The translations under genes were made by a program, and so were the position numbers. The notes under the pieces are model-generated. The model saw nothing but the letters and a program-made list of their open reading frames with translations. It was not told where the DNA came from and did no database searches. Shown piece by piece: positions 1 to 35,397 of a DNA stretch of 35,397 nt (position 1 is the first letter of the stretch; each line of letters begins with the position of its first letter). Location: NCBI GenBank assembly GCA_001512695.1, contig LFSJ01000050.1:332-35728 (forward strand). Reading direction: 5' to 3'. The stretch comes from Tepidanaerobacter sp. DTU063 (GTDB lineage: Bacteria; Bacillota; Thermosediminibacteria; Thermosediminibacterales; Tepidanaerobacteraceae).

Positions 1-42
1 GGTATCTAGGGCGATGATGACTTTGCTGTAGTCGTATGACAT
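1..42 (-). CDS. pyrF: Orotidine 5'-phosphate decarboxylase, N-terminal fragment
   Basis: Reading leftwards from an ATG at 42, the 14 visible codons give MSYDYSKVIIALDT. This matches the N-terminus of the OMP decarboxylase family, whose first strand carries the K-x-I-x-A-L-D motif with the substrate-binding Asp. A good Shine-Dalgarno (AAAGGAG) lies about 8 bases before the ATG. The enzyme makes UMP from OMP, the last step of de novo synthesis, and its place downstream of pyrD fits the usual Firmicute order. The gene continues beyond the left edge, so its completeness cannot be judged. The call rests on 14 residues plus context. Confidence 0.85.
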   Translation of the reverse strand, partial: MSYDYSKVIIALDT

Positions 43-457
43 GATATGGCTCCTTTCGAGGGTACTTTATTGTTCAAAAAAACACTCAAGAAATAGGAGA
101 AAAACCTCTTGTTATGATTTTCCCAATACCTGATATTACCTATAATTGCTTTGTGATTTAGCAGATTCCATGTATAAAACCGTTTCTCTTAGGTTGTGAA
201 GATGGAGATAAATGGGCCAACTTAACGGGCGGTCAAAGACTGCACCTACAAGACAAACGGGGTAGATGCAGGGTGCGGGCTGCATGCTGGCATGCACTCT
301 GCAGGATGCCGAATTGCCGTGAACCCCTGCGGAGTACAGGCTCAAGCTTTAGAATAACAGGTCTTGATTTGGGGGAGAGCTGCCACCATTTTCATCAACT
401 TCGATTATATTATCGTCCTGACGCTACATTGAATAAGTTAAAACTAGCTGCCTGCAT
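43..457. other. 415-bp gap between pyrD and pyrF with inverted repeats
   Basis: No convincing gene lies here. An open frame at 136-345 on the minus strand starts at TTG without a ribosome-binding site and is probably spurious. The interval 267-301 can fold: GCAGGGTGC pairs with GCACTCTGC (one wobble), and a GCATGC-TG-GCATGC palindrome sits inside. Close to pyrF, at about 70-105, a weak hairpin (AGG/CCT core, interrupted CAAG/CTTG) is followed on the minus strand by a run of seven T, resembling a weak terminator. The other gaps in this operon are 44 bases, 12 bases and a 4-base overlap, apart from the carB promoter gap, so this long gap is unusual. It could be a degraded insertion or a structured leader for pyrF. 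Confidence 0.5.
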
Positions 458-1375
458 CTATTGGTGGGCGGCGCCGATTAGGTCCTGGAGCTTTGTTTCT
501 TGCAGGTACAGGAAGGTTTTTAGGCCTTCGATTATTTCTATGGGGGCCATTGGGTTTACGAAGTTGGCGGTACCGATGGCCACTGCAGATGCTCCGGCCA
601 GGATGAATTCAACCGCGTCCTGCCAGCTTGTAATGCCGCCCATGCCTATTATGGGCACTTGGACGGCTTCGTAGACTTCCCACACCATGCGCAGGGCCAC
701 GGGTTTTACGGCAGGACCAGAAAGGCCTGCAAAGGTGCGGTGAAACACGGGTTTTGCGCTGTGGATGTCAATTGCCATGCCCAAGAGGGTGTTTATAAGG
801 GAAAGGGCATCTGCTCCGGCGTCAACTGCTGCTTTTGCGATTTCCTGAATATGGGTGACATTTGGAGAGAGCTTTGCAATGATTGGAAGCTGGGTGGCTT
901 CCCGGACAGCTTTTACGACTTCAAAGGCGCTTTGTGGCTCCTGGCCAAAGGCCAGGCCTCCTTTTGCCACATTGGGACAGGATATGTTTATTTCCAATGC
1001 CGCTAGATTTTCAAGGCTTGATAGCTGTTTTGCTATTTTATAGTAATCATCTACCGTATCGCCGGAGATGTTGGCTATCACCGGGACTTTTAGTTGTGAA
1101 AGGCGGGGCCATTCTTCTTCTATAAATTTTTGAACTCCCGGGTTTTCAAGGCCCACGGAGTTTAACATGCCGGCAGGAGTTTCATGTATTCTGGGCGGGG
1201 GATTGCCTTCCCTTGGCAAAAGTGTCAGGCCTTTAGTCACCAAGGCACCCAATTTGTTAATATCGTAAAAATCGCCGTATTCATTGCCGAATCCGAAGGT
1301 CCCGGAGGCAACCATGACAGGGTTTTGCATTTTAATACCGGCAACATTTACTGAGAGGTCGATTTCATGAACCAT
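458..1375 (-). CDS. pyrD: Dihydroorotate dehydrogenase, class 1B catalytic subunit
   Basis: A 305-residue TIM-barrel flavoprotein that oxidises dihydroorotate to orotate. The sequence contains NISCPNV, whose Cys is the catalytic base of class 1 enzymes, an N-terminal NPVMVASGTFGFG segment and the GMGGI FMN-phosphate region near the C-terminus. Class 1B enzymes pass electrons to an FAD/[2Fe-2S] partner, and pyrK lies directly upstream in the operon, 12 bases away. The ATG at 1375 has an AAAGGAG ribosome-binding site. Length and motifs are normal. The enzyme is cytosolic and expected to be NAD-linked rather than quinone-linked. Confidence 0.96.
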   Translation of the reverse strand: MVHEIDLSVNVAGIKMQNPVMVASGTFGFGNEYGDFYDINKLGALVTKGLTLLPREGNPPPRIHETPAGMLNSVGLENPGVQKFIEEEWPRLSQLKVPVIANISGDTVDDYYKIAKQLSSLENLAALEINISCPNVAKGGLAFGQEPQSAFEVVKAVREATQLPIIAKLSPNVTHIQEIAKAAVDAGADALSLINTLLGMAIDIHSAKPVFHRTFAGLSGPAVKPVALRMVWEVYEAVQVPIIGMGGITSWQDAVEFILAGASAVAIGTANFVNPMAPIEIIEGLKTFLYLQETKLQDLIGAAHQ

Positions 1376-1387
1376 CTTTATTCTCCT

Positions 1388-2185
1388 TTATGTCAGCTCT
1401 ATTTCGCCGGCCTCGAAAACCGGCCCGTCCTTGCAAACCTTTTTATAAGCTCCCTGGGAAGATTTCACGGAGCATCCCAGGCATGCGCCTACGCCGCAGG
1501 CCATGCGTTCCTCCATGGAAAAGTATGCAGTTATGTCTTCAGCTGAGGCAATGTCCTTTAGGCCGGCCAGCATAGGCCTTGGCCCGCAGGCATAAATTAC
1601 GAGCTTTGATTTGTCCTGGCATTGCTCCAGATATTCTTTTAAGAGTGCTGTGGGAAAACATTTATTGCCCAAAGAACCGTCATCCGTGCAAATTTCTAGC
1701 TCGATTCCCAGTGACTCAAAAAACTCTATGCCGAAGGCTTCCTGCTTGGTTTCAAAGCCCAAGAATACTTTAGGCATGGGACAAAAAGTCTCTTTTACGA
1801 CACTCTTAGCGAGAAATAAAAGTGGTGCAACGCCAATCCCACCACCTACTATAACAGGAGTCTGGCCTTCATCCGGCATGGGAAAGCCCTGGCCAAGGGG
1901 CCCGATTATGTCTAAGCTGTCCCCCGGCCTCTTTCTGCAAAGCAGCTGAGTCCCCTGGCCCACTACCCTGTATATGATCTTTATGTTGCCAGTCTTTTTG
2001 TCCGCATCGGCTATGCTTATGGGCCTGCGAAGCAGGGGCGACAGGGAATCCGTGCAGCGGATGTGCAGAAATTGTCCGGGCCGTGCAGCTTCTGCCGTTT
2101 CGGCCGACTGGATTTCCATGAGGTAGATATCCGGGGCAATTTGAGTGTTCTGCATTATACTTGCAAAGGTAACTTGGGCGCTCAA
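1388..2185 (-). CDS. pyrK: Dihydroorotate dehydrogenase electron-transfer subunit (FAD, 2Fe-2S)
   Basis: A 265-residue ferredoxin-reductase-like protein that shuttles electrons from PyrD to NAD+. The RRPISIAD motif binds FAD, GGGIGVAPL fits the NAD-binding loop, and the C-terminal CGVGACLGC segment with a further Cys in KKVCKDGP supplies the four [2Fe-2S] ligands. The start is taken as TTG at 2185 because a GGGGG-type ribosome-binding site lies about 8 bases before it. The first internal ATG (residue 11) has no such site. The gene sits 44 bases after carB and 12 bases before pyrD, so it is almost certainly cotranscribed with both. Confidence 0.95.
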   Translation of the reverse strand: MSAQVTFASIMQNTQIAPDIYLMEIQSAETAEAARPGQFLHIRCTDSLSPLLRRPISIADADKKTGNIKIIYRVVGQGTQLLCRKRPGDSLDIIGPLGQGFPMPDEGQTPVIVGGGIGVAPLLFLAKSVVKETFCPMPKVFLGFETKQEAFGIEFFESLGIELEICTDDGSLGNKCFPTALLKEYLEQCQDKSKLVIYACGPRPMLAGLKDIASAEDITAYFSMEERMACGVGACLGCSVKSSQGAYKKVCKDGPVFEAGEIELT

Positions 2186-2229
2186 CAGGCAGCCCCCTTT
2201 CTTGAGTTATAGTCAAATATGTTAAAAAC

Positions 2230-5200
2230 TTAGTGCCTGGCAACGAGGGGTTGGCAGCTGATGGAGGTGGCTTCGATAACCTTGTAGAGGGCTTTGGCCG
2301 TATCCAGGGAGGTTAAGCATGGAATGCCGTCTTCGGCTGCCACCCTGCGTATTTTAAAGCCGTCCCTTTGGGGGGCCTTGCCCCTGGTCAATGTGTTTAT
2401 TATCATGTCGATTTTCTTTTGTCTCAATAGGTCTATGATGTTAGGGGAACCTTCCTCCACCTTGTTTACGAATTCGGCAGGAACCCCAACTGCCTTTAGG
2501 GCCTTTGCGGTGCCGTTGGTGGCATATATCTTAAATCCCAGCTCCCAAAACTTTTTCAGGAGCTTCACGGCTTCATCTTTATCCCTGTCGGCAATTGTGG
2601 CCAGGATGGCTCCATCCGTCGGCACCGTAAGTCCCGAACCGGCAAAGGCCTTGTAAAGGGCCTTTTCGAAATTCCGCTCCATGCCCAACACTTCACCGGT
2701 AGACTTCATTTCTGGTCCCAGGGAGGGCTCTACCATGCGGAGCTTGGAAAAGGAAAATACGGGAGCCTTCACCGCCACAAAATCAGGTTTATCTGCCAAT
2801 CCCCCCTTGTAGCCCAATTGGGTTAAGCTTGCTCCCAGGGCTATCTTTGTGGCTATGTTTACCATCGGGATGCCGGTTATCTTACTCATGTAAGGCACCG
2901 TCCGGCTAGAGCGGGGATTGACTTCGATGATGAAAACCTCGTCGTCTTCTACTACAAACTGTATGTTTATCAAGCCCTTTACCGCAAGCCTCTGGGCTAT
3001 GCGGGTGGTGTAATCCACTACTTTCTCCACGGCAGCTTTGCTCAAGGTCTGATGGGGGTATACCGCTATGCTGTCCCCCGAATGGATACCGGCCCGCTCT
3101 ATGTGTTCCATTATGCCGGGAATGAGCACTTCGCTGCCGTCACTTACAGCATCGACTTCCACTTCGATGCCGGCTATATACCTGTCGATCAGCACCGGCT
3201 TTTCGCTGGAAGCCTCCACGGCAGTCTCCATGTAACTCTTTAGTTCTTTTTTGTTATACACGATTTCCATGGCCCTTCCCCCGAGGACGTAGGAGGGTCT
3301 CACCAGCATGGGAAAGCCTATGTCATCTGCCTTGGCCAGCGCTTCTTCCACGCAGCGGGCAGCGGTGGCCTTCGGCCGGGGAATTCCAAGTTCACTCAAC
3401 AGTTCATCGAACTTCTCCCTATCTTCTGCCAGGTCTATGGATTTGACATCGGTACCTAAAATCTTGACACCCTGATTGTGCAGGGCTGCCGCCAGGTTGA
3501 TGGCGGTCTGTCCGCCAAACTGGACAATCACACCCAGAGGCTTTTCTCTTTCGATGATGGCCATTACATCTTCTAAATAAAGGGGCTCAAAGTACAGCCG
3601 GTCTGCCGTGTTAAAGTCGGTGCTCACCGTTTCCGGGTTGTTGTTGATTATAACAGTCCTGTACCCGGCCTCTTTGGCCGCCCATACCGAGTGGACGGAA
3701 CAGTAGTCAAATTCGATGCCCTGGCCAATGCGGATAGGGCCGGAGCCAAGGATGATAACAGACGGCACATCCTGCAGGTCTGCCCCATTTTCCCCATTAT
3801 AGGATGAGTAAAAGTAGGGCAAGGCTGATGAAGGCGCCGATGGACAGGTGTTTACGGCATTGTAGGCGGGCAAAATTTCCTTGTCTTTCCGCATATTCTT
3901 TATGTCTTTTTCGCTCTTGCCCGTTAAATCTGCAATGAGCCGGTCGGGAAACTGCATGGCCTTTGTCTCTTTTAAAAGCTGGGGCGATATGCTTTCCTCT
4001 GCCAGCCGTTTTTCCATCTCGACGATATTTTGTATTTTATTAATAAAGAATTTGTCGATTTTGCTTAAATCGTGTATTTCATCTACCGTCAGGCCCTGCC
4101 GCAGCCCTTCGGCCACGGCAAAGAGCCGCTCATCTGTGGCCTTTGAAATCTTGTACTTGATGGTGTCTAAATCCGCATCTTTCAGGCTCTTTAGCTGCAG
4201 GCCGATAATTCCCTGTTCTAAAGACCTGGCCGCCTTCATGAGGGCCCCCTCGAGATTTTTGTCAATGGCCATGACCTCCCCGGTGGCCTTCATCTGAGTG
4301 CCTAAAAACCTGTCGGCGTCCACAAACTTGTCAAAGGGCCAGCGGGGCATCTTTACGACTACGTAGTCAAGCGACGGCTCGTAGTAGGCGCTGCCGACGC
4401 CGTTGACGGGATTTTTTATCTCATCCAGGGCCAGGCCCGTTGCGATTTTGGCGGTAACCTTTGCGATGGGGTAGCCGGCAGCCTTGGAGGCCAAGGCACT
4501 GGAACGGCTCACCCGCGGATTTACTTCGATGACATAGTACTTGCCCGTAGAGGAATCCAGGGCAAACTGTACGTTGCAGCCCCCTTCAATGCCGAGGGCC
4601 CGGATTATTTTAAAGGATGCTCTTTTCAGCTTCTCGTATTCATCCTTGGTCAGGGTCTGGGATGGTGCTACGACCACGCTGTCCCCCGTGTGAATTCCAA
4701 CAGGGTCGATGTTTTCCATGTCGCAGACGCATATGCACTGGTCCTTTCGGTCCCGAATGATCTCAAACTCAACTTCCTTCAAGCCCAAGAGGCTCTTTTC
4801 GAGTAGGACCTGGTGGATGCGGCTGAGCCTTAGGCCGTTGTAGGTTATCTCCATCAGTTCTTCCTCTGTATTTGCCACGCCGCCGCCGGTGCCACCAAGA
4901 GTATAGGCAGGCCGGACGATTAAAGGCAGTCCCACTTCCCTGGCAAAGGCCCTGGCCTCTTCCAGGCTGTGAACTATCCGGCTGTCGGGCACCGGTTCGT
5001 TGATTTCCTCCATGAGTTTTTTAAAGAGTTCCCGGTCCTCCGCTTTTTTTATGGAGGTTAAGGGCGTCCCCAAGAGCTTTACGCCTTCCCTGTGCAGGAT
5101 GCCCTTTTCCGCCAGTTCCACGGCCAAGTTTAAGCCTACCTGGCCCCCCAAGGTGGGCAAAAGGCCGTCAGGCCTTTCCCGGCGCAAGATCTTGGCTGCA

Positions 5201-5418
5201 AATTCCAGGGTCAGGGGCTCTATATATATTTTGTCCGCTATATGTGAATCGGTCATGATGGTAGCAGGATTGCTGTTAATTAAGATTACCTCATAGCCTT
5301 CTTCCCTGAGGGACAGGCAGGCCTGGGTGCCGGCATAGTCGAATTCTGCCGCCTGGCCGATTACAATCGGCCCCGAACCGATAACCATGATTTTTTTGAT
5401 AGTCTTATCTTTAGGCAT
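2230..5418 (-). CDS. carB: Carbamoyl-phosphate synthase, large subunit
   Basis: A 1062-residue protein of normal family length. It has two homologous ATP-grasp halves (about residues 1-400 and 550-930), each opening with a GSGPI-x-IGQ motif, a linking oligomerisation region, and a C-terminal MGS-like allosteric domain (about 930-1062). It makes carbamoyl phosphate for pyrimidine and arginine synthesis using ammonia supplied by the glutaminase subunit CarA. carA is not beside it, although it normally precedes carB, and must be elsewhere if present. The ATG has an AAGGAAGGGAG ribosome-binding site. The gene has its own promoter and ARG-box-like operators in the gap upstream, so it may be expressed both from the pyr promoter and separately under arginine control. 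Confidence 0.97.
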
Positions 5419-5461
5419 AACAAATCTCCCTTCCTAAAGGCCCATGCGCTAAAATCGTATT

Positions 5462-5537
5462 CGTATATTTATTCATTATATTGTATTTTAACACGATATT
5501 TTCCGTATATCAATACATATTTTTGTATATTTATTCA
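5462..5537 (-). promoter_or_regulatory. carB promoter overlaid by a putative ArgR (ARG-box) operator array
   Basis: On the minus strand, TTGATA (5508-5513), a 17-base spacer and TAAAAT (5485-5490) form a near-consensus sigma-A promoter. The 14-base word ATGAATAAATATAC occurs twice, and the matching ARG-like boxes are TGAATAAATATACA at 5524-5537 and TGAATAAATATACG at 5462-5475. They resemble the ARG consensus TGAATWWWWATTCA with one and two mismatches. Two weaker boxes, TGTATTGATATACG (5504-5517) and CGTGTTAAAATACA (5482-5495), lie 20 bases from each, over the -35 and -10. Centres are spaced 20, 22 and 20 bases, close to the 21-base spacing of tandem ARG boxes. Repression by an ArgR/AhrC protein is inferred. 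Confidence 0.65.
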
Positions 5538-6818
5538 TCACATTTCCGAATACGCACTTTTGCCGTCCACTATGGTCATGACCGCCTTGCCTTTTAATTT
5601 AAAACCGTGGAAAGGAGTGTTTCGGCCTTTGGAGAAAAATTTGTCTTTATCCACCGTCCATTCCCGCTCCAAATCTATTACGGTAATATCTGCGGGTCCT
5701 CCTACCTTAAGTGTTCCCATGTCAAGGCCTAATACTTTGGCAGGACCCACCGTCATTTTTTCGATGACCGTGTTTAAGGGAATGCCATTTTCCCCTACTA
5801 CTTTTGTCAAGATAACTCCAAGGGCAGTTTCAAGGCCTATCAGGCCAAAAGCCGCCTTGTCAAATTCCAGGTCTTTTTCGTCTATGTGGTGGGGCGCATG
5901 GTCTGTGGCGATGGCATCTACGGTGCCGTCCTTTAAGCCTTCCAGGAGTGCCTCTAGGTCCTCTTTCGTCCGAAGGGGCGGATTTACTTTTGCATTGGTG
6001 TCATAGTCCATTACCGCTTCCTCGGTGAGGGTAAGATGGTGCGGTGTAACTTCACAGGAAACCTTTACTCCTTCCCGCTTTGCCCATCGCACAAGTTCCA
6101 CTGAACCCCTTGTGCTTATGTGGGCTATGTGAACGGGGGTTTTCATTTCTCTGGCCAGCAAGATGTCCCTAGCCACCATTATCTCTTCACAGGCACTGGG
6201 TATTCCCATGAGGCCCAGCAGGGTGGATACGCGGCCTTCGTTGATCTGGCCCCCTTCAAAAAGGCTGGGATCTTCACAGTGGTCGATGATCAGCCTGTCG
6301 AACATGGCCGCATAGACCATGGCCTTTCGCATCAAGGAGGCACTTGCCACGGGCTTACCGTCGTCGGAAAAGGCTACCGCTCCTGCCCTGGCCATGTCTC
6401 CCATCTCGGTAATCTCCTCACCCTTTTGGCCCTTGGTCACGCAGCCTATGGGGAGGACTTTTACCTTTCCCACCTTTGAAGCTTTGGATTTCACGTATTC
6501 GATAAGGGAACTGTTGTCTAAGGGCGGGTTGGTGTTGGGCATGCAGGCCACCGCGGTAAAGCCTCCGGCAGCGGCGCTCATGCTGCCCGACTCTATATCT
6601 TCCTTGTATTCGTAGCCGGGGTCTCTAAAGTGAACGTGCATATCTATTAGACCGGGAGTTGCTAGCTTTCCCGAAAGGTCGATTATCTCTGTATCGCTTA
6701 TATTTATATCCGGCTTAATCTCTGCGATTTTACCATCTACTATTAGAATGTCCATTATGGCATCAAAATTTTGGCCGGGGTCTAAAAGCCTTGCTCCCTT
6801 TAAAAGTGTTTTCATCAT
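5538..6818 (-). CDS. pyrC: Dihydroorotase, class I
   Basis: A 426-residue amidohydrolase that cyclises carbamoyl-aspartate to dihydroorotate. His61 and His63 in [10 protein letters not shown] begin the zinc site, CMPNTNPP is typical of class I dihydroorotases, and HISTRGS and ATDHAPHH carry later metal or catalytic residues. The gene begins with two consecutive ATG codons behind AGGAGG. The first ATG overlaps the pyrB stop by four bases (ATGA), so the two are probably translationally coupled. In class I systems the enzyme often associates with aspartate transcarbamoylase. A 119-bp gap with its own promoter follows before carB. Confidence 0.97.
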
Positions 6819-7735
6819 CGGCTTCCTCCTATCAGATGGTATAGTACCGACATGCGCACGGCGACGCCGCTTCTCACCTGCTGGTTGATGACGGATTGGG
6901 GCCCGTCGATTATTTCAGATGTAAGCTCGATTCCACGATTGACGGGGCCGGGATGCAGCAGTAGGGCGTCGGGCCTGGCCAGGGCCAGCTTGTCCCTGTT
7001 TAGGCCGAAAAGCCTGGCGTACTCCCTTATAGTGGGGAAAAGGGCCTTCTGCTGCCGTTCCAGCTGAATCCGAAGGGCGATTACTACGTCTGCATCTTTG
7101 ACGGCCTCTTCAATTGTCTCGGCCAGCTTTGCTCCCGTCTGTTCAATGTCCGGGAGCATCAGGGTGCTGGGGCCAGCCACATAAACTTCCGAGCCCATTT
7201 TCGTAAAGCCGAAGATGTTTGACCTGGCCACGCGGCTGTGAAGTATATCGCCTATTATGGCAACTTTCAGGCCCGACAGGGTCCCCTTCCTTTCCCTCAC
7301 CGTAAGCATGTCAAGCAAAGCCTGGGTGGGATGTTCATGGGTGCCGTCACCTGCGTTTATCACCGATGCTGAAACATGGCGGGTCAAATAACTTGCCGCC
7401 CCCGAGCTGCTGTGCCTGATTATAACGGCATCTACCCCCATCATCTCTAGGGTTTTGGCGGTATCCTTTAAGCTCTCACCCTTTCGCACACTGCTTGCAG
7501 AAGATGTAAAGTTGATGGTGTCGGCGCTGAGGTATTTGCCTGCAAGCTCAAAGGAAGTCCGGGTCCTGGTACTGGGTTCGTAAAAGAGGTTCACTATGGA
7601 TTTTCCCCGGAGGGTGGGAACCTTTTTTACGTCCCTGTCCATGATTTCTTTAAAGGATTCCGCAGTATCAAGGAGAAGTTCGATATCGGATTTTTTCACA
7701 TTTTCAAGGCCCAAGAGGTGTTTTTGGCTGAGCAT
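6815..7735 (-). CDS. pyrB: Aspartate carbamoyltransferase, catalytic subunit
   Basis: A 306-residue transferase that condenses carbamoyl phosphate with aspartate, the committed step of pyrimidine synthesis. The carbamoyl-phosphate loop STRTR is at residues 55-59, and HPTQALLD and HPGPVNRG are the expected substrate-binding segments. No regulatory pyrI gene follows, so feedback control probably falls to the RNA leader, as in Bacillus. The ATG lies behind a strong GGAGGAG site only about 20 bases after the second leader terminator. It is the first structural gene of the operon. Confidence 0.97.
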
Positions 7736-7764
7736 AAAGCTCCTCCTTCCAAGTTAAGTTTACT

Positions 7765-7791
7765 AAAAAACCCTGCCCAGTAAGGGCAGGG
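7765..7791 (-). terminator. Second intrinsic terminator in the pyr leader
   Basis: On the minus strand a perfect 8-bp stem (CCCTGCCC/GGGCAGGG) with a 5-base loop is followed by six T. It lies between the PyrR-linked terminator and the pyrB ribosome-binding site. No second PyrR-type loop is visible, so what relieves it is unknown. Confidence 0.85.
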
Positions 7792-7841
7792 TAGGTTTGG
7801 GGAATTTTCCGCATAAGTATGGCAGCTAAGCTGAGTTTATC

Positions 7842-7872
7842 AAAAAAGCCTTTTTCCGAGGCGGAAAAAGGC
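7842..7872 (-). terminator. First intrinsic terminator of the pyr leader (PyrR attenuator)
   Basis: A perfect 11-bp stem (GCCTTTTTCCG/CGGAAAAAGGC) with a 3-base loop is followed by a run of six T in the direction of pyrB transcription. It lies about 40 bases after the PyrR-binding hairpin, the usual layout of a Bacillus-type pyr attenuator. Confidence 0.92.
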
Positions 7873-7912
7873 ATTCGTGTCCCTAGAAGTTGCTGCAAGT
7901 TCTCATGCGCTT

Positions 7913-7948
7913 AACCTTCCCGGCCTCACTGGACCAGATTTAAAGGTT
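7913..7948 (-). promoter_or_regulatory. PyrR-binding anti-antiterminator hairpin
   Basis: The transcript folds with AACCTT/AAGGTT as the outer stem and CTGG/CCGG as the inner stem, presenting the loop GGTCCAGTGAGGCC. This matches the known PyrR recognition pattern ARUCCNGNGAGGYU closely. In the established mechanism, PyrR with bound UMP stabilises this hairpin, prevents the antiterminator and allows the downstream terminator to form. pyrR itself is not in the window. Confidence 0.88.
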
Positions 7949-7970
7949 GCTTTCAGTTTTTATTTTTTTA

Positions 7971-7999
7971 AATATATCACAGCAAAGAAGCCTTGTCAA
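7971..7999 (-). promoter_or_regulatory. Promoter of the pyr operon
   Basis: TTGACA (7994-7999) and TATATT (7971-7976) are separated by exactly 17 bases on the minus strand. The -35 box overlaps the stop codon of the upstream asparaginase gene (7996-7998). The predicted start leaves a leader of roughly 230 bases before pyrB. Confidence 0.85.
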
Positions 8000-8994
8000 A
8001 TATTTTTCATCATCAGTCTAACTAAGACAGCTTCCCGGGTCATGTCGCCGGTGGAGATGGCACCGGCCTTGAGCGCCCTTTGGCCAACTTCATACCTGGT
8101 CAAATCAGCCCCTTCAAAGGGCACCTGTGTAGTAACGGCAACGGTGATCCCTGCCGCTATCAATTCCTCAATTGCGGGAATCAAATTCCTGGGCTCTCGA
8201 AAGCAGACTCCCCCCATGCCAAAAGCCTCGATGAGCAGCGAATGATAGCCCCTGTCCTTTGCATATAGCAGTACATCGGGCTCCATGCCAGGGTAAAGTT
8301 TGATAAGCAGCACCTGCGGGTCAATGGCATCGTAAATTACGGCATCTTTGGCTTGGTCGCTATCATCGATTTGGCCTTCGCCTTTCAGCAGTTTCTGCCA
8401 GATACCTTCGAGCCTAGCTCTCTCTCTTCGCAAAAGCTCTTTGTCCCAGCGGATATCGCTTTCAACAAAACCCACTTCCGCTGCATTGATGCTGGCAAAG
8501 GCATCAATGCTCTCGGTCTTTACCTTGGAAGCCCTGTCCCCCATAATGATTTTGCCGCCGAATACCACGAATACCCCGGCCTGTCCCGAGACGGCCACCT
8601 TAAAGCTGTCAATGAGATTGCGAGCAGCATCGCTTTCCTCTTCTCCTATGGACCTTTGGGAACCGGTAATAATAACCGGCTTTTTTAAGTGTGTGAGCAT
8701 ATAGGTCAAAGCCGAAGAAGTGTATGCCAGGGTATCGGTGCCATGGGCGATGACCGCACCGTCACAGCTTGCCAGGGCTTCCAGGGTCTTTTTGGCTATT
8801 ACTGGCCAGTCCTCAGGCTGCATATTGGAACTGTCGATGTTCATAATGAGATGGCCCTCAATTTCGGCAATACTAGAAAGCTCGGGTACCAAGTCTAGCA
8901 TCTCTTTTTCCGTAAAGGCAGGCCGCAAGCCTTCAGGAGTCGGGACACTAGCGATAGTGCCGCCCGTAGCTATAAATGCAATTTTCCTTTTCAC
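7996..8994 (-). CDS. ansA: L-asparaginase, type I (AnsA-like)
   Basis: A protein of about 332 residues that hydrolyses asparagine to aspartate and ammonia. The N-terminal ATGGTIAS contains the nucleophile Thr, HGTDTLAYTS holds the second catalytic Thr-Asp pair, and TGSQRSIGEEESDAARN is the conserved block with the catalytic Lys replaced by Arg-Ser context, so the exact Lys position should be checked by alignment. I prefer the GTG start at 8994: the in-frame ATG at 9009 coincides with the GGAGGT site that serves the GTG eight bases later. No signal peptide is seen, in keeping with cytosolic type I enzymes. It lies directly before the pyr operon on the same strand with no separate terminator, so read-through would pass the PyrR attenuator. 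Its product aspartate is a PyrB substrate. Confidence 0.9.
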   Translation of the reverse strand: MKRKIAFIATGGTIASVPTPEGLRPAFTEKEMLDLVPELSSIAEIEGHLIMNIDSSNMQPEDWPVIAKKTLEALASCDGAVIAHGTDTLAYTSSALTYMLTHLKKPVIITGSQRSIGEEESDAARNLIDSFKVAVSGQAGVFVVFGGKIIMGDRASKVKTESIDAFASINAAEVGFVESDIRWDKELLRRERARLEGIWQKLLKGEGQIDDSDQAKDAVIYDAIDPQVLLIKLYPGMEPDVLLYAKDRGYHSLLIEAFGMGGVCFREPRNLIPAIEELIAAGITVAVTTQVPFEGADLTRYEVGQRALKAGAISTGDMTREAVLVRLMMKNI

Positions 8995-9149
8995 GGTTGT
9001 TACCTCCATCTTGCATGGGTTATATCTTAGTTCTCCACAGAATCAATTATTCCTCCTGCAATAAACATGTAATATTGTGAATTATGTAAGTAGTGCAGCT
9101 ATATCGTTAGTTGGGACATATAAACATATGAAAAATATTGTGATTTCAT

Positions 9150-9178
9150 TTGCAATTAAATAAACGGAGTAATATAAT
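9150..9178 (+). promoter_or_regulatory. Promoter of the AbgT-family transporter gene
   Basis: TTGCAA (9150-9155) and TATAAT (9173-9178) are separated by 17 bases on the plus strand, about 85 bases before the transporter start. The divergent asparaginase promoter must also lie in this 267-bp region but no clear match is seen for it. Confidence 0.7.
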
Positions 9179-9261
9179 CTTTTATGTAAGTGAAGGGAGG
9201 GACAAAGTTCGTATAACTAATCATCTGAATCAAAATTTTACATTAAAGGAGATGAATTATC

Positions 9262-10791
9262 ATGAAAGGCGAGCTAAAAACTGAACCAGCCCGCAGTAGT
9301 CTGTTTAACAAGTTTTTAGACATTATCGAAATAGCCGGTAATAAGCTGCCGGACCCAGTTATATTTTTTACCTTGCTGTGTGTAATCATATTAATTCTGT
9401 CTTGGGTTGCAGAGTCTGCAGGTTTAGAAGCCGTAAACCCCGGTACCAATGAAACCATTAAAGCCATCAGTCTCTTGAATAAGGATGGTTTAATACGCAT
9501 GCTGACCAAAATGGTTAGTAATTTCAGCAGCTTTCCACCCCTGGGCCTTGTCCTGGTGACAATGGTGGGCGTAGGTATTGCCGACAAAGGTGGACTAATA
9601 AATGCCCTTATGCGTTCTGCTGTTGCGGGAACGCCGGCTTCCCTGCTGGTGCCAATCATCGCCTTTATTGCCGTAATCAGTAACGGCGCCGGTGACTGCG
9701 GGCCTATAGTATTGCCGCCCCTTGCTGCGGTTATTTTTTTGAGCTTAAAGCGCCATCCCCTGGCCGGCATGGTTTTGGCTTACGGCGCCTGCTTGGGCGG
9801 CTTTTCGGCAAATGTCCTGGTCACGATGACCGACGCCCTTGCCGCAGGATTTACGCAGCAGGCTGCACAGCTGATAGATCCAAATTATGTGACAAACCCC
9901 GCCAACAACTGGTTTTTCCTGATAGCAGCAACCGCCATATTTATTCCCGTATCAACATATGTAAACAGCAAAATTGTTGAACCTCGCTTGGGCACTTATA
10001 CAGGAGAAAGCGTATCCAATGAACCCATTACCGAAACAGAGCGGAAGGGTCTCAGGGCGGCAGGTATTGCCACACTGGTCTACGTTGCCATACTGGCCCT
10101 CCTCACCTTACCACCGAATGCCGTCCTCCGTCATCCGGAAACCGGAGGCCTTGCAGTATCTCCCTTCATCGACAGTATAATTCCAATAACCATGTTGCTG
10201 TTCTTAATACCGGGTTTGGCATACGGGTATGCCTCCGGAAGTATTAAAAGCAGCAGGGATATCTCTGCCATGATCAGCAAGTCGATGGCCGAACTGGGAT
10301 CATTCTTGGCTTTGGCCTTTGTGGCATCACAGTTCTTGGCCTATTTTACTTGGAGCAATCTGGGCCCGATTATCGCCATTAAGGGCGCCGAGTTTTTGCA
10401 AAACGTCGGTCTCACGGGCGTTGGCATGTTAGTCGGCTTTATTTTAATCAGTACCATTATAAATATCTTCATCCCCAGTGCATCTGCAAAATGGGGTATC
10501 CTGTCTTCGATCTTTGTCCCCATGCTCATGATCCTGGGTTATAACCCAGCTTTTACCCAATTGGCATATAGAATAGGTGACTCCATCACAAATCCCATAA
10601 CACCGCTGATGCCATACTTTGCCATCCTGCTAGGATATGCCCAGCAGTATGACAAAAACATCGGAATGGGAACATTAATTTCTCTGCTGATTCCTTATTC
10701 CATGATAATGGGAGTGTTCTGGATAATCTTGTTTATAATTTGGTTCTTGCTGGGCTTACCGGTAGGTCCCGGTGCACCCATATTTTTGTAA
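9262..10791 (+). CDS. AbgT-family transporter (p-aminobenzoyl-glutamate or related amidated substrate)
   Basis: A 509-residue membrane protein with about 11-13 hydrophobic segments from residue 33 to the C-terminus. Sequence features of the AbgT family are SNGAGDCGPIVLPPLAA, the ANVLVTMTDALAAGFTQQAA stretch, and the KIVEPRLG segment after a central helix. Characterised AbgT proteins import p-aminobenzoyl-glutamate or export sulphonamides, so direction and substrate are not fixed by sequence. An amidohydrolase gene follows 28 bases later, which suggests uptake and intracellular cleavage of an acylated or amidated amino acid. The ATG lies about 10 bases behind AAAGGAG. Confidence 0.88.
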   Translation: MKGELKTEPARSSLFNKFLDIIEIAGNKLPDPVIFFTLLCVIILILSWVAESAGLEAVNPGTNETIKAISLLNKDGLIRMLTKMVSNFSSFPPLGLVLVTMVGVGIADKGGLINALMRSAVAGTPASLLVPIIAFIAVISNGAGDCGPIVLPPLAAVIFLSLKRHPLAGMVLAYGACLGGFSANVLVTMTDALAAGFTQQAAQLIDPNYVTNPANNWFFLIAATAIFIPVSTYVNSKIVEPRLGTYTGESVSNEPITETERKGLRAAGIATLVYVAILALLTLPPNAVLRHPETGGLAVSPFIDSIIPITMLLFLIPGLAYGYASGSIKSSRDISAMISKSMAELGSFLALAFVASQFLAYFTWSNLGPIIAIKGAEFLQNVGLTGVGMLVGFILISTIINIFIPSASAKWGILSSIFVPMLMILGYNPAFTQLAYRIGDSITNPITPLMPYFAILLGYAQQYDKNIGMGTLISLLIPYSMIMGVFWIILFIIWFLLGLPVGPGAPIFL

Positions 10792-10819
10792 AATTTCCCA
10801 ACAACTTTGAGGTGATTAA

Positions 10820-12004
10820 ATGATTGATGTGTTAGCCTATATAAGGCAAGAAGCTGAAAAGCTGTACCCGGAAGCCGTGAAAATGCGCCGCGATTTCCAC
10901 AGGCACCCGGAACTGGGCTTTAAAGAAGTTCGCACGGCAAAAGTAGTGGCAGATTATTTGCGGGCTTTAAATCTTGAGGTTACCGAAGGCGTGGGCAAAA
11001 CCGGCGTTGTGGCAGTTCTAAGCGGGGACCAGGCTGGCAAGACGGTGGCCCTGAGGGCTGATATGGATGCCCTTCCAATTCAGGAAGAGACGGGCCTTGA
11101 TTTTGCATCGGAAATCCCCGGCGTAATGCATGCCTGCGGCCATGATGGCCATACGGCCATGCTCCTTCAGGTTGCAAAGCTCCTATCATCGATGAAATCC
11201 AGGCTGAAAGGCCGGGTCAAATTCATCTTCCAGGCGGCGGAAGAATTGTCCCACGGGGGCGCCACCTTGATGTGTCAGGAAGGAGCAGTCGATGACGTAG
11301 ATGCAATTTTTGGGCTGCACATATGGCCGACCCTTGAAACAGGCCATATTGGCGTATTGAGCGGCCCCATGATGGCCAGTGCAGACTACGGCTATGTAAC
11401 CGTAAAGGGAAAAACAGGTCACGGCTCACAGCCTCACAAGGCTGTAGATGCCTGCGTGGTTGCGGCACAAGCCATACTTGGAATACAAACTGTAGTCAGC
11501 CGTCAAATAGATGCTTTGGACCCGGCAGTAATCAGCATAGGGTCTATTTCAGGGGGCACTGCGGCAAATGTCATTGCCGATGAGGTTAAATTCGCCTTTA
11601 CCGTGAGGGCCTTGAGCAAGGAGAACCGCGAAAAAGTTCCGGTACTTGTAGAAAGGACAATAAAAGGAATAACCGAAAGTGCCGGCGCAACATACGAATT
11701 TAATTACGATTACTGCCTGCCGCCGGTAATCAATGACAGCAAAGCTGTAGCCCTCGTTGAAGAGGTAGGAAAACAGCTTCTCGGGGAAGATAAAGTAATA
11801 AGGCTCAGCAAGCCCGTAATGGGTTCCGAAGACTTTTCCTTTTTCCAGGAAAAAGTCCCAGGTGCCTACTTCTTCCTGGGTGGCAAAAACGAGGAGAAGG
11901 GAATTGTCCCACTGGCACACAACAGCAAGTACAACTTTGACGAAGATGCCATGCTCACGGGCATATCAATGATGGCGGCTATTGCACATAAGTTTTTATC
12001 TTAA
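10820..12004 (+). CDS. M20-family amidohydrolase (N-acyl-amino-acid or aminobenzoyl-glutamate hydrolase type)
   Basis: A 394-residue M20D metallopeptidase. Early HRHPELGFKE, the metal ligands in HACGHDGHTAML, the catalytic Glu pair in FQAAEE, the GLHIWP segment, the dimerisation domain with GKTGHGSQPHKAVDA, and the late MGSEDFSFF and LAHN motifs are all present and in order. Such enzymes remove acyl or aryl groups from amino acids in the cytosol using two metal ions. The gene follows the transporter in an apparent two-gene operon behind a GAGGTG site. The exact substrate cannot be told from sequence; aminobenzoyl-glutamate is suggested only by the AbgT neighbour. Confidence 0.9.
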   Translation: MIDVLAYIRQEAEKLYPEAVKMRRDFHRHPELGFKEVRTAKVVADYLRALNLEVTEGVGKTGVVAVLSGDQAGKTVALRADMDALPIQEETGLDFASEIPGVMHACGHDGHTAMLLQVAKLLSSMKSRLKGRVKFIFQAAEELSHGGATLMCQEGAVDDVDAIFGLHIWPTLETGHIGVLSGPMMASADYGYVTVKGKTGHGSQPHKAVDACVVAAQAILGIQTVVSRQIDALDPAVISIGSISGGTAANVIADEVKFAFTVRALSKENREKVPVLVERTIKGITESAGATYEFNYDYCLPPVINDSKAVALVEEVGKQLLGEDKVIRLSKPVMGSEDFSFFQEKVPGAYFFLGGKNEEKGIVPLAHNSKYNFDEDAMLTGISMMAAIAHKFLS

Positions 12005-12066
12005 AAATATCGGCAGCTGCATAAAAAACATCTTGCTTTTGCAGGAAATTACTTTCAGCTAACAAC

Positions 12067-12103
12067 AATAATGACCACCTGAAAAGGGGTGGTCATTATT
12101 TTA
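12067..12103. terminator. Bidirectional terminator between the M20 gene and murI
   Basis: A perfect 13-bp stem (AATAATGACCACC/GGTGGTCATTATT) with an 8-base loop sits between two convergent genes. T-rich sequence follows on the plus strand and the stem's own A/T ends give T on the minus strand. It can serve both genes. Confidence 0.85.
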
Positions 12104-12105
12104 TG

Positions 12106-12903
12106 TTATGGTTCAATTACGCTTATGGGCTCAATGGATCTTTTAAGGAACTTTTCGCCCACACGGACAAATTTTTCCGGATCGTCACTGACAAAATACC
12201 GATAACTTGCCGGTGCATTGGCTTTTCGAAGTAGGTTGCCCCCATTTAATATCTGCCAAACTTCCTTGGCCGTCTCTTCTGCCGAGTCCACCAGCCGAAC
12301 TCCTCTTCCCATGATTTGCCCTATTGCCGGCTTTAAAAGTGGATAGTGGGTACAGGCTAGTACCAGGGTATCTATTCCCTGCCCCTTTAGGGGTTCCAGG
12401 TAGATTTTGGCGGTGATTAAGGCAGCTTCATTTTCCAGCCAGCCCTCTTCTACCAGCGGAACAAACAAGGGGCAGGCCTTTGAATATATGCTGATGCTTT
12501 CGTTTAAGGCATTAATGGCCCTTTCGTAGGCACGGCTTTTTGTGGTGCGCTCGGTGCCGATTACTCCCACCCTGTGATTCCTGGTAGCATTTACCGCAGC
12601 CCTGGCCCCCGGCTCTATAACTCCAAGGACCGGCACCCTTGTTGAGGCGGCAAGCTCTTCAAGACAGGTGGCACTGACGGTGTTGCAGGCTATGACGATT
12701 AGTTTAACATCCTGGCTCAGCAAGAATTTTAGGCCTTCAAAGGCAAATTGCGTAATCGCTTCCGGTGATTTGGAACCATAGGGCACCCGTGCCGTGTCTC
12801 CAAAATAGACTATATTTTCTCCGGGTAACAGTTTCATGATTTCGCCGGCTACAGTCAGGCCTCCAATACCCGAATCAAAGACTCCGATGGGTATATTGCT
12901 CAT
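12106..12903 (-). CDS. murI: Glutamate racemase
   Basis: A 265-residue cytosolic enzyme that makes D-glutamate for peptidoglycan. The catalytic cysteines are in IACNTVSA and LACTHYPLL, and the N-terminal IGVFDSGIGGLTV with FGDTARVPYG is characteristic. The length is normal. The ATG at 12903 has a GGAG about 13 bases upstream, slightly farther than usual. The gap of about 160 bases to the next upstream minus-strand gene suggests its own promoter, but none is clear. Confidence 0.96.
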   Translation of the reverse strand: MSNIPIGVFDSGIGGLTVAGEIMKLLPGENIVYFGDTARVPYGSKSPEAITQFAFEGLKFLLSQDVKLIVIACNTVSATCLEELAASTRVPVLGVIEPGARAAVNATRNHRVGVIGTERTTKSRAYERAINALNESISIYSKACPLFVPLVEEGWLENEAALITAKIYLEPLKGQGIDTLVLACTHYPLLKPAIGQIMGRGVRLVDSAEETAKEVWQILNGGNLLRKANAPASYRYFVSDDPEKFVRVGEKFLKRSIEPISVIEP

Positions 12904-13063
12904 TTGGATTGTTCAGCTCCGTCCTGTTTTGTGAATTTGTGTATTTTATACACGATGTTATTGTATTAGCTATGGTCAATAATACCACACTTAAACAGTA
13001 GGGACAATAAAATGAGGATGGGATTCTTTTACAAAGCGCAAGTTTCCCGGGACCCAACTGCAA

Positions 13064-14332
13064 TCATTGCTTGCGTGTTGGGTGGGGTTCTTGGTTCGGC
13101 ACAAGCTTCACCAACTTTTTATCAGTTGCCACAAACAGGCTCAAAGCTGCCGGCGCAATCGCCCTTATCGTTTCACCTTCCAGGAACCGTCTACATTTTA
13201 AACTTTCAATATCGTATGCCACGAGCCCCCCTTCGGTCCCTATAAAACACGTTTTCTTCAATACTACGGGCGATGTTGTGGGAGCAGCAGGCAAGTCTGC
13301 CGCCCATTTTGTCTGGCCACTTTGAAAGCTGATAGCGACCACTTCTCCCTTGTAATTTGCCAGGAGCATAAAATCCGGATGGAAGGCCGGCATCATAAGC
13401 TCATCATCGGTAAACTTTTTTTGCCATATGAGGCTTCCCAACAGGGGATTTATGGCATAAATCCGAGCATCCTGCGATACTGCAAAAATCTTGCCGTCCC
13501 ATATGGCCAGGGGAAGCTTTATCATATCGGAGACTTTTGTCTTCCAGTAGAGGGTCCCTTCGTCATCGAGACAGTAGATGTTTCTGTCGTACGAGGCAAA
13601 GTAAATCAAATCATATCCCAAGGTCGGTGAAGTGCAAAAGGCGCCAGAGGTCCTGTACTTCCACAGTGCCTTGCCCTTTCGGTCGAAGGCATGAAGGCTT
13701 CCCCATGAAGAGGCATAAATTTTCCCACCCCTTGCGGCAACGGCTGTAGTAAAATTATCTTGGCTTATGCTTTGTAGCCTTTTGCCGGAAAATAAATCGA
13801 GTATTTCAAGGTTTTGTGCTGGTATGAGCAGTTGCCCTTCGGATATGACAGGGGCTGCCACGGGAAAAATCTTAGCAGTCCTCCAAAGCACTTTCCCCGA
13901 TATTAAGCTTATGGCGAGGACCTGCTCTTTTGTTGTCACAATCAACCTGTCTGAGGTGGAGTTTAGCCAAAGAACATCGGAAATATTCCAGGTCTTGCTA
14001 AGTGTAAGTTGTGCAGTAATCGGAGCCGGCAAGTACCCAGTATGGGCAAAGTCATGACAGGGAGTGTGCCACTTGTTTATTCCTGCCTGCACCAGTTCTG
14101 TTAATATATTAAACTCATCGTCCGAGACTTTACCATTTTGTTTTAGCTTGAAAAAGCTCTGAAATTCCCTGACCGCCTCGGAGGTTCTATATCCAAATAC
14201 CCCGTCAACTCGGGCACGAAAAAATCCCAAATGTTTTAAGGCCTGCTGCAGCCGACGCACATCGGTCCCCTTAATCAGGGGCCTTTGTTTTTTTAGCTGA
14301 CGACTGCCAAAAGCTACTCTAGGCAAGCTCAA
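13064..14332 (-). CDS. PQQ-type beta-propeller protein with N-terminal peptidoglycan-binding-like domain
   Basis: About 422 residues. Residues 15-75 (RPLIKGTDVRRLQQALKHLG onward, then GVFGYRTSEAVREFQSF) match the PG_binding_1 fold. The rest is a run of about seven beta-propeller blades with AxDxxxGxxxW-like motifs, for example LDDEGTLYWK and AINPLLGSLIW. I choose the TTG at 14332, which has AGGTGG seven bases upstream. The longer in-frame start at 14431 lacks a ribosome-binding site and would put a TATAAT element inside the gene. Neither start gives a clear signal peptide, which is odd for a cell-wall-binding protein. Function is unknown; a scaffold or sensor is possible. It is divergent from the hydrogenase operon. 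Confidence 0.75.
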   Translation of the reverse strand: MSLPRVAFGSRQLKKQRPLIKGTDVRRLQQALKHLGFFRARVDGVFGYRTSEAVREFQSFFKLKQNGKVSDDEFNILTELVQAGINKWHTPCHDFAHTGYLPAPITAQLTLSKTWNISDVLWLNSTSDRLIVTTKEQVLAISLISGKVLWRTAKIFPVAAPVISEGQLLIPAQNLEILDLFSGKRLQSISQDNFTTAVAARGGKIYASSWGSLHAFDRKGKALWKYRTSGAFCTSPTLGYDLIYFASYDRNIYCLDDEGTLYWKTKVSDMIKLPLAIWDGKIFAVSQDARIYAINPLLGSLIWQKKFTDDELMMPAFHPDFMLLANYKGEVVAISFQSGQTKWAADLPAAPTTSPVVLKKTCFIGTEGGLVAYDIESLKCRRFLEGETIRAIAPAALSLFVATDKKLVKLVPNQEPHPTRKQ

Positions 14333-14464
14333 GGCAACACCACCTAGCCTTATAATAAGCTTTGCGATATAAATATTATATTCAGTGCACAAGCAGTCGG
14401 TTACAGCTCTTTGCCCCGAATAAATCGTCAACAGAAGGTAAATTCTATTAACAAGCCCATAAAA

Positions 14465-14542
14465 ATGAACTTTTGAATTTTTTGGGACGGGTACAAAATA
14501 TTCATGAACTTTAAACTTTTGGGGACGGGTACAAAATATTCA
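14465..14542. repeat. Two tandem copies of a GGGACGGGTAC-containing repeat
   Basis: Two units of about 38 bases each begin with ATGAACTTT and end with GGGACGGGTACAAAATATTC. The last 21 bases (14484-14504 and 14522-14542) are identical. A CGTCCCC element in opposite orientation follows at about 14599, after a small GCGGA/TCCGC palindrome. The repeat lies in the divergent region between the beta-propeller and hydrogenase genes. Similar GGGGACRGGT-type words recur near REP-associated transposases in other Firmicutes, so this may be a remnant of such an element, or a regulator-binding site. Confidence 0.7.
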
Positions 14543-14628
14543 AAGCGGAGCCGGTTCCGCCCAACAACATTAGCAGAAGCCAAATATGGCAAGCGAAACG
14601 TCCCCCTGCCATGTTTAAGGAGAGTTAT

Positions 14629-15912
14629 ATGATAACGCGGCGGGAATTTTTAAAACTGTGCCTCTCTTCAGCAGCTCTCAGCCTGTCGGGGATTTTGCTG
14701 CCGAAAGTTGCTGAAGCTTTAGATGAACGGGGAGAAAAAGTAACGGTCATATGGCTTGAAATGATGACCTGCACCGGGGACTTTCTCTCCTTTGCCAACA
14801 CTTTAAACCCTGATGTGGAGCAGCTGATAAAAGATACGATAAATCTTGAATTTCAAAATACCATGATGGCCGCCGAAGGTGAGCTTGCCTTACAGCACCT
14901 GTACGATGTGGCAAGCCGCGAAGAGGGAAGGTACATACTGGTGGCGGAAGGCACCGTTCCCACAAGGGACAATGGCTTTTACGGAATTACCGGTTACTAC
15001 GAAGACGGCACTCCTCTTAAAGACATCGATGCAGTCAAATTCTTGGGCAAGCGGGCAAAGCATGTCATAGCTATAGGTACCTGTGCATCCTTCGGAGGCC
15101 CTTATGCGGCAAGTCCCAATCCGTCAGGATCTGTCCCGGTGCACAAGGTATTAAAAGGGATCCAGGTCATAAACGTGCCTGGATGCCCTGCACATCCGGA
15201 CTGGTTCGTGGGAACTTTATCCCATGTTATTTTATACGGCGTTCCCAGTCTCGATGCCTTTGGACGGCCCCGTATGTTTTACCGGCATACCATACACGAT
15301 TTTTGTCCAAGGCGTCAGCACTTTGAAAACGGCATTTTTGCAAAAGAACCGGGAGATGAGGGATGCCTATTTCAAATAGGCTGCAAAGGTCCCGTTACAT
15401 ACTCCGACTGCCCTACCCGGAAGTGGAACAGCATGCACTTAAATTGGCCGGTAGGTGCCAATACCCCCTGCATAGGCTGCGTTAGCCCCGAATTCCCAGA
15501 TAGAATGTCACCTTTTTTTGCCCATCTGCAGGATGTGAATCTGCCTAATATAAATGTAAATGCTTCATTAATCGGGAAAGCTGCCATAGGCACTGCCGCA
15601 GCAGCCATCGGAACTCATGCCATTGTAAGTGCCGCTAAGGGCCGCATATTCAGGCACCTTGCAGAATCCAGCGAAACCAAAGATGTTGGCAAAGAGCTGG
15701 AGAAAGTTGTGGAGGAGAAGTTAAGTGGGGATAAGATTTCGGATGAAGACATGCAAGGCGTGGAAAAATCCCCGTCAGGGTCTGAAAATAAATCGGTTGC
15801 AAAGCCGGAAAACACCGCAAAACACTGTGAAGAAATTTCCCGGGAGCTGATCCCCTCTCGGCCAAAAATAAAAAGGCCGAAAAAATTGGTTACCAGGAAG
15901 TTGAGAAGGTGA
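14629..15912 (+). CDS. [NiFe] hydrogenase small subunit, Tat-exported, membrane-anchored
   Basis: A 427-residue protein. The twin-arginine signal TRREFLK lies at the N-terminus. The ATG at 14629 has AAGGAG six bases upstream; an in-frame ATG 18 bases earlier has none. Ligands of the proximal cluster are Cys48, Cys152 (GTCASFGG) and Cys186 (PGCPAHP), but the fourth position is Asp51 (CTGD instead of CTGC). Distal-cluster (His, Cys) and medial-cluster residues follow in HTIHDFC, GCLFQIGCKGP, YSDCP and PCIGC. A C-terminal membrane helix (about 314-336) anchors the protein, followed by an unusual charged tail of about 90 residues ending in a very basic stretch, probably cytoplasmic. It passes electrons from the large subunit towards the cytochrome b encoded two genes on. 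Confidence 0.93.
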   Translation: MITRREFLKLCLSSAALSLSGILLPKVAEALDERGEKVTVIWLEMMTCTGDFLSFANTLNPDVEQLIKDTINLEFQNTMMAAEGELALQHLYDVASREEGRYILVAEGTVPTRDNGFYGITGYYEDGTPLKDIDAVKFLGKRAKHVIAIGTCASFGGPYAASPNPSGSVPVHKVLKGIQVINVPGCPAHPDWFVGTLSHVILYGVPSLDAFGRPRMFYRHTIHDFCPRRQHFENGIFAKEPGDEGCLFQIGCKGPVTYSDCPTRKWNSMHLNWPVGANTPCIGCVSPEFPDRMSPFFAHLQDVNLPNINVNASLIGKAAIGTAAAAIGTHAIVSAAKGRIFRHLAESSETKDVGKELEKVVEEKLSGDKISDEDMQGVEKSPSGSENKSVAKPENTAKHCEEISRELIPSRPKIKRPKKLVTRKLRR

Positions 15913-15916
15913 TTGT

Positions 15917-17320
15917 TTGCCTACTAAGATCATCAGTCCAATAACCAGGCTGAACGGTTTTTGGCGCATCGACGTAAATATCGAAAATGGCCAGGTGGTA
16001 GATGCATATTCAAGCGGTATCTTTTTCAGGGGGATAGAAAAGATTCTACACGGCAGGGACCCCAGGGATGCCGTATATTTAACCCAGCGCATATGCGGCA
16101 TATGCTCTACCGCCCACGGCCTTGCCAGCAGCCTCGCCCTGGAGGACGCTTTTAAGATTAAGCCCCCAAGAAACGGCATCATCATCAGGAATCTGCTCTT
16201 TGGAGCAGACCTTTTGCAAAACCACATTCGGCACTTTTACTTTCTGACCGTACCGGATTTTGTCAGGGGACCCGACAGGCCACCCTTTGTCCCCCGATAT
16301 GAAGTAGACTATCGCCTTTCTAGAACCGAAAGCGATAAAATTTACGAAAACTACATGGAAAGTATACACATATCCCGGGCAGTCCATGACATGGTCACCA
16401 TATTCGGTGGCAAAATCCCCCACAACCACGGCATTTTGGCGGGTGGCGCCACGGTCCCACCCACTGCTGACAATGTGCGCATGTTTATGTCGCTACTTCA
16501 AAAAGTGCGGAGTTTTGTTCAAAATAAGATGATGGCTGATTTGGAAAAAATAGCAACAGCTTATGAAGATTATTACAAGATAGGCATCGGCACCGGCAAT
16601 TTGATGGCCTTCGGCATGTTTCCCCATCCCGACAAAAAAGATGATTTTTACTTTAAGCCCGGCATAATCATCGGCAAAAAACGGGAAAAGCTGGATGCCA
16701 TGGCCATCACCGAGCATATAAAGTATTCCTGGTACAGAGCTTCCCCTCCCCTGCATCCGGAGGAAGGGGAAACCCAGCCCGATACCGGCAAAGAGGACGC
16801 ATATTCCTGGGTAAAGGCCCCCAGGTACAAAGGCCATCCGGTGGAGGGCGGGCCACTGGCCAGGCTCATCTTAAGCGGTGATTACAAGGGCGGCCACAGC
16901 GCCATGGACCGGATTGCCGCTCGAGTAATGGAGGCGAATATCGTATCAGAGATGATGGAAGAATGGTGCCGGCAGCTTGAGATAGGAAAGCCTGTATTTA
17001 CACCGTACGATATGCCGGCAAATGCGGAGGGAATCGGGATGGTGGAGGCCATGAGAGGGGGCCTTGGCCACTGGATGAGGATGAGAGCCGGCAGGATAAC
17101 ACATTATCAAATTATCACACCCTCTGCCTGGAACTGTTCGCCGCGGGATGACGAAGGCAGGCGCGGGCCCGTCGAGGAGGCATTAATAGGCACGCCGATA
17201 GAAGATTTTGACCAACCCATCGAGGTGGGGAGAGTTGCCCGAAGCTTTGACCCCTGCCTTGCCTGTGCAGTACATATGATTGACATGAAAGGGCGGGAAA
17301 AATATGTTGAAATCCTTTGA
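15917..17320 (+). CDS. [NiFe] hydrogenase large (catalytic) subunit
   Basis: A 467-residue subunit, shorter than the roughly 550 residues common in group 1. The Ni ligands are Cys60 and Cys63 (RICGICSTAH) and Cys447 and Cys450 (DPCLACAVH). Fourteen residues follow His453 and would be removed by a maturation protease. The usual RxEGH motif near the N-terminus reads RLNGF, with Asn13 in place of the Glu implicated in proton transfer. The start is TTG at 15917 with AAGGTG five bases before it, only four bases after the small-subunit stop. The protein lacks a signal peptide and would be exported with the small subunit. No hyp or protease gene is in the window. Confidence 0.93.
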   Translation: MPTKIISPITRLNGFWRIDVNIENGQVVDAYSSGIFFRGIEKILHGRDPRDAVYLTQRICGICSTAHGLASSLALEDAFKIKPPRNGIIIRNLLFGADLLQNHIRHFYFLTVPDFVRGPDRPPFVPRYEVDYRLSRTESDKIYENYMESIHISRAVHDMVTIFGGKIPHNHGILAGGATVPPTADNVRMFMSLLQKVRSFVQNKMMADLEKIATAYEDYYKIGIGTGNLMAFGMFPHPDKKDDFYFKPGIIIGKKREKLDAMAITEHIKYSWYRASPPLHPEEGETQPDTGKEDAYSWVKAPRYKGHPVEGGPLARLILSGDYKGGHSAMDRIAARVMEANIVSEMMEEWCRQLEIGKPVFTPYDMPANAEGIGMVEAMRGGLGHWMRMRAGRITHYQIITPSAWNCSPRDDEGRRGPVEEALIGTPIEDFDQPIEVGRVARSFDPCLACAVHMIDMKGREKYVEIL

Positions 17321-17984
17321 GGAATCAAAGGAAGCTCAAGACATAGCTGTAAAAAAAAGGAATATTGTCACGATCTCTTATGTCAATATACTCTTGTATC
17401 CACTCCCCATAAGGATCTTTCACTGGGTACTAGTCGCAAGTCTTTCCCTTACCATTATCAGCGGTTTGATGATAAGTTGTGCATATGCCCTAGTTCCAAT
17501 GAAATCGATAAGATTCATCCACATATCTGCTGGCTTTGTGGCCTTTGGCATTGTGCTGTATCGCCTGGGGTACGCCTTTATGTCCGGAGATTACAGGAAT
17601 TTTTCCATAAAACTAAAAGATTTTAAGACATTTCCCGACCTTGCAAAATACTATCTTTTTTTGAGGGAAAACCCTCCAGCTTTAAGGACTAAGTACAACA
17701 TCGGACAGAAAATAACTATGCTGTCCTGGCTAATGGGCATACTGTATCAAACTTTTACCGGCATTATGCTGCTAAACTCATCCTTTGTATCCAAAACTTC
17801 TGCATTATCGCTTTTGTCAAAGTTGATTCTGCCCCAGTACCTTAGAACGACCAAGTACTTTATTTCAATTTATTTCGTCATCACCATTATGCTTCACATA
17901 TACCTGGCCCATACCGAGGATATTGCTAAGAGCCAGTCTATGCTTACCGGTTGGGTAAGGGTAAAAAGGAAAAACAACAATTAA
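17304..17984 (+). CDS. Hydrogenase b-type cytochrome subunit (HyaC-like)
   Basis: A 226-residue membrane protein with four predicted helices, at about residues 28-55, 70-98, 130-157 and 178-205. Candidate haem ligands are His in RIFHWV (helix 1), IRFIHISAG (helix 2) and MLHIYLAH (helix 4), as in the cytochrome b561 domain of hydrogenase I. It would take electrons from the small subunit to the quinone pool. The start overlaps the large-subunit gene by 17 bases, a common sign of cotranslation. A terminator follows about 60 bases later, so the operon appears to have only three genes. Confidence 0.88.
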   Translation: MLKSFEESKEAQDIAVKKRNIVTISYVNILLYPLPIRIFHWVLVASLSLTIISGLMISCAYALVPMKSIRFIHISAGFVAFGIVLYRLGYAFMSGDYRNFSIKLKDFKTFPDLAKYYLFLRENPPALRTKYNIGQKITMLSWLMGILYQTFTGIMLLNSSFVSKTSALSLLSKLILPQYLRTTKYFISIYFVITIMLHIYLAHTEDIAKSQSMLTGWVRVKRKNNN

Positions 17985-18043
17985 AAAAATACAACAATGC
18001 TATCAGAGATGGATGCCGTATAACTGAACTTTGCCGTTTCACT

Positions 18044-18077
18044 AAAAAACCGGAGCTAGAACTTCGCCCCGGTTTTT
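18044..18077. terminator. Bidirectional terminator after the hydrogenase operon
   Basis: AAAACCGG and CCGGTTTT pair across a 15-base loop, flanked by A-runs on the left and T-runs on the right. It lies between the cytochrome b gene (plus) and the SASP gene (minus) and can serve both. Confidence 0.8.
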
Positions 18078-18096
18078 CGTGCGCTTTCAGGAGTGC

Positions 18097-18288
18097 TTAG
18101 CTCTGGGTTTTGCCATTTTGTTCGGCAAGGGCCTTTTCCGCTTTTTCAATGGCAAGTCTCACCAGATTACCGCAGTTTCTGGATGAAACTTCACCCCAGC
18201 CTTTCTTCGCCACCGTATCTGCCACACCAAGTTCCTTAGCCAACTCGTACTTAAGGTCCTCAGACATGACACTACGACGACGAGCCAT
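18097..18288 (-). CDS. Alpha/beta-type small acid-soluble spore protein
   Basis: A 63-residue protein beginning MARRRSVMSEDLKYELAKEL. The ELAKELG segment resembles the GPR-protease cleavage region, and GNLVRLAIEKAEKALA the conserved second helix of the clostridial SASP group. These proteins coat and protect spore DNA. The start at 18288 follows GGAGGT at normal distance; an ATG 24 bases further upstream has no such site. The Gly-Gly pairs typical of the family centre are partly replaced (KKGWGEVSSRNCGN). A forespore (sigma-G) promoter is expected but I could not find a convincing match. Confidence 0.88.
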   Translation of the reverse strand: MARRRSVMSEDLKYELAKELGVADTVAKKGWGEVSSRNCGNLVRLAIEKAEKALAEQNGKTQS

Positions 18289-18434
18289 GAGCCCACCTCC
18301 TTTGTTTTTCACGCACTATTATTATCTTGTGTTCAATAAAATTTTTTATGATGGTAATTTCTAAACCGCTTTTTAGCTAAATTTTTTTTAAAAAATAAAA
18401 GACATGTAACTGTATATTACAAAGAATCAATGTA

Positions 18435-18487
18435 AAAAATAAGGTGTCTAGACCACGAAAAACGTAGTTTTGACACCTCTTTTTTTA
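18435..18487. terminator. Terminator after the decarboxylase gene
   Basis: AGGTGTC (18442-18448) pairs with GACACCT (18472-18478), with a further inner stem of ACCACG/CGTAGT type around an A5 loop. A/T runs flank both sides, so it can act in both directions. It directly follows the minus-strand decarboxylase gene. Confidence 0.8.
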
Positions 18488-19987
18488 TACCACTTCTTTG
18501 ATTCTCTCATAATATTTGACCGACTCTATATCCGCCAGCACCATGATTGTCCGCGCATCCGGGTCGAAGGTTCCCTCCATCTGGCATCCTTCTGATTTTA
18601 GTGTTTTGGCATATTCTATGACTTCTTTGCTTATGCGTTCACCGGGACAGATGATGGGTATCCCCGGCGGATATGCCATAAGCATTTCGGCGCTGATTTC
18701 ACCTTCCGCCTCTTCCAGGGGAACTACGCGCTTTTCGCTGTAAAAGGCAAATCTTGGCGAAACGACTAACTCCTGGTTGTCAGGAAGTTCAGTGGTTATC
18801 TTTATCAGGTTTTTACTGCCGTATTTTTGGACTATGTCTTTTATTGCGTTCACCAGGGTCCTCATACTCGCCTCATTATCGGCAATGGTGCCCAATGCCA
18901 GCACATTATATAGATCGGAAAGTTCCATTTGGATACCGTATTCATATTTTAACAGCTTTTCGGTTTCAAAACCGGACAGTCCTATTTCTCTTAAGTTAAT
19001 GGCAAGTTTTGTGGGATCTAAAGCAAAGCAACCTTCAGTGCCTTCAACATCCCTGCCCATAACGTAAATGCCCTTTATGCCATTTAGCTCTTCTCGCACT
19101 CTCTCACAAAGCTCAATGGTGCGCTGCAGAAGCTCTCTGCCCTTTAAGGCTGCCTGCTTTCTGGCCACATCGATAGAGGCCAGCAAGGGATATGAAGGGC
19201 TGGTGGTTTGGGTTAAGTTCATAGCTGCTTTTACTTTTCTGTCATCTATGAGATCCCCTTTTACGAGGAGTATCGAGCTTTGCGTCATGGAGCCCAGCAG
19301 CTTGTGAACGCTGACGGCGCTCATGTCGGCACCGGCTTCCATGGCCGATAGCGGTAAATCCGGATGAAATCCCAAATGTGCACCATGGGCCTCATCTACA
19401 ATTACGGGTTTGCCGTAAGAGTGAGCTATTTCCACAATCTTGCGGAGGTCTGAAGCCACTCCGTAGTATGTGGGGTTAATTACAAAAACCGCCTTAGCAT
19501 TGGGGTGCTCGACAATGGCCCGCCTCACGCTTTCCGGGGTAATGCCCATGGCTATTCCCATGTAGTTGTCGATTACAGGCTTTATATAAACGGGCCGCAC
19601 ACCGCTAAGTATCAGCCCTCCTATTACGGAACGATGGGCATTTCTGGGGATGATGATTTCATCACCGGGCCCCGCCACTGACAGTATCATGGCTTGAATA
19701 CCTGAAGTGGTGCCATTTACCAAAAAATGCGCATGATCGGCCCCAAAGGCCCGAGCTGCCAAATCTTCCGCCTCCTGGATTACTCCCCGGGGATTGCAGA
19801 TAGTATCTAAATCCAAAAGGCCTGAAGTTACGTCGATCGATAAAACGTTTTCTCCTACAAAAGCCCGAAATTCCGGTATGCCTTTGCCGCCTTTATGACC
19901 CGGCACATGAAACGGCAAGGTCCCTTCTGCCACGTGCTTCTTTAATGCGTCAAAAAGCGGTGTTTGCTGCTGCTCTTGAAACTTCAT
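18485..19987 (-). CDS. speA: Orn/Lys/Arg decarboxylase, Bacillus-type (probable arginine decarboxylase)
   Basis: A 500-residue PLP enzyme of fold type I. Residues 24-37 (PFHVPGHKGGKGIP) open the substrate region, VDEAHGAHLGFHP holds the PLP-binding Asp and His, and the Schiff-base Lys is in SVHKLLGSMTQSS. Length and layout match Bacillus SpeA rather than the long, inducible enterobacterial enzymes. Arginine gives agmatine for polyamine synthesis; lysine or ornithine specificity cannot be excluded. The ATG has GGGGAG nine bases upstream. The gene is a single unit between terminators, not obviously linked to spore genes on either side. Confidence 0.88.
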   Translation of the reverse strand: MKFQEQQQTPLFDALKKHVAEGTLPFHVPGHKGGKGIPEFRAFVGENVLSIDVTSGLLDLDTICNPRGVIQEAEDLAARAFGADHAHFLVNGTTSGIQAMILSVAGPGDEIIIPRNAHRSVIGGLILSGVRPVYIKPVIDNYMGIAMGITPESVRRAIVEHPNAKAVFVINPTYYGVASDLRKIVEIAHSYGKPVIVDEAHGAHLGFHPDLPLSAMEAGADMSAVSVHKLLGSMTQSSILLVKGDLIDDRKVKAAMNLTQTTSPSYPLLASIDVARKQAALKGRELLQRTIELCERVREELNGIKGIYVMGRDVEGTEGCFALDPTKLAINLREIGLSGFETEKLLKYEYGIQMELSDLYNVLALGTIADNEASMRTLVNAIKDIVQKYGSKNLIKITTELPDNQELVVSPRFAFYSEKRVVPLEEAEGEISAEMLMAYPPGIPIICPGERISKEVIEYAKTLKSEGCQMEGTFDPDARTIMVLADIESVKYYERIKEVV

Positions 19988-20046
19988 CCGGAGTCACTCC
20001 CCTTTCCGTGTTTATTCAGCTCTGAAGACCGTATCAAACAAATACA

Positions 20047-20075
20047 ATTAAAGCATAATTCTCCTCCGATTTCAA
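20047..20075 (-). promoter_or_regulatory. Putative promoter of the decarboxylase gene
   Basis: TTGAAA (20070-20075) and TTTAAT (20047-20052) are 17 bases apart on the minus strand, about 60 bases before the start codon. The upstream spoIIR terminator insulates this gene, supporting a local promoter. Confidence 0.6.
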
Positions 20076-20106
20076 TACTATAAATCGTTTTTTGTCGTGA
20101 AATCTA

Positions 20107-20145
20107 AAATTATAGCCCGACAGCTTTGTGTCGGGCTTATAATTT
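20107..20145. terminator. Terminator after spoIIR
   Basis: AGCCCGACA (20114-20122) pairs with TGTCGGGCT (20129-20137), extended by AAATTATA/TATAATTT. AT-rich ends allow function on either strand. It lies about 40 bases after the spoIIR stop. Confidence 0.8.
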
Positions 20146-20185
20146 CCAATTGCGGGGGATTTGTTGCTCTTGTGTTTGATGACTA

Positions 20186-20896
20186 TTATTTGAAAGCTAA
20201 ATTGATGGCTCTGTCCAGTTTGCCTTTGGCCTCCTGCCACAACTCCTGCACTTTGAAGCGAATTTCGATAGGCATGTCATTATTTGACTTGTAAGTTTTA
20301 ATTGCTTCTATTTCCTGCTCTGTAAAGACACGGCTCATTGCTAGGGTTACTTCGTCTTCACACTCTCCCTGTGTTATATCCACAAAACAAAGGGGCGGAA
20401 ACAATACGCACCACCAGTTGGCACCTTTACCGCTGCCGATAATTACTCTAAGGGCTTCGTATTCTCCGGCGGGAAGTGTTAGGTAGCCGTAAGTTTTTGC
20501 GGGAAATAGATATTTGCCAAAGCTTGCCTTAACATCGTACTCTTTTCCGTTTTTACGAATTTCCTCTCTTGCTATTTCCTCAATTTGAGCGAGGTTTTCT
20601 TTAATGAACCTTCGTGACTCAGTAATATCGTCTATGTTTTGAAATTTGCTGCTAAGGGCTGAATTGATTGCGTCTCTCACTTTGAGCTTTAACTCTTGGT
20701 CTTCAGGAGAGTTGCTATTGGCAATGACATGCAGCCTGATAAGTTTATCTGCCAGCTGATTTGCCGTGACTCCGGTGCTGCCATCGATGCCTCCAGCAAG
20801 ACCGCTGCTGCTGACGATCGCACAGAGCATTGAAAGTACCAGTATTCCCAGTGTTACCGTGAAGGTCTTTTTCAGGAGTTTTGACTTGTGTTTCAC
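20186..20896 (-). CDS. spoIIR: Stage II sporulation protein R
   Basis: A 236-residue exported signalling protein, made in the forespore to trigger SpoIIGA-dependent processing of pro-sigma-E in the mother cell. It has an N-terminal hydrophobic signal or anchor (about residues 9-30), the family block LIRLHVIANSNSPEDQ and the signature NWWCVLFPPLCFVD. GTG at 20896 is chosen because GGGGGAGAG lies six bases before it. The longer ATG (20959) has no ribosome-binding site, and a sigma-F-like -10 falls between the two starts. It follows gerC by 75 bases on the same strand. Confidence 0.93.
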   Translation of the reverse strand: MKHKSKLLKKTFTVTLGILVLSMLCAIVSSSGLAGGIDGSTGVTANQLADKLIRLHVIANSNSPEDQELKLKVRDAINSALSSKFQNIDDITESRRFIKENLAQIEEIAREEIRKNGKEYDVKASFGKYLFPAKTYGYLTLPAGEYEALRVIIGSGKGANWWCVLFPPLCFVDITQGECEDEVTLAMSRVFTEQEIEAIKTYKSNNDMPIEIRFKVQELWQEAKGKLDRAINLAFK

Positions 20897-20928
20897 TTGC
20901 TCTCTCTCCCCCGCAAATGTTTTGTTAT

Positions 20929-20938
20929 TATTATTCCC
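20929..20938 (-). promoter_or_regulatory. Sigma-F-like -10 element upstream of spoIIR
   Basis: GGGAATAATA on the minus strand matches the sigma-F -10 consensus GGNNANAHTR at every position, and it is 33 bases before the GTG start. A matching -35 (GYATA) at the expected distance is not clear. SpoIIR is sigma-F-dependent in Bacillus, so the placement is biologically sensible. Confidence 0.5.
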
Positions 20939-20971
20939 GAAATCAGCCCTTATAATCATTTAAAATGCTTT

Positions 20972-22117
20972 TTATCGCAAGATACCTATATTTTTTATGG
21001 TTGTGCTGACATTAATGTCGATGTTCACTTGGGTGAATATTTCTTCCCAATTGTCTTCATATGTTTTCCACAGAGCGGGCTCATGTTTTTGCAAAAAATT
21101 CCCCAGCTTGAGTAAATCCACTTTGTAGTCCTCCTGAAGCTTTTTTACCCCTTTTAGGATTTGAGATTCAATTTCCTTTGATATGAGTTCTTCCATTCGC
21201 TCAATATCTTTTGATTCTAATTTCGAACGGTAATATGTGATATAGTGGGCGGTGCTGGCAATATTGCCGGTTACGTACACTTCCAATAAAAACTCGGGCA
21301 CGGGCTCTGCCGCCTTGAGGGAAAGCTTTGTCTTTTCACCAAGTATCGTAAAAGTTTCCGTTCCTTCACCCCGTATGTCCCTTACCACTATATCCCCGCC
21401 CCTTACCTTGCCGAGAAAGAAATTAACGCCCTGGGTCTCCTCTTCATTGAGCCAGCCTATAAGCTTAAAGTCCTTTATTACTCCCGCACCGCCAATATTT
21501 ACCTCGGTTTTGTTCGGAGTAATTTTGCTAACTAGTATATTTCCATTTTGGGAATTGAGATTTCGAAAAAAATCTCCCAAATCCATTTCGATGAATTTCC
21601 CCGACATGGCCCTGGCTGCATATAGGGAATCCATATATTCTGCCTTGAGTTTTTCCGTCCAGGGAGTAACCCCCATGACCTTTTCTGCCCTGCCCTCGCA
21701 GATGGCTATGCGACTTCGCCTGTTAAATTCCGGCTGACGCGCAAAAGGATTCAGGATTGCCTTTAAGTGCTTCCTTGCCATATCTTCTCCGATTACTACT
21801 ATCCTCATATGCTCAAAGTAAATGTCCCGGTTTATCCGTAAGGCAAGATTCCTCGCCGCATCTACTAATGAATAGGCTTCCGTCGTCAAAAGGCCCACAC
21901 TCTCTCCGCCTCCACCTCCTCCGCCGCCTTCGCCGCCTATGATTTCCCTAGCTATGGGTATGGAAAAGTAAAAGGTGTACTTGTTGGGCTCATCGCTTGT
22001 GTCTATGCCTACAATTCCCACAAAAAGTCGCCTGTCTATTTCCACCATGTCCCAACATCCCACCAATAACAGCATGGACGATAAAATACATATCAAAAGC
22101 TTTTTGTACCTATTCAT
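20972..22117 (-). CDS. Spore germinant receptor, GerC-type lipoprotein
   Basis: A 381-residue Ger(x)C lipoprotein. The signal peptide ends in a lipobox (LVGC) at about residue 20, followed by WDMVEIDRR, the family's conserved start of the mature protein. A glycine run of eight lies at about residues 65-72, in a loop between domains. The GerAC C-terminal domain follows. ATG at 22117 is chosen because it overlaps the gerB stop by four bases and directly precedes the signal peptide. The protein sits on the outer face of the forespore inner membrane with the A and B subunits and takes part in germinant response. Confidence 0.93.
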   Translation of the reverse strand: MNRYKKLLICILSSMLLLVGCWDMVEIDRRLFVGIVGIDTSDEPNKYTFYFSIPIAREIIGGEGGGGGGGGESVGLLTTEAYSLVDAARNLALRINRDIYFEHMRIVVIGEDMARKHLKAILNPFARQPEFNRRSRIAICEGRAEKVMGVTPWTEKLKAEYMDSLYAARAMSGKFIEMDLGDFFRNLNSQNGNILVSKITPNKTEVNIGGAGVIKDFKLIGWLNEEETQGVNFFLGKVRGGDIVVRDIRGEGTETFTILGEKTKLSLKAAEPVPEFLLEVYVTGNIASTAHYITYYRSKLESKDIERMEELISKEIESQILKGVKKLQEDYKVDLLKLGNFLQKHEPALWKTYEDNWEEIFTQVNIDINVSTTIKNIGILR

Positions 22118-23253
22118 GCTGTCCCGCCCTTCTTTTTCAAGATGACTGCCAGTAGTAAAATGAAAAAGGGTATGATGATGCCTACGGAAATGCTCCCCCA
22201 TTTAACCACGTACACTAACTTTTCCGTTGCAATGATATTCGGGGGAAGGGAAGCAATGAAATAAATCCAAGGAAACAAAATGCTTATAAAGAACTTGAAT
22301 TCTCTGGCCTTCGTAAGGTGAAAGGCAGTCAGGGCTCCCGTTAGGTACAGGCTGTTGGCCGTGGTAAAGGAGGCAATGGTCCATAAGGCCATGGCCAGGG
22401 CATCCAACCTCTCAAAGACTCTTCCCGGCGCCGTTATCATGCGGATAATGGTCATGCCCGGCCATATTAGCATCTTGGTGTTCTGTACACCAATTCCCAC
22501 AAAAGTAATAACCACGACAAATAAATATATCAGCGTAGCAACTCCCACGCTTACAAACATGGTCCAGTATATTTTGTCAGGCCTCTTTAGATAGGGACCC
22601 AACATTAGCAAAATCTCAACTCCAAAAAAACTGAACATGGTATTTAAGCTTCCCATTGCCATTGATTTTATGGGTGTGTTAAAAACCGGCAGGAGTTCAG
22701 TAAAATCTGCTTTTGGTATGGCAATCAGGTACATAGCAAAGATAGGCACTATCAGTATAGGGAAGAGTATTTCCGCAATTCTCGCCGTCGGCTCAATGCC
22801 GTGGCGTATCAGGTAAACCGTGAGGAGCATTTGGGTAATTATTATAAACTCCCTGGGAGTGTTTTCAAGCATGAATGCGTTGGTGACATCGGTAAAGGTC
22901 CTGATAACTATGGAAGTGGCCAGGGTAAAATGTATAACTAGACCAACTCCAACTACGAAGGACAAGAATTTGCCTATCACTTTTCCGGAATACTCTATGA
23001 AGGTCTCTCCCGGAAATCTCCTTATAAGAGTGCTCAGGACCAGGCTGCCGGCAAGAGCCAAAAGCCCTCCTACGATCACCAGGATCCAGCCGTCCGAACC
23101 GGCATATATGGCCACTTCCCTCGGGAGGATTAGGAGGCCTATTTCCAAAATGGTCATTATCATTAAGCCAACGGCCTGGGGAACGGTTATCATATCATTA
23201 TTCGTCAGCACGTTCATCCCCCGCTTTATCGATGGTATCATGTCGCCTGTCAT
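22114..23253 (-). CDS. Spore germinant receptor, GerB-type permease subunit
   Basis: A membrane protein of up to 379 residues with about ten helices, of the APC-like GerAB/spore permease family. Early ITVPQAVGLMIMT and LLILPREVA segments match the family's first two helices. GerB proteins bind germinants, but the ligand cannot be read from sequence. The ATG at 23253 overlaps gerA by 56 bases; Met5 and Met13 are other possible starts, with Met13 nearest the first helix. None has a strong ribosome-binding site, so translation may be coupled to gerA. The four-base overlap with gerC supports one operon. Confidence 0.9.
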   Translation of the reverse strand: MTGDMIPSIKRGMNVLTNNDMITVPQAVGLMIMTILEIGLLILPREVAIYAGSDGWILVIVGGLLALAGSLVLSTLIRRFPGETFIEYSGKVIGKFLSFVVGVGLVIHFTLATSIVIRTFTDVTNAFMLENTPREFIIITQMLLTVYLIRHGIEPTARIAEILFPILIVPIFAMYLIAIPKADFTELLPVFNTPIKSMAMGSLNTMFSFFGVEILLMLGPYLKRPDKIYWTMFVSVGVATLIYLFVVVITFVGIGVQNTKMLIWPGMTIIRMITAPGRVFERLDALAMALWTIASFTTANSLYLTGALTAFHLTKAREFKFFISILFPWIYFIASLPPNIIATEKLVYVVKWGSISVGIIIPFFILLLAVILKKKGGTA

Positions 23254-24805
23254 TTATCCTGTCAAAGTCTTGAGGCCTCGTATACCCAGGCCTTATTTCC
23301 ATGGAGGGCAAAGGCCCTCGGATAATGTTGTCCTTACTTTCGGAAAATCTGAAAGAAACAAAAGGTGACAGGTAATGGGCTCCAAAGCTTTTTAACGTAA
23401 CAAGGTGTATTGTGAGGCCCAAAAGGCCCAGCATAATCCCGTACAGTCCTGCAATACTGGCCAGTGCTATCATTATAAAGGTCAGCAGGCGAAAGCTTAT
23501 AGCAACGCTGTAGTTGGGGATGGCAAAGGACGAAATGGCATTTATCGCCACAACAATGACCATGATAGGACTTACAATGCTGGCTCTGACTGCAGCTTCA
23601 CCTACTACTAAACCGCCCACTATACCTATTGTCTGACCTATAGGGCCGGGAAGTCTCACTCCTGCCTCTCTTAGGACTTCCAGCGAAACAATCATGATGA
23701 GGGTTTCCAGCACCGCCGAAAAGGGCACACCTTCCCTGGCAGCCGCAATAGACAGGACCAGGTCCGTCGGAAGCATGCCAGGATGAAAAGTAGTCATGGC
23801 AATGTACAGGGATGGAAAGGTAAAGGCAAAGAAACCTGCTATAAATCGCAAAATCCTAATCATCGAAACGATGTACCAGCGCTCATAATAATCTTCAGGC
23901 GACTGAAACAGGCTCAAAAAGGTTGTGGGTGCAAGGAGAGCAAAGGGGGTATTGTCACATAAGATGGCTACATTTCCTTCTACCAGTGATGCAGCCACCA
24001 CATCGGGCCGCTCCGTGCGCCGAAGCTGCGGAAATGGTGAAAGCCAGTCCCCCTCTATCATCTGCTCTATATATCCGCTTTCCAGCACACAGCTTATGTC
24101 TATGGTATTCAACCTTTTTAATACTTCATCGACAATAGAGGGCTTGGCTACGCCTTTAATATACATGATGCCTACATCAGTTCTCGTATGTCTGCCAAGC
24201 TTAATTGTCTTAACTTTCAGGTTCGGATCTTTCAACCTCCGACGAACTAGGGCTACATTTGTTCGGTACGTTTCGGTAAAACCATCCCTGGGCCCTCGAA
24301 TCACCGCTTCCGTAGATGGCTCTTCAACTCCTCGCTTTTCCCATCCCCTGGTGCTAATTACCAAGGCCTTTTCCAGTTTATCCATAAACAGAATGGTGTC
24401 ACCCGATAAAATGCCCAGTATGACGTCGCCGAAGTTATCCGTTTCTTTTATGTCTCCTGCCGTCAGGAGACCTTCTTTTACCATTTCGAAAAACTTTTCA
24501 CCCACAGTGTATTCCAAGGGGAATTGGCGCGCAAACAGCATCAATGGCTTTAATACTTCATTTTGCACCGTATCCATGGCAACCATACCATCGATGTACA
24601 CAAGGGCCATCTTGTGCTTAGCAGTATGGCCCATGTAAAAAATCCGGGTAATAACATCATCGCAGTCATAGAGATACTCGTTGACAATGTTGAGATTTTC
24701 TGCGATATCGGTTTTAAGTTTTCGGCTCTTATCGGGGGACATGTCCCTTTCGAAGAATAGCTCCTGTTTTTTGTTGCTGTAGAGTTTGGAAAATATATTG
24801 GTCAT
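23198..24805 (-). CDS. Spore germinant receptor, GerA-type subunit
   Basis: A 535-residue GerA-family protein. A hydrophilic N-terminal half (about 1-285) carries DRNPFYMGHTAKHK-like segments (IFYMGHTAKHKMALVYIDG), followed by a C-terminal half with four to five membrane helices. GerA subunits form the ion-conducting ring of germinant receptors in Bacillus. The ATG lies six to eight bases behind AGGAGT. It is the first gene of a gerA-gerB-gerC operon. The upstream gap (24806-24962, 157 bases) should contain a forespore promoter but I found no clear sigma-G match. Confidence 0.92.
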   Translation of the reverse strand: MTNIFSKLYSNKKQELFFERDMSPDKSRKLKTDIAENLNIVNEYLYDCDDVITRIFYMGHTAKHKMALVYIDGMVAMDTVQNEVLKPLMLFARQFPLEYTVGEKFFEMVKEGLLTAGDIKETDNFGDVILGILSGDTILFMDKLEKALVISTRGWEKRGVEEPSTEAVIRGPRDGFTETYRTNVALVRRRLKDPNLKVKTIKLGRHTRTDVGIMYIKGVAKPSIVDEVLKRLNTIDISCVLESGYIEQMIEGDWLSPFPQLRRTERPDVVAASLVEGNVAILCDNTPFALLAPTTFLSLFQSPEDYYERWYIVSMIRILRFIAGFFAFTFPSLYIAMTTFHPGMLPTDLVLSIAAAREGVPFSAVLETLIMIVSLEVLREAGVRLPGPIGQTIGIVGGLVVGEAAVRASIVSPIMVIVVAINAISSFAIPNYSVAISFRLLTFIMIALASIAGLYGIMLGLLGLTIHLVTLKSFGAHYLSPFVSFRFSESKDNIIRGPLPSMEIRPGYTRPQDFDRINDRRHDTIDKAGDERADE

Positions 24806-24962
24806 GCGGGCACTCCTATTTTGCTCAAATTATGTATTTAGAACCATCGAAAAAATAAACTTGAGCGAACGGTATCACCTGACAACTAAAGTTACTGAAA
24901 CATATTACCACCGAGTATCAGCGACTACTACATTCACTACAACGCATTTTCTTGAAAAGTAG

Positions 24963-25229
24963 CTACATAATAAAAAACCTGAACAGCACAAAAACTGCAA
25001 TTGACCCGAATATATACAAGATGCCAATAATTGTAGCGGCTTTTTCCTCAACTCTCAGGCCCTTTATGGAAAGGTCAATCCTATCTATTGTCAAAAGGTA
25101 AATGCCGCTTAAAATGAATACAGCAAGGCTTGAAAAAGATATGTTGTGGATAATGTTGTCTACTAGCATTTTTATTACTTCCCGCATTATATACATCCTT
25201 ACAATGGTATCTCTATATATTTTTGTCAT
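24963..25229 (-). CDS. Small two-helix membrane protein, CLC_0170-like
   Basis: Up to 88 residues, with two hydrophobic helices (about 32-48 and 66-86). Between them lies a charged connector, IDRIDLSIKGLRVEEKAAT, then IIGILYIFG. This arrangement resembles the CLC_0170 family of short membrane proteins found near germination genes in clostridia; the resemblance is from memory of the family pattern, not from a search. The start is uncertain: Met15 has AAGG seven bases upstream and is more likely than the first ATG. It is on the same strand and 157 bases upstream of gerA, so a role beside the germinant receptor is possible but unproven. Confidence 0.5.
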   Translation of the reverse strand: MTKIYRDTIVRMYIMREVIKMLVDNIIHNISFSSLAVFILSGIYLLTIDRIDLSIKGLRVEEKAATIIGILYIFGSIAVFVLFRFFIM

Positions 25230-25299
25230 TATCGGCTCTTTTTATGAATAAGCTCGCTTTCCAATTTACAACGCTTTTTCCGCCGACCTAAACCCGGTT

Positions 25300-25357
25300 C
25301 TTGACAAAAGCCTTCCATGGGAATATGATATAAGTAGATGTATCGTTATATAGCGAT
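25300..25357 (+). promoter_or_regulatory. Promoter and palindromic operator of the radical SAM gene
   Basis: TTGACA (25300-25305) and TATGAT (25323-25328) are 17 bases apart. An 18-base palindrome, TATCGTTATATAGCGATA (25340-25357), with one mismatched pair flanking its centre, lies just after the start of transcription. A dimeric repressor bound there would block transcription. The shape (ATCG-N8-CGAT, AT-rich) resembles ArsR/SmtB-family operators; no such regulator gene is in the window. Confidence 0.7.
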
Positions 25358-25385
25358 ATAACAAATCGTAAGGAGGTCTTTATGT

Positions 25386-26738
25386 ATGGATTTGGCCAGG
25401 TCGCAACTTGGAGAGAAGATTGTTGGCCAGGGGCTGAAATATTTACTGTCAAAAGACATAGATGATCTTGATAAGCTGATCTATTGGGCGGAAAAGTTGC
25501 CCATGCCTCAAAACCACAGGGTGTATCTTGAAAGCGCAAAGAAGTTTTTGAAAGACAAAGATTCCAACTGGTATCAGTTTGCCCAAAGGCTCCTTAGGGA
25601 AACGGACCCCTACGTAAAAGAAAAAATCGGCATGAACTTTTTCCTAAATGCCAACTTTTTAGGTGTTCAAAGACAAAATAAAATGGCAAAAGAGCTGGGG
25701 CATTCTGTTCCGTGGGCTATTTTAATCGATCCCACCGAAAGATGTAATCTAAACTGCACCGGCTGCTGGGCAGGAGATTACCAGCGAAGCGAGGAACTGG
25801 ACTTTGAAACCTTAGACAGGGTTATGACTGAAGCTGAAGAGCTGGGAATATTCTTTACCATCATGTCCGGCGGTGAACCTACTCTTCGGAAAAGAGACAT
25901 TATAAAACTTGCTGAAAAACATCCATCCCAGGTGATTCATCTGTTTACCAACGGCACTTTGGTGGACGATGAGTTTGTGGCTGAAATGATGCGAGTGGGC
26001 AATATCACCTTGGCCTTCAGCATTGAAGGCTTTGAAGAAAGCACCGATTCAAGGCGTGGCAAGAGTGTGTTTAAAAAGGTAATGGAAGCCATGGATCGCA
26101 TGCGCAAAGCCGGCCTTATCTTCGGAGTTTCCGTAACGTACACGCGGAAAAACACGGAAGAATTGGCCAGTGAGGAATTTGTGGATATGCTGGTTGACAA
26201 GGGAGCAACTTTTGCCTGGTACTTCACCTATGTCCCAGTTGGAAAAGACGTGGATGTGGAATTGATGGCAACTCCCGAGCAGCGCGCCTACATGTACGAA
26301 AAAGTCCTGGAGTACAGGCGCACTAAGCCCATATTCATTATGGACTTTTGGAATGACGGTGAGATTTCCCATGGCTGTATAGCCGGAGGAAAGCGGTACC
26401 TACATATTAACGCCAAGGGCGATGTGGAACCCTGTGCCTTCGTCCACTATGCCACATGTAACATAAAAGACCTATCATTAAAAGACGCTTTGAGTTCGCC
26501 CTTAATGCTGGCCTATCAAAAACGACAGCCCTTTAACATGAATCATCACAGGCCATGTCCTCTAATCGATAATCCCGAAATGATGGTGGAAATAGTAAGG
26601 GAAAGCGGGGCGTATTCCACACAAGTAAATGCCGATGAGACTCCCGAAGAATTTGCCCAAAAACTCAAGAACTATTCCGATAGCTGGGGCCGTTTAGCCG
26701 ATGCCAAGTGGGCAAAGTCCTGCGCTGCAGTAAAATGA
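25386..26738 (+). CDS. Radical SAM protein with SPASM-like C-terminal domain
   Basis: A 450-residue protein. A helical N-terminal part of about 110 residues precedes the radical SAM core, whose [4Fe-4S] ligands are Cys120, Cys124 and Cys127 (CNLNCTGCW). SGGEPT is the SAM-contacting GGE motif. Auxiliary-cluster-like cysteines follow in HGCIAGG, EPCAFVHYATC and RPCPLID. The IDPTERCNLNCTGCW and AFSIEGFEE patterns place it with the widespread PqqE/SkfB-like group, which has few proven substrates. The ATG at 25386 lies nine bases after AGGAGG; another ATG four bases earlier is in a short frame. It is a single-gene unit between an operator-bearing promoter and a terminator. Confidence 0.85.
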   Translation: MDLARSQLGEKIVGQGLKYLLSKDIDDLDKLIYWAEKLPMPQNHRVYLESAKKFLKDKDSNWYQFAQRLLRETDPYVKEKIGMNFFLNANFLGVQRQNKMAKELGHSVPWAILIDPTERCNLNCTGCWAGDYQRSEELDFETLDRVMTEAEELGIFFTIMSGGEPTLRKRDIIKLAEKHPSQVIHLFTNGTLVDDEFVAEMMRVGNITLAFSIEGFEESTDSRRGKSVFKKVMEAMDRMRKAGLIFGVSVTYTRKNTEELASEEFVDMLVDKGATFAWYFTYVPVGKDVDVELMATPEQRAYMYEKVLEYRRTKPIFIMDFWNDGEISHGCIAGGKRYLHINAKGDVEPCAFVHYATCNIKDLSLKDALSSPLMLAYQKRQPFNMNHHRPCPLIDNPEMMVEIVRESGAYSTQVNADETPEEFAQKLKNYSDSWGRLADAKWAKSCAAVK

Positions 26739-26765
26739 GTATTATTAGAAAGGGATATATTTAAA

Positions 26766-26816
26766 ACCCAAATGACGCCAAAGATAATTGGCGTCATTTG
26801 CTTTGGGCAATTTTTG
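26766..26816 (+). terminator. Terminator after the radical SAM gene
   Basis: A perfect 11-bp stem (AAATGACGCCA/TGGCGTCATTT, 26770-26780 and 26789-26799) with an 8-base loop is followed, after a GGGC segment, by a run of five T. It can also act for the convergent DUF456 gene. Confidence 0.8.
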
Positions 26817-26848
26817 GCTACGAAAAGGCAAGCTTTAGTGAGCTGTGT

Positions 26849-27328
26849 TTAATAGACTTGAATGAAAAAGTAGACAATCATGATGATTTCCATGAGTAAT
26901 TTCAATAAGGTTCCGCCTACTATGCCGATGAAGCTTCCTATCCCCACGCGGATAGCTTCTTGTAGCTGCTTGCCGAGCAGCAGTTCCGCAATTACGGCAC
27001 CCAGGAAGGGACCCACAAAAATGCCTACAGGAGGCATTATGAATAAACCCAGCAGTGTGCCGATTCCTGCTCCGTATATAGCCTGCTTACTCCCGCCAAA
27101 GTGGCGGGTTCCAATTAGAGATGCTAAAAAATCGACTAAAAAGATTATTATCAGGATCAAGGCCTGTATAAGAAAAAAATTCACAGTCATGCTTTTAAAG
27201 CCGGTCATTATCCCGTAGACAAGCATTCCGGCATATATCAGTATGGCGCCTGGTAAAACCGGCAATACCGTTCCCAGTAAACCCAGGATGAAAAATATAA
27301 TGGATATGACCAAAGGTAACATCACCAT
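26849..27328 (-). CDS. DUF456 family membrane protein
   Basis: A 159-residue integral membrane protein with about four to five helices and the glycine-rich DUF456 features: an early LGLLGTVLPVLPG segment, a central DFLASLIGTRHFGGSKQAIYG block and PPVGIFVGPFLGA. The function of the family is unknown. The ATG at 27328 has AAAGGAGG six bases before it. It stands alone, convergent with the radical SAM gene and divergent from the ACT-domain gene. Confidence 0.85.
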   Translation of the reverse strand: MVMLPLVISIIFFILGLLGTVLPVLPGAILIYAGMLVYGIMTGFKSMTVNFFLIQALILIIIFLVDFLASLIGTRHFGGSKQAIYGAGIGTLLGLFIMPPVGIFVGPFLGAVIAELLLGKQLQEAIRVGIGSFIGIVGGTLLKLLMEIIMIVYFFIQVY

Positions 27329-27451
27329 ATTATGCCTCCTTTTGCTAAGCTATTATTATTTTATCACCGCCTGACAAGGCAGTAAATATTTTTTGTTGAC
27401 GTTACACATGGACACCGCTAATTTATCAATTAGCCGAGTTCACTGCCGCTC

Positions 27452-27480
27452 TTGATACTCTGATTCTTTTGATTTATACT
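27452..27480 (+). promoter_or_regulatory. Promoter of the ACT-UPF0210 operon
   Basis: TTGATA (27452-27457) and TATACT (27475-27480) are separated by 17 bases. The leader before the gene contains a hairpin (CCGGTTA/TAATCGG) ending a few bases before the start codon, and there is no strong ribosome-binding site. Confidence 0.65.
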
Positions 27481-27551
27481 AATTACATAATATTGAAAAT
27501 TGAAAGGCAGGTGTAGGAAGCCGGTTATTTCAAGCTAATCGGTTGCATTTT

Positions 27552-28001
27552 ATGGATATTTTAGTAACCCTCGATGTATTAAAACAGCACAGGGACAAAA
27601 AAGAAGTTAATTTTCCACCAAATACCCTTGTGACAAAGGAAGCCCGAATATATGCCCAAAAACACGGCATAGAGCTTTACATAGGGGACAAAAAGGTGGA
27701 CGAACCCGTTCAATCCAGCAGCAGTCCCATCGTTAGGGCTGTCATCACCGTTATCGGTGAGGACAGGGTAGGAATCATTGCCGGCATTTCTGATGTGCTG
27801 GCAAACGCCAATGTCAATATATTAGATATTACCCAGACGGCCATCGAAGGCCTGTTTACCATGATCATGGTAGTGGATATAGCCAAGTCTACTTTGAGTT
27901 TTGATGAGTTGACGAAACAGCTTTCACGCCGCGGCGAAGAACTTTCGGTTCGAGTTGATGCCCAGCGGGAAGAAGTATTTCATTTCATGCACAGGATTTA
28001 G
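27552..28001 (+). CDS. ACT-domain protein (UPF0237 type) with an N-terminal extension
   Basis: About 149 residues. The C-terminal 90 (RAVITVIGEDRVGIIAG to the end, MHRI) match the short UPF0237 ACT proteins almost fully, which are normally about 90 residues and start at that point. Here about 60 extra residues precede it, with DILVTLDVLKQHR, then VTKEARIYAQKHGIELYIG, a pattern like the small helical segments of microcompartment-related proteins. The start is uncertain: ATG at 27552, or TTG at 27543 in the same frame. The UPF0210 gene follows 11 bases after the stop. ACT domains usually bind amino acids, so it may regulate its partner. Confidence 0.85.
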   Translation: MDILVTLDVLKQHRDKKEVNFPPNTLVTKEARIYAQKHGIELYIGDKKVDEPVQSSSSPIVRAVITVIGEDRVGIIAGISDVLANANVNILDITQTAIEGLFTMIMVVDIAKSTLSFDELTKQLSRRGEELSVRVDAQREEVFHFMHRI

Positions 28002-28012
28002 GGGGATTTTAG

Positions 28013-29377
28013 ATGAACTTTACCAGGGATGAGATAATAGAGACAATACGCATGGTCCAAGCTGAACAGCTGGATATCAGGACAATTACACTGGGAATAA
28101 GCCTCAGGGATTGCGCCGGCTCCTCAATTTCCCAAGTTGCCGATAAAATATACGATAAGCTAATGGAAAAAGGCAGCGAGCTGGTCCCGGTGGCCAACCA
28201 GTTGCAGGAGGAATTCGGCATTCCCATTGTGAACAAGAGGATTTCGGTGACTCCCATTGCCATGGTGGCCGAAAGCTGCGAAGAGACGGACTACACCCCG
28301 ATAGCCCTGGCCATGGACAAGGCCGCAAAAGATTTGGGCATTGATTTTATAGGGGGCTTTTCCGCACTGGTGCAGAAGGGCTTTACCCGCGGTGACATGA
28401 ATTTGCTTAATTCCATTCCCGATGCCCTGTCCCGGACGGAGAGGGTGTGCTCGTCGGTAAATGTGGCCACCAGCAAGTCGGGAATCAACATGGATGCGGT
28501 CCTGGCCATGGGTAGAATAATTAAGGAAACTGCCAAGTTGACGGCAGAGCAGGACGGTATCGGTGCTGCAAAGCTCGTAGTATTTGCCAATGCCCCGGAA
28601 GACAACCCATTTATGGCAGGTGCCTTCCACGGCCCGGGTGAGCCCGAGACTACCGTCAATGTGGGAATCAGCGGTCCAGGTGTAGTCAATGCCGTTGTGT
28701 CCAATCTTCCAAGAGAAGCGGATTTGGGCCAGCTATCGGAAGCCATCAAAAAAATGGCCTTTAAAATAACCCGCGTAGGTGAACTCATCGGCCGTGAGGC
28801 ATCGAGGAGACTAGGAGCGCCCTTTGGCATCATAGACCTATCCCTAGCCCCGACCCCTGCCATAGGTGACAGCATAGCCAACATCTTGGAAGCGATGGGC
28901 CTTAAGCGCTGCGGCGCACATGGAACAACAGCAGCGCTGGCACTTTTAACCGATGCGGTGAAAAAGGGCGGAGCAATGGCCACATCGTATGTGGGGGGCC
29001 TTTCTGGAGCCTTCATCCCGGTCAGTGAAGATGCGGGCATGATTCGTGCAGCAGCCGATGGCGCCCTTTCAATTGAAAAACTTGAAGCAATGACCTGTGT
29101 CTGTTCGGTAGGCCTTGACATGATTGCAATTCCAGGCGATACATCGGTAGAGACAATTGCTGCCATCATCGCCGACGAAATGGCCATCGGTGTCATAAAC
29201 AAAAAGACCACTGCCGTCAGGATTATCCCGGCTCCCGGGAAAAAAGCCGGGGATTTTGTAGAATTTGGAGGCCTTTTGGGACGTGCTCCGGTCATGCCGG
29301 TCAACCCTTTTGACTCCTCGGTCTTTGCCAGACGAGGCGGTCAAATCCCTCCGCCCATACAGAGTCTGACGAATTAA
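28013..29377 (+). CDS. UPF0210 (DUF711, PFL family) protein
   Basis: A 454-residue cytosolic protein of the UPF0210 family, distantly related to glycyl-radical pyruvate formate-lyase-like folds but with no established reaction. Family blocks include [44 protein letters not shown] and [19 protein letters not shown], with [12 protein letters not shown] later. The length is normal. ATG at 28013 has a GGGGG site seven bases upstream, beside the stop of the ACT gene. The ACT-UPF0210 pair is widely conserved in Firmicutes, which suggests joint function. A long open frame on the opposite strand is a shadow. Confidence 0.93.
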
Positions 29378-29408
29378 AAAACGAACATTCTCTTTCTTTT
29401 AGTCGAAA

Positions 29409-29433
29409 CAGGTCAGTTCCTGTAGATTTTTTG
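29409..29433 (+). terminator. Possible weak terminator after the UPF0210 gene
   Basis: ACAGG and CCTGT pair around a 6-base loop, followed by AGATTTTTT. The stem is only five base pairs, so the call is weak. Confidence 0.35.
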
Positions 29434-29461
29434 ACCATTAAATAGGTCTAAAATATTAAAG

Positions 29462-29564
29462 TTATCCACAGGTTTATCCACAGCTGTTAATAAGTGCAGA
29501 ACTTGTCCATTAGATGTTTCATGGGGACAAGCCAGTTTTCCCCATTGGGGATAACTTATCCACA
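29462..29564 (+). promoter_or_regulatory. Cluster of DnaA boxes in a 377-bp gap
   Basis: Perfect TTATCCACA boxes lie at 29462-29470, 29474-29482 and 29556-29564, all on the plus strand; the first two are 12 bases apart. A one-mismatch box in reverse orientation lies at 29546-29554 (TTATCCCCA). AT-rich stretches flank the cluster. The rest of the gap (29378-29754) holds terminators and no gene. No dnaA, dnaN or rpmH lies nearby, so this is not a standard oriC; it may be a regulatory DnaA-binding cluster. Confidence 0.75.
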
Positions 29565-29650
29565 TCGATGTTGATATTTAAAATTCCATGGGAACTTAGA
29601 CCTAAAAACTTTTGTTTCGTGGAACAGATTTTGCTAATGTATAAAACCAA

Positions 29651-29687
29651 AAATACCCAGCTATCACAAACCGATAGCTGGGCATTT
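29651..29687. terminator. Terminator after the surface-protein operon
   Basis: CCCAGCTATC and GATAGCTGGG pair across 7 bases, with TATTTTTGG on the minus side and CATTTTGC on the plus side. The better T-run is on the minus strand, fitting termination of the SLH gene. Confidence 0.85.
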
Positions 29688-29754
29688 TGCTGTCAAGTAA
29701 CTAGATTTTTGAAGTCCGAAAGCACCTCAGTTGGATTGTCAAGTGTGAACTTCT

Positions 29755-31269
29755 TCAGTTAAAAAGTATTATATTTTCCCTGTAGTCCCGCTGCAGGTCC
29801 CTTTCCAGGAACTCTAAAAATCTAACTAACATGGCCGAGGCTTCGGCCCTGGTCATGACCTTGTCGGGATTGAAGCGGTTATAGCTGTCCCCTTGGATGA
29901 TGCCGATTTCACGTGCTACGTATACGGCGTCCCTGGCCCAGTTAGGTATTTTCTCATCATCGGAAAAGGAAGTATAATAGCCGGGATTAGGTGCCCTGCT
30001 GGTGAAACCCAATGCCCTCATCAGTATGGTCACAGCTTCTGCCCTTGTCAGTGAAGCATTGGGCATGAAGAAGTCCTTTGACACACCGGTTATGATGTTT
30101 TTTTCAAGGCCCTGTTTGACGTACTGATAATTTATATCATCGACACTCACATCTTTAAAGGGTGATTCTTCAGGAGGCTCCCTTCGCCGCCTTGCGCTTT
30201 TCCTCTGAGTGTCATCATCCATAGATGTCCTGATATCACAGGCCCTTATGACCCCTTTTGTAAATTCTACACGGGTCATGGGAGCTTCAGGTGCAAAAAA
30301 GTTTTGGCTTTCATCGAAAACGTCCAGTGAATAAAGTTTCGATATATATTCCTCTGCCCAGTGGCCCATCACATCCCTAAACTTGGGCACGGGCAGCCGC
30401 TCCACCTTCGGAACCATACTTTCGGAGAGCTTGATGCTATCCCTCACTCGCTGCTTTTTATCGGGCATGTTGTCCCTAATTCGAGGCAAATCGTATTCGT
30501 ATTTTGATACAAGCTCTCGATTGGTAGTTCGCACATAGCCACCGTAAAAACTGGAGAGGCTGGCTTCATTTTCCGAATATACGAGGCGCTTTGTCATACT
30601 GTCGGAAACTTCTGCCCTAACTGTCCCTTCCCAGCTGACATTTTGGGTTTCCCCTTCCTCATCTGACACTTTGCGCTGGTATGTAATGTAATAGTTGATT
30701 ATTTGGGTTTCCGTGCTGCCCCAGAAGTTTTCATAGCCCACGTTTCCGCCGGAAATGGTGACTATAACTTCACCCTCGCCCCGGTTTATGCTGTAGTACT
30801 TTCTGGCTTCAAAATTCCCTGAATAAAAATCCGAGGCCGGCCTGTTATCTATTACATCGGATTTTGAAAACTGATAGTCCTCTAGTTCGTACCTGTCCCC
30901 ACCTATGTCAATGCGCTCGGAAAATCTAGTCAGTACGGTGCGTCCTATTGTCTGCCCTTTGTCATCTTTAGCCGTATATTCGGTTTCAAAAGTTACCGTC
31001 CTGCTGAGCTTGGTTTTTTCCGTAGCATCCTTATCGGTCAAGGTATATTTGTACGTAATCTTGTCCGTCCCGCTGCGAATATTTTCAGTGATCTTCAGCT
31101 CTCCGGAAAATATCCTGGGCTCTCCCGTTATAAATACCAGTTCCTGGTACTGGTACTCATTGTGGACTCCGCCTTCAAAGCCTGCAGGTGCAGCAAAGGC
31201 ATGCAGGGGGCTTGTAAATAGGACCACTGCTGCCAGAATAAAAGCTGTAACTTTTTTAATCAATTTCAT
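29755..31269 (-). CDS. Exported protein with three C-terminal SLH domains
   Basis: About 504 residues. A signal peptide (MKLIKKVTAFILAAVVLFTS, cleavage near HAFAA) is followed by a beta-rich, function-unknown region of about 290 residues with a charged linker (KSARRRREPPEE). Three SLH domains lie at the C-terminus: FRDVMGHWAEEYISKLYSL, FKDVSVDDINYQYVKQGL and FSDDEKIPNWARDAVYVA, each with a TR-type (MTRVEF, LTRAEA, MTRAEA) motif. SLH domains bind pyruvylated secondary wall polymers. Start ATG at 31269 is chosen because it opens the signal peptide, five bases after the upstream stop; its ribosome-binding site (GGGGG) is very close. It is the last gene of the surface operon. Confidence 0.85.
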   Translation of the reverse strand: MKLIKKVTAFILAAVVLFTSPLHAFAAPAGFEGGVHNEYQYQELVFITGEPRIFSGELKITENIRSGTDKITYKYTLTDKDATEKTKLSRTVTFETEYTAKDDKGQTIGRTVLTRFSERIDIGGDRYELEDYQFSKSDVIDNRPASDFYSGNFEARKYYSINRGEGEVIVTISGGNVGYENFWGSTETQIINYYITYQRKVSDEEGETQNVSWEGTVRAEVSDSMTKRLVYSENEASLSSFYGGYVRTTNRELVSKYEYDLPRIRDNMPDKKQRVRDSIKLSESMVPKVERLPVPKFRDVMGHWAEEYISKLYSLDVFDESQNFFAPEAPMTRVEFTKGVIRACDIRTSMDDDTQRKSARRRREPPEESPFKDVSVDDINYQYVKQGLEKNIITGVSKDFFMPNASLTRAEAVTILMRALGFTSRAPNPGYYTSFSDDEKIPNWARDAVYVAREIGIIQGDSYNRFNPDKVMTRAEASAMLVRFLEFLERDLQRDYRENIILFN

Positions 31270-31274
31270 TCCCC

Positions 31275-32933
31275 CTATTTCACCAGTAAGAAGATGCATT
31301 CAAAGTCGTCTCTGATGCAGTACAAGTCATCCCCGGGTTTCAGCTCATCCCAGGATATCATCCTGTCATCCTTTATCAGGAGGGATTTTTCTACCCGCAT
31401 TCTGACGGGAAGACCCTTTTCCATCCACTTTTCGTTGCGGCTGCTCCAGTCACGGGCATCGCGAAGGATTACAGTCTTTCCTACTAGGGCATCATCTTCC
31501 AGGGTCTGAATGGTGCCAAGGGTCACCCTCTGCCTTAAAAGCGAGTCCATGTTCTTCTTCAGTGCTATGGCCACGACCCGGTCTCCGTCGGTATAGGCAT
31601 AGGCGTACCATGATTTTAGACCCTGGCGCCTGGCATAACTGCTGTCTTCATCAACTGCATAGTTTCCGGTTATAAATTCTTCGTTGCTAATCCTTTCCAT
31701 GTTCTCTAGATCAAATATGAAAGTATCATTGTCAAAGTAGAGTTCCTTTTCGTCATCGAAGGACTCCCACTCATTTTGGTTTAGAATGAAGAAATCACTT
31801 AGCACGATCTTGTTGTCAATCACCATGTCAAGCTTTCCGGCATACAGCCAGTACTGGCCAATATTGGAATTGTTTATGTCCTGGTTGTAGATGTACACCA
31901 CGCTGGCCAGTGCCTTTGCCCCCCTGCCGTCGGCCACCACAAAGGCATCTTGCCCCGGTGCCAGGGCGTAGCTGTCAACCAGCCGGTTGTTTTTTACAAA
32001 AATGGTGCCTTCGCTAAAATCGATATTGCGCTTGTTTTTCAGTTCAAAGGCCGATGCGTACCAATTGACTTCCTCTATCTTCTCGCTAAAGGTGCTTTCA
32101 TAGAGACTCTTTACCACCATCTGCTCTGCTCCTTCTTTGCCGAAAAAGTCCTTTACGGCAATGTACACGGTCTTGCCATTATAGTACTTCAAATTATTCG
32201 GGGATATCTTCTGTCCACCGTAATAAATGGGCACATCCCGATTATAGGCGATATGGAGGATATTTTTCAGCTCACGCCAAGTGCCATTTTGAAAAACTTC
32301 CACATCTTTTAACAGGATGGAACTGCCCATAGAGTTCTGGGAATATAGGGTTCCCTTGTATAAGCCCTTAATCCTTACAGAATCCCCTTGAATACTTATC
32401 CTGCTGACAACACTTGTGTCCCTTTCATCAAAGTACAGCCTCACCCTGTCCCCTTCGTATAAAGTGCTCAGGGGCACATTTAGCCCGTCTTTAAGGACTA
32501 TAGTAGCGGGACTCGTATAGTAGATTTCCTCCTTGCCGGTAGTGAGCTGCAAAATCAGCTGGTTCCTGTCGATACTTTTTATAATGCCCGTCCTGACCTT
32601 GCCCCCGGGAGGAATGTATCCCGGATTCTCGGTAGACCAGCTCTCCAGGCGGGTCAGGCTGTTGCCTAAATAATGGGCATATACCTCCATGCCGATTCTG
32701 AAGTCATTCAATGCGGCAGGGGTGTCATCGATCAGTAAAACCGCCCCGGGGGCTATGTTGAGGACCCTCACATAACCCCTGTAGTCTTCCACTTCTATCC
32801 TGGATTCGGCCATATTTATGTTTATAATATAGCCGTCAATCGTGGAATAGGCCAAAGTCTCCGGCACTTTGCAGGCAAATACTACTGTAAGTAGCACAGC
32901 AAGCAGCACAATATAACTTGTAAATCTCTTCAT
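31275..32933 (-). CDS. Exported beta-rich repeat protein of unknown function
   Basis: A 552-residue protein I do not recognise. It begins with a signal peptide (MKRFTSYIVLLAVLLTVVFA); the following Cys makes a poor lipobox, so a lipoprotein is possible. The body is beta-rich. Segments of the form GxIxxI...-short strands-I/L-x-D-G-x-V near residues 30-90, 110-170 and 455-550 look like divergent copies of one small barrel-like domain, as in OB-fold-like or DUF5666-like repeats. The ATG at 32933 has AGGAGG nine bases upstream; the preceding stop is four bases away. It sits between an IPT/TIG protein and an SLH protein, so a cell-surface role is likely. Confidence 0.7.
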   Translation of the reverse strand: MKRFTSYIVLLAVLLTVVFACKVPETLAYSTIDGYIININMAESRIEVEDYRGYVRVLNIAPGAVLLIDDTPAALNDFRIGMEVYAHYLGNSLTRLESWSTENPGYIPPGGKVRTGIIKSIDRNQLILQLTTGKEEIYYTSPATIVLKDGLNVPLSTLYEGDRVRLYFDERDTSVVSRISIQGDSVRIKGLYKGTLYSQNSMGSSILLKDVEVFQNGTWRELKNILHIAYNRDVPIYYGGQKISPNNLKYYNGKTVYIAVKDFFGKEGAEQMVVKSLYESTFSEKIEEVNWYASAFELKNKRNIDFSEGTIFVKNNRLVDSYALAPGQDAFVVADGRGAKALASVVYIYNQDINNSNIGQYWLYAGKLDMVIDNKIVLSDFFILNQNEWESFDDEKELYFDNDTFIFDLENMERISNEEFITGNYAVDEDSSYARRQGLKSWYAYAYTDGDRVVAIALKKNMDSLLRQRVTLGTIQTLEDDALVGKTVILRDARDWSSRNEKWMEKGLPVRMRVEKSLLIKDDRMISWDELKPGDDLYCIRDDFECIFLLVK

Positions 32934-32937
32934 GGGA

Positions 32938-35397
32938 TTACCTCCTGGCCCCAAATATTGCGTAGGTCCCTAATCGATTAATGGTAGTTGCTATAACGAT
33001 ATCGTAGCTGTTATATCTTGCAAAAAGCTGCTCCCAATCACCCTTTGCTTCATCGTAGCGGTAAAGGGCGATATCAGTGATTCTCCTTAAATCAGCTTTT
33101 GACCTGTCATACTCCAGGGTAAATTCCATGTGTCCGTTTAAGAAGTCAACAGGAGACATGTCTTTTTCCAGGTAAAAATTGGCCGTCATAGCATACGGGG
33201 TTGAAAGCAGGGTCCTTCCCTGGCTGTTTGAATTGCCGTCTGCCACTTTAAGTTCAAATCTAACCCCGGCATCCCTTCTGTCCCGATACTGCCTGACCCT
33301 GGAAGTGTCAAAGACGGAGGGATTAAATCTCAGGTTAAAGTCCTTGCCTGAAATCCTAATATTTCCTGCATTGGACCTGGCAATGACTTCTGCCGGCAAG
33401 GTAACCACAACTGCTTTGGCCCCTGCATAACTGATATCGGTTAAATCTACCATGGTTTCTTTCCTGTAATCTGCCGTGCCTATTATGACTTTTACTGTGT
33501 CCCCAATCCGCTCCTTAATGGTTTCTTCGACCAGTTCACCATCCTCATCAGGAGGTCCTACCCGTCTGCCGGTCCTCACGGTGTTGCTGCGGGCGGAAGG
33601 TGGTGAAGAACCGAAGGGGCCCAGTGCCTTTACTACAAAAGTGTACCTGGTATTAGGCTCTAAATCAGTAAAGACAAAGCCGGTAAGACTTGTAGTCCCG
33701 ATAAAGTCCATTTCATTGTCATCGATAATGGCAAAGATCTCGTATCCTTCTGCACCTTCTACCGGAGACCAGGTGATTTTTATATAGCGGTCGTATATGA
33801 GCTCTGCAACTACGTTCGTTGGTGCTTCCAGTTCCGGTAAGCCGTAAACTATCTGGTCATATATATCACTTGCTCCCCCGTCCGGGTTTACGACTATTAC
33901 TCCCCTGCTGTCTAATTTCCCCGGAGGAGTGACAACGGTCAAGGTTTCGGAGTCTATGAAAATTACTTCTATGGCATCAGTGCCTTCCTCAAGGAGATAG
34001 GGCTCTCCATCTATATAGATTATGGTCCCCGAGGCGGCTTCCTCGTCATCGATCCGCTTGATGATAGGAGCAAATACCACCCTGGCCCCGGGCATAAAAG
34101 ATGTTCCCTTGATTTTCACCCTCTGACCCCCTTCTACGGAGATACGGGTTATTCTAGTGGTCTCTGTAGGGTCATCAGGGTCAACTACCGCAGCTGTTTT
34201 AGGAGTGCTGATGTAAGTAAATACCCCGCTGGGATTTGAAAGCTCGCCATCGGGGTTTTCCACCTTTACCTCTACCCTTCCTGGCGAATGAGGCGGTGTT
34301 ATAACTAGTATGGTCTTATAGTCCACAACTTGAACGTGCTCCTCCGGCAAAGGTATCTCACCGAAGAACACCTTCAGGCCTTCCCTGAAGTCGCTTCCTT
34401 CGATTCTCACTCGAGTGCCTCCGGAGGTCGGTCCTTTGTCCGGAACCAGTCTCGTAATGGCCGGAGCTGTCTCCCCCTTTATAAACATGATGTATATAGG
34501 CAGGGGCGCAGCTTCATCAGATGAAGCAGAGCCTCCATCCTCATTTATGACCACAACCCGATGGAGCTTGCCTACAGCATCTTCAGAGACCGCCGGCATT
34601 TCAAAGCTGAGCCTTGTTGGCAGCATATAGGTTATTTCTCTTGGCTCGATTGTCGCTACATTGGATATTTGGATCCTGGCATTTTCCCTGAAATCTCCAC
34701 CGATGATGCTGACCGTGTTGCCCCCTTTGTAGGTCATATACAGGACCCTGACTTCCCTGCCGTTTATTTCCACTACTTCAGGGGACTGGCCGTCCTTGGT
34801 TATGTTTGTAATATAGGGTTTGCTGTCAGGATGCTTGTAGGTAAAGATACCCTGGGCCGTACCGCCATCGGGGTTTATCACATACACATTGACCGGTCCG
34901 ATGGTGTAGTAGGCCGGTGTTGTTACTACCAGCTGGCCGCCGTTTAAAAATTCTACCTTGGGAGCATAGCCCCGCTCAACGAAAAGCCTCCTGTCGCTGA
35001 TTTCAAGCCGAATTAGCTCATCGTAAGGATAGGGATTTTCTCCATCTTTAAGCAATCTTGCGGACACAAACAGTGGACTGCCGTCAAAAACCGCCTGTTT
35101 TATTGTCGTGACGTATTCCCTGCCGCCTTCTAAAATCCTGAGAAAGACATCGCCGTCCCGGTATTCTACCCTAATGCCTCCCGGCAGATTTACGGTAGTG
35201 CGCCTGTTGTCTATTCTGCCGGAGTTTTCCTCTTCCCTAGGTATATCACGGTTGGTAACATCGCCAAAGCGAACCTGCACCATGGGTAGTATCTCAAGCT
35301 CTCCGTCTTTGTTTAAAACTTTTAGTTCACTTTCCACAAAATTTGAGCCGAATATCTCTACCCTGTCGCCGCCCTGCTTCTTGCCTTCAGGGGGCAC
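32938..35397 (-). CDS. Large surface protein with IPT/TIG repeats and a fibronectin-III domain (N-terminus beyond the window)
   Basis: At least 819 residues, open to the right edge, so the start and signal peptide are not visible. At least four IPT/TIG-like units are seen, with conserved ends of the type V-NPDGG-x-x-x-GIFTY and G-x-RVRI-x-G-x-x-F-x-x-G-x-x-V; the clearest runs from ITRLVPDKGPTSGGTRVRIE to SGVFTY. A fibronectin-III domain follows (VVAELIYDRYIKITWSPVEG to NTVRTG). A C-terminal region ends in LGTYAIFGARR, common at the end of bacterial surface proteins. It is the first gene of the three visible in this operon. No catalytic motif is seen; a structural or binding role is inferred. 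Confidence 0.85.
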   Translation of the reverse strand: MPPEGKKQGGDRVEIFGSNFVESELKVLNKDGELEILPMVQVRFGDVTNRDIPREEENSGRIDNRRTTVNLPGGIRVEYRDGDVFLRILEGGREYVTTIKQAVFDGSPLFVSARLLKDGENPYPYDELIRLEISDRRLFVERGYAPKVEFLNGGQLVVTTPAYYTIGPVNVYVINPDGGTAQGIFTYKHPDSKPYITNITKDGQSPEVVEINGREVRVLYMTYKGGNTVSIIGGDFRENARIQISNVATIEPREITYMLPTRLSFEMPAVSEDAVGKLHRVVVINEDGGSASSDEAAPLPIYIMFIKGETAPAITRLVPDKGPTSGGTRVRIEGSDFREGLKVFFGEIPLPEEHVQVVDYKTILVITPPHSPGRVEVKVENPDGELSNPSGVFTYISTPKTAAVVDPDDPTETTRITRISVEGGQRVKIKGTSFMPGARVVFAPIIKRIDDEEAASGTIIYIDGEPYLLEEGTDAIEVIFIDSETLTVVTPPGKLDSRGVIVVNPDGGASDIYDQIVYGLPELEAPTNVVAELIYDRYIKITWSPVEGAEGYEIFAIIDDNEMDFIGTTSLTGFVFTDLEPNTRYTFVVKALGPFGSSPPSARSNTVRTGRRVGPPDEDGELVEETIKERIGDTVKVIIGTADYRKETMVDLTDISYAGAKAVVVTLPAEVIARSNAGNIRISGKDFNLRFNPSVFDTSRVRQYRDRRDAGVRFELKVADGNSNSQGRTLLSTPYAMTANFYLEKDMSPVDFLNGHMEFTLEYDRSKADLRRITDIALYRYDEAKGDWEQLFARYNSYDIVIATTINRLGTYAIFGARR

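Follow-up and report, generated by a model that had tools for sequence, protein, structure and literature searches.

A Bacillota clade of [NiFe] uptake hydrogenases without the RxEGH glutamate and with Asp, Asn or Glu at the fourth proximal-cluster ligand position

In this study we focus on a three-gene [NiFe] hydrogenase unit of Tepidanaerobacter sp. DTU063, found in a stretch of 35,397 nucleotides of contig LFSJ01000050.1, which as a whole is called the window here. The genes for the small subunit, the large subunit and a cytochrome b are adjacent or overlapping, and they and all codons given below lie on the + strand. The first gene (14629..15912) encodes a small subunit of the HydA/HyaA type, of 427 residues, with a TAT signal (RREFLK) and matches to TIGR00391 (300.6 bits versus a cut-off of 179.5), PF14720 and PF01058; a hydrophobic helix towards its C-terminus (about residues 312-336, 15562..15636; AlphaFold helix 312-336, hydropathy peak 318) is a likely membrane anchor. 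The second gene (15917..17320) has a TTG start and encodes a large subunit of 467 residues (PF00374, 408 bits), and the third (17304..17984) encodes a HyaC-like b-type cytochrome subunit of 226 residues with His40, His73, His198 and His203 (PF01292, Ni_hydr_CYTB/b561, 75.5 bits, cut-off 30.1), whose TIGR02125 score of 77.9 bits is below that model's cut-off of 121.5. The features of a group 1 membrane-bound uptake hydrogenase are all present, namely TIGR00391 above its cut-off, the TAT signal, two CxxC pairs and the cytochrome b. The original prediction of a short, membrane-anchored form with a HyaC-like cytochrome holds for the anchor helix, the TAT signal and the cytochrome, but the length of 467 residues is ordinary for the clade to which the enzyme belongs (465-480). 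In three relatives of the same family (L220-L222) this unit is flanked by a murI/PG-binding beta-propeller pair on one side and by an Orn/Lys/Arg decarboxylase gene on the other, and these shared flanking genes indicate that it was inherited with its neighbourhood.

The small subunit reads VIWLEMMTCTGDFLS around Cys48 and Asp51, with the motif WLEMMTCTGD. Cys48 (TGC, 14770..14772; invariant in the small-subunit alignment A2) and the conserved Cys152 (15082..15084) and Cys186 (15184..15186, in PGCP) align on the proximal-cluster ligands Cys17, Cys115 and Cys149 of HyaA. Asp51 (GAC, 14779..14781) aligns on Cys20 of E. coli Hyd-1 HyaA (mature numbering), the fourth ligand position of this cluster and the only one at which a Cys or His cluster ligand of the small subunit is not kept. 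The CTGD sequence that had drawn attention to this enzyme is thus read in frame at the expected place. A search of the window protein for a spare cysteine that could replace Asp51 found none: those of the mature part are all conserved cluster ligands, and the sole remaining one, Cys11, lies inside the signal peptide. An extra cysteine (PGCPC) is present in 25 of 109 relatives, where it could matter; in the window enzyme the position is Ala188, so that it should play no part there.

The large subunit reads SPITRLNGFWRIDV around Asn13 (TRLNGFW). In the alignment to E. coli Hyd-1, Asn13 (AAC, 15953..15955, in frame within RLNGF as predicted) falls on HyaB Glu28, the glutamate of the RxEGH motif. 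Three further changes had escaped the first reading: Asn102 (AAC, 16220..16222), which replaces the canopy Asp (HyaB Asp118), Met379 at the position of HyaB Pro508, and, in the small subunit, Glu44 (GAA, 14758..14760; mature position 13 of HyaA), which alignment counts mark as a clade-specific acid. The Ni-Fe site ligands Cys60 (16094..16096), Cys63 (16103..16105), Cys447 and Cys450 (17255..17266, in DPCLAC) are invariant in the large-subunit alignment A3 and His453 is nearly so; the canopy Arg380 (17054..17056; HyaB Arg509, the Arg of (P/M)RG) is likewise invariant, and the final His is followed by a C-terminal extension of the cleavable type, MIDMKGREKYVEIL. A selenoprotein can be ruled out, the codon of Cys447 being TGC with no in-frame TGA. 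A sequencing error, already considered unlikely in the original prediction, can be excluded together with chance, since Asp51 and Asn13 both recur in independent genomes of the same family (71-88% identity) and of other families (56-57%). AlphaFold modelled the large subunit with a pTM of 0.90 and with least confidence in the N-terminal segment that contains Asn13 (pLDDT <50, residues 9-13). For the small subunit the model is poor from about residue 225 onwards, with a pLDDT of 67 around the medial and distal clusters, and was therefore kept out of geometric arguments.

The enzyme was placed among about 140 aligned subunit pairs, made up of named relatives, further genomes and, as references, sequences of E. 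coli, of Cupriavidus pHG1 and of other plasmids. The named relatives were fetched partly with a search pattern containing LQNH, which inflates the conservation of Asn102 (Asn in 109 of 113 Glu-less Bacillota); the columns of Glu28 and of small-subunit positions 44 and 51 (S44 and S51) lay outside the patterns. In the large-subunit tree, computed with the trait columns excluded, the short Bacillota large subunits form a single clade of 74 rows (SH-aLRT 96), and the small-subunit tree gives the same clade plus one sequence, L036 (99.9). The window enzyme belongs to a 16-row subclade with the motif R[IL]NG[FLT] (98), while other subclades carry TRISGF (Clostridium, Bacillus and others), TRVHEP (Sporomusa, Pelosinus), TRANSP (Desulfotomaculum relatives) or TRLSGL. 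Thermincola is also among the genera of the clade, and its cultivated members include S. ovata, P. fermentans, C. magnum, Alkalihalophilus pseudofirmus OF4 and Desulfotruncus arcticus. The RxEGH Glu is absent from all 105 clade members for which both subunits were read, being replaced by Asn, Ser, His or other residues, and the same 105 of 105 have Asp, Asn or Glu in place of the fourth proximal-cluster Cys. The pairing of the two changes, presented earlier as a peculiarity of the window enzyme, is indeed the hallmark of this whole clade. Likewise, the statement that CTGC is found in nearly all enzymes of group 1 was too strong, since besides the Bacillota clade the 1h enzymes read have Asp, and 1b/1f-like and 2a-like enzymes have Asn.

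The sequences are best read as one clade, widespread in Bacillota, with a single loss of the RxEGH Glu. L036 is the sole Glu-bearing sequence grouped with it: it keeps the Glu (RVEGHM) and Asp118 beside an Asn at S51, and the tree without rogue rows places it as the sister of the Glu-less enzymes (SH-aLRT 91.8), which suggests that in the Bacillota lineage the Cys was probably lost ahead of the Glu. A joint clade of the Glu-less Bacillota and the group 1h hydrogenases, which also lack the Glu, was rejected (p-AU 0.0015), so the Glu has been lost twice, both times in enzymes that are also without the fourth proximal Cys. Two independent losses are too few for the pairing of the two changes to become significant on the tree.

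Every Glu-less enzyme has Asn, Asp or Glu in place of the fourth proximal Cys (108/108 in one count, 109/109 in another that included HofKG of group 1h). The converse does not hold: enzymes from Sulfurovum and Sulfobacillus (1b/1f-like), 2a-like enzymes and that of Ideonella have Asn or Asp and keep the Glu, so a strict two-way covariation was rejected in favour of a one-way rule. Asn or Asp at this position has been noted before in groups 1f, 1h and 2a (PMC5364354). A column scan for positions that separate Glu-less from Glu-containing enzymes pointed to Glu44 of the small subunit. Position S44 is Glu in 95 of 105 Glu-less Bacillota, and mostly Gln or His in Glu-containing enzymes, only 5 of 33 of which have an acid there. 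The ten exceptions (9 Gly, 1 Ile; the Gly mainly from one sublineage) all have Asp, never Asn, at S51, as do four 1h enzymes. Conversely, an acid is found at S44 in all 64 Glu-less enzymes with Asn at S51, so that each of the 109 Glu-less enzymes has an acid at S44 or at S51. The Glu that directly precedes Cys17 in the classical ECTGC motif is mostly Thr, Ser or Gly in the clade.

Taken as a whole, these observations are best explained, at about even odds (roughly 0.5), if the three genes encode a TAT-exported, membrane-anchored [NiFe] uptake hydrogenase in which Asp51 would complete a 3Cys:1Asp proximal ligand set and Glu44 and Asp51 would provide the proton exit. A normal Ni-Fe site with four cysteines would split H2. 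The electrons would first enter a proximal cluster bound by Cys48, Cys152, Cys186 and, most likely, Asp51, and would reach the cytochrome by way of the medial and distal clusters, which are conserved. The proton would most likely cross the subunit interface via the small-subunit carboxylates Glu44 and/or Asp51, the former acting as a relocated proton relay. The sequences and trees show the clade, its residues, their co-occurrence and the probable order of the losses; ligation by Asp51, the proton route and the direction of catalysis are inferred.

For the ligation, group 1h provides the precedent: in the 1h enzyme with this Asp, the residue is a ligand of the proximal [4Fe-4S] cluster (PMC7174314, PMC5364354), and the 3Cys:1Asp ligand set of that enzyme is matched by the window enzyme at the level of sequence position, which by analogy makes Asp51 most likely the fourth ligand. 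On the tree, however, about 12 of the 14 changes at S51 are exchanges between Asp, Asn and Glu, which seems odd for a strict metal ligand and would be easier without a metal bond. Asp51, or Asn in the relatives, might then not bind iron, and three Cys would hold a [3Fe-4S] proximal cluster of raised potential with no role in proton transfer. In the group 2a enzyme Huc all three clusters are indeed of the [3Fe-4S] type, an assignment based on the density and on the fourth coordinating residue (PMC10017518), and 2a-like enzymes read ACSGN or ACNGN with the Glu kept. This explanation appears rather unlikely, as the window enzyme has the Asp of 1h and not Asn, and as a [3Fe-4S] cluster alone does not account for the Glu being missing only where the Cys is missing.

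For the proton, both carboxylates of the published large-subunit routes are missing (Glu28 and Asp118, each replaced by Asn), so an exit via the small subunit is most likely. The Glu loss may nevertheless need no replacement, given that in Thiocapsa roseopersicina the Glu14Gln variant of HynL retains about half of the activity and a second route through Arg487, Asp103 and His104 has been proposed (PMC3325256). Protons could accordingly exit through a water chain, with Asn13 holding a water molecule, or through the corresponding large-subunit Arg380 and His103, both invariant in the clade, without recourse to any small-subunit acid. We consider this unlikely: the Asp of the second route is Asn102 in the window enzyme and the D103L variant of T. 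roseopersicina lost all activity (PMC3325256), the Glu is called an essential gate elsewhere (Dementin 2004, as cited in PMC11212049), and such a route leaves the S44 or S51 acid in 109 of 109 enzymes unexplained. An exit via Glu44 and/or Asp51 remains our preferred reading, and the unusual proton pathway put forward in the original prediction is a reasonable inference. More tentatively, the carboxylate may have moved to the small subunit next to the proximal cluster, so that proton and electron would leave on the same side and be coupled there, an arrangement that 1h enzymes would have reached independently.

The loss of two residues held to be essential, together with paralogues that are also without the proximal Cys17 (L040, L188), could instead mean that the clade has no hydrogenase turnover and is decaying, or has taken on another reaction or a role in sensing. 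This is very unlikely: all Ni-Fe ligands are still present, as are the C-terminal His with its extension, the TAT signal and the cytochrome, and conservation is strong over 45-86% identity. Moreover, the window genome (82.8% complete) contains a single PF00374 protein, the window large subunit, and yet retains hypF, hypB, hypA and a HycI-type protease on one contig (C98) and hypD and hypE on another (C82); this maturation set most likely serves the window enzyme, and its retention for a single enzyme argues for a real Ni-Fe centre. The same genome has four [FeFe] hydrogenase matches. In five genomes of the window's family, two of them 99% complete, futalosine-pathway matches were absent and MenD matches were below cut-off, and thus no menaquinone synthesis is recognisable in these members.

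In architecture this is an ordinary-looking uptake hydrogenase, and what seems new is the wide Glu-less clade with its pattern of compensation. Textbook accounts of the [NiFe] hydrogenase mechanism include the glutamate, and models of proton-coupled electron transfer are built on it; in D. fructosovorans its substitution reportedly abolished activity. A natural Glu-less clade in cultivated genera (Sporomusa, Pelosinus, Clostridium, Bacillus) thus offers ready test enzymes for the essentiality of the Glu, and bears on what can replace it and on why its loss is found only where the proximal Cys has already been replaced. For annotation, neither Asp nor Asn in place of the proximal Cys ligand should on its own be taken as a sign of group 1h or of O2 insensitivity.

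Among known systems, the group 1h enzyme HofKG of Cupriavidus necator shares both changes. HofK (CDGD) and HofG (TRIVGSL) are identical to the crystallised chains of 5AA5, with Val in place of the RxEGH Glu (chain C), and 5AA5 is the only solved enzyme found with both an Asp at the ligand position and no Glu. The two changes were therefore already paired in a crystallised enzyme, while for the pairing, the motif name or the Bacillota subgroup no description was found in the open-licence literature, so that this branch is apparently undescribed so far. The CxGD motif and the missing Glu, common to HofK/HofG and three other 1h enzymes, could suggest that the window enzyme is itself a 1h member, of the actinobacterial, high-affinity, O2-insensitive type. 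This is hardly credible and is ruled out by tree and motifs: the joint clade is rejected, 1h forms a separate lineage, and HofK is the weakest PDB match of the small subunit. HofKG also differs in its large subunit of about 600 residues, in keeping Asp118 and in having no anchor and no S44 acid. Enzymes of group 1h are without a TAT signal and have other L1 and L2 motifs (PMC5364354), unlike the window enzyme with its TAT signal and its motifs TQRICGICSTAH and SFDPCLACAVH. The likeness to oxygen-insensitive 1h enzymes proposed earlier does not extend to descent, and since the hosts of the Bacillota clade are mostly anaerobes the link to O2 insensitivity carries little weight.

The nearest solved large subunits are those of [NiFeSe] and similar short group 1 enzymes (D. 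vulgaris Hildenborough, 2wpn; Dm. baculatum, 1cc1), with 2wpn_B as best PDB match of the model (TM 0.93, 42% identity) and a similar short length; the [NiFeSe] enzymes, however, have Glu, CxGC and, in the type enzymes, selenocysteine where the window enzyme has Asn13, CTGD and Cys447, and the NF033181 ([NiFeSe]) score of 562.9 bits is below its cut-off of 600. The O2-tolerant group 1d was rejected, as the two extra cysteines of its six-Cys proximal cluster (Cys19 and Cys120) are absent, both positions being Gly in the window enzyme. Membership of group 2a was rejected as well: 2a-like enzymes read share an Asn at the fourth ligand position, and Huc (7utd, 7uur) has only [3Fe-4S] clusters (PMC10017518), but in group 2a the Glu is kept (RVEGD in 2a-like sequences), there is no cytochrome b and the position in the tree is far off. 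By build alone, the window enzyme resembles the HydDB group 1a HydABC hydrogenases, which likewise consist of small, large and b-cytochrome subunits in Bacillota hosts (Desulfitobacterium hafniense, ACL20766-9); Bacillota enzymes of this build are called group 1a and assigned to uptake (PMC9888536).

The alteration of the proximal-cluster site goes further in two paralogous small subunits, encoded at positions 5464-6408 of locus L040 (genome G008, of the same family as the window) and 1971-2972 of locus L188. Both read WLETNDSGDNN, with Ser replacing the proximal Cys17 and Asn at the position of the window Asp51, so that two of the proximal Cys remain. Neither protein showed a TAT motif, and the large-subunit motif of these paralogues is TRLSGLL. 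Among 109 relatives, 25 (e.g. L027, L028, L058 and L074) carry an additional Cys immediately after the proximal PGCP (PGCPC), where the window has Ala188. This Cys could serve as a spare ligand in those 25 enzymes.

Locus L036 (5680-8258, genome G050) retains both the Glu (RVEGHM) and the canopy Asp118 in its large subunit, and its small subunit nonetheless reads CSGN; the final conserved His, equivalent to HyaB His582, is replaced by Gln. This enzyme is a possible stepping stone.

Searches of genomes G000, G002, G004, G008 and G010 returned no futalosine-pathway match and no MenD match over the cut-off. The hydrogenase cytochrome b is retained in all five despite these absences.

A small acid-soluble spore protein-like gene was read at 18100-18315 of the window, on the minus strand. 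Since relatives keep it in synteny together with an adjoining spore-germination-like gene set, the host probably forms spores. The hydrogenase of L084, recorded as Chryseobacterium sp. ISL-80, is Bacillus-type and belongs to the Glu-less Bacillota clade; this record is probably mislabelled or contaminated.

Close to the large-subunit C-terminus, the Clostridium enzymes L096 and L108 read SPTD instead of the usual SPRD (Arg to Thr). Related Bacillota enzymes (e.g. in G053, G238 and G060) contain one or two in-frame TGA codons, which makes them probable [NiFeSe] selenoproteins. The Glu is retained in the members whose complete sequence was read (L034, L035 and L186).
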